A stretch of 64,000 bases of DNA, taken from Closterium sp. NIES-65 (lineage: Eukaryota; Streptophyta; Zygnematophyceae; Desmidiales; Closteriaceae). Shown here piece after piece: positions 1-64,000 of the stretch; the stretch's first letter is position 1, and each line of letters begins with the position of its first letter. A program made the position numbers and the translations under genes. Under the pieces are notes generated by a model. It had not been told where the DNA came from and did not search any database. It worked only from the letters and a program-made list of their open reading frames with translations. The stretch is from contig CANXME010002151.1 of the NCBI GenBank assembly GCA_948144175.1, forward strand, positions 186,001 through 250,000, in the 5' to 3' direction.

Positions 1-1807
1 GAGAGTGGCTCCTTACGGGACGAAGCACCGGAAGGACCTCCAGGCTTTGCACCACCAGACTCCACACACGCAGGCTCAGTACCCTCAGGCTCCGCACCCC
101 CAGACTCACTAACCCCAGGCTCAGTACCCCCAGGCTCAGCACCCCGTGGCTCAGCACCCCCAGGCTCAGCAGCCCCAGGCTCAGCACCCCCAGAATCAGC
201 ACCCCCAGGGTCCGCATGCTCAGGCTCAGCACCCCCAGAACCGGCAACCGCAGGCTCAGCACCCCTAGCAGCACCAGAGTCAACAGCTACCTTGACAGGC
301 TCGATTGCGTCTACCCAGGACACATCTAACGGGGCAGGACCTTGAGGGGGGAGGGGGTCTACTGGGGGAGGACGTGGCGCGAGGAAGAGCGGCGAAGGGG
401 GGAGGGGGGCAGTACGGTAGGGGAAGAGACGGTAGTAAGGCACCGACTCGTCAAACGTGACGGCCTGAAAGAACAAAACACGGCGCGAGGTGGGGTGGTA
501 AAACTGCCAACCAGGCACATCAGGGGGGAAGCCAAGGAAGACGCAGGGAACAGCACGGGAGGACAGCTTGTCCGCAGACAAATCGCGGACGAGAGCACGA
601 GATCCCCAGACACGGAATGCAGACGCATCGCCAACCTTCCCCGTCCACCACAGAGTAGGTGTGGTCTCCGGCATGGAGACCCGGGGCTGGAGGTTGAGCT
701 GATGCGCAGCGTACTGAACCGCGAACGGCCATATTATATGGGGAGCAGCCGCATGGATCATGGACGTACGAGCGAGTCCATGACTATGCCAATGCGGCGC
801 TCAGCAATCCCATTTTGCTGCGGAGAGGCCGGAAGCGTGAACGTCTCGCGGATGCCCTCCGCACGACAGAAGGATCGCAAAAGGTCGGAGGAAAACTCTC
901 CACCTCTGTCGGAGTGCAGACGTAGAACAGGAAGGTCCGAGCCGAAACTTTCGCTGAGCTAACGACGGGCAGCGCGGATTCAGTCGATCAGCACCTCATT
1001 GACCTCACCCTTGCGGCGCAAGGGGAAGACTGTAGTCTAACGAGAGAAGTCGTCAACGACCAGCAGAAAGTAGCGCTCGTGACCCTGTCCATGGACGCGG
1101 GCTGGGCCCCACACGTCCATGTGAAGAGAGTGCATGGGAGCCTCCGTCGGAGGGAACTCGGAGGAGTGAGGAGCGGCGCGCTGCCGCCCCTTGACGCAAG
1201 GAACGCAGGCAGAGGCAGGCCCCGGGGGAAGAGGAGGGAGAGACCGGGAAAGACCAATGACAAGGACACGGGAGGCCATGCATCGGAGATGAGGCAGGGA
1301 GGGGTGACCAAGGCGGTGGTGCCAGAGGAGAGACTGGTGAGACAGGAGGCGACACGAGCAGGGGGCAGACTCAGGACCAGACCGGGATGCTGCAGCAGAC
1401 ACCTGACCCGACGCGGCTACCTGACCAGACTCAGCAACCGGAGGAGACACGGTAGTCAGGGTGTACAGGCTCGACCCAGGCTGACGGGTGAACGTGGCCA
1501 GGTGCCGGCCCGTCCGAGTACACGAACAGTGGGTCACCCGCTGACCTCCAGGAGTGAACTGGTCAACCCACGCGTCGTGAAGGTCAGCTCCACTCACCAA
1601 GTTCGTGGAGAATGAGGGGAGGTGGAGGTCAGACAGAGAGCCAGACGGGACCGCCGGACACGGCAGAACCGTGGAGGAGTGTGCAACGACCGGACCCCCA
1701 GAGGGGTCAGCCAGAGAGACTGCCACGGGCCGATTGAGCGGTGAGAATGCCATGCAGTCGCGAAAGAAGGAGCGGGAAGCAAACGAGTCAAGGGTGAACG
1801 TGTGCAA
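1..1807 (-). pseudogene. S1 pol: protease, GAG-pre-integrase, integrase, linker
   Basis: In this direction the frame opens near 1807 with a retropepsin-like start HTFTLDSFASRSFF, where the usual DSGAS reads DSFAS, so the active-site Gly is lost. A GAG-pre-integrase zinc finger follows (LLWHHRLGHPS, then CVPC). The integrase core begins at LHMDVWGP. A stop interrupts the frame near 1037, just after VVDDFSR. Below about 750 the frame resumes with the integrase C-terminal region and then a Gly-Ala-Glu-Pro repeat linker up to the window edge. The protein is a broken copia polyprotein. Homology to S2 and S3 is plain over its whole length. Confidence 0.88.
40..300 (-). repeat. In-frame GAEPG-type coding minisatellite in S1 pol
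   Basis: This is a run of imperfect 15-bp units (on the plus strand, variants of CTCAGCACCCCCAGG). On the minus strand they encode Gly-Ala-Glu-Pro-Gly repeats between the integrase and reverse transcriptase regions. The same linker occurs in S2 (46080-46340) and S3 (55130-55340) with different copy numbers. Confidence 0.85.
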
Positions 1808-1810
1808 GTC

Positions 1811-3237
1811 CTAAGCCGACGCGGTACCTGAGAGAGCAGACTCACCAGTACCTGGAGCAGCAGACTCACTAGCACCTAGAGCAGCAGCCTCAATGCCCGG
1901 GTTGGGCAGAACACACAGGTAACAGTCACCCTCAGCACTAATAGTCACAGCATACATAGCGGCAAGGATAGCATCATAATCAAGATCAAAGATAGCAACC
2001 CCCGACTTAAGCAGATCACCCCAGCGAGGGAGCTCAGTGGCGTCAGGAAACTGTGCACGCCATGCGTCAGTCAGGCAGCCAAAACAGTGGTGCATGGCGT
2101 GCGGCCCTCCGTACGTCTCCCGACTGGGCTCGCCTGTGCGGAGAACGTAAGCGCAGGGACCAGCACCCCCAGACCTCCCACGCCCAGCGTATCACTCACG
2201 AAGCTGCTGGGCCGACAGGGTCTCACGAGAACGCTGCTGCTGCTGGCGCTGGCAACCACCAAAGCCTCCCCGTTACACAGCGCCACCCCGACCAGCACCA
2301 CCGCCGCCGCCACCCCCACTGCCGTTGCCGCCGCCGCCTCCACCTCCACCACCGCCACCGAAGCCCCCACTCCCGCCACCACCCCACCTCCACCCGCACC
2401 CCCTCCGCCGCCTCCACCGCCACCACCGCCGCCCCCGCCATCTCCTCCAGCACCTTTGCCCCCATTGCTCCTGCTGCTGCAGCGCCTCCCACTAGGAGCA
2501 GATGCAGCGCTGACCGACTCGATGCCAACGAGGTCGACAGCAGCAGGAGAGGCAATAGAGGGCAAAAGGGGGACATGGGAGCACCCCTCAAAGAAAGGGG
2601 CACGAGGGTCACCATGAGAGGCTCCTATAGCGACTATACTCTTCTCAGCTGCAAGGAGGCGCTCCTCGAGGAGGTCAACGGTGAGCGTGGTGGGGCAAAG
2701 GGAGAGGAAGTGGTCCCTGACCGAGCGAAAGGAGTCAGGGAGCCGGGTGACGAGGTAGTAGAGAGTGATCTACATAGGGGGGGGGGGGTTCTTGGCGTAG
2801 AACTCGGAAGGGAGCGCAGCGCGGTAGCGGGTGTCACTAGTAATGAGGTCAGTCACTGTGGCAAAAGCGGCTAGGTCTGGGAACAGGTACGGCAGCATGA
2901 GGCGGCTAAGGGCAGCAGTTGCAGGGGAGGAGTAGTGCGCAACAACAGCGTCGTACAGAGTCTTAGCACTCTTGTACTGGCTAAAGTGCGCGCGCTCAGC
3001 AGACGGCAGGTGACTACGAACAGCAAGACGAGCAGCAGCATCGCGTGTGGTCCTTTGCGAGCGAATTGCACAGTCAGCATCGGCAGCAGGTGCAACAGAG
3101 ACGCCGGACGTGTGATCGAATAGTGATACTCCGTCCCTAGAGTCGCACTGCAGAAAAAGCTGCAGATCATCGACCCATACCTCGAAATCAACTGCTCGAC
3201 CCTCAGCATCGAAGGTAAGTACATTAGGGTTAACCAT
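1811..3237 (-). pseudogene. S1 gag, frame-broken
   Basis: The N-terminal part (3237 to about 2770, MVNPNVLTFDAEG) reads FEVWVDDLQLFLQC and continues as a UBN2/DUF4219-like gag domain. The frame breaks at a G11 homopolymer near 2777-2787 and continues in another frame (LPDSFRSVRDHFLSLCPTT). A Gly-rich stretch follows (about 2330-2470). The end is a zinc-finger-like motif (CAYVLRTGEPSRETYGG, then HHCFGC) near 2060-2155, with the conserved tail DAWRAQFPDATEL. It encodes the capsid-like protein of a copia element. The break at a homopolymer could be real decay or an assembly error. Confidence 0.78.
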
Positions 3238-3409
3238 GACGGCAGGAGCAGCAGCAGTAGCAGCAGCAGCAGCAATAGTAGTGTGACTCGGCAGGGCGGC
3301 TCAGCTCAGCAGGGCGGCGCGGCTCGGCAGGGTGGCGCCGTTGCGGCGGTGCGCTTACCAGGAGTGGGAGGGGGGTAGGGCCGCGACTTGTGGGGATGGC
3401 AGGGCCGCG

Positions 3410-3555
3410 ACGACGGTGCGGGCGGGCCGCTAAGGGCGGCGACGACGAGGGCGGGCTGCTAAGGGTGGCGACGACGAGGGCGGGCCGCTAAGGGCGGCGA
3501 CGACGAGGGCGGGCCGCTAAGGGCGGCGACGGCGTCTACGGCGGGCCGCGTAGGC
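3410..3555. repeat. 29-bp tandem repeats in the S1 leader
   Basis: About five copies of a 29-bp unit (core GCGACGACGAGGGCGGG, then CCGCTAAGGGCG) lie between the primer site and gag of S1. Starts at 3439, 3468 and 3497 give the period. The S3 leader also carries G+C-rich tandem repeats, of a different unit. Confidence 0.85.
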
Positions 3556-3751
3556 GGCGGAATCGGGCCTCGACGGGCCGTCAGGGGAAGGACGCGACGG
3601 GCCGTAAGGGCAGGGCCACTAATGGCGGCAGTAGAGCAGAGCGCGCGACGGCGCAGGCGAGGCAGGCGCGATACGCGCTTCGGGCAGGGCTATAAAAAAA
3701 GGTATTTATCACATTGAGCCCTTAAAAAAAAACGTTCCCACTAGGGAACCT

Positions 3752-3763
3752 GCTCTGAAACCA
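3752..3763 (-). other. Primer-binding site of S1
   Basis: The minus strand reads TGGTTTCAGAGC directly next to the LTR. This is one base from the classic copia initiator-Met site TGGTATCAGAGC. It fixes the element's orientation and its LTR boundary. Confidence 0.88.
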
Positions 3764-3886
3764 TGTTACAAAATAGGAAACGAGAATGACTAAAAACTGT
3801 ACAGTACAAGGTTTGTATAGGCAAAACCTAACAATACTGTACCCCATAAGGAGTGCCCCACTATAGCCAACAATATAGTTCTAACA
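3764..3886 (-). repeat. 5' LTR of S1 (123 bp)
   Basis: It begins TGTTACAAAAT and ends CTAACA on the plus strand (TG...CA termini). It matches the 123-bp LTR of S4 at 60000-60122 along its length. The flank at 3887-3891 (TAACT) should recur at the other end of S1, outside the window. Confidence 0.85.
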
Positions 3887-3988
3887 TAACTGGCCATGTC
3901 TCGATACTATATATATAGCCTCGTGTAGTACCCATGTGGATCATTCAATTTAATCTTTCTTTCCGGAGCTCGTTTCTAGATCCTCACA
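3887..3988 (+). repeat. 3' end of the Gyp-1 5' LTR
   Basis: The sequence contains TATATATAG near 3908 and ends TAGATCCTCACA. It matches the end of the LTR at 15235-15313 and, inverted, the LTR at 15651 onward. A degenerate primer site (TTGATAGTCAGAGCC, 3990-4004) follows. The rest of this LTR was displaced leftward by the S1 insertion. Confidence 0.8.
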
Positions 3989-4929
3989 CTTGATAGTCAG
4001 AGCCTGTTTGCACGCGATGTTTTTCGACCGCTAAAACCTAATTTTTAAAACTGCGGGGGCGACGACGGAAAGCGCCGATTTTGGGTACGTAAACCAGTTC
4101 CGCGCTATTTTTTAACGCCCCCCTCGAACCGGTTTTCGAACACTCCTCAGGTCCGTTGGCAAAAAGGTTAGATTTTCGACCGTGAGATTGATTCGAATCT
4201 CAACGGCCCTAAGAATTTCGCCCAAAAAAGTTGGATTTTGGAGCTTTGGATCGAATTTCTTCTCAACGGCCGAGATCGAATGCGAACTTCGACTAATTGA
4301 AAATCACGCGATATACTGAATCAGCGCTTGTCATTTCTACAGTCCATTTGAGTCACAGTAAGTCGACTAGCGCCTGGAATTTAATTTTTTTCGTCGCAAA
4401 TCTTCCTGTGAATTGCCAAATGGAGGAAAATGGTGATAATTTCATACGATAAAAATTACATACCGACATGGACCAGACGCGAGCGGCACTCCAGCAGATA
4501 GAGCAGCTCCTCGCGAACCAGTCTGCAGCCGCCACGGCAGAAGCGAACTCAGCAGCAAATACAGCAGCAAATGCAACAGCGGCGAGACCGACACTTCACC
4601 CAGCAGCAGCTACAGTGAATCTTGAGGCGGTACGTCCGAAGCTACGGGAGACGTTTAATCCGTATGCGAGAGACACCGACGTCCTTCGATTCATTGCGGC
4701 CCTCGGAATTACTTCTGGACTGTTGGCTGTACGACCGTGACACAGGATGCAATGCGGATTCGGCTTGCAGCGACACAATTGCGAGGCCCGGCGCTCGAGT
4801 GGATTTACAACAGTAAAGAGATCCGAGGCGAGGGGTCATGGACGCAGTTTCGGGCACCTTTACTTCAACCTTTCGAACCGGCTAATTTGAGCTACATGGT
4901 GCGGCAACAGATTCATCAGCATAAACAGT

Positions 4930-5142
4930 TCTCAGAATCTTAAGCAAAGGTAGGCTTAGAAGCCATAACTTAGGTGCCTAGATGCTCGAGTTCGAGGGTG
5001 AGGAGGAAGGTATCGAGAGATTTTTGAAAGAGAAGGAGAGGTTTCACTAGGAAGAGTTGGGATACAAGTACAATGCCCTAAATTGGGTTGTACTCATTAC
5101 AGAGTACCCCACTGCAGGCTAGACAGCAAATATATTCTGACA
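4930..5142 (-). repeat. 3' LTR of N1 (213 bp)
   Basis: It begins TCTCAGAATC and ends TATTCTGACA on the plus strand. It is nearly identical to 7208-7420 and is adjacent to target copy ACAGT at 4925-4929. Confidence 0.9.
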
Positions 5143-5762
5143 CACCCCCATAGCCAAAGTGGGGTGTAATCAGCAGAGCAGGCAAAGCAGTACAAGCTCA
5201 GGGTGGATCACAATGTCACCACACATTCTGAGCACAAGTTCAAGAAGCAATAGTTAAAGTGCACAATTATCAGCAAAGCTAGTGGTAGTCACAACGGGCA
5301 AGTGAGGAGGAGGAGGGAGAGTGAGAGGAGAGGAGATAGAAAGCGGCGGCTGAAGCTGCAGACACACGGGCAACAGGAGTGGCGAGCACAGTGGCTACCG
5401 GACTAAGCGCCCGGACTACAGGAGTAACAGGCCCCGCGGCTCAAGTAGCGGCAGACGGGCAACGGACCCTCGGGCGACTGGCGCAGCAACAAACTCACTG
5501 GGCTACCGGACTAAGCGCCCGGACTACAGGTGCTGCGGACAACAGACTGGCAACCTCCGCTCATCCTCCCACACACAGTCCCACCCCCCGACACACACCC
5601 GCTGCTATACCGCTAGCTCCACCCACCCCCCTTAAACCCTAAACCCCAGTCTCCCACACATCCACCCCCCTCAGTGAGAGCTGTAGCAGTGGGAGACGAA
5701 GGAAGAGGAGGAGGAGGGGACGGCACGCACAACCGACACCCCCACAACTAGCACCCCAACAC

Positions 5763-7208
5763 TCACCCCCCACGGCTGCACCTGGTCCATGAGCGGCTGC
5801 TGCAGGGGCCAGGGGCGGCTGCTGCTGGTGCGGCTGCTCCAGTGGCTGCCGCTGCTGGGGCTGCTGCTGGGGCGGCTACTGCTGCTGCTGCTCCACGTGC
5901 TACTGCTGGTGGGGTGGGTGCTGCAGTAGCAGCGGCTCCAGGGGCTGCCGCTGCTGGGGTGGCCGCTTCAGAGGCAGCTGCTGCTGGGGCGGCTGCTCCA
6001 GTGGCTGCTGCTGGGGCGGCTGCTCCCGGGGCTGCTGCTGCTGGGGCGGCTGCTCCCGGGGCTGCTGCTGCTGGAGCGGCTCCAGGGGCTGCTGCTGCTG
6101 GGGCGGCTGCTCCCGGGGCTGCTGCTGCTGGGGCGGCTGCTCCACAAGCTGCTGCTGCTGGGGTGGCCGCTCCAGAGGCAGCAGCTGATGGGGCGGCTGC
6201 TCCCGGGGCTGCTGCTACTGGGGCGGCCCCAGGGGCTGCTCCTAGGGGGGCGGCTCCTGGAGCTGCTGCTGCTGCGGTGGCCGTTTTAGGGGCTGCAGCT
6301 GCTGGGGCTGCTGCTGCTGCTGCTGCTCCACGTGCTGCTGCTGGTGGGGTGGCTGCTGCAGTAGCAGCGGCTCCAGGGGCTGCTGCTGCTGGGGTGGCCG
6401 CTTCAGAGGCAGCTGCTGCTGGGGCGGCTGCTCCAGTGGCTGCTGCTGGGGCGGCTGCTCCCGGGGCTGCTGCTGCTGGGGCGGCTGCTCCCGGGGCTGC
6501 TGCTGCTGGAGCGGCTCCAGGGGCTGCTACTGCTGGGGCGGCTGCTCCCGGGGCTGCTGCTGCTGGGGCGGCTGCTCCACAAGCTGCTGCTGCTGGGGTG
6601 GCCGCTCCAGAGGCAGCAGCTGCTGAGGCGGCTGCTCCCGGGGCTGCTGCTACTGGGGCGGCCCCAGGGGCTGCTGCTGGGGCGGCGGCTCCTGGAGCTG
6701 CTGCTGCTGCGGTGGCCGTTTCAGGGGCTGCAGCTGCTGGGGCTGCTGCAGCGGAAAGTAGGACGGAGGGGAGGGGAAGGGCGCGGCCCCCATTGTGCCC
6801 TGAAGGGTGACGTGCTAGGGAGCCGCGCAGGTCCCCGAAAGTGCCGCGACGGGCGACGAGAGGGGACCGCGCGCAGGCCCCTAAGGCGCCGCGACGAGGC
6901 AACGGGAGGGGCCGGCTCGCGAGCCCAGAAAGTGCCGCGACGAGGCGACGGGAGGGACCTGCGTGCGGGCCCCCAAAACGCCGCGACGAGGCGACGGTCA
7001 GGGCCAGCGCGCGGGCTTCCAAGACGCCGCGACGAGGTAGGTACCCGCCGCGCGCTTCGGGGCGCACGGCGGGCAGAAAACCGCCACGCGCCCCGAGCGC
7101 GTGGCGGGAAGAAAAAAAGGTGGTCGTGCGCCACGGGGCGCACGACACACAATAGGGCAGCGGAATCGAGTGGGCCCACAGGCCAGGAGCGTTAAGCTCT
7201 AATACCAT
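5763..7208 (-). CDS. Ala-rich low-complexity reading frame inside N1
   Basis: A 481-codon frame is open on this strand. Its first ATG lies at the LTR/primer-site junction (MVLELN). The N-terminal 150 residues are Arg-rich and the remainder is Ala/Gly/Pro repeat (APGAAAPAAAAPG). The opposite strand is also open for 322 codons because the DNA is built of GCTGCT/GGGGCG units. No known domain is visible. The openness on both strands argues that composition, not selection, explains it. I give it as a possible, not established, gene. Confidence 0.25.
   Translation of the reverse strand: MVLELNAPGLWAHSIPLPYCVSCAPWRTTTFFSSRHALGARGGFLPAVRPEARGGYLPRRGVLEARALALTVASSRRFGGPHAGPSRRLVAALSGLASRPLPLPRRGALGACARSPLVARRGTFGDLRGSLARHPSGHNGGRALPLPSVLLSAAAAPAAAAPETATAAAAAPGAAAPAAAPGAAPVAAAPGAAASAAAASGAATPAAAACGAAAPAAAAPGAAAPAVAAPGAAPAAAAPGAAAPAAAAPGAAAPAAATGAAAPAAAASEAATPAAAAPGAAATAAATPPAAARGAAAAAAAPAAAAPKTATAAAAAPGAAPLGAAPGAAPVAAAPGAAAPSAAASGAATPAAAACGAAAPAAAAPGAAAPAAAAPGAAPAAAAPGAAAPAAAAPGAAAPAAATGAAAPAAAASEAATPAAAAPGAAATAAPTPPAVARGAAAAVAAPAAAPAAAATGAAAPAAAAPGPCSSRSWTRCSRGG
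5842..6710. repeat. Duplicated 435-bp GCTGCT/GGGGCG repeat block in N1
   Basis: The motif CTCCACGTGCT recurs at 5891 and 6326, a 435-bp offset, and the sequence around it matches over two consecutive units. Within each unit are many short GCTGCTGGGGCGGCTGCTCC-like repeats. Confidence 0.85.
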
Positions 7209-7420
7209 CTCAGAATCTTAAGCAAAGGTAGGCTTAGAAGCCATAACTTAGGTGCCTAGGTGCTCGAGTTCGAGGGTGAGGAGGAAGGTATCGAGAGATT
7301 TTTGAAAGAGAAGGAGAGGTTTCACTAGGAAGAGTTGGGATACAAGTACAATGCCCTAAATTGGGTTGTACTCATTACAGAGTACCCCACTGCAGGCTAG
7401 ACAGCAAATATATTCTGACA
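7208..7420 (-). repeat. 5' LTR of N1 (213 bp)
   Basis: It is nearly identical to 4930-5142 (one visible change, CTAGGTGC for CTAGATGC). The primer site lies immediately left at 7196-7207 and target copy ACAGT is at 7421-7425. Confidence 0.9.
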
Positions 7421-7839
7421 ACAGTATGGAAGTTCAACACAGTATACGCAGCAGATGGAGAGCCTCTTCAACCGAATTACCGGCCTGACCGAAGGAGAAA
7501 AAATCCAAGCGTATACTGAGGGGCTAAAAATGGAAGTCCGCATACAGGTGATAGTCGCGAACTACAGCAACTACCGCAACATGGTGTGTGCAGCAGAGAG
7601 ATTCGATGTGTTGACACGAGTTCAACCCGAAAACACGACGATACGTGCCGAACAGATTATTCGGCACGGAGCAATCGGCACCAGCCACGACCGCCGACCC
7701 GATGGATATGGACAAGATCGACGCGACGCAGCAGCCGACAAAATATGAGAAGTGCGAATTTTGCGGCGCAGCAAGACATCGATTGTTTTGCGTGTTGGAA
7801 AATAAAGAAGGCACGAGCAGAGCTGCAGGGTAATAACAG

Positions 7840-8482
7840 TGTAGTGCCCCTGAAGTTAAAAAACGGGAATCGCGAGTAGCCGCGGATCGACCTAGCGATC
7901 ACGAAAATATCCGGAAAAGGCGGCGACGTGGCGACTTCGGAGCGGGAGCCTAAGGAGATCATGATGGCGCGAATTTAAAACGTCACAACTGGCCGGCAAT
8001 AGAGGAAATCGCCAAGACAAATGGAGGCTCCGCGAAACAAGACTCTGCACCGACCAGAAAACTCCAGCCGAACACCCACAAAAGTAAAGATTCGTTGAAG
8101 TTATCCTAGAAAGGTGTTTTAACTAAGAATTTCACTTCTCATAGTTTTCAAGCCTTTGAGAAATTCAGGGGAGATTTGGAGGATAAGAAAAATCTGCTAG
8201 AGAATATTTAGGTACCTGAGAAGTTGGGCAAGCAACTCCAGAGCGTGAAAAGGGTCGTGCGTTTCGATGAGTAAATATTCTCTCCCCGCAGCATAGTGTT
8301 AAGGCTCCCCATTGCCCACAGGTGAAGCCTACACAGCTGTGAAGGCTTAGGGGAAGGTTCCAGGCCAAGACGGAGCTGAATCGGCCTCAGATAAACCTTT
8401 CTAATCCTGCTGAGTTGGAAACTGATATTGAGTCAGCAGATTCGAGTGCAGGACCTAGGGATGATCGATTCGACGTACCTAC
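7840..8482 (+). other. Gyp-1 gag-protease spacer, decayed
   Basis: The stretch lies between the gag knuckle and the solo LTR. No long open frame or recognisable domain was seen. It probably holds the decayed C-terminal gag and upstream protease region. CCTAC at 8478-8482 is the left target copy of the following LTR. Confidence 0.55.
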
Positions 8483-9575
8483 TGTTGGTGTAAGGGCCTA
8501 ATAAACTCAAGCTATTAAGACTTTATCAAACTTAAAACCTCTCCTCGGGGTCACCTCCAAGGGTCCTTAGGTGACTGGTACAAGACCAGCCCCTATCCTT
8601 GGGTCCGAGTTTGTAGAAAGAGGGATCAAGAGGGACATAGTCAAAACAGCAAGAGTACCTTGAACGTCGCGCAGCGTATCGTGCAGACCGTCGATCGGAT
8701 TAAGCTGACAATTTCCTATATCAAAGCTCACACTAAGAGCTTTAAAATAAGCCAAGTTGCCTCGCGAAAAGTTCTGCCATAATGAAGTTATGGCTCGGAC
8801 ATCGTTAGCCTAGCGTTGGAGTGCTAGTGTACTAGCGTTGACTCGGGTAGCATTCCGCCGTCGCACCGCGTAGAAAGGAAATTCCAGCAAGGAAGGAATT
8901 CGCTTGAATCAATTTCACTATATCCAGGTACAAACAGAGAAAGAATAAATAGTTCTAGCTAGCAAGGACCTTGGGAATAAACCTGGGAACAACCAAGGAT
9001 GATCCCAAATAATTCCAAGCAACAGAACCAACCTGGCTGGACAAAATAGCAGGTGGTAGGTTGGTGAACAACCTCTGGTTCTGTTCTTCCAACCTGGGAA
9101 AACAACAACCAGGTTCAGGTCCTAAAAACAGAACCTGTTTTGTCTTTGCCCAACCAGCCAAATGCTGGTTCCGCTGGTTTCCCCTGGCCCTGTAGCATGC
9201 AGATACAGACAAACAACATCCAACCTTCACCTAAATTGTACCCCTATAGTGCCTGCCCTGCTACACTATAGTCAACCAAACAAAACAGTACAGTTTCGAG
9301 TTGGATAGAACTGAATCTGCGCAATCAAGTAAGCTGAACCGCAAAGCTTCCATCTTGGGTTCCTTTGCAAGCTCGTCCTTTCTGCTTGTACTGTTCGTAG
9401 CGCGTACAATGTTATGCCGAAGCGCACAATGCGCGAGTACCTGCAAATGCTTCAAGCGAAAGTTGCGAAAGCAAACAAACACACGAACATTCCATTCATA
9501 CCCAAATGCATTCGTACACGCATACTCGTACAAACAGACGGCAGGATGTCGTGCAATGTGAATTTGCACCCAACA
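8483..9575 (-). repeat. Solo LTR of copia family L (1093 bp)
   Basis: It runs from TGTTGGTGTAAGG to TGCACCCAACA and is the reverse complement of the LTRs at 19058-20150 and 24808-25900, with the same length. The 5-bp target duplication CCTAC is exact (8478-8482, 9576-9580). No internal sequence is present, so it is the product of LTR-LTR recombination after insertion into Gyp-1. Confidence 0.93.
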
Positions 9576-9580
9576 CCTAC

Positions 9581-10006
9581 GATCCTATAAGCGAGACCGT
9601 CTACGGTTATTCGGAGCGGCAACAACTACAGCTACTCCAGATGATCTGCAATGGGTGACGCCTCCAGGCACTGGTGGACAGTGGTGCGTCCCACTCGGTG
9701 TGTGATCGCGGGACGTTGGAGAAAATTGGAGAACCCTCGGAAGAGACAAAATTCATGGCAACGATAGTGGACGGTACAAAACTTCCCATCCACGGTGAAG
9801 CATCACTGCAGCTGGACATAGGGGCGCTAAGGTGGAAGCCGACGTTGCCGATCACAAACATCAAGGGATTAGATCTTATATTGGGGCTAGATTTCTTTAA
9901 GCGGTTCAACCCGGAGATCGACTGGATCAATCAGAAGGCGTGCATTCTACAACAATGGGAAACGAGTGGAGCTGCGAAGCTGGATGTATACATGGGAGGT
10001 TCTTGA
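9581..10006 (+). pseudogene. Gyp-1 aspartic protease
   Basis: The retropepsin active site DSGASHSV is intact near 9675 and the second conserved block LILGLDFFKRFNPEIDW near 9885-9935 is present. The domain would process the Gag-Pol polyprotein. The frame closes at 10006 while RT continues in another frame (9966 on), so a frameshift separates them. Confidence 0.85.
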
Positions 10007-11470
10007 AACGACACTGGCACGGTTCGAACGGACGATGAACGAGAGTAACAAGGGTCACTTAGCACTGGTCATGGCAGCAGCAGAGGAGGAGAAGTCGAAC
10101 GCAGAACTTCCTACACCAGTGAATGAGATGTTGGAGCAGTACAAAGATATAATACCCGACGACCTACCCGCAAGCGTACCTCAAGCGCGCACCCACAAGC
10201 ACGAGATCATGGAGGAACCAGGCGCAAAACCCGTCTCACGTGCACCATACCGCCTTAGTCCGACCAAACTGACAGACATGAAGAAGCGGATAGAGTATCT
10301 ACTGGACAGACAACTGATCCGCCCATCTACCTCTCCCAAAGGTGCACCAGTTATCTTCACTCGTAAACCAGACGACACATTACTGACGTGCATTGACTAC
10401 CGCGCACTGAACAAACACACTGTAAAAAACAAATACCCCATACCGCGCATAGACGACCTTTTGGATCAACTGTGTGGTGCAACGGTCTTTTCGAAGCTGG
10501 ACCTTCGGTCCGGTTACTGGCAGATCAAGATGGTAGACGACTTGACCCACAAGACGGTGTTCCGTACCATATACGGCCCTTACGAATACTTGGTGATGCC
10601 GTTCGGACTCTGCAATGCACTAGCAACGTTCCAGGCGGGAATGAGTCATACAATATGGCCCATGTTGGATGAATGCATGGTGTTGTACCTGGACGACATC
10701 CTGATCTACTCCAAAAATATGAAAAAGCATGTAAAGCATTTGCGGAGGCGTTCGAGATCCTGCGGAAAAACATGTTTTATGTGAAACTGTTGAAGAGCGT
10801 CTTCGCCATGAAGAAGGGGCAATTTCTCAGGCACATGGTGAGTGCGGAGGGCTTATACGTGGACCCGCGGAAGATTGAAGCCGTTAACAAATGGAAAATT
10901 CCGGAGAACGTGAAGGAGTTGCAGCAGTTCCTAGGCTTCGCCAACTACTACAACAGGTTCGTGCCGCAGTGCGCTGAGATAGCAGCGCCACTGACCGACC
11001 TACTGAAAGAGCATACGCCCTACAAATGGGATACTCCTCATCACCAAGCCATGGAGCAGCTACAGACAGCACTGACTATAGTGCTAGTACTTATCATACC
11101 AGACCCTGACAAGGACTACATGGTGGAAGCAGATGCTAGTGACCAGACAATTGGAGCAGTACTGATGCAGAATCACGGACGCGGTTTGCAACCCATCGCC
11201 TACCTCCGTAAGAAGTTACGCGGAGCAGAACTGAACCACCCCATCCATGATGAGGAAGCTTTTCCAGTAGTCATTGCCTTAAAGGCGTGGAGGTGTTACC
11301 TAGAGAGAGCTAAGACTACAGTCTATATCAACAGCTGCAGTCTGAAATACATGAAGTCGTAGCCGACGCTCTCACAACAACATGTGCGGTGGGTGGATGT
11401 CCTGGAAATTCACTTCCACTACGACATCGTCTTCAAGTCCGGGCTACACAACAAAGCAGACGCGTTGAGC
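10007..11470 (+). pseudogene. Gyp-1 reverse transcriptase and RNase H
   Basis: The RT starts after a linker with IIPDDLPASVPQARTHKHEI and contains CIDYRALNKHTVKNKYPIPR and FSKLDLRSGYWQI. The catalytic YLDDILIYS lies near 10686. A frameshift near 10730 moves the reading to the frame that ends at 11362. That frame carries the connection domain (FLGFANYYNRFVPQ) and RNase H (VEADASDQTIGAVLMQ). The final RNase H part (VRWVDVLEIHFHYDI) follows past a stop near 11362. It is a typical chromoviral RT-RH, inactivated. Confidence 0.87.
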
Positions 11471-11599
11471 TGCACCGTTTATGTAGCAGGCATCCAGCTC
11501 AACCAGATGAACCCTCTGCTAAACCAACATTGGTACCTGTGGACGCAGAGATTGCTACGGCAGAGAAACGGGAGCTATTACAGTGGGAGAAGGACTTAG

Positions 11600-12929
11600 C
11601 TGTAAGGAAGGGCCCAGGAACTATGGGTACCGAACTATGCCCCGCTACGGAAGATCCTACTTGAGGAGTTTCACGACGTACCATACGTGGGACATTACGG
11701 GAGCAAAACAACGCTAGCAGAGATAGCAAAGAATTACTACTATCCCAGGATGGCAGCAGACATGCGGCAGTTCGTCACCTCGTGCGACACGTGCCAGCGG
11801 ATGAAGATTAGCAAACAGGAAAAAGCAGGGTTACTTCAGCCTCTACCCGTACCGGAGCAGCCATGAAAGGTCGTGAGCCTCGAATTCATCACGGGACTTC
11901 ATTCGACCCTCACGAGGGCATGGCGCTTTACTCGTAGTGATCGATAAGCTTTCTAAAATGGGTCACTTCATCCCGACTAACGCCACAGCTACAGCTGAAG
12001 CATACTTCTCGCCTCTTCTTTGACCGCATCATCACCATCCACGGCATCCGTGCTACAAAAATCTCAAACAGACCCAAAACTCACCAGTAGGTTATAGAGG
12101 GAACTCATGAATTTGTTGGGGACAAAGCTTACAATGTCTTCAGCATACCACCACCAACCTCACGGACAGACTCAACGAATCAATAAGGTGGTTGAACAGT
12201 GACTACGTACCGCTTGCAAAGGCGATGCCAGCTACAGGGATTCACAGTTACTGACACTTGGGTTCGCTTACAACAACGCTTCACATGCAACGAGAGGGGA
12301 AAATATTTTTTCTTGTGTTACGGATGGAAACCACTTACACCACAGCAGCCAACCACACTGGCACACGTCCAAGCCGAACATGACTTCGTCAATACCATGC
12401 AGCAGCTATAGGAGAAGACCCAGCGACGCCTCACCATTACGCAGACCTCCCAGAAGTAGCATGCTGATCGCCAGCGACGTGATCATTCAGTAGCAGTCGA
12501 AGATTAGGTGCTTCTTGACACACGCAAATTGAACCTGTCTCATCTAACATCCAAGCTCCGGCCACCAGTAACATTGAGGCATAGGTGACACCAGTAACAT
12601 TCCGCTTGCGCTTACTTACTACGTGGAAGCTTCACAATGCTTTCCATGTTCAACAACTAAAGCCGTACAAGGACCTCAACCAATGGTTTTAGGGACCGCA
12701 GCTACCGCCACCAGCACCTGTTCTCATACAGAATGGACCGGAGTACGAAGTGGAGCGCGTTCTCACTCATCGACGCCGTGGCGGCAAGACCCTCGAATTC
12801 CTGATAAGCTGGAAGGGATACAACCCCACTGAAGACAGTTGGGTTGCAGAAGCTGATATGGGCAACGCATGCCGTACTCTCAAGGACTTACTTGTCAAGT
12901 GCGAAGATAACTATATCAACGGGAGCTAG
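11600..12929 (+). pseudogene. Gyp-1 integrase and C-terminal chromodomain
   Basis: The HHCC zinc finger (VGHYGSKTTLAEIA, then SCDTCQRMK) is at about 11685-11810. A stop near 11863 follows. The core is badly decayed (VVIDKLSKMGHFIPTN survives near 11935). From 12738 an open frame encodes a chromodomain: YEVERVLTHRRR, FLISWKGYNPTEDSWV, ending at a TAG at 12927-12929. Chromodomains at the integrase C-terminus define chromoviruses and target integration to marked chromatin. The integrase itself cannot be active here. Confidence 0.85.
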
Positions 12930-12962
12930 ACTACGGGCTAGGCACGGGGTAGGAGGGATCTC

Positions 12963-15313
12963 TGCGTTTGTTCTTTAGTCATTTTCTAGCACTTGCGCAT
13001 TGACAGGGCAAAACCGTAAGAGTTTTGTTGGGTGCAAATTCACATTGCACGACATCATGCCGTCTGTTTGTACGAGTATGCGTGTGCGAATGCATTTGGG
13101 TATGAATGTAATGTTCGTGTGTTTGTTTGCTTTCCCAATTTTCGCTTGAAGCATTTGCAGGTACTCGCGCATTGTGTGCTTCGGCATAACGTTGTACGCG
13201 CTTTGAACAGTACAAGCAGGAAGGATGAGTTTGCAAAGGAACCCAAGATGGAAGCTTTGCGGTTCGGCTTACTTGATTGCGCAGATTCAGTTCTATCCTA
13301 CTCGAAATTGTACTGTTTTGTTTGGTTGACTATAGTGTAGCAGGGCAGGCACTATAGGGGTACAATTTAGGTGAAGGTTGGATGCATGCTACAGGGCCAG
13401 GGGAAACCAGCGGAACCAGCATTTGGCTGGTTGGGCAAAGACAAAACAGGTTCTGTTTTTAGGACCTGAACCTGGTTGTTGTTTTCCCAGGTTGGAAAAA
13501 CAGAACCAGAGGTTGTTTACCAACCTACCACCTGCTGTTTTGTCCAGCCAGGTTGGTTCTGCTGCTTGGAATTATTTGGGATCATCCCTGGTTGTTCCCA
13601 TGTTGATTCCCAAGGTCCTTGCTATCTAGAACTATATATTCCTTCTCTGTTTGTACCTGAACATAGTCAATTTGATTCAAGCGAATTCCTTCCTTGCTGG
13701 AATTTCCTTTCTACGCGGTGCGACGGCGGAATGCTACCCGAGTCAACGCTATTACGCTAGCACTCCAACGCTAGGCAAACGCTGTCCGAGCCATAACTTC
13801 GTAATGGCAGAACTTTTCGCAAGGCAACTTGGTTCATTTTAAAGTTCTTGGAGCGAGCTTCGATATAGGAAATTCTCAGCTTAATCCGATCGACGGTCTG
13901 CATGATACGCTGTGCGACGTTCAAGGTACTCTTGCTGTTTTGACTTAGTCCCTCTTGATCCCTCTCTCTACAAACTCGGACCCGAGGATAGGGGCTGGTC
14001 TTGTACCAGGCACCCAAGGACCCTTGGAGGTGACCCCGAGGAGAGGTTTTAAGTTTGATAAAGTCTTAGTAGCTTGAGTTTATTAGGCCCTTACACCAAC
14101 AAGTTTCACTTGCAAAAGTTGAGAACAATGATTCAGAATAATAGGAACAACATTGGCATGCAAAACTACATCTGGTTTAGCAAAGTTGTTGGTCGACTTC
14201 TAGCGCAGCATGGTCGACAACGTGCCAGCATGACTTGGTCGACCGGGCTCCAGCAGAGCAAAGTCGCGGCTTGCCAATGTTGTAAGTCCATGGTGTGCCA
14301 ACACTGCAACAAGTCGGCTGCACAACGTTGCACCCGCATGAGAACAGTGCACCAGCTTCGCAAGTGCGTGCAGCTGTTTAGTGCGCCACTCCTCGTCACG
14401 AACACAGCGCAGACGCTTGGCAGACTCCATATCACCAACTGCGCCCACCAGCCACGTCGACCTCGGATACCACCCTCGAGATCGCCTCGCAGAATTCACC
14501 CCGGCAACCTTCGCACATCTAGCCCGGGTATCCGGGTCAAACGGGCAACCACGCCTGGTCGACCAGCACCACCATCACGTGCGCGTTGACCACCCAGGTC
14601 GACGACCACCTCTAGTCGGTCGCCGGCTGTACTAGCTCAGCATCCCCAACCTCGTCGTCCTGCTACTCGACGCCCAGCTGCTCGACGTCCTCAGCCTCCC
14701 CTGTCGAGGTCGACGTCAGCCCCTCCTCCATCGACCACCAGGTCAGGTCGACCACCCCAAAGTCGGTGCCCAGAAGTCAGCACCAGTGCAGTGGCCCCCG
14801 TGCAAGTCGACCACCTTGTCCACCGCTGCAGGTCAGCTGCACTCCCCCGTACACCCGACCACAAGGTCGGCTCCGCACAAGCGAGGACGGGGCCTAACAC
14901 AATTCCCGTTGATATCAAGGAGAGTGTATCTCACGCCACCCAGCTTTGAGAATGGGACATGTGAGAGTACGATGGCTTATGCTGGCTTTGCTAACTTCCC
15001 TGGACTTTATTATGCTACTACTAGATTAGGTTTTATTTATCATGCATAGATATGCTTGATTTCCTAGGTTAGGTGCATTCCTATATGTACAGCACCGAAC
15101 CAGGTTACGTGCACCAAATTTAAGCCTTTTCGGTTGCCATTGGATTGCTTTCTACCGACTTCGGGGAGGTTCTTTACGGGACGCTTCACGACCCTCAGAA
15201 CATTCGCGTAACACCTGGGTATCTGGCCTTGTGTTGAGACTATATAAGCCTTGTGCCGTACCCAGGTGGATCATTCAAGCTCTCTTTCCTCAGCTCGTTT
15301 CTAGATCCTCACA
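12963..15313 (+). repeat. 3' LTR of Gyp-1, interrupted by a solo LTR
   Basis: It follows a purine tract (GGGGTAGGAGGGA, about 12945-12957). The left boundary is tentative because the 5' copy is incomplete. A TATA-like TATATAAG is at 15241-15248, and the end TAGATCCTCACA at 15313 matches 3988. Without the 13026-14101 insert it is about 1.27 kb. The part 14190-14815 holds nine GTCGAC hexamers. Confidence 0.65.
13026..14101 (+). repeat. Solo LTR of copia family L (1076 bp)
   Basis: It begins TGTTGGGTGCAAATTC and ends TACACCAACA. It matches the L-family LTRs. The target duplication AGTTT is exact (13021-13025, 14102-14106). There is no primer site or internal region beside it. It inserted in the Gyp-1 3' LTR. 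Confidence 0.93.
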
Positions 15314-15960
15314 GAATTGACTGTAGAATCGACAAGCTTAAATCCTGTACGTCGCACAATTCTCTCTTAGTCGAAATTTGTGTCAAATCTCGGCCGTTGA
15401 GAAGGAAATTGAATAGTCGCTCCAAACTCCAACTTTTGCAGGCGAAATTCTATAAGCCATTGAGATTTGAATCGATCTGACGGTCGAAATTCCATTTTTT
15501 TTTGCCAACAATCCTGAGGGGACTTTGAAAAATTGCGCGGAACTAGTTTTCCATATCCATATCGGCGATTTTGTCATCGCCCCCGCGGTTTTTAAAGGCC
15601 GGTTCTAAGCAGTTGACGACCTCGCGTGTAAACCCACTCTAATCACCAAGTGTGAGGATCTGGTTCACGAAAGAGAAATCTATTCACTTCTACACCTGGG
15701 TACAAGGCGAGGATCTCTAGGCTCGACACAATGACAGTAACTTGGGTGTTACTAGAAGGTTCCGTGGGTCACGAAGAGTCCCGAACGGGTCCTTCCCGAA
15801 TTCGGTAGAAAGCAATTTGGTGACAACTGAAAGGCCTAGAATTTGGTGCACTCAGCCTAGTTTGGTGCCTATAACTATAATAATTTCGTAAAAGCAACGA
15901 ACCTAGGAAACCAAGCAAAACCATGCAAGATAAAATAAATATGATATGAAGCTTCCAAGC
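15314..15960 (-). mobile_element. Gyp-2: leader and LTR end of an inverted gypsy relative
   Basis: Read on the minus strand, 15960-15651 is an LTR ending in GATCCTCACA and related to the Gyp-1 LTR. It is followed by TTGGTGATTAGAGTGGG (candidate primer site). The leader to 15314 is alignable with Gyp-1 3990-4340 (shared features: GCGGGGGCGA, CTCAACGGCCGAGAT, TTCTACAGTC). No coding region remains. Gyp-1 appears to have inserted into this leader, so the rest should lie left of the window. Confidence 0.75.
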
Positions 15961-16618
15961 CAGTTGATCCAACCGATCCATTTGACAAAAAGGCCAGTTG
16001 GTCAAATAGGTCCATTGGACCAACATGCCTGTTGGTCTTATCGGTCCATAGGACCAACACGCTAGTTGGTCCAATCGGTCCATCGGGCCAACTAGCAAAT
16101 TCGTCCAATCGGTAAATTGGACGAACTGGACAGTTGGTCTAACCGGTCAATTGGACTATCACGCAAATTGGTCCTACGGGTCCATTGGCCAACACGCTAG
16201 ATGGGGCAACAAGATTGTTGGACCAGTAGGCGAGTTGGTCCAACCATTCGACTATCAGGACAGTTGGTCCAATTGGGATCCATTGGACCACCACTCTAGT
16301 TGGTCCAAGCAGTCAATTGGACGAACAGGCCAGTTGGTCCAACCGGTCGATTGGACCAACGGGCCAGTTGGTCCAACCGTTCCATTGGATTAAGGGGCCA
16401 GTTAGTCCAACCAGCCGAGTGGACCAACAATCAAGTTGGTCCAATCGGTCCATCGGACTAAAAGGCCAGCTGGTCCAACAGGCCAGTTGATCCAACTGGT
16501 CTATTGGGCCAACAGGGCAGTTTGTCCAACATGTCTATTGGACCAACGGGCCAGTTGGTCCAATCGGTCTATTATTCTAACTGGCTAGTTGGTTCAAAGT
16601 TGGTCCAGCTGTTCCATT
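15955..16618. repeat. 34-bp satellite block 1
   Basis: These are degenerate head-to-tail units of about 34 bp with core GGTCCAACCGGTCCATTGGA followed by CCAACGGGCCAGTT. TTGGTCCAA and its complement TTGGACCAA sit in each unit, so each unit can fold back. It directly abuts the Gyp-2 LTR on the left and a putative copia LTR on the right. Open frames of Trp/Asn/Gly/Pro repeats here are by-products. Confidence 0.88.
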
Positions 16619-17474
16619 TGTTATGTGATGCTATCATTTGCATTTACGTCTATCTGCCCCCCATTATATGTTCGTGCGTTGCATGCGTGGACAGAGCATG
16701 TGCAATGATTTGTGTTTGATGTGGTTTGGTTTTTCTGAGTATGTGTGAATGTTATTTTGCTTAAGCAGATATCTGAAGTGATTTGTCTGCTCAAGAGCTT
16801 CCCGATGAACCAAGTATCGCTTCAATCGGAGCACGAACAAGAAAGTTACGAACGTTAGAAGTTCGTATGCTTTTGATATTTGGTTGTGGTGACAATGGGA
16901 AGTTGTGGGGTTGACTCCATAACGGGTATAGACTTTTGGGGGTTGGGAAATTCGTTAACATCACTGTAGACGCTGCCAAGTGGTTGGGAGGAGCCAAACC
17001 AGGTTGGCAGGTGTGGCCAAGTTGGGTAAAGTGGATGGCATGGGTTGGGAAAGTGACAAAAGTAAAAATGGGAGGGGATTTGATGTGCTCCTAGGGTTTC
17101 CGTGGTTGGAGACTCCTTTTGGATCTCCCCTCTCGTCCTCCTCTCCCACTCCTACCTGGTTTCTAGCTACTCCAACTTTCTTGTGTGGTACTTGTGAGAC
17201 TATTGTGAGTAAGTAACGTTTCCATGGCAGCATACCCCCCTGTGCGCCGAAACTCATGACTTAAGAAAATCTTCACCTTATCGTACGATTAAAATTGGGA
17301 ATTGTAGCTACGGACTAAGGCTACAACATTTCTGAGTTTAGTGAAGTTTTAACCGTAAATCTTTTGTCGACGGCGTTTCTTGTGAAGTCGACAATTCTGT
17401 CCAGATCTCTAAGCCAACGATTTTGAGAAATTTAGGCACCTTATATTCGTAGACTCCGTCCTTAGTCTCTAGCA
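16619..17474 (+). repeat. Putative 5' LTR of a further copia element C
   Basis: The right end TCTCTAGCA is fixed by a perfect primer site TGGTATCAGAGC at 17477-17488. The left end TGTTATGTG at the satellite border is only a guess, since no second copy is in the window. No coding region was seen inside. Confidence 0.5.
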
Positions 17475-17476
17475 AG

Positions 17477-17797
17477 TGGTATCAGAGCAGATTAAGGACT
17501 TTGTGAAGAGTCTACTGAAGTGTAAAGACCCTCCTAGACCCACCATGGCCTGTGGGCGTGCCTACGTGGAGTTGTGGAAGTTGCATGTGACTTCCGCTAA
17601 GGGGAAACTCTGCAGAAATTTCGTTGATGCCGACACTTGTGATAATATTGTGGGACATCAGTCTGGACAGCAAAGGGGGGGTTGAAACCTGTGATTGGGA
17701 GCAAAGAAGGTGAGTCAAAGGAGTGGAGAAGCAGCTGAGAAGAGAAGTGAGCCACCACCATCCAAGATTGAGGCGTTGGAACATGTCGTTCTTGGAG
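17477..17797 (+). other. Primer site and leader/gag remnant of C
   Basis: The primer site is followed by a short open stretch (MACGRAYVELWKLHVTSAKG, to 17685) that looks like a copia gag start. The sequence then joins family L reverse transcriptase at about 17798. No other domain is visible. Confidence 0.5.
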
Positions 17798-19015
17798 GAT
17801 GGTACGGGCAGGGTGTGCAAGCTGAAAAAGTCCATCTACGGCTTGAAGCAGGCGCCACGCTGCTGGTACCAGAAGTTGGCAGCTGTTTTAGAGGAGATGG
17901 GATTCAGGACCAGCAGCTGTGATGAGAGCCTCTTTCTCAAGGGGGAGGGGGAGAAGCTGGTGCTGTTTCTGGTCTATGTGGACGATATTCTTCTCTTTAG
18001 CAGCAGCATGAAAGGGATTCAGAATGTGCAGCAGCAGCTGATGGAAAACTTCAAGTGCAAGACCCTTAGGGAGGTAAAGTACTACTTCGGGATGCACGTG
18101 GAGAGGGATCCAGATCACAGGTGGTTCAAGCTATCACAGGAGAAGTTCATCTAAAAGATGGGAGAGAAGTATGGGATTGAGAATGAACGGAAGGTTGCAA
18201 CTCCCCTGCCAGCAGAATTCAAGATTATGATGGCTGCGGAGGATGAAGAGATTGAAGCCGAGGAGCAGCAGCAATTTCAGTCCTTGGTGGGCAGCCTCTT
18301 GTATGCAACAGTTCACACAAGGCCCGACATCTCTTTCTTGGTTGGGCAGCTGGCTAGGGTGGTGCAGAATCTATCAGACGAGCAGGTGGATGCAGCTGAG
18401 CGTGTGGTGAAGTATCTGAACTCTCACCCAAGCATTAGAGTTTAGGTGCAGGTGGATGCACAATACTCGGCATCTGCACACGTGAAGCAGAAAGGGGTTG
18501 AGGTGCTGAAAGAGAAGGGGGAGCAGCTTGGAGAAGGCAAGCTCTTTCTCACTTGCTTTACCGATGCTACGTGGGCCTTTGAGAAGGAAGATTCCTCATC
18601 TGTGGGAGGATACATCTGTGTAATTGGGGGAGGACCTGTTAGTTGGAGGTCAAAAAAGCAGACGGAGACGGCACTCTCTTCAGTCGAATCAGAGTATATG
18701 GCGATTTTCCATGGGGTGAAGGGGGTGATTTGGCTGAGAAGGCTGTTAGAGGAGATTGGCCAGGAGGAGAATGTTGCTACGCCGCTGTTTTGTATTAGCA
18801 AGGGGGCTCTTGGGATGGCCAAGAACGATGTGCTTCATGGGCGCAACAAGCATATGCGTATCAAGTGGAACTGGCTGCGTAAGGAGGTGAAGAGGGGGAC
18901 GATGAATCCGATCTACATCAAGACTCACCAGCAGCCAGTAGACTTCCTCACCAAGAGGATTGCGGATGAGCCTCATTGGCGTTCTGTGCGCCTGAGTGGA
19001 AAGAGCATGAACTAG
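17798..19015 (+). pseudogene. L1: 3' half of copia L reverse transcriptase and RNase H
   Basis: Homology to L2 begins abruptly at GAGGATGGTACGGG (residues DGTGRVCKLKKSIYGLKQAP). The catalytic YVDDILLFS is present near 17980. Stops occur near 18152 (FI*KMGEKYG) and 18443. RNase H carries FTDATWAFEKEDSSSVGGYI and the C-terminal KTHQQPVDFLTKRIAD. A polypurine tract (GAGGGGGAG) precedes the LTR at 19058. The 5' half of the element is missing. Confidence 0.88.
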
Positions 19016-19057
19016 AATGAAATGATGAGGATGTAGCCGGCAGGCTGAGGGGGAGTG

Positions 19058-20150
19058 TGTTAGGTGCAAATTCACATTGCACGACATCCTGCCGTCTGTT
19101 TGTACGAGTATGCGTGTGCGAATGCATTTGCGTGTGAATGGTATGTTCGTGTGTTTGTTTGCTTTCGCAATTTTCGCTTGAAGCATTTGCAGGTACTCGC
19201 ACAATGTGCGCTTCGGCATAACATTGTCCGCGCTATGAACAGTACAAGCAGAAAGGACGAGCTCGCAAAGGAACCCAAGGTGGAAGCTTTGCGGTTCAAC
19301 TTACTTGATTGCGCAGATTCAGTTCTATCCACCTCGAAATTGTATTGTTTTGTTTGGTTGACTATAGTGTAGCAGGGCAGGCACTATAGGGGTACAATTT
19401 AGGTGAAGGTTGGATGTTGTTTGTCTGTATCTGCATGCTACAGGGCCAGGGGAAACCAGCGGAACCAGCATTTGGCTGGTTGGGCAAAGACAAAACAGGT
19501 TCTGTTTTTAGGACCTGAACCTGGTTGTTGTTTTCCCAGGTTGAAAAAACAGAACCAGAGGTTGTTCACCAACCTACTACCTGCTGTTTTGTCCAGCCAG
19601 GTTGGTTCTGTTGCTTGGAATTATTTGGGATCATCCCTAGTTGTTCCCAGGTTTATTCCCAAGGTCCATGCTAGCTAGAACTATATATTCCTTCTCTGTT
19701 TGTACCTGAATATAGTGAAATTGATTCAAGCGAATTCCTTCCTTGCTGGAATTTCCTTTCTACGCAGTGTGACGGCGGAATGCTACCCGAGTCAACGCTA
19801 GTACGCTAGCACTCCAACGCTAGGCTAACGCTGTCCGAGCCATAACTTCGTAATGGCAGAACTTTTCGCGAGGCAACTTGGCTTATTTTAAAGCTCTTAG
19901 AGTGCGCTTCGATATAGGAAATTCTCTGCTTAATCCGATCGACGGTATGCACGATACGCTGCGCGACGTTCAAGATACTCTTGCTGTTTTGACTTAGTCC
20001 CTCTTGATCCCTTTCTCTACAAACTCGGACCCGAGGATAGGGGCTGGTCTTGTACCAGGCACCCAAGGACCCTTGGAGGTGACCCCGAGGAGAGGTTTTA
20101 AGTTTGATAAAGTCTTAATAGCTTGAGTTTATTAGGCCCTTACACCAACA
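19058..20150 (+). repeat. L-family LTR shared by L1 and L2 (1093 bp)
   Basis: It runs from TGTTAGGTGCAAATTC to TACACCAACA. It serves at once as the 3' LTR of L1 and the 5' LTR of L2, because L1 coding sequence abuts its left and a primer site its right. TATATA at 19682-19687 is a promoter candidate. A 102-codon frame (19064-19372) recurs in all L LTRs. Confidence 0.92.
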
Positions 20151-20153
20151 AGC

Positions 20154-20165
20154 TGGTATCAGAGC
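20154..20165 (+). other. Primer-binding site of L2
   Basis: Perfect TGGTATCAGAGC, three bases after the LTR. An identical site at 25904-25915 belongs to L3. Confidence 0.9.
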
Positions 20166-20196
20166 TGCGTTATAGTAATCCTTGATATAGGTAGCT

Positions 20197-23100
20197 ATGG
20201 CGGGGAACACCTCGGCGGTAGCTGGTGAATCTTCAGCCCAAGATCGTAGCGGCAGCCATGATTCTGGTGTTTCTGCGCCAAGGGGAGAGCGAACAAGCCA
20301 GGGCTCGCTGATCAAGGAGGTGCTGAAAAACCTTACCGTCGAGAAGTTCAATGGTGAGGGCTATGATGATTGGGCCTGGAAAATGCAACTTTATTTCCGT
20401 CAGATCGGATTGCTGAAACTAATGATTGGGGAGGAGCCTAGACCGAGTGACCCCACCCTTCAGGAAGATTGGGACGAGCGCGCCTCGGCTGACTACTACT
20501 TGATGTCGCAGAGTTTGGAGCTGAACCAGCGTCACCACGTCATGCACCTGCTGCCGGAGGTTGAGTGCGGTCCGAAGGCGTGGACGGTGTTGAAGGAGCT
20601 GCACGCCCCTACCTCCGTCGCTGCGACGCTCATGATGGAGAGGGAGCTGTCCGCATTGCGCCTAAGCGAGGGAGAGCCGGTACAACACATCCTGGACAAG
20701 ATGTGTGATCTCTACCGAAGCTGGCGATCGCGGGAATCACCTACCCGGAGCAGACCAAGTGCCTGAAGATGCTCTCGCTGCTGCCGGAATCGTGGCTTCA
20801 ATTCACGAGCGGATTGAGCCTGCCGCAGAACCAGAGCTTGTGGACGCTCGAGTGGGTGCGGACGAAGATTCTGGAGGAGGACTTCCGTCGCCGCCAACTT
20901 TGGGGTGGAGATGACGGCAGCAGCGGCTACGGGATGCAAGGGAGCCGACGTGGCAAAGGACGTGGCTTCGGTGGTGCTGGACGCGGTGCAAAGAAAGACG
21001 ACGACTCCAACGACCAACAAGGAGGTACCGGTTGGGGTCGCGGTGCGAAATCTGGACGTGGGGGCAAGTCGGGTGCTGGTGGCAAAATGAAAGGGAGTTG
21101 CTGGTATTGTGAGAACGAAGGGCACCCCTGGTTTTTGTGCTATAAGAAACTCGATGGATGGACCCCCCAGAATCGTCACCAGGATGGCGGCGCGCGGAGG
21201 AACCAGAAAAACGGCGCCAACATGGTCGCTGATTCGTCCAACAACAACCCGAAGGGCAACGGTGGTGCGGAGAAGAAGAAGGAGCGCACCGCGGGCCAAT
21301 TCTTCCATGTGGGAGACAAGGGGGAGCAAGGAGACGCATCTGCTAAGGTTGGAGCAGAGCTGCACCCCTTGGACTATTGGGTGTTGGACACAGGCGCTGC
21401 TTGGACAATGACGCTGCGCAAGGACCTGCTAGACGACGTATGCGCTGCACCGATTAATGAGGTGTGCTCTGCCTCTGGACACATGTTGAAGGTGGCTGGT
21501 GTGGGACGAGCTGCGTTTAAGGGAGCGGATGGCAAGCCGACGTTCTCCTCGTCCCCGACCTGAAGGCCAACCTTATCTCCCTCCGTAAGCTTGGCAAGGC
21601 TGGGGTGAACACCAACACAGATGGGGCTCGCACTTATAAGGGGAAGCTGGGCAATCGGGTGCTTTGGGATCTGCACGAGAGCAAGGACGTGTACAGATCT
21701 ATGTGGCAGCTGCCGGCGCAGGCGTGGCACGGTGGGGGGCAGGCTGGAGAGGGGTCTGCATCCCAGGGGGAGTGCAACGCCGTTGGAGGGGTTGGTCTGA
21801 AAGTGTCGGCCAGATCTGGGGAGACGGATTGGGCAACTGCACACCGACGTTTGGGGCATGTGGCAATGCCTTTGCTGAAGTAGCTGGAGAAGGATGGAGC
21901 TGTTAAGGGCTTGAAGCTGAACGGACAACCACCCGATGATAACTGTGAAATTTGCCTCCTTTCAAAGTTCACCCGTTTCCCCTTCCATAGTGTGACTGGC
22001 AGGAGCCAAAAGCCGTTGGAGCTGGTCCACATGGACTTGGTGGGGCCGCTGCCGGTGCAAGGGCACAAGGGGGAGCGGTACTTCCTAACCATAGTGGATG
22101 ACTGGAGCAGGCTAATGTGGGCGTATCCGCTGAAGCAGAAAGATCACGCCGCCTCCACGATTCGGGACGATTGGCTGCCGTTAGTGGAGAAGCAAGCGGA
22201 GTGTGTTGTGAAGCGGATTAGGACAGATCAGGGTGGTGAGTTCCTTGGAGCTGAGATGACGGCCTGGCTCAAGAAGCAGGGCATCCAGAGGGAGCTGACC
22301 ACGGCTTACACCCCACAGTCCAACGGTGTAGCAGAACGGGCGAACCGGACAATTCTGGAGACAGCTAGGGCGCTGCTCATAGAATCTGGGCTGGGCAACT
22401 TGATGTGGCCCCATGCTGTTCGGCACGCTACCGTCGCTAGGAACAGGGTACTCACAAAGGTTGGGGATGACTCGTGGGTGCCGTTGGAGAGGTGGCTTGG
22501 GAGGAAGCCGCCGGTGGACATGCTGAGGGTGTTCGGTTGCATGGCAGTCGCCCACGTCCCCAAGACCTACCGCAGTAAGTTGGGGGCGAGTGCAATCTGG
22601 TGTGTGCATTTGGGGCTGGCTGCTGAGAGCAAGGGATGGCTGCTGTGGGAACCTTCCAAGGGTGTGTTGTTTGACAGCAGGGATGTGAAGTTTGTTGAGG
22701 GCATGATGTATGGGAGCTGGGAGAAACAGCCGGAGGCCAGGGTGTCCCAGCAAATGGAGCAGATCACCATGCAGCTGGACCTGACTCCTAGTGTGTGGGA
22801 GGAGGGAGAGGAGGCAGCTGCAGAGGGTGGTGATGGAAAGAAGGTACAGGAGGCACCTGCTGGTGGAGAAAATGATGGTGTGGAGACTAGCGGTAGCACT
22901 AGTGGAGCTGCTGGATCCGAGGGAGGAGAGCAGCAGCAGGGGAAAACTAAGAAGCCGAAGGGTGTCGTTATGAAGGGATGGGAGACACCCGTCTCCAGGC
23001 CAGGACGTACCCGTATGGCTACTAAGAAGCTGACTGCAGGAGCTGATGTAGCGGAGCAGCAGCTTGGGACCGAGGAGGCATTGCTGATTCTACCGCATGG

Positions 23101-24765
23101 CTATGATCCGGATGAGGAGGATGAACCTGCCTACTGTTTTCTTGCCCCTGCACCAGAGGAACCAGCTAGCATGGAGGAGGCATTAGCTGGACCAGATAGG
23201 GAGAAGTGGCTGGTTTCCAGGGATGCTGAGTACCAGAGCCTGCTAGAGAATGGGACATGGGAGCTGGTGGTGCTGCCTGAGGGGAAGAAAGCCGTACAGT
23301 GCAAATGGGTGCTAAGGATCAAGACCGATGACAAGGGACAGGTCACCATCTACAAGAGTAGGCTGGTGGCTAAGGGGTTTATGCAGAAGGAGAAGCGGGA
23401 CTTCAATGAGATCTTTGCTCCCACTGCCAAACCCCCTACCCTCCGTGTCTTGTTGGCAGATGCAACCGTTAGTGGGAAATTCATCATTCAGATGGATATA
23501 TCAACGGCATTCCTCAATGGGATTTTAGAGGAGGATGTGTACATGACGCAGCCACCTGGGTATGAGGATGGTACGGGCAGGGTGTGCAAGCTGAAAAAGT
23601 CCATCTACGGCTTGAAGCAGGCGCCACGCTGCTGGTACCAGAAGTTGGCAGCTCTTTTAGAGGAGATGGGATTCGGACCAGAAACTATGATGAGAGCCTC
23701 TTTCTCAAGAGGGAGGGGAAGAAGCAGGTGCTATTTCTGGTCTATGTGGACGATATTTTTCTCTTTAGCAGCAGCATGAAGGAGATCCAGAAGGTGCAGC
23801 AGCAGCTGATGGAGAACTTCAAGTGCAAGAACCTTGGGGAGGTAAAGAATTATCTCGGGATGCATATGGAGAGGGATCTGGATCACAGGTGGTTGAAGCT
23901 GCACCAGGAGAAGTTCATCAAGGAGCTGGGGGAGAAGTACGGGATTGAGAATGAGCGCAAAGTTGCAACTCCCCTGCCAGCAGAATTCAAGCTTGTGAAA
24001 GCTGCAGAGGATGAAGGGGTTGAAGCCGAGGAGCAGCAGCAATTTCAGTCCTTGGTGGGCAGCCTCTTGTATGCAGCAGTTCACACGAGGCCCGACATCT
24101 CTTTCTCGGTTGGGCAGCTGGCTAGGGTGGTGCAGAATCCATCAGAGGAGCAGGTGGATGCAGCTGAGCGTGTGGTGAAGTATCTGAACTCTCACCCAAG
24201 CATTGGAGTTCAATACTCCGCATCTGCACAGGTGAAGCCGAAAGGGGTTGTGGTGCTGAAAGAGAAGGGGGAGAGGCTTGGAGAAGGCAAGCTCTTTCTC
24301 ACTTGCTTTACTGATGCTACGTGGGCCTCTGAGAAGGAGGATTCCTCATCTGTGGGAGGATACATCTGTGTAGTTGGAGGAGGACCCGTTAGTTGGAGGT
24401 CAAAGAAGCAGACGGAGAGAGCACTCTCTTCTGTGGAATCAGAGTACATGGCGATGTTCCATGGGGTGAAGGAGGTGATTTGGCTGAGGAGGCGGTTAGA
24501 GGAGATTGGCCAGGAGCAAAAGGTTGCTACGCCGCTGTTTTGTGATAGCAAGGGAGCTCTTGGGATGGCCAGGAACGCTGTGCTTCATGGGCTCAATAAG
24601 CACATCCGTATCAAGTGGCACTGGCTGCGTAAGGAGGTGAAGAGGGGGACGGTGAATCCGATCTACATCAAGACTCACCAGCAGCCAGCAGACTTCCTCA
24701 CCAAGAGGCTTGCGGATGAGCCTCATTGGCGTTGTGTGCGCATGAGTGGAATGAGCATGAACTAG
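20197..24765 (+). pseudogene. L2 gag-pol polyprotein, frame-broken
   Basis: It starts MAGNTSAVAGESSAQDRSGS as in L3. Compared with L3 it has a 1-nt deletion in gag near 20710, a roughly 10-nt deletion near 21540 just after the protease, a TAG replacing Gln in the GAG-pre-integrase (near 21881, LLK*LEKDG), and a frameshift in RT near 23675. Intact motifs are the knuckle CWYCENEGHPWFLC, protease VLDTGAAWTM, integrase RTDQGGEF and NGVAERANR, RT YVDDIFLFS, and RNase H FTDATWASEKED. It cannot make a functional polyprotein. Confidence 0.9.
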
Positions 24766-24807
24766 TATGGAATGATGGGGATGCAGCCGGCAGGCTGAGG
24801 GGGAGTG

Positions 24808-25900
24808 TGTTAGGTGCAAATTCACATTGCCCGACATCCTGCCGTCTTTTTGTACGAGTATGCGTGTGCGAATGCATTTGCGTGTGAATGGTATGTTCGT
24901 GTGTTTGTTTGCTTTCGCAATTTTCGCTTGAAGCATTTGCAGGTACTCGCACAATGTGCGCTTCGGCATAACATTGTACGTGCTATGAACAGTACAAGCA
25001 GAAAGGACGAGCTCGCAAAGGAACCCAAGGTGGAAGCTTTGCGGTTCAACTTACTTGATTGCGCAGATTCAGTTCTATCCTACTCGAAATTGTACTGTTT
25101 TGTTTGGTTGACTATAGTGTAGCAGGGCAGGCACTATAGGGGTACAATTTAGGTGAAGGTTGGATGTTGTTTGTCTGTATCTGCATGCTACAGGGCCAGG
25201 GGAAACCAGCCGAACCAGCATTTGGCTGGTTGGGCAAAGACAAAACAGGTTCTGTTTTTAGGACCTGAACCTGGTTGTTGTTTTCCCAGGTTGGAAAAAC
25301 AGAACCAGAGGTTGTTTACCAACCTACTACCTGTTGTTTTGTCCAGCCAGGTTGGTTCTATTGCTTGGAGTTATTTGGGATCATCCCTAGTTGTTCCCAG
25401 GTTTATTCCCAAGGTCCATGCTAGCTAGAACTATATATTCCTTCTCTGTTTGTACCTGAATATAGTGAAATTGATTCAAGCGAATTCCTTCCTTGCTGGA
25501 ATTTCCTTTCTACACAGTGCGACGGCGGAATGCTACCCAAGTCAACGCTAGTACGCTAGCACTCCAACGCTAGGCTAACGCTGTCCGAGCCATAACTTCG
25601 TAATGGCAGAACTTTTTGCGAGGCAACTTGGCTTATTTTAAAGCTCTTAGAGTGAGCTTCGATATAGGAAATTCTCAGCTTAATCCGATCGACGGTCTGC
25701 ACGATACGCTGCGCGACGTTCAAGGTACTCTTGCTGTTTTGACTTAGTCCCTCTTGATCCCTCTCTCTACAAACTCGGACCCGAGGATAGGGGCTGGTCT
25801 TGTACCAGGCACCCAAGGACCCTTGGAGGTGACCCCGAGGAGAGGTTTTAAGTTTGATAAAGTCTTAATAGCTTGAGTTTATTAGGCCCTTACACCAACA
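24808..25900 (+). repeat. L-family LTR shared by L2 and L3 (1093 bp)
   Basis: It has the same ends and length as 19058-20150 with scattered substitutions. It is the 3' LTR of L2 and the 5' LTR of L3 (primer site 25904-25915). A TATATA box is near 25432. Confidence 0.92.
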
Positions 25901-25946
25901 AGCTGGTATCAGAGCTGCGTTATAGTGATCCTCGATATAGGTAGCT

Positions 25947-28900
25947 ATGGCGGGGAACACCTCGGCGGTAGCTGGTGAATCTTCAGCCCAAGATCGTAGC
26001 GGCAGCCATGATTCTGGTGTTTCTGCGCCAAGGGGAGCGCGAACAAGCCAGGGCTCGCTGATCAAGGAGGTGCTGAAAAACTTCACCGTCGAGAAGTTCA
26101 ATGGTGAGGGCTATGATGACTGGGCCTGGAAAATGCAACTTTATTTCCGTCAGATCGGTTTGCTGAAACTAATGATTGGGGAGGAGCCTAGACCGAGTGA
26201 CCCCGCCCTTCAGGAAGATTGGGACGAGCGCGCCTCGGCTGGCTACTACTTGATGTCGCAGAGTTTGGAGCTGAACCAGCGTCACCACGTCATGCACCTG
26301 CTGCCGGAGGTTGAGTGCGGTCCGAAGGCGTGGACGGTGTTGAAGGAGCTGCACGCCCCTACCTCCGTTGATGCAACATTGATGCTGGAGAGGGAGCTGT
26401 CCGCGTTGCGCCTGAGCGAGGGAGAGCCGGTGCAACCTGTCCTGGACAAATTGCGCGACCTCTACGCGAAGTTGGCGACCGCGGGAATCACCTACCCGGA
26501 GCAGACCAAGTGCCTGAAGATGCTCTCGCTGCTGCCGGAATCGTGGCTTCAATTCACGAGCGGATTGAGCCTGCCGCAGAACCAGAGCTCGTGGACACTC
26601 GAGTGGGTGCGGACAAAGATTCTAGAGGAGGACTTCCGTCGCCGTCAACTGAGGGGTGGAGACGACGGCAGCAGCGGCTACGGGATGCAAGGGAGCCGAC
26701 GTGCCAAAGGACGTGGCTTCGGTGGTGCTGGACGCGGTGCAAAGAAAGACGACGACTCCAACGACCAAGAAGGAGGTACCGGTTGGGGTCGCGGTGCGAA
26801 ATCTGGACGTGGGGTTAAGTCGGGTGCTGGTGGCAAAATGAAAGGGAGTTGCTGGTATTGTGAGAAGGAAGGGCACCCCTGGTTTTTGTGCTATAAGAAA
26901 CCCGATGGATGGACCCCCCAGAATCGTCACCAGGATGGCGGCGCGCGGAGGAACCAGAAAAACGGCGCCAACATGGTCGCTGATTCGTCCGACAACAACC
27001 CGAAGGGCAACGGTGGTGCGGAGAAGAAGAAGGAGCGCACCGCGGGCCAATTCTTCCATATGGGAGACAAGGGGGAGCAAGGAGACGCCTCTACCAAGTT
27101 TGGAGCAGAGCTGCACCCCCTGGATTATTGGGTGTTGGACACGGGCGCTGCTTGGACGATGACGCCGCGAAAAGACCTACTGGACCACGTACAAGCTGCA
27201 CCGATCAACGAGGTGTGCTCGGCCTCTGGACACGCGCTGAAGGTGGCTGGTGCGGGACGAGCTGCGTTTAAGGGAGCGGATGGCAAGCCGGTGGTGCTGC
27301 ACGACGTTCTTCTTGTTCCTGAACTCAAGGCCAACCTCATCTCCCTCCGTAAGTTTGGCAAGGCTGGGGTGAGCACTAGCACGGATGGGGCACGCACTTA
27401 CAAGGGGCAGCTGGGCAATCGGGTGCTTTGGGATCTGCACGAGAGTACGGACGTGTACAGATCCATGTGGCAGCTGCCGGCGTTGGCGTGGCATGGTGGG
27501 GGGCAGGCTGGAGAGGGGTCTGCATCCCAGGGGGAGTGCAACGCCGTTGGAGGGGTTGGTGTGAAAGTGTCGGCCAGATCTGGGGAGACGGATTGGGCAA
27601 CTGCACACCGACGTTTGGGGCATGTGGCAATGCCTTTGCTGAAGCAGCTGGAGAAGGATGGAGCCGTTAAGGGCTTGAAGCTGAACGGACAACCACCCGA
27701 TGATAACTGTGAAATTTGCCTCCTTTCACAGTTCACCCGTTTCCCCTTCCATAGTGTGGCTAGCAGGAGCAAAAAGCCGTTGGAGCTGGTCCACATGGAC
27801 TTGGTGGGGCCGCTGCCGGTGCAAGGGCACAAGGGGGAGCGGTACTTCCTAACCATAGTGGATGACTGGAGCAGGCTAATGTGGGCGTATCCACTGAAGC
27901 AGAAAGATTACGCCGCCTCTACAATTCGGGACGATTGGCTGCCGTTAGTGGAGAAGCAAGCGGAGTGTGTGGTGAAGCGGATTAGGACAGATCGGGGTGG
28001 TGAGTTCCTTGGAGCTGATATGACGGCCTGGCTCAAGAAGCAGGGCATCCAGAGGGAGCTGACCACGGCTTACACCCCACAGTCCAGCGGTGTAGCAGAA
28101 CGGGCGAACCGGACAATTCTGGAGACAGCTAGGGCGCTGCTCATAGAATCTGGGCTGGGCAACTCCATGTGGCCCCATGCTGTTCGGCACGCTACCGTCG
28201 CTAGGAACAGGGTACTCACAAAGGTTGGGGATGACTCGTGGGTGCCGTTGGAGAGGTGGCTTGGGAGGAAGCCGCCGGTGGACATGCTGAGGGTGTTCGG
28301 TTGCATGGCAGTCGCCCACGTCCCCAAGACCTACCGCAGTAAGTTGGGGGCGAGTGCAATCTGGTGTGTGCATTTGGGGCTGGCTGCTGAGAGCAAGGGA
28401 TGGCTGCTGTGGGAACCTTCCAAGGGTGTGTTGTTTGACAGCAGGGATGTGAAGTTTGTTGAGGGCATGATGTATGGGAGCTGGGAGAATCAGCCGGAGG
28501 CCAGGTTGTCCCAGCAAATGGAGCAGATCACCATGCAGCTAGACCTGACTGCTAGTGTGTGGGAGGAGGGAGAGGAGGCAGCTGCAGAGGGTGGTGATGG
28601 AAAGAAGGTACAGGAGGCACCTGCAGGTGGAGAAAATGATGTGGAGACTGACACTAGTGGAGCTGCTGGATCTGAGGGGAGAGAGCAGCAGCAGGGGAAA
28701 ACTAAGAAGCCAAAGGGTGTCGTTATGAAGGGATGGGAGACACCCGTCTCCAGGCCAGGACGTACCCGTATGGCTACTAAGAAGCTGACTGCAGGAGCTG
28801 ATGTAGCGGAGCAGCAGCTTGGGACCGAGGAGGCATTGCTGATTCTACCGCATGGCTATGATCTGGATGAGGAGGATGAACCTGCCTACTGTTTTCTTGC

Positions 28901-29204
28901 CCCTGCACCAGAGGAACCAGCTAGCATGGAGGAGGCATTAGCTGGACCAGATAGGGAGAAGTGGCTGGTTTCCAGGGATGCTGAGTACCAGAGCCTGCTA
29001 GAGAATGGGACATGGGAGCTGTTGGTGCTGCCTGAGGGGAAGAAAGCCGTACAGTGCAAGTGGGTGCTAAGGATCAAGACCGATGACAAGGGACAGGTCA
29101 CCATCTACAAGAGTAGGCTGGTGGTGTTAGGTGCAAATTCACATTGCACGACATCCTGCCGTCTGTTTGTACGAGTATGCGTGTGCGAATGCATTTGCGT
29201 GTGA
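25947..29204 (+). CDS. L3 gag-protease-integrase with truncated RT
   Basis: The 1085-codon open frame has a gag domain at about residues 45-225 (VEKFNGEGYDDWAWKMQLYF), a CX2CX4HX4C knuckle at residue 302 (CWYCEKEGHPWFLC), and a protease Asp at 398 in DTGA. The GAG-pre-integrase HRRLGH...CEIC is near 555-600. The integrase has D618, D682 and E718, giving exact DD35E spacing. RT begins near 990 (EKWLVSRDAEYQSLLENG) and stops after TIYKSRLV. The last 26 residues come from the fused LTR. Gag, PR and IN could still be made; reverse transcription could not. It is the best-preserved L coding sequence here. Confidence 0.9.
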   Translation: MAGNTSAVAGESSAQDRSGSHDSGVSAPRGARTSQGSLIKEVLKNFTVEKFNGEGYDDWAWKMQLYFRQIGLLKLMIGEEPRPSDPALQEDWDERASAGYYLMSQSLELNQRHHVMHLLPEVECGPKAWTVLKELHAPTSVDATLMLERELSALRLSEGEPVQPVLDKLRDLYAKLATAGITYPEQTKCLKMLSLLPESWLQFTSGLSLPQNQSSWTLEWVRTKILEEDFRRRQLRGGDDGSSGYGMQGSRRAKGRGFGGAGRGAKKDDDSNDQEGGTGWGRGAKSGRGVKSGAGGKMKGSCWYCEKEGHPWFLCYKKPDGWTPQNRHQDGGARRNQKNGANMVADSSDNNPKGNGGAEKKKERTAGQFFHMGDKGEQGDASTKFGAELHPLDYWVLDTGAAWTMTPRKDLLDHVQAAPINEVCSASGHALKVAGAGRAAFKGADGKPVVLHDVLLVPELKANLISLRKFGKAGVSTSTDGARTYKGQLGNRVLWDLHESTDVYRSMWQLPALAWHGGGQAGEGSASQGECNAVGGVGVKVSARSGETDWATAHRRLGHVAMPLLKQLEKDGAVKGLKLNGQPPDDNCEICLLSQFTRFPFHSVASRSKKPLELVHMDLVGPLPVQGHKGERYFLTIVDDWSRLMWAYPLKQKDYAASTIRDDWLPLVEKQAECVVKRIRTDRGGEFLGADMTAWLKKQGIQRELTTAYTPQSSGVAERANRTILETARALLIESGLGNSMWPHAVRHATVARNRVLTKVGDDSWVPLERWLGRKPPVDMLRVFGCMAVAHVPKTYRSKLGASAIWCVHLGLAAESKGWLLWEPSKGVLFDSRDVKFVEGMMYGSWENQPEARLSQQMEQITMQLDLTASVWEEGEEAAAEGGDGKKVQEAPAGGENDVETDTSGAAGSEGREQQQGKTKKPKGVVMKGWETPVSRPGRTRMATKKLTAGADVAEQQLGTEEALLILPHGYDLDEEDEPAYCFLAPAPEEPASMEEALAGPDREKWLVSRDAEYQSLLENGTWELLVLPEGKKAVQCKWVLRIKTDDKGQVTIYKSRLVVLGANSHCTTSCRLFVRVCVCECICV

Positions 29205-30181
29205 ATGGTATGTTCGTGTGTTTGTTTGCTTTCGCAATTTTCGCTTGAAGCATTTGCAGGTACTCGCGCATTGTGAGCTTCGGCATAACATTGTACGCGC
29301 TGTGAACAGTACAAGCAGAAAGGACGAGCTTGCAAAGGAACCCAAGATGGAAGCTTTGCGGTTCGGCTTACTTGATTGCGCAGATTCAGTTCTATCCAAC
29401 TCGAAATTGTACTGTTTTGTTTGGTTGACTATAGTGTAGCAGGGCAGGCACTATAGGGGTACAATTTAGGTGAAGGTTGGATGTTGTTTGTCTGTATCTG
29501 CATGCTACAGGGCCAGGGGAAACCAGCGGAACCAGCATTTGGCTGGTTGGGCAAAGACAAAACAGGTTCTGTTTTTAGGACCTGAACCTGGTTGTTGTTT
29601 TCCCAGGTTGGAAAAACAGAACCAGAGGTTGTTTACCAACCTACCACCTGCTGTTTTGTCCAGCCAGGTTGGTTCTGTTGCTTGGAATTATTTGGGATCA
29701 TCCCTGGTTGTTCCCAGGTTGATTCCCAAGGTCCTTGCTAGCTAGAACTATTTATTCCTTCTCTGTTTGTACCTGGATATAGTGAAATTGATTCAAGCGA
29801 ATTCCTTCCTTGCTGGAATTTCCTTTCTACGCGGTGCGACGGCGGAATGCTACCCGAGTCAACGCTAGTACGCTAGCACTCTAACGCTAGGCTAACACTG
29901 TCCGAGCCATAACTTCGTAATGGCAGAACTTTTCGCGAGGCAACTTGGCTTATTTTAAAGCTCTTAGAGTGAGCTTCGATATAGGAAATTCTCAGCTTTA
30001 TCCGATCGACGGTCTGCACAATACGCTGCGCGACGTTCAAGGTACTCTTGCTGTTTTGACTTAGTCCCTCTTGATCCCTCTCTCTACAAACTCGGACCCG
30101 AGGATAGGGGCTGGTCTTGTACCAGGCACCCAAGGACCCTTGGAGGTGACCCCGAGGAGAGGTTTTAAGTTTGATAAAGTC
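29125..30181 (+). repeat. L-family LTR, 3' truncated
   Basis: It begins TGTTAGGTGC directly after L3 RT codons and matches L LTRs to AAGTTTGATAAAGTC at 30181. There an inverted LTR fragment takes over. The terminal 35 or so bases, including ACACCAACA, are missing. Confidence 0.9.
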
Positions 30182-30616
30182 CTACCCTGGGAAAACAACA
30201 ACGAGGTTCAGGTCCTAAAAATAGAACCTGTTTTGTCTAACCAGCCAAATGCTGGTTCCGCTGGTTTCCCCTGGCCTTGTAGCATGCAGATACAGACAAA
30301 CAACATCCAACCTTCACCTAAACTGTACCCCTATAGTGCCTGCCCTGCTACACTATAGTCAACCAAACAAAACAGTACAATTACAAGTTGGATAGAACTG
30401 AATGTGCGCAATCAATTCGACCGAACTGCAAAGCTTCCATCTTGGGTTCCTTTGCGAGCTCGTCCTTTCTGCTTGTACTGTTCATAGGGCGTACAATGTT
30501 GTGCCGAAGCGCACATTGCGCGAGTACCTGCAAATCCATCAAACGAAAATTGCGAAAGAAAACAACCACACGAACATTCCATTCACACCCAAATGCATTC
30601 GCACATGTACCCAACA
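30182..30616 (-). repeat. Inverted partial L-family LTR
   Basis: This is the reverse complement of the first part of the L LTR, with a deletion near its outer end, terminating ACCCAACA at 30616. It abuts the plus-strand LTR at 30181/30182 with no spacer, so the two can fold as a long hairpin. Satellite DNA begins at 30617. Confidence 0.88.
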
Positions 30617-32629
30617 AGTAGGTCCAACCTGTCTATTAAACCAAAAAGCTAGTTGGTCCAACTAGTCTAGTAGACCAAAACGCCACGCGAGCCAATCAAT
30701 TGGACCAATAGGCAAGTTGGTCCAACCAGTCTACTGGACGAACAGGCTAGTTGGTGCAATCGGGACACTGTACCAACGAGCCAGTAGGTCCAACCAGTAT
30801 AATGGACAAACAAGACAGGTTGTTCAGCATGTCTATTGGAACAACGGGCGAGTTGGTCCAACTGGTCTTTTGGACCAGCAGGCCTGTTTGTTAAATGGAC
30901 AAATGGACCAACGTGTCCCAACAACCGCGTTCCGGTTAAACCATTTCATTGTACCAACTTGAATGTTCGTCCATCCGGTCTATTAGACCAACTCACCAGT
31001 TCGTCCAACCGGTCCATAGAACCAACGGGGTAGTTGGTCCAACCGGTCCATTGGACCAACGGGCTAGTTGGTCCAACCAGTCAGTTGGTCCAACAGGTTT
31101 ACATGACCATAAGCCAATTTGTCCAAAGTTGTTCCAACCGATCCGTTGAACAAAGAGGCTAGTTGTTTTAACATGTTCATTGGACCAACGGGCCTGTTGG
31201 TCCAACGGGCCCATTCGACCAACAAACCAGTAGGTCCAACCGGCCCATTGGACCAACAGAACGGTAGGTCCAACTAGGCTTTTGGAACAACTAACTAGTT
31301 GGTCCAAACGGTCCATTGGACCAACGGGCCAGTTGGTCCAACCGGTCCATTGGACCAAAATGCTCGTTGGCCCAACCTGTTTATTGGACTAGGCCAGTTA
31401 TTCCAACAGGTCCATTGGATCAACGAGCGAGTTGGTTCCATCGGTTCTGTGGACCAACAAGCTAGTTGGTCCAACCGGTCCAGTGGACCAATAGGCCAGT
31501 AGGTCCAACCGGTCCATTGGAGCAATACGCTAGTTGGTCTAACTAGTCAGTACACCAAAAGGCCAATTGTTCCAGCCTGTCTATTGGACCTTGGTCCAAC
31601 CGGTCCATTGGAGCAACGACTAATAGGTCCAACCAATCGATTGGACCAACGGACCAGTCGGTCCAACCAGCCCATTGGACCAATTGGGAAGTCGGTCCAA
31701 CTGGCCTATTAGACCAACGGGCTAGTTGGTCCAACCGGTCTAGTGGACCAATAAGCCAATTGGTCCACCAAAACTAGTTGATATATCATCAGTAGGTCCA
31801 ACCGGTCAAAGAGACCAAAACACTAGTTTCTCCAATCAGTCCAGTATACGAAATGGCGAGTTGGTCCAATCACAACATAACACCAACAGGCCAGTTGGTC
31901 CAAAGTTGGTCCAACCGATCCATTGAATCAAGAGGCCAGTTGTTTCAACCAGTCTATAGGACGAATAGGCCAGTTGGTCCAACCGGTCTATTGGACCGAA
32001 ACGCCTGTTGGTCCAACGGGTCCATAGGTCCAACGGGCTGTTTGGTCCAACCAGTCCATTGGACCAACGGGTCAGTTGGTCAAACCGGTCCATTAAACCA
32101 ACACGCTAGTTGGTCCAACCGGTCCATTGGACCAACGGGCCAGGTGGTCCAACCAATCGTGTAGACAAAAAGGCCAATTTGTTCAATTGGTCCAATGCAC
32201 CAACAGGCTAGATGGTTTTCGACCGTTCAGTTTACAAAGAGGCCAGTTTGTCCAGCCGTTCCACTGGACCAACGTGCCAGGTGATCCAACCGTTCCATTG
32301 ATCAACAAGCTAGTTGGTGCAATCGGTCCACTAAACCAACCGGCAAGTCAGTTTATCCGGCCAAATGGAGCAATGAGCTAGGTGGTCCAGCCGGTGAATT
32401 GGACCAGCGGGCCTGTTGGTTCAACCGGTCCACTGGACCAATAAGCCAGTTGGTCCACCCAGTCTAGTGGATTGATAGGTCAGTAGGTCCAACTGGTCTA
32501 TTAGACCAAAACGCTAGTTGTTCCAACCAGTTCAGTAGACGAAATGGCCAGTTGGTCCAAAGTTGGTCCAACCGATCCATTGAACCAAGAGGCCAGTTGT
32601 TTCAACCGGTCCATTGGACGACGGTGTGG
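30617..32629. repeat. 34-bp satellite block 2 (about 2 kb)
   Basis: It holds roughly 50-60 degenerate 34-bp units of the same type as 15955-16618. The best-preserved units are near 31290-31360. Frames such as MDRLDQLACWS arise only from the repeat. The right end runs into the 3' end of a minus-strand protein frame. Confidence 0.9.
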
Positions 32630-33984
32630 CTTTTAGGGAAGCCGCTGCGAGAGGAGGTGAGGAGACAGTCATCAGTACGGTTCGAGAGGCATGTTATGAG
32701 CGGGGTGGAAAGCGAAAGTAGCGAATACGAGAGATGAGGATGAGGGGTCTTCCTGCTTATACCGTTCACGTCATGGACCTTTTTGACCGTCAGGTTCCAG
32801 ATGGTGAAGTTCTCCTGCCTCGAGGTGACATAGTGATCGTGGTAACGGGATAGGTGTTGACCGCTGCAAAGCTCGCAGGTAAGCGATGGGTAATGAAGCA
32901 TGTAACGCCTGCCAGTCGACGGGTCTTCCACAAAGTACCTCCAACGGTACTCATCATCAGCGTGGGGGATAAACAGGCCGCGGATACGGTCGGTGTCCAA
33001 CCCAGAGACCGGATCAACAGTACGGTGAAAGCTGAAACCACTTGCGAAAGCACTCCGACTGCGCTTAACCAGCTTCGACACCACCAGCAAGTGACGTATC
33101 AGCTCAGCAGTAATGTCCGCGGGAACTCCTTTGACAACAACCTCTTTCGCCGTCGGGTTCAGCAGACGCTCTCGGAGGAAGCGTGCGTCTTCAGGATGCT
33201 GCCAGGTAAAGTCGACGATGTCGCCGTTCGCGCATTCATGTCTGATGACCTGGCTCCGAACAAAGTTCGCGTCGCGGACGTGGTTGAAGGTAACCTGAAG
33301 GCGACCATAACGCGTGCCAGAGAAATAGGTCGCAGTAAGCTCCTGATAAGTCGTTGTCTGCAGCACATCTGGCGACAGCTGATCCTTCCAATCATCCAGC
33401 AATGCAGCCACAGTTACAGCAGTCCGCTTGACTTCGGGTTTCCTGTTAAACGGCACCAGCAAGGTTAGTGAGAATCTTTTCAAAGCGATAATGCTGCCGA
33501 GCGAAGCTGGTTCCAGGTGTTCGTCGGAGTCATCGCTCAGGTACCCATCGCCGTCATCATCAGGAGCCTGATCTGACAAGGCTTCCTCGTCCTCCTGCGC
33601 GTCTGCATCCGCATCAGCCTCTCCTTCAGCAGCCTCTTCTTCTTCCTCATTAGCAGCGGTATCAGCAACCCCATCAACACCGTCGCCATCTTGTCCGCCG
33701 GTGAGATCAGCCTTGGTCTGTGAGTCCAGCAAGTCTTCAAAGGGACCAAGCACCACAGGCGACGAAGAGGAGGATGGCGTTCGCCCTTTATTAACAGCAT
33801 CCTTGTTGTTGCGACCTCTCCCCATGGTGCGATGATGAGAGAAGCTTGACAGCCCGTTTAAGGCTGGAAGACAAGCCGGACTGAGCACTTTTAACGATAA
33901 ATCCGATTGTTTATACTTCTTATGCTTGAAGCTGAAACGCTGCAGGTCCAGGCCCGAGAGGGAAGCCATAACCTTAGGGAACAC
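32602..33984 (-). CDS. Acidic protein with RRM-like and CCHH motifs; possible LINE ORF1
   Basis: The frame has 460 codons, with a plausible start at Met54 (33825, MGRGRNNKDAVNKGRTPSSS). Residues about 105-160 are strongly acidic. Residues about 165-320 include KRFSLTLLVPFNRKPEVKRT and KEVVVKGVPADITAELIRHL, which resemble the RNA-binding fold of LINE ORF1 proteins. A CELCSGQHLSRYH motif (CX2CX3HX4H) is near residue 385. The C-terminus (VVQWTG) is encoded by satellite DNA, so the true end is lost or capped by the repeat. No endonuclease or RT follows. I do not recognise a specific family. Confidence 0.45.
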   Translation of the reverse strand: MFPKVMASLSGLDLQRFSFKHKKYKQSDLSLKVLSPACLPALNGLSSFSHHRTMGRGRNNKDAVNKGRTPSSSSSPVVLGPFEDLLDSQTKADLTGGQDGDGVDGVADTAANEEEEEAAEGEADADADAQEDEEALSDQAPDDDGDGYLSDDSDEHLEPASLGSIIALKRFSLTLLVPFNRKPEVKRTAVTVAALLDDWKDQLSPDVLQTTTYQELTATYFSGTRYGRLQVTFNHVRDANFVRSQVIRHECANGDIVDFTWQHPEDARFLRERLLNPTAKEVVVKGVPADITAELIRHLLVVSKLVKRSRSAFASGFSFHRTVDPVSGLDTDRIRGLFIPHADDEYRWRYFVEDPSTGRRYMLHYPSLTCELCSGQHLSRYHDHYVTSRQENFTIWNLTVKKVHDVNGISRKTPHPHLSYSLLSLSTPLITCLSNRTDDCLLTSSRSGFPKSHTVVQWTG

Positions 33985-34020
33985 CAGACAGTCAAGTTGG
34001 TTAAGAACCTCGGGTATTGG

Positions 34021-34434
34021 TCAACCATAGAAAATGTCAGCCTCGAAAGTAGCGCGAGTTGAAGTCAATGCCAAGCGCAAAGCGCGATGATATCCATTGG
34101 AAAGCTTGAAATCTTGATAATAGCCATGTGCAATAGATAGCCTTGATGATGCATGAAACACTGTCAAAAGCCTGGAGCTCGTGTAGATGGTGTTTAGGTT
34201 CCCGTAATGAACACTAAAAGTACACCATTGTGTAAAGCTTAAAGCCGCGCATCGTCCGAGTGTTTCAATGTCAGTATCAGGCAGGAAATTGATGCACATT
34301 GACGAAGTTAAAGCTCTCCGCCATGGCCATGGCGGCATTGTGATTGTCATTTCGAATTTCTGCAAGTCACAGGAATCTCTTGGTCGTCGTCCGTCATACT
34401 GGTTTCGCGCGTCAATAACAGACACAAGTATCAT
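34021..34434 (-). pseudogene. 3' part of a reading frame split by Gyp-3
   Basis: There are 137 codons beginning MILVSVIDARNQYDGRR. If Gyp-3 and one target copy are removed, the frame joins in phase to 40300-39983, giving 244 codons in total. No domain is recognised. It ends 36 nt before the 32602-33984 frame on the same strand, so both could belong to one unit. Confidence 0.35.
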
Positions 34435-34442
34435 TACTGTAC

Positions 34443-34774
34443 TGTAAGGAAATTCCAGTTTCCTTACTTCGCGTCCCTACTCAACGCGTACATCACTGTA
34501 GCACCTCAGTCAGCACCGTTACCACTCGCGACCATGGCATCATTCATCATCCCGCCCTTTTCGCACATCGCATCCCGACCCCACGGCTCGGCTGGTAACC
34601 TGCGCTCCGGACCTACGCTTCGACACTTTCCCAACCTCAGTCCCAGGCTCGTCGCGCGACCATTACCGTTACCACTGTAGTTTCGCTATATAATGTTCGC
34701 TCATGCCTTCGCTCATTTGTATTCTTGCTTCGATAGTGCAATTCTCGTTCGTTCACTCAATTGCACTCGTAACA
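34443..34774 (+). repeat. 5' LTR of Gyp-3 (332 bp)
   Basis: It begins TGTAAGGAAATTCC and ends ACTCGTAACA. A TATATAA box at 34687-34693 is the likely promoter, placing transcription start some 25-35 nt downstream, near the R region. Confidence 0.94.
34687..34693 (+). promoter_or_regulatory. TATA box of the Gyp-3 5' LTR
   Basis: TATATAA lies in a G+C-rich LTR, 82 bp before the LTR end. The same box is at 39895-39901 in the 3' LTR. Confidence 0.65.
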
Positions 34775-34776
34775 CT

Positions 34777-34789
34777 TGGTATTCAGAGC
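34777..34789 (+). other. Primer-binding site of Gyp-3
   Basis: TGGTATTCAGAGC follows the LTR by two bases. It is the initiator-Met-type site with one extra T. Confidence 0.75.
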
Positions 34790-34955
34790 CTACGATCTCA
34801 TCTCGGACCGCATCCACACCTTCGCTTCCCACTATCTCAATTTTTGGGGGGGGTAGACGTCTCTCAGCGACACAGCACCGCCGCTCGTAGTGCTCTCTCG
34901 AAAGCACGCACGGCCACGACCGAGGCTCTCGCTGAGCTTGCCCGACACCCCCGCC

Positions 34956-36134
34956 ATGGCCGATTTCAATCTCGCCACGTTGACGCAGGAGCAACTCGAT
35001 CGTCTCGTGCGTCAATTGGAGGATTCGGCGCTCGAAATCACGACTCTGACGGCGGAACGTGACTCCGCCCGTCAACAGTCAACGGTGAACGTACCGACGA
35101 CATCACACGCACCAACCAATGCATCTGCACATTCGGAGGAGCCCATCGTCATCTCATCCGGCACACCAACGCAACACAACAGCACGGGACAGCGCTCAGG
35201 CGCAGCCAGTGACGGCGCAGCCCAACCGATGCCCGGCATGGGAGGGAACAGGAGCGCATTAAGCCCACGGGAGCCCCGAGAAGCCCGTCGGCACGTGGAG
35301 TTTGCGGCGACAAGTGGCGAGAACGCCATGATGGCCCCAATGCCACTCAAGCCGCAACGCCCGCCCTGCTTCGACCCAAGCCAACGCGGCGGCCCGACAG
35401 TTCAATCGTGGGTCTTCACGATGAATGTGTTTTTCGATGCCAACTACGTCGAGTCGGACGCCGCCAAGATCCGGTATGCGATTTCACTACTCAGGGGCCC
35501 CGCCATGGACTGGTGGCGAGTCATTGTGACGTCGCCGCGCGCCTACGAGCCACCGTCGCACGAGGAAGGGCCCTCGGGTCCAGCTGTTACCTGGAGTTCG
35601 TTCTGCGAAACCGCCCAATACAGCATGTGGGATGCGTGGTGCGTAGGGCTTCGGGCGCGCTTTGAGCCGATCGCGGCCTCGATTTCGGCGCGTCAGAAAC
35701 TGCGCACTTGGCGCCAGCTCGGGTCAGTTCAAGACTACACCAGCGGGTTTCTCGCACTTTGCGAACAGGTCGGCTACATGCACGAGGCGGAGCGGGTGGA
35801 CCGTTACGTCGGAGGGCTGAAGCCGGACATCTCGCACGAGATAATGCTACGCGGGCTCTCGAATTTCAACGAGATCCTCGCGCTCGCCGAGAAAATCGAT
35901 ATCCTACGCCGACCGAGACCGGGGTCCTATTACGGACATCGTCCTCGGGGACCGACCGAGCACGCCACTGTACATGCCGTCGCAGCGAATGCAGCTGCCG
36001 CGCCGTTTAGAGGGCGCTGTTTTGCTTGCAACCGGCCGGGCCATCGCAAGAGCGAATGTCCAGAGGAGCTGAGGCGTCGAGGAGCAGAGCAGGGGAAGGA
36101 GTCTCGGAGGCAGGGAAACGCCAGCAGTCAGTAG
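34956..36134 (+). CDS. Gyp-3 Gag
   Basis: The 392-residue Gag starts MADFNLATLTQEQLDRLVRQ in a good start context (GCCATGG). An upstream in-frame extension to 34890 is less likely. An N-terminal coiled-coil-like segment (residues 5-45) precedes a retrotransposon gag domain at about 130-310 (FDPSQRGGPTVQSWVFTMNV, RGPAMDWWRV, YVGGLKPDISHEI). The CX2CX4HX4C knuckle CFACNRPGHRKSEC is at 36018-36059. It forms the virus-like particle and binds RNA. It ends at TAG 36132-36134 inside a -1 frameshift signal, so most product is Gag alone and a fraction is expected to be Gag-Pol. Confidence 0.9.
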   Translation: MADFNLATLTQEQLDRLVRQLEDSALEITTLTAERDSARQQSTVNVPTTSHAPTNASAHSEEPIVISSGTPTQHNSTGQRSGAASDGAAQPMPGMGGNRSALSPREPREARRHVEFAATSGENAMMAPMPLKPQRPPCFDPSQRGGPTVQSWVFTMNVFFDANYVESDAAKIRYAISLLRGPAMDWWRVIVTSPRAYEPPSHEEGPSGPAVTWSSFCETAQYSMWDAWCVGLRARFEPIAASISARQKLRTWRQLGSVQDYTSGFLALCEQVGYMHEAERVDRYVGGLKPDISHEIMLRGLSNFNEILALAEKIDILRRPRPGSYYGHRPRGPTEHATVHAVAANAAAAPFRGRCFACNRPGHRKSECPEELRRRGAEQGKESRRQGNASSQ

Positions 36135-39100
36135 AAGTTGGGCCAACTACTGACGAGACTGCCTGCTCGCCCAACCACACCGACCCTCACCGAGTCACAG
36201 TACCGATTCACGCCATCGATCGGGCTCGGATGAATAAGGAGGGTACAGCGACGGATTGTCCGGTACTGATCTACGGGAAAATACAGGGAGCAGCAGTGAA
36301 GATCTTCATTGACGGAGGAGCAAGCCACAGCTTAGTTAATACCGCAACCGCACGAAAATTACAGTTAACGCTTAATCGATGTTTACCTGAGATAGATGCA
36401 CGCTTAGTCGACGGCACGCCCCTGGCCATACGGGAAAAGGTGGAGCGCGTAAAAGTCCGCTGCGGGGGGAACTTCGGGTTTACACAGGAAATGCTCGCGA
36501 CGACACTGGATGGGCACGACATTTTATTAGGACGTGATTGGCTGCGACGGTACAACCCACGGATCGACTGGACGACGGGGAGCTGCACAGTGCGAAGTAG
36601 TGGTAACTGGGTCGTTCTACCTCGCTGGCAGCCACCCAAATCTTCGACGGTCCAGGTCAACGCCATCACGATGAAACGGGCTGTCGCTGCTGGAGCTGAC
36701 GTGTACGCAGTGGATATCGCACTCGTAGAAAAAGATGAGCAGCCGAGTGATTTGGAGAAACTGCTGGCAACTGTACCGACCGAACTACAGGCACTACTGA
36801 AACAGTTCCCGGGGATATTTCCGGATGATTTACCACAGGGACTGCCACCTCAGCGGGCGCACGACCATAGGATCGAGTTAGAACCGGGGGCACAGCCAAC
36901 TGTACAGCGGCAATTTCGACTGACACAGCCCGAGCTCGACGAGTTAAGGAAGCAGTTAGATTACCTATTAGAGAAGCAGTTTATCCGACCGAGCTCGTCA
37001 CCGTTCGCCGCACCGATACTGTTCACACCGAAAAAAGACGGAGGGTTCCGCATGTGCATCGACTACCGAGCGCTTAACAGGGTAACAGTCAAATCGCGAT
37101 ACCCCATCCCCCGCGCCGACGAACTGATCGACCAACTGCGAACAGCACGAGTCTTTTCGAAAATAGATTTACAGGGAGGTTACCATCAGATTCGGGTCGA
37201 ACCATCGGACTGCGCCAAAACAGCATTTAGGACTAGGTACGGGTCATTCGAGTATACAGTAATGCCATTCGGGCTGACGAACGCGCCTGCGACATTTCAG
37301 ATGACCATGAACGAGGCATTTAGACCACTTTTAGATAAATGCGTGATAGTTTACCTGGACGATATTCTAGTTTACAGCCGGGATAAGCAGCAGCACTTAG
37401 TGGATCTTGAAGCAGTTTTTAAGGTTTTGGAGGAACATCGGCTACTCACCAAGGGCTCCAAGTGCGAGTTTTTTCGGGACAGGCTAGAGTTTTTGGGTCA
37501 CGTCATTTCGGAGGCTGGGGTTGAGATTGACCCAAAGAAGCTGGATACGGTAAAAGCGTGGCGCCCCCCGACGAACATTACGGAACTGCAGAGTTTTTTA
37601 GGTTTTGTTAATTACGTTCGACGGTTCGTGCCCGACATGGCACGTTTAACAGCCCCACTCACTGATTTACTGCGTAAGGGGGTCGCTTTTACGTGGGGGT
37701 AGAAAGAGCATGCTGCCTTCTCTGCCCTGAAAAACGTTCTCTGTTCACCACCCGTTCTACGCATCGCTGATCCCCACCGCCCTTTCGAAGTGGTTACCGA
37801 CGCAAGTGACATCGCCATCGGAGCTGTACTGTTACAGGACTTCGGCGACGGCCTCCAACCCATCGCCTACGAATCACGCAAACTACATCCGCCTGAGCGA
37901 AATTACCCGATACACGACCGCGAAATGCTCGCGATCGTGCACGCATTCAAAGTGTGGCGCTGCTACTTGACCGGCGCAGACGTGACAGTACGGACAGACC
38001 ATCGATCTCTACAGTACCTCCGCGCACAGCCCCACCTCAACCCACGACAGATTCGATGGCTCGATTTCCTCGAGTCGAATTTTCACTATACGGTCACATA
38101 CAAAAAAGGAGCCTCGAATATCGCCGACGCACTGACCCGCCCCACTGCCCAGATCCACGCGATACTACTCGCCCAGACCAGCCCGCTACTGACAGGCCTA
38201 TTTACCCACGGATATCAAACAGACCCGTTCTTTACAGGAGGCAACTCACAGCAATTCGCAGCGGCAAAAGGAGTCTATTACGTAAAAGCTGGAACCGACC
38301 GCATCTGGGTACCAGGATACACGCTACTGCGGGAACTACTGTTACAGGAGGCACACGACGGAGTTACCTCGGGACATTTCGGGGTAGAAAAAACACGGCA
38401 GCAGCTGCAGCGGTACTACTACTGGCCAGAAATGTTGACCGATGTGCAACGACACGTGGCATCGTGCCCCACTTGCCAGCTCATGAAGTCAAGCAGGAAG
38501 CGGCCGGCGGGACAATTACAACCCATCCCGCCCCCAGAGCGTGTTTGGCAGCAGGTGACGATGGATTTTGTCACGGGGTTACCAGCTGGGGCGAGTGGGA
38601 ATGACGCGATCCTGGTCGTCGTCGATCGACTAACGAAGATGGCTCATTTCGCAGCATGCAGGAAATCAATCACAGCCGAGGAAACCGCCCGACTCTTCAT
38701 CACCACCGTCGTTCGACTGCACGGGATACCCGCATCGATCATCAGCGACAGAGACACGAAATTTACAAGCAACTTCTGGCGGAACCTGTGGCAGCAGTTC
38801 GGCACGCGCTTACAGTTCAGTTCATCCTATCACCCCGAAACCGACGGACAGACGGAACGGACAAATCAGACCATGGAGCAGCTGATTCGAGCCACGTGCG
38901 ACGATCCGAATACGTGGGAACAGCAGCTGCCACTCATCGAGTTCGCATACAATAACGCACCATCAGCCACGACGCAACAGTCGCCGTTTTACTTGAATTA
39001 CGGACAGGACCCAACAGTACCCATGACACCGAATCCCGACAACCCCGTCCCACGAGCACAACAGTTCGCCGAGATTCTGCAAGCAGCACGGACCAGGGCA

Positions 39101-39622
39101 GCAGAAGCAATCAAAAAATCAAACATCATCGCTAAACGCAACGCCGATCGCCATCGCAGACCCGTTACTTATCAGCCCGACGACCTCGTTTTACTCGACA
39201 CTCAGAACCTCCGCCTGCCCATCACTCCAAAACTCCGCCCTCGATACTGTGGGCCATTTCGAATCAGTCACATGGTCACGCCAGTCACCGCGCACCTCCT
39301 CCTCCCTGCTGACTGGTACGTCAGCCCCTCGTTCCACGTCAGCTTACTTCGCCCTTACGTGCCATCCACCAGCCAACTCCCACGACATCGACCCAGCAGC
39401 ATGACACGACCACCAACCGAACCAGTCATCACCCCCGACAAGATCCTGAGCCACAGAGTTCGCGACCCTCAAGGAGCCCGAAAAGTGGAGTTTCTGATCC
39501 GCTGGAAAGATCGTACCCCCACCGAGGACAATTGGGTTCCCCTGGAGAAAGTTGAAAATCACCCCGTCGTCACCGACTACCTGCGTAGCCGCAATTTCCG
39601 AGACATCCACGCGCTTTCATAA
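36026..39622 (+). pseudogene. Gyp-3 Pol: protease, RT, RNase H, integrase, chromodomain (one nonsense codon)
   Basis: This is a single frame, -1 relative to gag, entered at about 36116. The protease site is IDGGASHSLV (Gly where Ser/Thr is usual), with ILLGRDWLRRYNPRIDW downstream. RT has CIDYRALNRVTVKSRYPIPR and catalytic VYLDDILVYS (Asp codons at 37358 and 37361). The only break is TAG at 37700-37702 (TWG*KEHAAF), between RT and RNase H. RNase H starts VTDASDIAIGAVLLQ. The integrase has SGHFGVEKT...SCPTCQ, then D (38564), D (38747), E (38855), spacing D-35-E. It ends in a chromodomain (KVEFLIRWKDRTPTEDNWVP). It copies the RNA and integrates the cDNA, probably into chromodomain-recognised chromatin. 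Confidence 0.9.
36113..36175 (+). promoter_or_regulatory. -1 ribosomal frameshift signal at the Gyp-3 gag-pol junction
   Basis: The heptamer G GGA AAC (36113-36119) is in the gag zero frame and fits X XXY YYZ. After a 7-nt spacer, stem 1 pairs GTCAGTAG (36127-36134) with CTACTGAC (36147-36154), 8 bp perfect. The loop segment GTTGGGC (36137-36143) pairs with GCCCAAC (36169-36175), 7 bp perfect, making an H-type pseudoknot with loops of 2, 3 and 14 nt. A -1 slip gives GGG AAA CGC and enters the pol frame. The gag stop lies in stem 1. Confidence 0.82.
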
Positions 39623-39650
39623 GGAGGACCTCCTTAGGAGGGGGGGGTAG

Positions 39651-39982
39651 TGTAAGGAAATTCCCTTTTCCTTACTTCGCGTCCCTGCTCAACGCGTACA
39701 TCACTGTAGCACCTCAGTCAGCACCGTTACCACTCGCGACCATTGCATCATTCATCATCCCGCCCTTTTCGCACATCGCATCCCGACCCCACGGCTCGGC
39801 TGGTAACCCGCGCTCCGGACCTACGCTTCGACACTTTCCCAACCTCAGTCCCAGGCTCGTCGCGCGACCATTACCGTTACCACTGTAGTTTCGCTATATA
39901 ATGTTCGCTCATGCCTTCGCTCATTTGTATTCTTGCTTCGATAGTGCAATTCTCGTTCGTTCACTCAATTGCACTCGTAACA
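39651..39982 (+). repeat. 3' LTR of Gyp-3 (332 bp)
   Basis: It begins TGTAAGGAAATTCCC after the polypurine tract and ends ACTCGTAACA. It is followed by target copy TGTAC (39983-39987). Confidence 0.94.
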
Positions 39983-40300
39983 TGTACCCACCATTGATCT
40001 AACTTCTTGCTCGTTGCCAGAGGTCTCTGACCCACAGTTGACTTCCGTGACTGTATTTTGCCGAATCAAAGACCGCAAGTTACCAGCACGAATTTCCCTG
40101 GGCAGGAGATCTGATGCGAACGGAAGTGCTGGTAACCACAAGCCTCTGAAGCACAGGGTCTGCCCTGTCTCGTGCACGCTCGGACCAAGCGTGAAGTGCC
40201 CGTCACGGTTTGTGAAGAGCCATTGAGGAGGGTGTGGTTGCGAATACGTTAACGAATACGTGATTGCATCTCGAAGCCCCCGAGGCAGGCTTACAGTCAT
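39983..40300 (-). pseudogene. 5' part of a reading frame split by Gyp-3
   Basis: There are 106 codons from an ATG at 40300 (MTVSLPRGLRDAITYSLTYS) to the target site, then in-phase continuation at 34437 beyond Gyp-3. No domain is recognised. It lies divergently 312 bp upstream of the subtilase start. It may be a host gene, an exon, or an open frame by chance. Confidence 0.35.
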
Positions 40301-40611
40301 TCGTTATAGGACAAGAAATGTTTCGCGATACTGGCGAAACATTGTTCAACCAAAGCTGCAGGAGTCCGAGATTTCCCCCACCAGGGGCATCGCGGCGCGA
40401 CGAGGCCTCGACCCAAACGTGGCGCTGACGCTTGGCATGTGAGCTGGTGAGTACAAAGCGAGGCATAACCCCACTCGAACCAGCATCACAATTCAGTTCC
40501 TTGATTCGTTCTGCTACTACGACTACTTGTTTTAGGCCAACAACGCCTGCAGGCAACCGTGACAGGCACCACTAGAACCAGTAACTGCACGCAGAGATTT
40601 CATATATCGCC
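40301..40611 (+). other. Region upstream of the subtilase
   Basis: It should contain the 5' untranslated region and promoter of the subtilase. An inverted repeat TGTTTCGCGATACTGGCGAA (40319-40338, arms TTCGC/GCGAA) is visible. No TATA box at a convincing distance and no other gene was seen. Confidence 0.4.
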
Positions 40612-43074
40612 ATGAGGGACTTTTCTGAAATCTTTATGCTACTGCTTCTCGCCGCATTCCTCCTGGCGGCGCAGCCATCCAGTGCAAGTCGCGAATCAGC
40701 TTGGCGCAACTTGAACCGCGCTACTTGGCGGAACGGCGGCGAGAATGCTCACTTCTCGGCGACCTCCCGCAGAAACTCCGGAAATTTTGCAACGCCAGCT
40801 GCCGACGGCTCCGCGGTATACATTGTTCGCCTGAGCACGGCGCCTCCCCTCACCGAATATCGCGGCGGAATTGCGGGCTACCCCGCGACGGCCACGTGGG
40901 ACGACGGCAGCGACGAAGAGGACAGTGAGGAAGTGCCGCAGATGATTCTCCCCGCCGGAGATTCCGCCGCCGCCGCAGGCGGCGAGTCCGTCGATCTGGA
41001 CGACACCGACGGCGACCAGCAGCTCTCAAACGCGACGGTGCCATCATCACCGCCCGCAAACGGCACATCTGATGCCGCCGCCACTCCGAGCGCTCGCGGC
41101 GGTCGCAGCGGTAACGGTAACGGCGGTCGGAATGGCGGCGGCGGGTGTCCGCGGCACCGGCTGAGTCTGAGCATGGACCGCCCCCAGGTGGCGGCGTTCG
41201 CGGGGCTGCTGCAGCGGCAGCAGGCGCAGGTGGCATCTGAGGCAGGCGTACCCGAGGATGGGCTGCTCTACAGCTACAAGCACACGTCCAACGGCTTCGC
41301 CGCGCGCCTCACGCCGCGCCAGCTGTGGCGGCTGCGGCGCAACCCCGCCGTGGCGTCCGTCCGCGCCAGCCGCGTGTTCAGCCGGCAGACGACCGACTCT
41401 CCGCAGTTCCTGGGGCTGCCCGGAAAGGTGTGGCCGGCAGTTGGCGGGCAGAGCAAGGCGGGCGAGGGCACGGTGGTGGGGATCGTGGACACGGGTATCT
41501 GGCCCGAACACCCTTCCTTCAGCGATAAGGGCCTCTCCGCGCAGCTGCCCGCGGGGTGGAAGGGCAAGTGCGAGCAGTCGAGCTCGTTCCGGTGCAACAA
41601 CAAGTTGATCGGCGCCAAGGCCTTCTATGCCGGCTTCCAGCAGAGCTACGGCCGGCCCGTGCTGAGCAACGACTGGCTCACGCCGCGAGATGCGGACGGC
41701 CATGGCACGTGGTGCGCGGGGGCGGCCGCGGGCAACCCCGTGAATGTGAAGGGCGGCGGGCAGGTGAGCGGCATGGCGCCGGCAGCGCGCATTGCGGCGT
41801 ACAAGGTCTTCTGGAAGGACGGCAACGGGGCAATGACCGCGATGGAGTCAGATATCATCGCAGCCGTCAATCAGGGCGTGGCGGACGGTGTGGATGTGTT
41901 GTCGCTGTCTCTGGGCAGCAAGATTCCCGATCCCAACGACCACTATTTCAACGATCTCGCTTTCATGCGCGCCAATGCTGCCGGGGTGTTTGTCACCTTT
42001 GCTGCCGGCAACAGCGGGCCTCCCGGGAGTATTGGTGGAGGGTACTACCGCACGTTGGACAACTTCGCGCCTTTCTACCTCACTGTTGGCGCCAGCACCA
42101 TTGCCCGAGGCGGCGCGTCCCTCGCCTCCTCAACTGCCGGCGCTCAGTCGCTCGCTCTCGGCGCCACCACCAGCAGCAACGGCACTGACAGCACGGGCGG
42201 CAGCAGCAGCACCGTTCTGACTGCTGACGGCGGGATCACGTTCATTACTGCCTCCTCCTCCGCCCCCGTGGTGGCTGACTTCTCTTCCCGCGGCCCCCTG
42301 CTGCAGCCCTCCGCCACGGCCCAGCCGCCCAAGGCAAGCAACGCCATCTTAAAGCCCGACATCATCGGCCCCGGAGTGAACCTCTTAGCTGCCTTTCCTG
42401 GCAAGAAACCCGGTGAAACCGGCAGTCTTGCCAGCATGTCGGGCACTTCCATGGCCACCCCGCATTTAGCCGGGCTAGCCGCTTTAATCATCCAGAAGTA
42501 CCCCAACTGGACCCCAGCGCAGGTGATGTCAGCGCTGATGACGACGGTGCGGGTGACGGACACGAGCAAGAGCCCGATCAAGAGTTCGACGGGCAGGGAG
42601 GCCACCCCGTGGGAGATGGGCGCAGGCCACGTGTTCCCCCCGGCCATGCTCGACCCCGGGCTTACCTACGATGTCCGCGACCGTGACTACCAGAATTTCC
42701 TTGCCGGGCAGGACCTCAACCGCGCGACAAGGGAGTTCTGGGGGGTGAAGCTCTCTCCTCTGGCTGTTCGCAACCTCAACCTGCCCACCATCACTCTGCC
42801 TCGCCTGCAGGGATCCCTGCAGGTCACCCGCACCGTCACCAACGTGGGGCAGTCCCGGTCCACATACAGCATATCTGGGAAGGCGCCGCAGGGGGTGAAG
42901 GTGACTTCGTCGGCTAAGAGCCTCACGCTTGCTCCTGGGGAGAAGGCGAGCTACACGCTGACGTTTACGGTGGATACCCCCAGTAATGACTTCAAGTACG
43001 GGTTTATAGTCTGGGCTGACAACCAGGGCCACAGCGTGCGCTCCCCCCTCGTGGTGCAGCCCATCTCCCGCTGA
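40612..43074 (+). CDS. Secreted subtilisin-like serine protease (S8, plant type)
   Basis: The 820-residue protein starts MRDFSEIFMLLLLAAFLLAA, a clear signal peptide with cleavage likely after PSSA. An I9-type propeptide follows (VYIVRLSTAPPL, then LLYSYKHTSNGFAARLTPRQ), split by an unusual acidic and Gly-rich insert at about residues 95-185. The triad is Asp293 (VDTGIWPEHPSF), His364 (DGHGTWCAG) and Ser613 (SGTSMATPH), with oxyanion Asn467 (AAGNSGPPG). The C-terminus (about 735-818, VTRTVTNVGQSRSTYSISG) is the fibronectin-III-like domain of plant subtilases. The space between Asn467 and Ser613 is short, so the protease-associated domain usual in plants seems absent. It is intronless and intact. 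It likely processes proteins in the secretory path or cell wall. Confidence 0.93.
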   Translation: MRDFSEIFMLLLLAAFLLAAQPSSASRESAWRNLNRATWRNGGENAHFSATSRRNSGNFATPAADGSAVYIVRLSTAPPLTEYRGGIAGYPATATWDDGSDEEDSEEVPQMILPAGDSAAAAGGESVDLDDTDGDQQLSNATVPSSPPANGTSDAAATPSARGGRSGNGNGGRNGGGGCPRHRLSLSMDRPQVAAFAGLLQRQQAQVASEAGVPEDGLLYSYKHTSNGFAARLTPRQLWRLRRNPAVASVRASRVFSRQTTDSPQFLGLPGKVWPAVGGQSKAGEGTVVGIVDTGIWPEHPSFSDKGLSAQLPAGWKGKCEQSSSFRCNNKLIGAKAFYAGFQQSYGRPVLSNDWLTPRDADGHGTWCAGAAAGNPVNVKGGGQVSGMAPAARIAAYKVFWKDGNGAMTAMESDIIAAVNQGVADGVDVLSLSLGSKIPDPNDHYFNDLAFMRANAAGVFVTFAAGNSGPPGSIGGGYYRTLDNFAPFYLTVGASTIARGGASLASSTAGAQSLALGATTSSNGTDSTGGSSSTVLTADGGITFITASSSAPVVADFSSRGPLLQPSATAQPPKASNAILKPDIIGPGVNLLAAFPGKKPGETGSLASMSGTSMATPHLAGLAALIIQKYPNWTPAQVMSALMTTVRVTDTSKSPIKSSTGREATPWEMGAGHVFPPAMLDPGLTYDVRDRDYQNFLAGQDLNRATREFWGVKLSPLAVRNLNLPTITLPRLQGSLQVTRTVTNVGQSRSTYSISGKAPQGVKVTSSAKSLTLAPGEKASYTLTFTVDTPSNDFKYGFIVWADNQGHSVRSPLVVQPISR

Positions 43075-43708
43075 GGGGGAGAGTTGTGTGAGGGAGGCTC
43101 TTTCGTGGTAGGGGGGAAGATTTGAGCTCCCCATTTTATGTTATGACAGGGATATTGTTGTGGTGTGTTGTATGGCAGGGCATTGGCACATGGGATGGCA
43201 GGTCAAGTTGCATGGAACTTTGATATGGAAGGGTTTGGTTTGGTGTGTCTGACATGAGTGATTGTGTGTGAGCTGGCTGGATAGTATTTGGCAACTTCCT
43301 TGTTTGCATGCTATCTATTTGACACATACGGTATACTTTCGATCCAGCTGTACTAAAACAGAATACCAACACGGAGTTGTAGACTACCAAGGTAAATACA
43401 CAGACACTACCACTCAGCAAACCAAACACAATGGACTGGACCAAAGCTCCAAAAGAGAAGAGTCAAGGACAGACAACAATGCAACTGCAGGTTAACCCCA
43501 AGGCCCAGCTGCCACAGCAGCTCGCACTCCTTCCTGAAGCATCTTGCAGCACTGTCTATGATCGATCTCGCTACAGTGCTCACTCCAGACCCCAAACCCT
43601 CATATTCCTCACATGCCCCATGCATCAGCCAGCTGTCGCCGGTAATCGCCTGCTGATCGTCCCACCCAGCTGCCCCCATCGGCGCCCACCACCTGCTGCA
43701 ACGCTGCC
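43075..43708 (+). other. Subtilase 3' flank
   Basis: The stop is followed by GAGGGGGAGAGTTGTGTGAGGG and T/G-rich sequence typical of a 3' untranslated region. Short open frames on both strands have no recognisable features. Confidence 0.5.
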
Positions 43709-44155
43709 AGCACGTGCTGTTTCAGATGCCCGTCCACTGCCGGACCCTCTGCTCCGTACGGGAGAGATGACTCGTCCGTCATTATGTCCAGCAGCTGGGG
43801 AGGTCATGGGAAGGGAAGAATAGGGGAGTAAAGTGAGGGGGAAAGCCAGGCTGCTAGCACGTGGTGCTTCAGATGCCCATCCTCTGCCGGACCCTCTGCC
43901 CCGTAGGGCAGAGAGGACTCGTCTATCACTATGTCCAACAGCTGGGGGTGATGGGCGGGGAATAGGGCGGGGGGAGAAAAGGAGGGTGTAAGCACGTGGG
44001 GTGCTTCAGATGCCCATCCACTGCCGGGCCCTCTGCTCCATATGGCTTTTGAGACGTCTCAAAAGTCGTCTCCATATGGGAAAGATGACTCGTCCGTCAA
44101 TATGTCTAGCACCTGGGGGGTTGATGGGAGGGAAACGAATGTGGGGGGAAGGGAG
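43709..44155. repeat. Three ~135-165-bp imperfect tandem repeats with palindromes
   Basis: Units begin at about 43709, 43856 and 43991 (AGCACGTG..., CAGATGCCC, CTGCCGG, CCCTCTGC, GACTCGTC, TATGTC). Unit 2 contains the perfect hairpin CTCTGCCC/GGGCAGAG around CGTA. Unit 3 contains the 18-bp palindrome TTTTGAGACGTCTCAAAA at 44045-44062. No coding potential was seen. Confidence 0.8.
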
Positions 44156-44364
44156 CTAGGAAAAGACAAATCCGAACCCTTGCTGCTTCACACATGGGTT
44201 CACTGCCGTGTAACTGCAGATGAGAACACAACGAACGGTTGTGATGGCCCGAACCACACAGTGCAGAGCATCAGCAAGCCAAGCAAGATCATGCCCCTGC
44301 CTCCATGCATCCGCCCACCAACAGCACACATCTCAGCATAGCACATCACCCCCTCCCATCGCCT
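44156..44364 (+). other. Spacer before S2
   Basis: No gene or repeat is recognised. S2 homology starts in the next bases (CTGTGCGTACCGCCTGAC). Confidence 0.5.
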
Positions 44365-46252
44365 CACCTGTGCGTACCGCCTGACCCGGGTATAGAGCCT
44401 GCTGCTCAAGCTGCTGGTGAGGCTGCTGCTCTGGGTGCTAGTGAGTCTCCTGCTCCAGGTACAGGTGCGGCTGCTGCTCTAGGTGCTAGTGCGTCTGCTT
44501 CCTCAGGTGCGGGTGAGTCAACTCTCTCAGGTACCGATCGGCTGCGGCCTCTCACACCTTCACTCTTGCCTCGGGGGCTTCCCGGTCCTTCTTTCGAGAC
44601 CGCACCACACTCACGCCGCTTGGTCAGCCAGTTGCAGTCTCTCTGGCAGACCCCTCTGGGGGTCCTGTCCTTGCTCACTTCTCCACTGTCCTCCCGTGTC
44701 CGGCGGCTCCCTCTGGCACCCTGTCTGGTCTTTACCTCCCCTCGTTCTCTACGAACTTGGTGAGTGGTGCTGACCTACAGGATGCGGGGGTTCACCAGTT
44801 CACTCCTGCCAGTCAACGGGTGACCCACTGCACGGACGCTCGGACACCCCGACACCTGGCCACGTTTACACGTCGGCCGGGGTCGAGCCTGTACACGCTG
44901 ACCACTGCGTCTCCTCCAGTCACTGCGTCTGGTCAGGTAGCTGCGTCGGGTCAGGTGTTTGCTGCAGCGTCCAGGTCCGGTCCTGAGTCTGCCCCCTGCT
45001 CGTGTCGTCTCCTGTCTCACGAGACTCTCCTCTGGCACCACCGCCTTGGTCACCCCTCCCTGGTTCGTCTCCGAAGCATGGCCTCCCGTGTCCTTGTCTC
45101 TGGTCTTCCCCGGTCCCTCCCTCCCCTTCCTCCGGGGCCTGGCCCTACCTGCATCCCCTGTGTCGAGGGGCGGCAGCGGGCTGCCCCTCACTCCTCTCAG
45201 TTTCCTCCGACAGAGGCCCCGCTGCTGACGCTTCACATGGACGTGTGGGGCCCGGCCCGCGTCCGTGGACAGGGTCACGAGCGCTACTTCCTGCTGGTGG
45301 TTGACGACTACTCGCGTTACACCACAGTCTTCCCCTTGCGCAGCAAGGGTGATGTCACTGCGGTGTTGATCGACTGGATCCGCGCAGCTCGTCTCCAGCT
45401 CAGGCAGAGCTTCGGCTCGGACTTTCCTGTTCTGCGTCTGCACTCTGACAGAGGCGGAGAGTTCTCTTCTGGCCTTCTGCGAGCCTACTGTCGTGCACGA
45501 GGCATCCGCCAGACCTTCACGCTTCCGGACTCTCCACAGCAAAATGGGATTGCTGAGCGCCGCATTGGCATGGTCATGGACGTCGCTCGTACGTCCATGA
45601 TGCATGCGGCTGTCCCCATTTTTTGTGGCCGTTTGCGGTCCGGTACGCGGCGCATCAGATCAACCTTCAGCCCAGGGTCTCCATGCCGGAGACCTCCCCA
45701 GCTTTGCTGTGGACGGGGAAGGTTGGCGATGCATCTGCGTTCCGTGTCTGGGGATCTTGGGCGTTTGTCCGCGACTTGTCTGCGGACAAGCTGTCCCCTC
45801 GTGCTGCTCCCTGCGTCTTCCTGGGTTTCCCCCCTGACGCGCCAGGGTGGCAGTTCTACCACCCCACCTCTCACCGTGTTCTGTCCTCCCAGGACGTCAC
45901 GTTCGACGAGTCGGTCCCCTACTACCGTCTCTTCCCCTACCGCACTCCGTCCCTCCCCCCGCCACCGCTCTTCCTTGTGCCAGGTCCCCCCCCGGTAGAC
46001 CCCCTCCCCCCTCAGGGTCCTGCCCCTTCAGGTGTGTCCCAGGTAGACGCTGTTGAGCATGTCGAGGTCGCTGGTGACTCTGGTGCTGCTGAGGGTGCTG
46101 AGCCTGGGGGTGCTGACTCTGTGGGTGCTGAGCGTGTGGGTGCTACGCCTGGGGGTGCTGAGCTTGGTGGTGATGAGCCTGGGAGTGCTGAGCCTGGGGG
46201 TGCTGAGCCTGGGGGTGCTGAGCCTGGGGGTGCTGAGCCTGGGGGTGCTTAG
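44365..46252 (+). pseudogene. S2 protease (Asp lost), GAG-pre-integrase, integrase
   Basis: The protease motif reads HTFTLASGASRSFF: the catalytic Asp codon is GCC (Ala) at 44568-44570. The GAG-pre-integrase has LLWHHRLGHPSLV...CIPC. The integrase core has LHMDVWGP, LHSDRGGEFSS and QQNGIAERRIGM. A frameshift near 45615-45625 moves the C-terminal part (WPFAVRYAAHQINLQP, GWQFYHPTSHRVLSS) into the frame ending at TAG 46250-46252, inside the GAEPG repeats. The TAG replaces a repeat Glu codon. Confidence 0.88.
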
Positions 46253-46340
46253 CCTGGGAGTGCTGAGCCTGGGGGTGCTGAGCTTGGGGGAGCTACGCCT
46301 GGGGGTGCTACGCCTGGAGGTGCTGAGTCTGGAGGTGCTG
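46080..46340 (+). repeat. GAEPG coding minisatellite in S2
   Basis: 15-bp units GGTGCTGAGCCTGGG, about 16 copies with variants, lie between IN and RT. A Gly/Ala-rich second low-complexity stretch follows to about 46750. Confidence 0.88.
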
Positions 46341-46849
46341 AGCCTGAGGAAGCTGGGCCTGCTCCTGTGGCGTCTGGCGGTGCTGTGCTTGGCGGTTCTC
46401 CGGGTGCTTCGTCTCGCCGGGAGCCACTCTCTCCATAGGAGCTGCGTGAGTGGTTTGCCCGGCGCTGGAGGCGAGCTGCTGGAGCTGGAGGTGCTGCGCA
46501 TACTAGAGGTTCTGCTGCTGCTGAGGGTGCTGCTGCCGCGGGTCCCGGAGGTGCTCGTACTAGGAGTACTGGAGCTGCTGGGCCTGCGGGTACTTCTGGA
46601 GTTGGAGCTGCTGCGGGTGTTGGCGCGGAGGCTACGGCTGTCGGTCCTGGAGGCGGTCCTGCTGGGGGTGCTACTGGTGCTGCTGGAGGTACTGGAGCTG
46701 GAGGTGCTGCTGGTGCTGGTGCTGCCGCTGGGGGTACTAGTGCTGTCCCTGCTGTGTCTGGAGTCGCCGCGCGGCCTCGGCCGTACTTCGTTCCGCTCCT
46801 TCAGCAGGTTCTTGGTCTCCCGCCTTCTACTGGTCCTCCTCCTCCCTTC

Positions 46850-49033
46850 GAGTGTCCACAGCCTGCCCATCACAGTTACAGTTACAGCCGGCCTCCCCAC
46901 TGCCTGCTTCGTCTCCCTACACTGGTCCTACTAGAGGTCTTGCTGAGCGTCGTGAGCCTGCGTCTCGCCCTGCGTCGCCTGTCCGTGCTGCTCGCACTAG
47001 TGGTCGCGGTTCGCGTCAGCGTCCTCCTCCTGTCCCTGGCACGCACCGGATGTCTCTGCGTCCGTCCACTGCTCCTCTGCGTGCCCCTTTACCTTCTCCT
47101 CCTGAGTCTTCTCTTCCTGCTCTTGCCGACCCGGAGTCGGACTCTCTTCGTGCTGCCAGTCCTACTGTCACGCGTCTCCTTGCTACTATTGTCACTGACC
47201 CTTCCTTTGAGTCCACTGCTGCGTCTGCCCTAGTTGCTGAGCTCGTCGACTTTGCTGCTCGCTGTCGCCTAGACTACGCCGCCAGTCTTGTTGCTGAGTC
47301 TGAGTCTGTCTGTCCTCTGTCCATCGGGGGTGAGTGTGCCCTTGGCACGGACGTCCTTGAGGACAGGCAGGAGGAGTTCCAGTGTCTGGCTGCTGCTTCA
47401 CCTCATCTCGTGTCCGTACTGCTTACCCCTGAGGGAGACCCGGATGCACTTGACATCCCGACTCCGCGCTCTTACGTGGAGGCGATAGAGGGTCCCTACT
47501 CCTCTTAGTGGCAGGCAGCTATGGACGCAGAGATGGCTTCCTGGAAGTCCACAGGCACCTACGTTGACGAGGTTCCCCCGTCTGGGGCGAACATCGTCAG
47601 TGGCATGTGGATTTTCAGGGTGAAGCGGCCGCCGGGTTCTCCGCCTGTCTTCAAGGCGCGTTACGTGGCTCGTGGCTTCAGTCAGCGGCAGGGAGTTGAC
47701 TACTTTCAGACCTTCTCTCCCACCCCGAAGATGACCACTCTTCGGATACTGCTGCACATAGCTGCTCACCGTGTCTACGAGCTTCACTCTCTTGACTTCA
47801 GCACAGCTTTCTTGCAGGGCAGCCCGCACGAGGAGATCTGGCTACGCCGCCCACCTGGCTTCACTCGGTCTTTTCCTCCTGGCACCGAGTGGAGCCTCCA
47901 ACGGCCAGTCTACGGTCTCCGCCAGGCATCGCGTGAGTGGCACGACACACTGAGGACTACACTTGCGGCTCTTGGGTTTGCTCCCTCTACTGCCGACCCG
48001 TCGCTGTTTCTGCGCACCGACACTTCTTTGCCGCTGTTCTACATCCTCGTGTACGTCGACGACTTGGTCTTTGCCACAGCTGACAGTGCTGGACTAGCCC
48101 ACGTGAAGTCCGAGCTGAAGAAGAGACACACGTGCAGAGACCTGGGTGAACTGCGCAGCTACCTTGGCTTGCAGATCACCCGGGACAGAGCACGCCGCAC
48201 CATTACCCTGACTCAGTCACACATGGTGCAGCAGGTCCTTCAGCGCTTCGGCTTCACGTACTCCTCGCCTTAGGCCACTCATCTGCCTACTCGCCACTCG
48301 CTCTCAGCTCTGCCTTCGGATGAGTCCGTAGAGTCAAGTGGCCCGTACCGAGAGCTTGTTGGCTGCCTCATGTACCTGATGACCTGCAATCGACCTGACC
48401 TTGCATACCCTCTTAGAATTCTCGCACGCTATGTTGCTCCTGGGAGACACAGACCGGAGCACATGGCTGCAGCGAAGAGGGTGTTGCGCTACTTGTGCAG
48501 TACGTCAGGCATGGTGCTTGTGCTTGGAGGGCAGAGTCCAGTGGTCCTCACTGGGCACGCAGACGCTTCTTGGGCTGACGACCGCTACGCAGCGGTCGTC
48601 ACAGGGTTACACCTTCAGCCTTGGTTCCGGCTCTGTTTCGTGGCGGGCTACCCGCTCGTCTTCTGTTCTCGGCTCCAGTTGTGAGGCTGAGATCTATGCC
48701 GGGGCCATGGCTGTACAGGAGCTTCGCTGGCTCACCTACCTGCTGACTGACCTCGGAGAGCCGCCTCGTTCTCCTTCAGTGCTGTACGCAGACAACAAGG
48801 CCATGCTGGCCTTGTGTCGAGAGCAGAGACTGGAGCACAGAACGAAGCACATTGCTCTCCGCTACTTCCTTGCTCGTGAGCTGCAGCAGCGTGGTCAGCT
48901 GCGTCTTGCGTACATGGCCTCTGAGGCCAACACTGCTGATATCTTCACCAAGGCGCTTGCGCCTTGTGATCATCAGCGCTTCTGTACTCAGCTGGGTCTT
49001 GTGCCTGCCTTGCCTCACTTGCTCACCTCTTGA
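46850..49033 (+). pseudogene. S2 reverse transcriptase and RNase H
   Basis: A Pro/Ser-rich linker and a conserved pre-RT segment (LVDFAARCRLDYAASLVAES) lead to a TAG near 47506. RT resumes [20 protein letters not shown], with DYFQTFSPTPKMTTLRILLH and catalytic YVDDLVFATA near 48052. A TAG at 48271-48273 and a frameshift in RNase H near 48580-48600 follow (HADASWADDRYA, then SQGYTFSLGSGSVSWR). The C-terminal ANTADIFTKALAPCDHQRFC ends at 49033. Copia pol, non-functional. Confidence 0.88.
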
Positions 49034-49247
49034 CCTTGCTTGTACTGTTACATATATATATACACCTGCTCTTGCTTGTCTAGCCCTTTATATATATATG
49101 TACTCCTGCATTTGAACTGGCCTTGTGGCCTTGACCTTGTGCTCGGAATGTGTGGTGACTTTGTGATCCACCCTGAGCTTGCTTTGCTTTGCTTTGCTTG
49201 GCTGGTCTTGTGACCCCTTGTACTCCCCCACTTTGCCTATGGGGGTG

Positions 49248-49376
49248 TGTCAGAGCATTATAGCTTATGCTTTTGTGTAGGCTGTAGTGGGGTAGCCTAT
49301 ATGGGGTAGAACCCAATTAGGGTTAGTACTTGTACCCAACTCTTTCGTAGTGCATTCATTCTCGTTCATTTTCACA
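49248..49376 (+). repeat. 3' LTR of S2 (about 129 bp)
   Basis: It begins TGTCAGAGCATT after the polypurine tract and ends about TTTTCACA. It is similar to the S3 LTRs (GTAGTGGGGTAG, TTAGGGTTAGTACTTG). The end is set by comparison and could be off by a few bases. Confidence 0.8.
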
Positions 49377-49538
49377 TTAGTTATATCTTCTCACATGCCC
49401 TTGTAATCAGATAAATCCTTGTATTACTTTGCTATTATCAATCTATCTTGCTCTCACACACTAGTGCAAGGTTGTTCAAACAGTTCACTACAACGCTTCC
49501 GCAATCACATCATCACCTCGAGCCTTGAAACGATCCTA

Positions 49539-50950
49539 ATGGCTTTCTCAGCCCAACATGGAATGAGAGCAAACAGGACAAGACTCAACTCTGTTCAACT
49601 TCCTACAACAACTGAAGAATTGGCAACACAGATAGAAAGAAGTTCCTCTAACAGATCATTCGGCACTACTCCTACTCCACCTCCAGCCTCTGGTCTGCAG
49701 ACAGAGGGAGGTACGGCGACAAGACCAGTTGCTGAATCTACTGAAACTCCTGCGAACCAAACAATCGGCTTTGACCCAAGCATAATAGAGAAATTCTTCT
49801 CCTTCATGTCGTTTTACGAACAGCACCAGCAAGCAGCATCTGCGCAATCAAACAACAGCGACAACAACAACGGCATTACCCCCATGAGTCTTGACGGCTC
49901 TTCCTTTGCGCGCGGAAACCAGCAGCAGCCTACCTTTGCACCATATCAGCCTCAACACGGCTCCATCAGCTTCATGCCAAACCAGCCTCCACCTAGACAA
50001 GAGAAGACACTGGATGCAATTCATATACAGTCGCAGTTTGCACACGTTTTGAAACTACAAACGTCAACACCGTTCGACGGCAAGGACTTTTATACCTGGT
50101 CGTTCGAGTTTGAGCTGATAATGGAAGGCGCTCAAATTCTTGGATTCTTCGATGATTCCCTGCCAAACCCATGCACGGGACACAATACGACAAGCAGCTG
50201 TATACGTATCATTCACTGATGGCGTACACCATACTCCTGCGCAACATAACGGCAAACGAGCAGCAGAATATTCGGTCTTATCGTGGATACGGCAACTCCG
50301 CCGAGCTCGCGTACAACCACTTGAAGAACCTGTATCAGGCAACCGACAGCGTTAATCAGAGTCGTCTCATGGCACAACTGACAACAGTGCAAATGCAAGC
50401 GGGCGAAAAAGGAATGGCATATATTAGTCGATGCCGCGGTCTGTGCGATAGAATCTTTCAATGCGGCAGGTCAATATCCGAAGAAGCGTTTGTTACTGTC
50501 GTCATCACTGGTCTCGGTCCACAGTGGTGCTCCACCCGAGCCATCCTCCAAGCTCATGGAAGAATCTCCGAAGCAGCTCTCTGTGTCGAAATGCACGCTG
50601 AGCAACAAGACATGGACTTGCACGAAGAACGTCACAAGAAGAAGGCATCAGTACCGGAGTTTGCATTTCACACTCAACGGCGCAACAACAACAACCGGAA
50701 ACACGAGCACCACGCACGGAGATACGTACCACAGTTCTGTCACCTCTGCAAAATGTCAGGGCACTCCCGCATTCACTGCCCGAATCAACAGCAATCGACA
50801 CCACCACACCAGCTCCGACCTTCGAGCAGCCAAGTAGCCTCCACACAACAGCACCCTTCCAACCAGGCGTCATCCTCAACGACAACATCAAAACCTGCAA
50901 GAGGAATTAGAAATATCATAAGCTGCATAAACCTGAAGCAGAACGGATGA
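49539..50950 (+). pseudogene. D gag
   Basis: It starts MAFSAQHGMRANRTRLNSVQ, followed by a Gln/Asn-rich region. A UBN2-like gag domain (DGKDFYTWSFEFELIMEGAQ, then AYNHLKNLYQATDSVNQSRL, MQAGEKGMAYISRCRGLCDR) is interrupted by a frameshift near 50175. The CX2CX4HX4C knuckle CHLCKMSGHSRIHC is at about 50740-50782. It encodes capsid and nucleocapsid of a copia element, broken. Confidence 0.85.
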
Positions 50951-52016
50951 GAGCGTTAGCAACAATTCGACAAACAACACCGGCAGAAGCAGAGACAACA
51001 CCCGCAGAAGCAGAGACAACACCGGCAGAAGCAGAGACAACACCGGAAGAAGCAGAGACAACACCAATCACTGGTCCCTCGACATCACCAATTCCCACCG
51101 ACGATTTTCCACCGACTCCAGCCCAGCAGCTGACCCCCACTCCACGCGAAGTCCACAGAAGTGCCAACATTTCCACGAGTTTTTACTCCAACTCCGATCT
51201 GTACAGAAGATCACCTAGACATCGGGCTGACGAATCGTTATGGCATCAAAGGTTAGGGCATCCTAGCAACACAACACTGAACAACACGATAAGAGCAGGA
51301 GTGCTCGACAAAGACTCACTACTTCTTCCCGACGGCAGAGAACTTCAACGAGTCCGCGGAACATGCTTTACCTGCTCTGAAGCCGACTTACCCCACCAGC
51401 CGTTCATCTCTCACCACAACCCAAGCGCACCCGCATACGCACCACTGGAGAAAGTCTACAGCGACATACTATACGCCCGTGAAAGTGGACAGGGAGCGTA
51501 CAACTAAGTCATCACCTTCATCGACGCCGCCACCAGATACGTCGGGCATCTTAACCTTCCGAGTCGCGACATGGCCTTTGAAGCCTTCGTCGCATGGCTT
51601 CCAGTAGCAAAAAGGGAATCAGGAGTAAAGCTTTTCAGCTTCAGATGGGGGAGGGGAATATCAGTCACCGAGGTTCAAGCAGTACTTGGCGGAGAGAGGC
51701 ATCAAACGACTTATCTCTCTTCCCTACGCTCATCAGCAGCAAGGCGTGGCGGAAAGAATGAATAGGACGCTTCAGAACACCATGCGCAAGCTGCTACGTG
51801 GCATGCGGCTACCCAACCACCAGTGGCCCGAGGCAATGGACCATTCTATGCTGCTGCACAATTGGCTCTCGTCATCATCGCTCCCGAACAACAGGAAAAG
51901 TGGGCAACAAAAAAATGTTACGAGTCTTTGGCTGCATGGTATAGTACCGACCACAAACTGCATGATCCGGAAGATTCTCACAACGCGCACAGTGGGGACT
52001 ACACCTAGGCATCGAA
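50947..52016 (+). pseudogene. D GAG-pre-integrase and integrase N-part
   Basis: A 21-bp repeat stretch stands where protease would be expected, and no D(S/T)GA motif was found. The GAG-pre-integrase reads DESLWHQRLGHPSNTTLNNT...CFTC. The integrase starts LEKVYSDILY. A stop at about 51507 and a frameshift near 51650 precede AERGIKRLISLPYAHQQQGV and AERMNRTLQNTM. The sequence is cut by S3 at 52017. Confidence 0.83.
50977..51060 (+). repeat. Four 21-bp coding repeats (PAEAETT)
   Basis: Units ACACCGGCAGAAGCAGAGAC(A) are repeated four times with few changes, in frame, just after the D gag stop. Confidence 0.85.
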
Positions 52017-52146
52017 TGTCAAACTTGTATGCTGCATGTTGTCTAGGTTGTAGTGGGGTAGCCCATATGGGGTAAAACCCAATTTAGGGTTAGTACTTGT
52101 ACCCATCCTGCTGCTAGTTCACTCATTCTCGTTCATGATTCTGACA
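52017..52146 (+). repeat. 5' LTR of S3 (130 bp)
   Basis: It begins TGTCAAACTTGTATG and ends GATTCTGACA. The primer site follows directly and target copy TCGAA precedes it. Confidence 0.94.
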
Positions 52147-52229
52147 TGGTATCAGAGCAGGTCCTGACCTAGGACCGTTTTTTAGGGCCCACCGAATCGT
52201 TTCCTACCCGTAGCGCCCTGCCGTATTCG

Positions 52230-52990
52230 ACGCGCTCCCCCACCAATCGCGTTAACCTGCCCGCGCGCCGCCTTGCTGGCTGCCGCTTTGCCTTGCCCTG
52301 GCTTACGTTGCGCTGCCTAGCGCGCGCTCTGTCCTGCCCTGCGTTGCGCCGCCCCGCGCACGCCCTGCCCTGCGTCGCGCTGCCCGCGCACGCCCTGCCT
52401 TGCCCCGCGTCGCGCCGCCCTGCGCACGCCCTGCCCTGCGTCGCGCTGCCTGCGCACGCCCTGCCCTGCCCCCTATCGCGCTGCACCGCGAACGCCCTGC
52501 CCTGCCCCGCGTCGCGCTGCCTCGTGCACGCCCTGCCATGCCCCTGTCGCGTTGCCCGTGCAGCCCGCACGTTGCCCGTGCAGCTCGCGCGTCACCCTGC
52601 AGCCCGCGCGCCGCCCCTGCTGCCCAGCGCGCCACGCTGCCCAGTGCGCCAGCGCGCCCTTCTGCCCACCGCGCTAGCGCGCCCTGCTGCCAGACGCGCC
52701 AGCGCGCCCCGCAGCCCAGTGCGCCAGCGCGCCCCGCTGCCCAGCGCGCCAGCACGCCCCGCTGCCCAGTGCGCCAGCGCGCCCCGCTGCCCAGCGCGCC
52801 AGCGCGCCCCGCTGCCCAGTGCGCCCGCGCGCCCTGCTGCCCAGCGCCCAGCGCGCCCTAGCTGCCTGCCTGCCCACGCGCCGCCCTCTGCAGCCCGCGC
52901 GCCGCCCTGCTGGCTGCGCGCCGACCCTGCTTGCAGCACGCCGCCCTACTATGGCCGCGCGCTGCTCTTCCCTGACCGTGCGCCTCCTCG
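52230..52990 (+). repeat. G+C-rich tandem repeats in the S3 leader
   Basis: Irregular units such as GCCCTGCCCTGCGTCGCGCT occur (52330-52530), then about six 25-bp units (GCGCGCCCCGCTGCCCAG, 52700-52850). They occupy the place where S1 has its gag UBN2 domain. Long Ala/Arg/Pro frames on both strands come from composition. Confidence 0.75.
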
Positions 52991-53068
52991 ACCGACCCTA
53001 GTACCTCCTCGCCGCACTGCCTTCCCTCCATGCTGCCCTACTGGTCGCACGCCTCCTTGCTTGCCCGC

Positions 53069-53399
53069 TATGACTTCTCTTCGTAGTAGCGATAGGAGTG
53101 GTGACGGCGGTGGTGGCATCAGTGAGAGTGGTGGAGGCCGTAGTAGCAGTCTCTGTAGATGGCCTAGTGCAGCTGCAGCGGCATCCGCACGAGACCCTTA
53201 CGCCCCAGCAGCTTCGTGAGTGGTACGCTCAGAGTGGGGGGTCTCAGAGTAGTGCTCGCTGCCCGTACGTCATTCGCACAGGTGATTGGGCTGGTCAAAC
53301 ATGCGGGACACCTGGCCACACACAGTCCCGCTGCTTCTCCTGTCTGAGCAACGCCTGGCGTGCAGAGTTTGGGGACACGACTGAGCTCCTCCGCTAGCT
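53069..53399 (+). pseudogene. S3 gag remnant with zinc-finger end
   Basis: A short frame MTSLRSSDRSGDGGGGISES ends near 53219. The next frame gives LTPQQLREWYAQSGG, CPYVIRTGDWAGQTCG, HTQSRCFSCLSNAWR. The last part corresponds to the zinc-finger region of S1 gag. The upstream UBN2 domain is absent, so S3 lacks a complete capsid gene. Confidence 0.75.
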
Positions 53400-53403
53400 A
53401 GAG

Positions 53404-56400
53404 TTGCTTAGACAGAGGGTGGATATCGTTTCTCTTTACTATGACGCTATCCTCACTGCCATGTATGCTTTGACTATTAGTACCCAGAGTGACTGTTACC
53501 TGTGTGTACCGCCTGACCTTGGTATAGAGGCTGCTACTCTAGGTGCTGGTGAGTCTGCTCTAGGTGCTGGTGAGTCTGTTCCAGGTACTGGTGAGTCTTC
53601 TCTCTCTGGTACTACGCCTGCAGAGGCCTTGCACACCTTCACGCTTGACTCAGGTGCTTCCCGCGGTTTCTTTCGCGACAGTACCACAGTCACACCACTC
53701 CCTGTACCTGTTGCTGTCAGACTAGTTGACTCCTCTAGGGTCCTAGTTCTTGCCCGTTCGTCCACTGTTCTCCCGTGTCCGGCGGTTCCGTCTGTCTCAC
53801 TGTGAGGTCTTCACCTCCCCTCGTTCTCTACAAACTTGGTGAGCACCGTCGTCCTTCAGGATGAATGGGTTGATACCTCCACCCCTGTCGGACAGCGTGC
53901 TCTCGGACTGGCCATCACCTGTCCCCATTCACCCGTCGGCCAGGGTCGAGTCTGTACACACTGACTACTGAGCCTCCCCAAGTAGCTGCGTCTGCGTCTG
54001 CGTCAAGTCAGCTAGCGGCCTCCTGCTTGTGTCGCGCCCTGTCGCACCAGACGCTCCTTTGGCACCACCGCCTTGGTCACCCCTCAGTGCCTCGCCTCCA
54101 TGACATGCACTCCTGTCGCCTCAGCACTCCTTGTCTTTGGTCTTCCCAGGTCTCTGCCTCCCCTCCCACCCTCGTCTCCCCCTCCATGACTTCCCTGTCT
54201 CGAGGGGCGGCAGCGCGCCGCTCCTCAGTCCTCCTCGTTTCACCTGACGACTGCTCCCCTGCAGACTCTCCACATGGACGTGTGGGACCCAGCCAGCGTT
54301 GGTGGACAGGGCCGTGAGTGCTACTTTCTGCTGGTTGTTGACGACTACTCACGTTACGCCACGGTCTTCCCCTTGCGCAGCAAAGGAGAGGTCCCTGATG
54401 TTTTGATCCCTTGGATCCGCGCTGTTCGTCTCCAGCTCCGCGAGCGGCTCGACACGGACCTTCCCGTCTTGTGTTTACTGTACACTCTGACAGAGGTGGT
54501 AAGTTGTCCTCCGACCTCTTGCGGGACTTTTGTCGTGGGGAGGGCATTCTCCAGTCGTTCACGCTTCCGGCCTCTCCGCAGCAAAATGGGGTTGCTGAGC
54601 ACCGCATTGGCTTAGTCATGGAGGTCGCTCGTACCTCTATGATTCATGCGGCTGCCCCCCATTTTTGTGGCCGTTTGCGGTCCGGTACGCTGCGCATCAG
54701 CTCAACCTCTTGCCCTGTGTCTCCTTGCCGGAGACCTCGCCTGTACTGCGTCGGACGGGGAAGGTTGGCGATGCGTCGGTGTTCCGGGTCTGGGGCTCTC
54801 GTGCCTTTGTCCGCGATACTTCCGTGGACAAGCTCTCATGCGCAATTCCCTGCGTCTTCCTTGGCTTTCCCCTTGACGCGTCTGGCTGGCAGTTTTACCA
54901 CCCCACCTCACGCCGCGTCCTTCCTTCTCAGGACGTCATATTTGACGACTCGGTTCTGTTTTACCGTCTCTTCCCCTACCGCACTGCCCCTCTCCCCACA
55001 CCGCCGATATTCCTCGCACCAGGTCCTCCTCTGGTAGACCCCCTCCCCCCTCAGGGTCCTGCTCCCTCAGGTGTGTCTCAGGTAGACCCTGTCGAGCCTG
55101 TTGAGGTCGCTGTAGACTTTGGTGCTGCTGGGGTGGGTGCTACTAGGGGTGCTGCGTTTGGGGGGGCTGAGCCTGAGTGTGCGGAGCCGGGGGGTGGGGA
55201 GCCTGAGCATGCAGAGCCTGGGGGTGCTGAGCCCGGGGTTACTGAGTCTAAGGGTGCGGAGCCCGGGGGTGCTGAGCTCGGGGGTGCTGAGCTTGGAGGT
55301 GCTAAGCCTGTGCGTGCTCAGCTTGGAGGTCCTTTGTCTGCTGGAGGTTCTCCGGGTGACTCATCACAGCTGGAGTCTCTCTCTCTCCACCGCAGCTACG
55401 CGAGTGGTTTGCTCGGTGCTGGAGCCTTTGGAGTGGCGCTACTGGAGCTGGGGGGCCTGGAGCTGAAGGCACTGCAGCTGCTGGTCCTGGAGGTATTGGA
55501 GTTGCAGGCCCTGGAGGTACCGGAGGTGCTGGAGCTGTTGGTCACGGAGGTGCTGGAGGTTCTCCGGGTGCCTTGTCATGGCGTGAGCCTCTCTCTCCAC
55601 CGTAGCTTCTCGATTGGTTTGCTCGGCGCTAGAGTCTTCAGAGTGGTGCTGCTGGAGCTGGGGGGCCTAGAGCTAGAGGCACTGGACCTGCTGGTCTTGG
55701 AGGTCCTGGAGGTGCTAGAGCTGCTGGTCCTGGAGGTGCTCGTACAGGAGGTACTGGAGCTGCTGGAGCCGGTGGTACTGCAGGAGCTGGACCTGGAGCT
55801 GCTGGAGGTGCCGGAGCCGCTGGTCCCGGGGGTGCTCGTACTGGAGGTACTGGAGCTGCTGGAGCTGGAGGTGCTGCAGGAGCTGGAGCTGGAGCTGCTG
55901 AAGGTGCTGGAGCCGCTGAAACTGGAGGTGCTCGTACTGGAGGTACTGGAGCTGCTGGAGCTGGAGGTGCTGCAGGAGCAGGAGCAGGAGCTGGAGCTGC
56001 TGAAGGTGCTGGAGCCGCTGAACCTGGAGGTGCTCGTATTGGAGGTACTGGAGCTGCTAGAGCTAGAGGTGCTGCAGGAGCTGGAGCTGCTGGAGCTAGA
56101 GCTGCTGGAGGTACTGGAGGTGCTGGAGCTGGTAGTGCTGCAGGCGTTGAATCTGGGGACGCTGGCCTTGAGGGTGCTGGAGCTGTCAGTGCTGGTTCTG
56201 GAGGCGTTGTGCGACCACGACCATACTTCGTTCTACTGCTTCAGTAGGTTCTTGGTCTCCCACCTTCCACTAGCCCTACTCCTCCCTTCTTGTGTCCACC
56301 GCCTGACCAATCGTAGTCACAGTTACAGCCAGCCGCCCCACTGCCTACTCCTCCTTACACTGAGCAGACTGGAGGACTTAAAGAGCGTCGTGAGCCTCCG

Positions 56401-56467
56401 TCTCGTCCCGCGTCGCCTGAGTCTCACTTACTTTGTGCTGCAAGCCCTACTCTCACACGTCTGCTAG
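53404..56467 (+). pseudogene. S3 protease, GAG-pre-integrase, integrase and repeat linker
   Basis: The protease motif HTFTLDSGASRGFF is intact near 53638-53680, but the frame stops near 53803. The GAG-pre-integrase LLWHHRLGHPSVPRL lies near 54055. The integrase has LHMDVWDPAS, VHSDRGGKLSS and QQNGVAEHRIGL, with frameshifts near 54470 and 54660. The C-terminal part GWQFYHPTSRRVLPSQ leads into GAEPG repeats (55130-55340) and a long Gly/Ala/Val/Leu repeat (55430-56200) whose 600-codon openness is partly compositional. Confidence 0.83.
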
Positions 56468-58315
56468 CCACTGTTCTTACTGAACCTTTCTTTGAGTCCA
56501 CTGTTGCGTCTGCCCTTGTTGCTAAGCTTGTTGACTTTGCTGCTGCCTGTCGCCTCGACTACGCCGCTAGTCTTGTTGCTCAGTCTGAGTCTGTCTGTCC
56601 TCCATCCGTTGAGGGTGAGTGTGTTCTTGGCACGGACGTCCTTGAGGACAGGCAGGAGGACTTTGAGTGTTTTGCAGCTGCTGTACCTCATCTCGTGTCC
56701 ATCCTGATTGCACCTGAGGGAGACCCAGATGCACCAGATACCGCGACCCCATGCTCTTACGTAGAGGCAATAGAGGGTCCCTACTCCTCTCAGTGGCAGT
56801 CAGCCATGGATGCAGAGACGGCATCCTAGAAGTCCACAGTCACGTACGTCAACAACGTTCCCCCACCTGGGGCGAACATCGTCAGTGGCATGTGGATTTT
56901 TAGAGTGAAGCGACCGCAGGGTTCTCCGCCGGTTTCACCTGTCTTCAAGGCGCGTTACGTTGCATGAGGCTTCAGTTAGCAACAGGAGTTGACTTCTTCC
57001 AGACCTTCTCTCCTACCCCGACGATGACCACTCTTCGGGTTCTGCTGCACGTCGCCGCTCAGCGTGACTACGAGCTTCACTCTCTTCACTTCAGCACAGC
57101 TTTCTTACAGGGCAGCCTGCACGAGGAGATCTGGCTGCGCCGCCCACCTGGCTTCACTTGGTTGTTTCCTGCAGGTACCCAGTGGAGCCTCAGGCGGCCA
57201 GTCTACGGTCTCCGCCAGGCGCCTCGCGAGTGGCACAACACACTGAGGATGACGCTTGCGGCTCTTGGGTTTGCTTCTTTGATTACTGAGCCATCGCTCT
57301 TTCTGCGCACCAGCACTTCGCTGCCGCCGTTCTACATCTTCGTGTACGTCGACGACTTGGTCTTTGCCACTGCTGAAACTAAGGGACTCGCCAACGTAAA
57401 GTCAGAGCTGCAGAAGGGATACGTGTGCATAGAGCTGGGTGAGCTGCGCAGCTATCTTGCTTGCAGATCACCCGGGACAGAGCACGGCACGCCATTACCC
57501 TGACTCAGTCACACATGGTGCAGCACGTCCTTTAGCGCTTCCGCTTCACGTGCTCCTCGCCACAGTCCACTCCTCTGCCTACCGGTCACTTGCTCTCAGC
57601 TCTGCCTTCGTATGAGTCCGTAGAGCCGAGTGGCCTGTATCAAGAGCTTGTGGGCTGCCTCATGTACTTGATGAGCTGCACTCGACCTGACCTTGCTTAC
57701 CCTCTTAGCATCCTCGTTCGCTACGTTGCGCCCGGGAGGCACTGACCAGAGCACTGGGAGGGCGCTAAGAGAGTGTTGCGCTACTTGTGCAGTATGTCAG
57801 GCATGGGGCTTGTGCTTGGAGGACGGGGTCGAGTTGTCCTCACGGGACACGCAGACGCTTCTTGGGTTGACGAATTGGCTACGCGGCGGTCGTCACAGGG
57901 TTACACCTTCAGCCTTGGCTCCGGCTCGGTTTCGTGGCGGTCTTCCCGCTCGTCATCTGTGCTCAGTTCCAGTTGTGAGGCTGAGATCTATGCAGGGGCC
58001 ATGGCTGCACAGGAGTTTTACTTTCTCACCTACCTGCTGACTGTCTTGGCCGAGCCACCTTGTTCTCCTCTAGTTCTGTACGTCGACAACAAGGCCATGA
58101 TTTCCTTGTGTCAGGAGTACAGACTGGAGCATAGGACGAAGCACATCGCTCTGCGTTACTTCCTTTCTCGAGAGTTGCAGCAGCGTGGACAGCTTCGTCT
58201 TGCTTACGTGGCCTCCCGAGCCAACACTGCAGATATCTTCACCAAGGCACTTCAGCATTGTGATCATCGGCGTTTCTGTACTGTTCTAGGCCTTGTGCCT
58301 ACTTGGCCTTACTAG
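56468..58315 (+). pseudogene. S3 reverse transcriptase and RNase H
   Basis: The pre-RT segment LVDFAAACRLDYAASLVAQS is followed by RT with several nonsense codons (near 56827, 56967 and 56976). GVDFFQTFSPTPTMTTLRVL and catalytic YVDDLVFATA (near 57344) survive. A frameshift near 57470 precedes RNase H, which is open from 57773 (HADASWVDELATRRSSQGYT) to KALQHCDHRRFC and a stop at 58315. Inactive copia pol. Confidence 0.87.
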
Positions 58316-58555
58316 CTAACTTCTTGACTCTGCTTGTACTGTGATCTATATGCTTATACCTGCATGCTTACACTTGCTAGGTTTTGATCACTGTACTGCT
58401 TGTTCTACTTTATATAACTCTGCATGTGAACTGGCCTTGTGGCCATTTGCTTGTGCTCAAAGTGTGTGGTGACTTAGTGATCCACCTTGATCTTGCTTTG
58501 CTTTTCTTAACTGGTCTTGTGACCTCTTCCTCTCCCCAATTTGCCTATGGGGGTG

Positions 58556-58685
58556 TGTCAAACTTATATGCTGCACGTTGTGTAGGCTGTAGTGGGGTAG
58601 CCCATATGGGGTACAACCCAATTTAGGGTTAGTACTTGCACCCATCCTCCTGCTAGTTCACTCATTCTCGTTCATCATTCTAACA
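58556..58685 (+). repeat. 3' LTR of S3 (130 bp)
   Basis: It begins TGTCAAACTTATATG and ends CATTCTAACA. It is followed by target copy TCGAA (58686-58690). Confidence 0.94.
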
Positions 58686-58690
58686 TCGAA

Positions 58691-59958
58691 AAGCATTACA
58701 ACGAGTGGAAAATCTTCGAGGTCCACTCAAAGGAAACCGTAGCAGCACTTGACGTCATCTTCTACGAGCGACTCACCCTTCAAACGTACCTGGACAACCT
58801 GGCAGCAGAACGAGACCCCACGGGAGGATTTCGAGGTGACCGAGCCTTTGCTTTGGTAGCAGATGAGGCTGAATGGGACGAACAAAACGTGGATGGAGCA
58901 TCCGAGGAAGCCGGACCTCTTCCTTACTATTCGGTACCTTTTCCGATGGACGACGACAACGCTCGCGAAAGCATCAACGCTGAAGTCTACTATCACTTCG
59001 CCAACAACGGGTACATTACACCTCAGCCGGTCAACACAAACGATTCAGAACGCATAGGCCCCAACTTCTTACCTGATCCAGAAGCGGGAGACAAAGCAGT
59101 CTATCCCGAGGACCCAAATCTCCCTCGCTACACACAGAGTGGACAGTGTGAAGAAATGAGGAATGGTGAGGAGCCATAGCTAGGGTTTAGCTAGCTAGTC
59201 AAGAGAGAAATGAACAAAGGAGGGGTTTCACTAGCAGCAGTTGGGATACATATAGCAAACCCCAACTGGGTTGTACTCGCTATAGAGCACCCCACTACAA
59301 ACTAGATAATAACATTCTGACAGACAGCAAATAGTTGGACGCGTCACCGCCGTCCACGGAGCTTTGCCACCGAAGGAGCCTGCCACAGTTCAGCAGGCTC
59401 TGGGGGGGGAAGAACGGCGCGAAGCCATGGACAGAGAATCAAAAGCGCTAGAAGAATGCAACACATGGAAGTTAGTATCCATTGAAGTGGCACGCAACAA
59501 CACCATACTCACAGGAAAATGAGTCTTCCGTGTGAAGACGAAAGCAGACGGAACGATTGACAAGTTCAAAGCACGATGGGTCGTGCGCGGCTTCGACCAA
59601 GATACGGACTAGACTTCACCGAGACCTTTGCGCCGGTCAGCCGACACACCTCCCTACGGATCCTCCTCGCGATAGTCGCTATGAAGCGGAAAAAGCTTCG
59701 TCAGATCGATGTGCCAACGCGTTCCTCTACGCTCCCGTCAACGCCGAAATCTTCCTCGAGCAACCACACAAGTCCGATACAGACCCTAATCAAGTATGTC
59801 AGTTGCTAAAGTCCCTGTACAGCATCAAACAAGCACCGAGACTGTGGCAACAGTACCTGCGCGCCCGACTAATACGCATCGGCTTCCGCCAACTGCCACC
59901 TGACATGGGAATGTACCGACTCACAAAAGCCGCCGACTACATCCTACTCATCGTCTAA
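58691..59958 (+). pseudogene. D integrase C-terminus and RT start
   Basis: It continues the D integrase frame (KHYNEWKIFEVHSKETVAAL), then an acidic linker (DPEAGDKAVYPEDPNLPRYT), interrupted at 59147 by a solo LTR. RT resumes at 59323 (EAMDRESKALEECNTWKLVS), has a TGA near 59521, a frameshift near 59607 (FKARWVVRGFDQ, then YGLDFTETFAPVSRHTSLRI) and SLYSIKQAPRLWQQYLRARL. It stops at 59956, and VDELLHIGSTDS past the stop is the last recognisable part before S4. Confidence 0.83.
59147..59322. repeat. Solo LTR (176 bp) inside D
   Basis: It begins TGTGAAGAAATGAGG and ends ACATTCTGACA. The target duplication GACAG is exact (59142-59146, 59323-59327). The right part is related to the N1 LTR (GGGTTGTACTC, ACCCCACT, ATTCTGACA). 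Confidence 0.9.
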
Positions 59959-59999
59959 GTAGACGAACTGCTCCACATAGGCTCCACCGACAGCATCAC

Positions 60000-60122
60000 T
60001 GTCACAAGGTAGGAAACGAGAATGGCTAGAAATAGGACAGTACAAGGTTTGTATAGGCAAAACCTAACAATACTGTACCCCATAAGGAGTGCCCCACTAC
60101 AACCTACAATATAGTTTTGACA
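60000..60122 (-). repeat. 3' LTR of S4 (123 bp)
   Basis: It begins TGTCACAAGGTAGG and ends AGTTTTGACA on the plus strand. It is alignable with the S1 LTR at 3764-3886 along its full length. Confidence 0.88.
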
Positions 60123-60394
60123 CACCCCCATAGGCAAACTGGGGGACAAGCAAGAAAGGCAAGATCAAGCTCAGGGTGGATCACGACGTCACCATGCATT
60201 TTGAGCACAAGTACAAGGCCACAAGGCCAGTTAACCTGCAGGGTTATAAATCAAGGTGAACAAGCAAGACAGTGATCTCAACCTAGCAAGGGTAAGCATG
60301 CAGGTATAAGCATATAGATCACAGTAGAAGCAAAGTCAAGAGGTGAGCAGGTGAGGCCAAGTGGCACAAGACCTAACATAGTACAAAAACGCTA

Positions 60395-61700
60395 ATGATC
60401 ACAAGGCTGAAGTGCCTTGGTAAAGATATCAGCAGTGTTGGCCCGAGTGGCCACGTAAGCAAGACGAAGCTGACCACGCTGCTGCAGCTCACGAGCAAGG
60501 AAGTAGCGCAGAGCAATGTGCTTCATTCTGTGCTCCAGTCTGTGCTCCTATCACAAGGCAAGCATGGCCTTGTTGTCGACGTACAAAACTAGAGGAGAAT
60601 GAGGCGCCTCTCCCAAGTCGGTCAGCAGGTAGGTGAGCTAGCGTAACTCCTGTGCAGCCATGGCCCTAGCGTAGATCTCAGCATCACAACTGGAGCTGAG
60701 AACAGTAGACAAGCAGGTAGACCGCCACGAAACAGAGCCGGAACCAAGGCTGAAGGTGTAACCCTGTGACGACCGCTGCGTAGCCAAGTCGTCAACCGAA
60801 GAAGCGTCTGCGTGATCACTGAGGACAATTCGAGCCCGTCCTCCAAGCACGAGCCCCATGCACTGGCCACTCGGCTCTACGGACTCATCGGAAGGCAGAG
60901 CTGAGAGCGAGTGGCGAGTTGACAGAGGAGTGGCCTGAGGCAAGGAGTACGTGAAATTGAAGCGCTGAAGGACCTGCTGCACCATGTGTGACCGAGTCAA
61001 GGCAATGGTGCGGCGTGCTTTTTCCCGAGTGATCTGCAAGCCAAGATAGCTGCGCAGCTCACCCACGTCTGTGCACGTGTGTCTCTTCTCCAGTTCCGAC
61101 TTCACGTGGGCCAGTCCAGCAGTGTCAGCAGTAGCAAAGACCAAGTCGTCGAGGTACACGAGGATGTAGAACGGCGGCGGAGTAGTGTTGGTGCGGAGAA
61201 ACAGCGACGGGTCAGCAGTGGAAGGAGCAAACCCAAGAATAGCAAGCGTAGTCCTCAGTGTGTCGTGCCACTCACGGGGCGCCTGGCGAAGACCGTAGAC
61301 TGGGCGCCAAGGGGCTCCACTGGGTACTAGGAGGAAACGACCCAGTGAAGCTAGGTGGGCGACGTAGCCAGATCTCCTCGTGCGGGCTGCCCTGTAAGAA
61401 GGCTGTGCTGAAGTCAAGAGAGTGAAGCTTTTAGTCACGCTGAGCGGCGACGTGCAACAGGACACGAAGAGTGGTCATCTTCGGGGTGGGAGAGAAGGTC
61501 TGAAAGTAGTCAACTCCCTGTCGCTGACTAAAGCCTCAAGCCACGTAACGCGTCTTGAAGACAGGCGGAGAACCTGGCGGCCGGTTCACCTTGAAAATCC
61601 ACATGTCATCGACAATGTTCGCCCAAGGTAGGGGAACATCGTCGACGTAGGTGCCTGTGGACTTCCAGGAAGCCATCTCTGCGTCCATGGCTGTCTGCCA
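60395..61700 (-). pseudogene. S4 reverse transcriptase and RNase H
   Basis: RT begins [20 protein letters not shown], with WIFKVNRPPGSPPVFKTRYV, a frameshift near 61540-61460, RPVYGLRQAPREWHDTLRTT and catalytic YLDDLVFATA (the S2 motif is YVDD). The frame then jumps from DESVEPSGQ directly to CMGLVLGG, losing about 50 codons found in S2. RNase H (SDHADASSVDDLATQRSSQG) ends in a frame broken near 60640. The final ADIFTKA segment lies near 60400-60430. Confidence 0.85.
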
Positions 61701-61776
61701 TCTTTGCGTCCCCCCCCCCTCCAATCCCACCCCTGTACCTCCCCCTCTCCCCAACACCCTACACCATTGTGAGCAG

Positions 61777-61917
61777 TGTTACAAGCGCGGTATGAAGGTA
61801 GCAGTGGTGGGAGTACCCAAGACCATTGACAATGACATTCTGCTGCTGGACCATACCTTTGGCTTCGACACCGCTGTGGAGGAGGCCCAGAGGGCGTTGC
61901 ATGCTGCCTATGTGGAG
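61777..61917 (+). CDS. PFK: ATP-dependent 6-phosphofructokinase, plant type, exon A
   Basis: The exon has 47 codons, after an acceptor GTGAGCAG and before donor GAG/GTGAGA. It encodes [20 protein letters not shown] and [28 protein letters not shown] carries the catalytic Asp region of plant ATP-PFK; pyrophosphate-dependent enzymes differ there. The enzyme phosphorylates fructose 6-phosphate to the 1,6-bisphosphate in glycolysis (cytosol or plastid). All four exons seen are phase 0 and join smoothly. Earlier exons (glycine-rich ATP loop) are not in view and would lie beyond S4; whether they survive is unknown. A copy of the exon tail follows at 62010. Confidence 0.88.
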
Positions 61918-62009
61918 GTGAGAGGGAGAAGGAATGCGGAGGGGTGGAAAAAGGGGGGACGTGGGAGGGTAGGGGGAAGAAGGGCTGCTGGAGCAGATGT
62001 TTGGGTTTA

Positions 62010-62042
62010 GCACAGAGGGCGCTGCATGCCGCCTATGTGGAG
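62010..62042 (+). repeat. Tandem partial copy of the exon A tail with donor site
   Basis: It matches 61885-61917 (CAGAGGGCGTTGCATGCTGC) with three or four changes and is again followed by GTGAG. TTTAG precedes it. Confidence 0.82.
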
Positions 62043-62133
62043 GTGAGCAAAGGAATGGGTAGGGGCATTGGCATGGGCATGGGCATGGGGTTGCTGGCAG
62101 GACATGCTACCTGTTACCACTCCTCCCCATTAG

Positions 62134-62301
62134 TTCGTCCAGAGCATACCATACAGAATTATGGACATTGTGAAGCTGGTGGGTCATAGGCAGAGTGACG
62201 CCAAGCCAAGCCAGATTCATGTCACATCCCCTCCCTGCCCTCCCTTTTCGCCCCGCAGGCATCCAGCGTGTACAGGGGCATCGGCATCGTGAAGATGATG
62301 T
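62134..62301 (+). repeat. Two partial copies of the exon B head
   Basis: Copy 1 (62134 on) resembles exon B poorly but recognisably (CATTGTGAAGCTG, GGCAGAGTG). Copy 2 (62259 on) follows an acceptor CCCCGCAG and reads GCATCCAGCGTGTACAGGGG, then ATCGTGAAGATGATG. Both include following intron-like sequence that resembles that before exon B. Confidence 0.75.
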
Positions 62302-62406
62302 GATGTGGGCACAATGATGCCAAGTCGAATCTACATCGCCTTTCCTCTCCTCCCTGCCGGCCCTCGCCCCCCTGCCCACCCTGTCCTCTCTCCCCCCATG
62401 TGACAG

Positions 62407-62523
62407 GCGTCCAGCGCGTACAGGGGCATCGGCATTGTGAAGCTGATGGGGCGGCAGAGTGGCTTCATTGCCATGCATTCGTCGCTGGCCAGCGGACAGG
62501 TGGACATGGCACTTATCCCTGAG
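62407..62523 (+). CDS. PFK: 6-phosphofructokinase exon B
   Basis: There are 39 codons between acceptor TGTGACAG and donor [29 protein letters not shown], then [27 protein letters not shown] matches the plant PFK motif GR(Y/Q)SGFIA, which binds substrate, and ALIPE precedes the conserved PF-L segment. Its 3' part is repeated twice downstream with the donor site. Confidence 0.9.
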
Positions 62524-62596
62524 GTGCGTGGCGGGCCCTCACTGCGAATATGAATGGCATGCGGTAGGCGTGGTAGCAGCAAGGAAGGCTGTGCAG

Positions 62597-62798
62597 TGGT
62601 TTCATTGCCATGCACTCGTCGCTGGCCAGCGGACAGGTGGACATGGCGCTCATTCCTGAGGTGCGTGGCGGGCCCTCACTGCGAATATGAATGGCATGCG
62701 GTAGGCGTGGTAGCAGCAAGGAAGGCAATGCAGTGGCTTCATTGCCATGCACTCGTCGCTTGCCAGTGGACAGGTGGACATGGCGCTTATCCCTGAGG
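62597..62798 (+). repeat. Two tandem copies of the exon B tail plus intron start
   Basis: TTCATTGCCATGCA(C/T)TCG occurs at 62464, 62601 and 62738, an exact 137-bp period. Each copy carries the last ~60 bp of exon B, a GT donor and about 75 bp of intron. The first two intervals are almost identical (GGCGGGCCCTCACTGCGAAT). Confidence 0.92.
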
Positions 62799-63394
62799 TA
62801 TGCAGTGGGGGGAGTGAGGGAAGGGAGGGAAGGGAAGGAAGGGAGGGAGGCAAAGTGTCAGCTTCATGCCTTGCCATGCATACATCCCTTGCCCAGTCTG
62901 CTGCTGTTCAGCAACCCACAGTTCTTCCCTTCCAGACAAGAGACATCTCACACGTGTAATCTACCGCTCATCTCTCCTCTCCCACTGCCCGTCACACCTT
63001 TCACCACATTTCTTGCTGTCTCAGCTCTTTCGAGGCGTCTCACCACTGAGCATGCTCGTGCCCCTTATGCGTTCATTCGCCTCACTCAAATGCTCCTGTC
63101 TCTTCATACAAGCTCCATACAAGCCTCCCCATACAAGCTCCATTCTGCCAGGATAAGCCCTCCTGCAGCGTACTGCAGCAGCATCATGTTCTAAGCCCAT
63201 TCTTCAGGTCACCGAGTTCCCGTACTGCCTGCACACCACTCCTCCATCCCCTCTCGCCACTCCTTCCTGCCTCTAGCCTGGCTCTGCCTCCTCGCTCTAA
63301 TCCCCACATGCCATTCCGCCTGGAGGAGCCCAATTGGTTGCAATTGCTGCAGTACCAACTCTCTCCCCCTGTCTCCTCTTTCGCCCCTACCCAG
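62799..63394 (+). other. Phosphofructokinase intron
   Basis: This is the intron between the last exon B copy and exon C. It includes a GGGAAGGGAGGG purine run (62820-62850). The acceptor is CTACCCAG at 63387-63394. An extra CCATTCCGCCTGGAGGAGCC at 63309-63328 resembles the start of exon C (CCGTTCTGTCTGGAGGGGCC), a possible head copy. No other gene was seen. Confidence 0.7.
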
Positions 63395-63499
63395 GTGCCG
63401 TTCTGTCTGGAGGGGCCCAACGGGGTGCTGCAGCATCTGGAGTATCTCCTGGACCGCCAGGGCCACGCCATCATCTGCGTGGCAGAGGGCGCTGGGCAG
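63395..63499 (+). CDS. PFK: 6-phosphofructokinase exon C
   Basis: There are 35 codons between acceptor CCCAG and donor CAG/GTGAGG: VPFCLEGPNGVLQHLEYLLD, then RQGHAIICVAEGAGQ. The EGAGQ motif is diagnostic of plant PFK. Two partial copies of the last 48 bp follow downstream. Confidence 0.9.
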
Positions 63500-63600
63500 G
63501 TGAGGGGTTTCATGGGGACGTTGGACTTGAATTGTGACAGTTGAGGTGAATCTGACAGTTGAGGTGATTTTTTATGGCTAGGCAGCTCAGAAGTCATCGT

Positions 63601-63783
63601 GACCACCAGCGCCACGCCATCATCTGCGTCGCAGAGGGCGCAGGCCAGGTGAGGGGTTTCATGGGGACGTTGGATGTGAATTGTGATAGTTTGAGGAAAA
63701 AAAAAACACGGTTACGGCAACTCAGAAGTCGTTGTTCATGGACCGCCAGGGCCAGGCCATCATCTGAGGAGGGTGTAGGGCAG
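63601..63783 (+). repeat. Two tandem copies of the exon C tail with donor sites
   Basis: The copies at 63601-63648 and 63741-63783 match 63452-63499 (GCCACGCCATCATCTGCGT) and are followed by GTGAGG and GTGAAA. The intron sequence after the first copy repeats that after exon C (GGGTTTCATGGGGACGTTGG). The second copy has a small internal deletion. Confidence 0.9.
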
Positions 63784-63875
63784 GTGAAATGGAAGGAAAA
63801 AGAACCAGCTAAGGAAAAAGAACCCAGCTGTGGAATGTGCGTGCATTCCATTCTTTTGAACGTGTGTGAATGGAG

Positions 63876-63956
63876 GACCTGGTGCAAGGGGAGGGCGGCA
63901 CGGATGCGTCAGGAAATCCAATCCAGTCGGACATTGGGGTCTTTCTCTTGAAGCAG
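63876..63956 (+). CDS. PFK: 6-phosphofructokinase exon D
   Basis: There are 27 codons after acceptor AATGGAG and before donor CAG/GTGGGG: DLVQGEGGTDASGNPIQSDI, then GVFLLKQ. It fits the plant PFK order EGAGQ-D-L...DASGN...D(V/I)G. The gene continues past the right edge. Confidence 0.82.
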
Positions 63957-64000
63957 GTGGGGATGGGGAGGCTGCTTGGGATAGCGCCTCTTTCTCATTC

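Follow-up and report, generated by a model that had tools for sequence, protein, structure and literature searches.

A chromovirus in a 64,000-nucleotide window of the genome of the zygnematophyte alga Closterium sp. NIES-65 very probably carries, where its gag and pol meet, a cassette for -1 programmed ribosomal frameshifting. The parts of the cassette are present in the right phase and order, and its slippery heptamer, the gag stop codon and the frame offset are conserved across a young family of copies. This anatomy and the retention of all three features within the family strongly support a frameshift reading of the sequence, from which we infer slippage, the folding of a pseudoknot and a controlled ratio of Gag to Gag-Pol. 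In the mechanism that we propose, ribosomes translating gag would pause on GGA AAC against a downstream pseudoknot, and the two tRNAs would slip back to GGG AAA. Ribosomes that slipped would continue in the pol frame to make Gag-Pol and those that did not would stop at a TAG 12 nt further on to make Gag, so that the outcome would be little polymerase beside much coat protein.

By its domain content, the element is a chromovirus, a chromodomain-bearing Ty3/Gypsy LTR retrotransposon. Its 5' LTR lies at 34443..34774 and its 3' LTR at 39651..39982 (these and all features below are on the plus strand, numbered along the window). Over 336 nt the LTRs match each other at 98.2%, and both run from TG to CA; the sequence TGTAC stands on either side of the element as a target-site duplicate, at 34438-34442 and directly after the 3' LTR at 39983-39987. 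Directly 3' of the 5' LTR is a stretch resembling a primer binding site (PBS), similar to the complement of the 3' end of initiator tRNA-Met. The gag open reading frame (34956..36134) encodes 392 amino acids ending in the tail GNASSQ, and Pfam detects Retrotrans_gag and a CCHC zinc knuckle in its product. The part of pol that would be read after the shift (36119..37699) encodes an aspartyl protease and reverse transcriptase. In the window copy, an in-frame TAG at 37700..37702 splits pol between reverse transcriptase and RNase H, and the remainder (37703..39622) encodes RNase H, integrase and, C-terminal to integrase, a chromodomain (PF00385, 29.2 bits against a cut-off of 25.1), all assigned using Pfam. 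The element has the PR-RT-RH-INT order, the LTRs and the target duplication all present.

Protein matches place the host in Closterium or near it. Among the 120 proteins listed as relatives of Pol, the best 39 came from Closterium strains and the remainder were mostly from Closterium as well, with Tanacetum and Vitis lower, and all 120 proteins listed as relatives of Gag were from Closterium. Two scans of viral contigs found no relatives. One animal-type Gypsy contig (L001) was matched in the genome contig set and was left out of the analysis. The window also holds a second, degraded Ty3 element at 7.4-12.8 kb, in which we looked for a readable gag-pol junction and found none.

The reading frames of gag and pol overlap by 124 nt (36011..36134), with pol in the -1 frame. 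Inside this overlap is the slippery heptamer GGGAAAC (36113..36119), phased G GGA AAC with gag and located 12 nt upstream of the gag TAG at 36132-36134; it is followed by a 7-nt spacer (36120..36126). Only two sequences in the gag reading frame satisfy a generic rule for slippery heptamers (X XXY YYZ, with any X, with A or T as Y and with Z other than G), and GGGAAAC at 36113 is the only one in phase. The pol frame is open from 36011 and next meets a stop at 37700. A +1 shift is ruled out by the third frame, which closes at 36151, and stop-codon readthrough is ruled out because pol is not in frame with gag and a ribosome passing the TAG would meet a stop at 36231. The original prediction had described an in-frame G GGA AAC with the gag TAG 12 nt further on, a spacer of 7 nt and a -1 pol frame open across the site, just as we found them. 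It had placed the whole signal at 36111..36175, of which the 3' end holds and the 5' end is two bases off, the heptamer starting at 36113.

Beyond the spacer, the sequence could fold into an H-type pseudoknot. Stem 1 (S1) would pair 36127..36134 with 36147..36154 through eight Watson-Crick pairs, the gag TAG being the last three bases of its 5' arm, and stem 2 (S2) would pair 36137..36143 with 36169..36175 through seven. Both stems are perfect by direct reading, in keeping with the 8-bp stem and the 7-bp stem from its loop to downstream sequence that had been predicted. The loops would comprise a first loop (L1) of 2 nt, a junction of 3 nt between the 5' arm of S2 and the 3' arm of S1, and a long loop of 14 nt. 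To see how often such an arrangement occurs, we scanned the window for generic heptamers followed, after 5-9 nt, by a perfect pseudoknot with an S1 of at least 8 bp and an S2 of at least 7 bp; at the gag-pol junction, the structure-capable sequence starts 7 nt 3' of the heptamer. One of 86 heptamers on the plus strand had a qualifying pseudoknot, namely the gag-pol site, as did one of 92 on the minus strand, a TTTTTTT run. Without the heptamer requirement, each strand of the window has two start positions for pseudoknots of this size. When we simulated sequence with the dinucleotide steps of the element, 90 such starts occurred in 49.7 million positions (1.8e-6 per position), which puts the chance for the five allowed spacings at about 9e-6, a figure that excludes the extra demand of a position at the end of gag, in the overlap and in the right frame. 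By simulation, a perfect pseudoknot at such a spacing is rare; the original prediction had called the chance occurrence of all parts in the right order, spacing and frame very unlikely.

Nearest-neighbor sums put the stem stacks at -14.4 kcal/mol for S1 and -15.2 kcal/mol for S2. When the nucleotides through the spacer were omitted, as if covered by the ribosome, the lowest-energy nested fold was S1 (-12.5 kcal/mol). Nested folding of the 49-nt stretch is of ordinary stability (z -0.72, with 51 of 200 shuffles folding equally well), and with the spacer exposed, a competing nested fold at -19.3 kcal/mol would break both stems. A search for annotated RNA families at 36000-36300 (E up to 10) yielded only two weak matches, both on the opposite strand and far below gathering scores. 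We consider the pseudoknot a likely stimulator.

To follow the junction through other copies of the element, we searched the Closterium genome by similarity. This gave 1587 first-look candidate places, of which 40 were scored, all of them 99-100% identical, and 30 were fetched: the window's own copy and 29 others, 99.0-100% alike over 301 nt. All 30 carry GGGAAAC, a gag stop 12 nt further on and a -1 pol frame that is open for at least 80 codons. The gag frame is open over its full length in 19 of the 30 and the pol frame through the 560 codons examined in 11, with both open in 7. In none of the 29 other copies is 37700 the first stop of the pol frame; 15 of them stop earlier, with later codons unread. 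One copy (L018) carries a substitution in S1; S2 is free of substitutions in all 29, a sample biased by the choice of copies for their similarity to this region. The low density of substitutions at the site among the copies is subject to the same selection by similarity, and we do not count it as evidence.

More distant relatives were read through 239 predicted proteins, using a motif across the site in which Gly could be followed by N, K, D, S, T or H; other changes would be missed. By this motif, 40 Closterium predicted proteins span the site, with Gly-Asn in 38, Gly-Lys in one and Gly-Asp in one. Like the Gag of the window, 31 of the 40 end exactly six residues from the site Gly, whereas one ends a residue sooner and eight continue. 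The site-spanning proteins fall into two Gag groups with the tails GNASSQ and GNAGSQ, and P0173 and P0175, near-full-length members of the latter, share 54-55% identity with the window Gag. In the pol frame, four proteins found by downstream anchors (P0180, P0203, P0238 and P0240) cross the site, all of them with Gly-Lys-Arg, and the pol-frame peptide of P0130 is cut just after the site. Combined, the Gag and Pol readings would permit only GGGAAAC, as judged across copies with each relative read in one frame. These peptide relatives are gene models, possibly of decayed copies. Conservation of the heptamer had been put forward as a check on the original prediction, and the heptamer is kept in 30 of 30 copies and supported by both Gag and Pol peptides of the predicted proteins. 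Relatives with gag and pol in a single frame had been named as a finding that would speak against it, and the -1 arrangement is present in every one of the 30 copies. The original -1 frameshift reading, by which shifting would set the Gag:Gag-Pol ratio, is likewise supported by the 30 copies and by the predicted-protein peptides.

The same proteins allowed a test of the stems by back-translation in six relatives: P0180, P0203, P0227, P0238 and P0240 in the pol frame, and P0135, which reads past the gag stop. P0227 spans only half of S1. Two further peptides were set aside, P0130, which is cut at the heptamer, and P0239, which reaches just the far end. In this analysis, in which a pair that is not excluded is a weaker result than a pair that is formed, no S1 pair was excluded in four of the six relatives, with P0240 and P0227 losing one each. 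No S2 pair was excluded in three of the six, the losses being one pair in P0180, one in P0227 and two in P0238. When the 3' partner was moved by 1 to 3 places, forbidden pairs became more numerous in 40 of 42 rows (the window and six relatives, six slides each), with P0227 tied twice, although this is a weak control with a structure taken from the window. The Gag tails GNASIQ and GNASSL alter bases in the 5' arm of S1. With some S2 pairs missing from three of the six peptide-inferred relatives, the pseudoknot part of the proposal is less secure than the frameshift reading itself.

These losses bear on an alternative in which the heptamer is a true shift site but the stimulator is the S1 hairpin or some other fold, with S2 arising by chance or being specific to one family. 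That S1 alone is the minimum-energy nested fold 3' of the spacer also fits this explanation. We nevertheless think it unlikely, given that chance would rarely put a perfect 7-bp S2 at this position, that S2 is unsubstituted in the 29 other copies, biased as that sample is, and that the geometry is near that of retroviral pseudoknots. In another alternative, the -1 offset could be a private or decay-born indel in an element that otherwise has a single reading frame, the organization reported for beet chromoviruses (PMC3605345) and Selaginella elements (PMC3350952). Some copies have the same arrangement with both frames open as far as read, and the offset and stop are common to 30 of 30 copies, which refutes this explanation for the young family. 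That two Gag groups of about 54% identity end at the same place, and that a 124-nt open overlap persists, also argue against it, and we regard it as exceedingly improbable overall.

Pol could also be expressed without frameshifting. An intron over the junction might join the two frames to give Gag-Pol, much as splicing from one reading frame to the other has been described for Ogre elements (PMC6317226), and seven Closterium gene models (P0002, P0004, P0182, P0187, P0215, P0227 and P0232) leave the Gag tail at Gly-Asn or directly after it and continue into Pol. We read these as predicted joins: they are the product of gene prediction, the joined proteins vary from model to model, and P0002 is without the protease active-site stretch. 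An intron would moreover leave unexplained why an in-phase heptamer is followed, 7 nt on, by pseudoknot-forming sequence, and we consider splicing very unlikely. Reinitiation or internal initiation could use an in-frame pol ATG at 36056, inside the overlap. This ATG is upstream of the gag stop, however, and its use would make both heptamer and pseudoknot needless, whereas gag-frame and pol-frame peptides alike show the heptamer conserved; such a route to pol seems highly improbable.

Judged by its sequence, the proposed frameshift cassette would work like a betaretroviral gag-pro signal. The signals of SRV-1, MPMV, JSRV and SMRV share with it GGGAAAC, a 7-nt spacer and an H-type pseudoknot, and the use of this heptamer at the SRV-1 gag-pro junction, as the original prediction had it, appears in a table of animal viruses (PMC3835772). 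The table gives 7/6/7/1/14/0 for SMRV and 7/6/6/1/11-12/0 for other betaretroviruses, figures that we take to be spacer, S1, S2, L1, L2 and L3 in that order (PMC3835772). Compared with these 6-bp stems (one S2 being of 7 bp) and a last figure of 0, the Closterium signal has an S1 of 8 bp, an L1 of 2 nt and a 3-nt junction. It also differs in that its protease is encoded in the same reading frame as reverse transcriptase, so that one shift would be enough, and in that its host is an alga. GGGAAAC is also the heptamer of mammalian PEG10. This Ty3/Gypsy-derived gene likewise frameshifts with a pseudoknot stimulator, although it is domesticated and without transposition (PMC5009743). According to the same review, G_GGA_AAC belongs to the heptamers on which mammalian ribosomes shift most readily, and animal Ty3/Gypsy and other LTR elements resemble the Closterium element in having a -1 pol, many of them with a suitably placed heptamer; a 2003 survey that it cites found -1 pol in 28 of 51 animal retroelements (PMC5009743). 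Unlike these, the Closterium element bears a chromodomain and resides in a streptophyte alga.

Plant chromoviruses (Tekay, Reina, CRM, Galadriel, Chlamyvir and Tcn1) share with the Closterium element a chromodomain after integrase, the Ty3 domain order, a 5-bp target duplication and a PBS-like stretch right after the 5' LTR. In contrast to its split frames, the beet families (PMC3605345) and Selaginella elements (PMC3350952) have a single gag-pol frame, in agreement with the earlier statement that many plant chromoviruses do. A plant-wide survey describes one reading frame in most groups and two in some; the portion available does not state their frames, and a -1 case may be described there (PMC6317226). 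Yeast Ty3 has the same Ty3/Gypsy order and also shifts near the end of gag, but in the +1 direction, as had been noted originally, and the 2003 survey, as reviewed, assigned +1 to both types of split-frame plant element (PMC5009743).

The -1 arrangement is unusual for plant-lineage elements. Split-frame elements of the green lineage that we found described, in the portions of the literature available, use a +1 shift or splicing. In the titles and abstracts of a library that includes a minority of subscription papers, we found no LTR element of the green lineage described as using a -1 signal. A 2025 review treats ribosomal frameshifting as a described strategy in plants, animals and yeast and, in its available portion, names no -1 plant case (PMC12786077); the available portion of a paper on a green alga reports chromovirus pieces and nothing on gag-pol frameshifting (PMC10675990). 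Zygnematophyte algae are the sister group of land plants. We give roughly even chances to the broader proposal that a high-copy clade of zygnematophyte chromoviruses inherited GGGAAAC with an H-type pseudoknot from its ancestor and still uses it to make Gag-Pol, that this route is shared by Gag groups about half identical, and that it is the first such case known in the green lineage. With 1587 candidate places in the alga's own genome, covariation in the stems is directly testable in diverged copies. If the -1 reading is true, recoding of the retroviral type exists in the green lineage, and the Closterium element would provide a natural test of how a plant-type ribosome responds to GGGAAAC and a pseudoknot.

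Seven public Closterium gene models (P0002, P0004, P0182, P0187, P0215, P0227 and P0232) continue from gag into pol. Apparent predicted joins, made in a manner that varies by model, lie at the slippery heptamer or directly 3' of it; the offset between the frames has probably given rise to them as artefacts of annotation.

The window also contains a second, decayed Ty3/Gypsy element (7419-12845), in which several frame changes interrupt the coding sequence and the reverse transcriptase stretch is 51% identical to that of the main element. Because the translations of about 8955-9590 and about 13020-13629, read on opposite strands, are almost identical, inverted repeats of ~600 bases seem to lie on either side of part of this element. 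Elsewhere, units recurring every 34 bases make up a long array at 30617-32573, its copies ~60-80% alike when compared with a reference copy, and diverged repeat copies spaced about 150-170 bases apart occupy 43698-44155. The units of the 34-base array are palindrome-like in themselves (AGTTGGTCCAACCGGTCCATTGGACCAAC...).

In the window copy of the main element, pol is interrupted by an in-frame TAG (37700-37702). Frame reading of the other own-genome copies (L003-L031), 15 of 29 of which stop before 37700, found this TAG as the first pol stop in none of them. One first-stop codon is common to L004 and L011, and another to L008, L009 and L012. First stops held in common by several copies may reflect the multiplication of defective copies, perhaps with help in trans.
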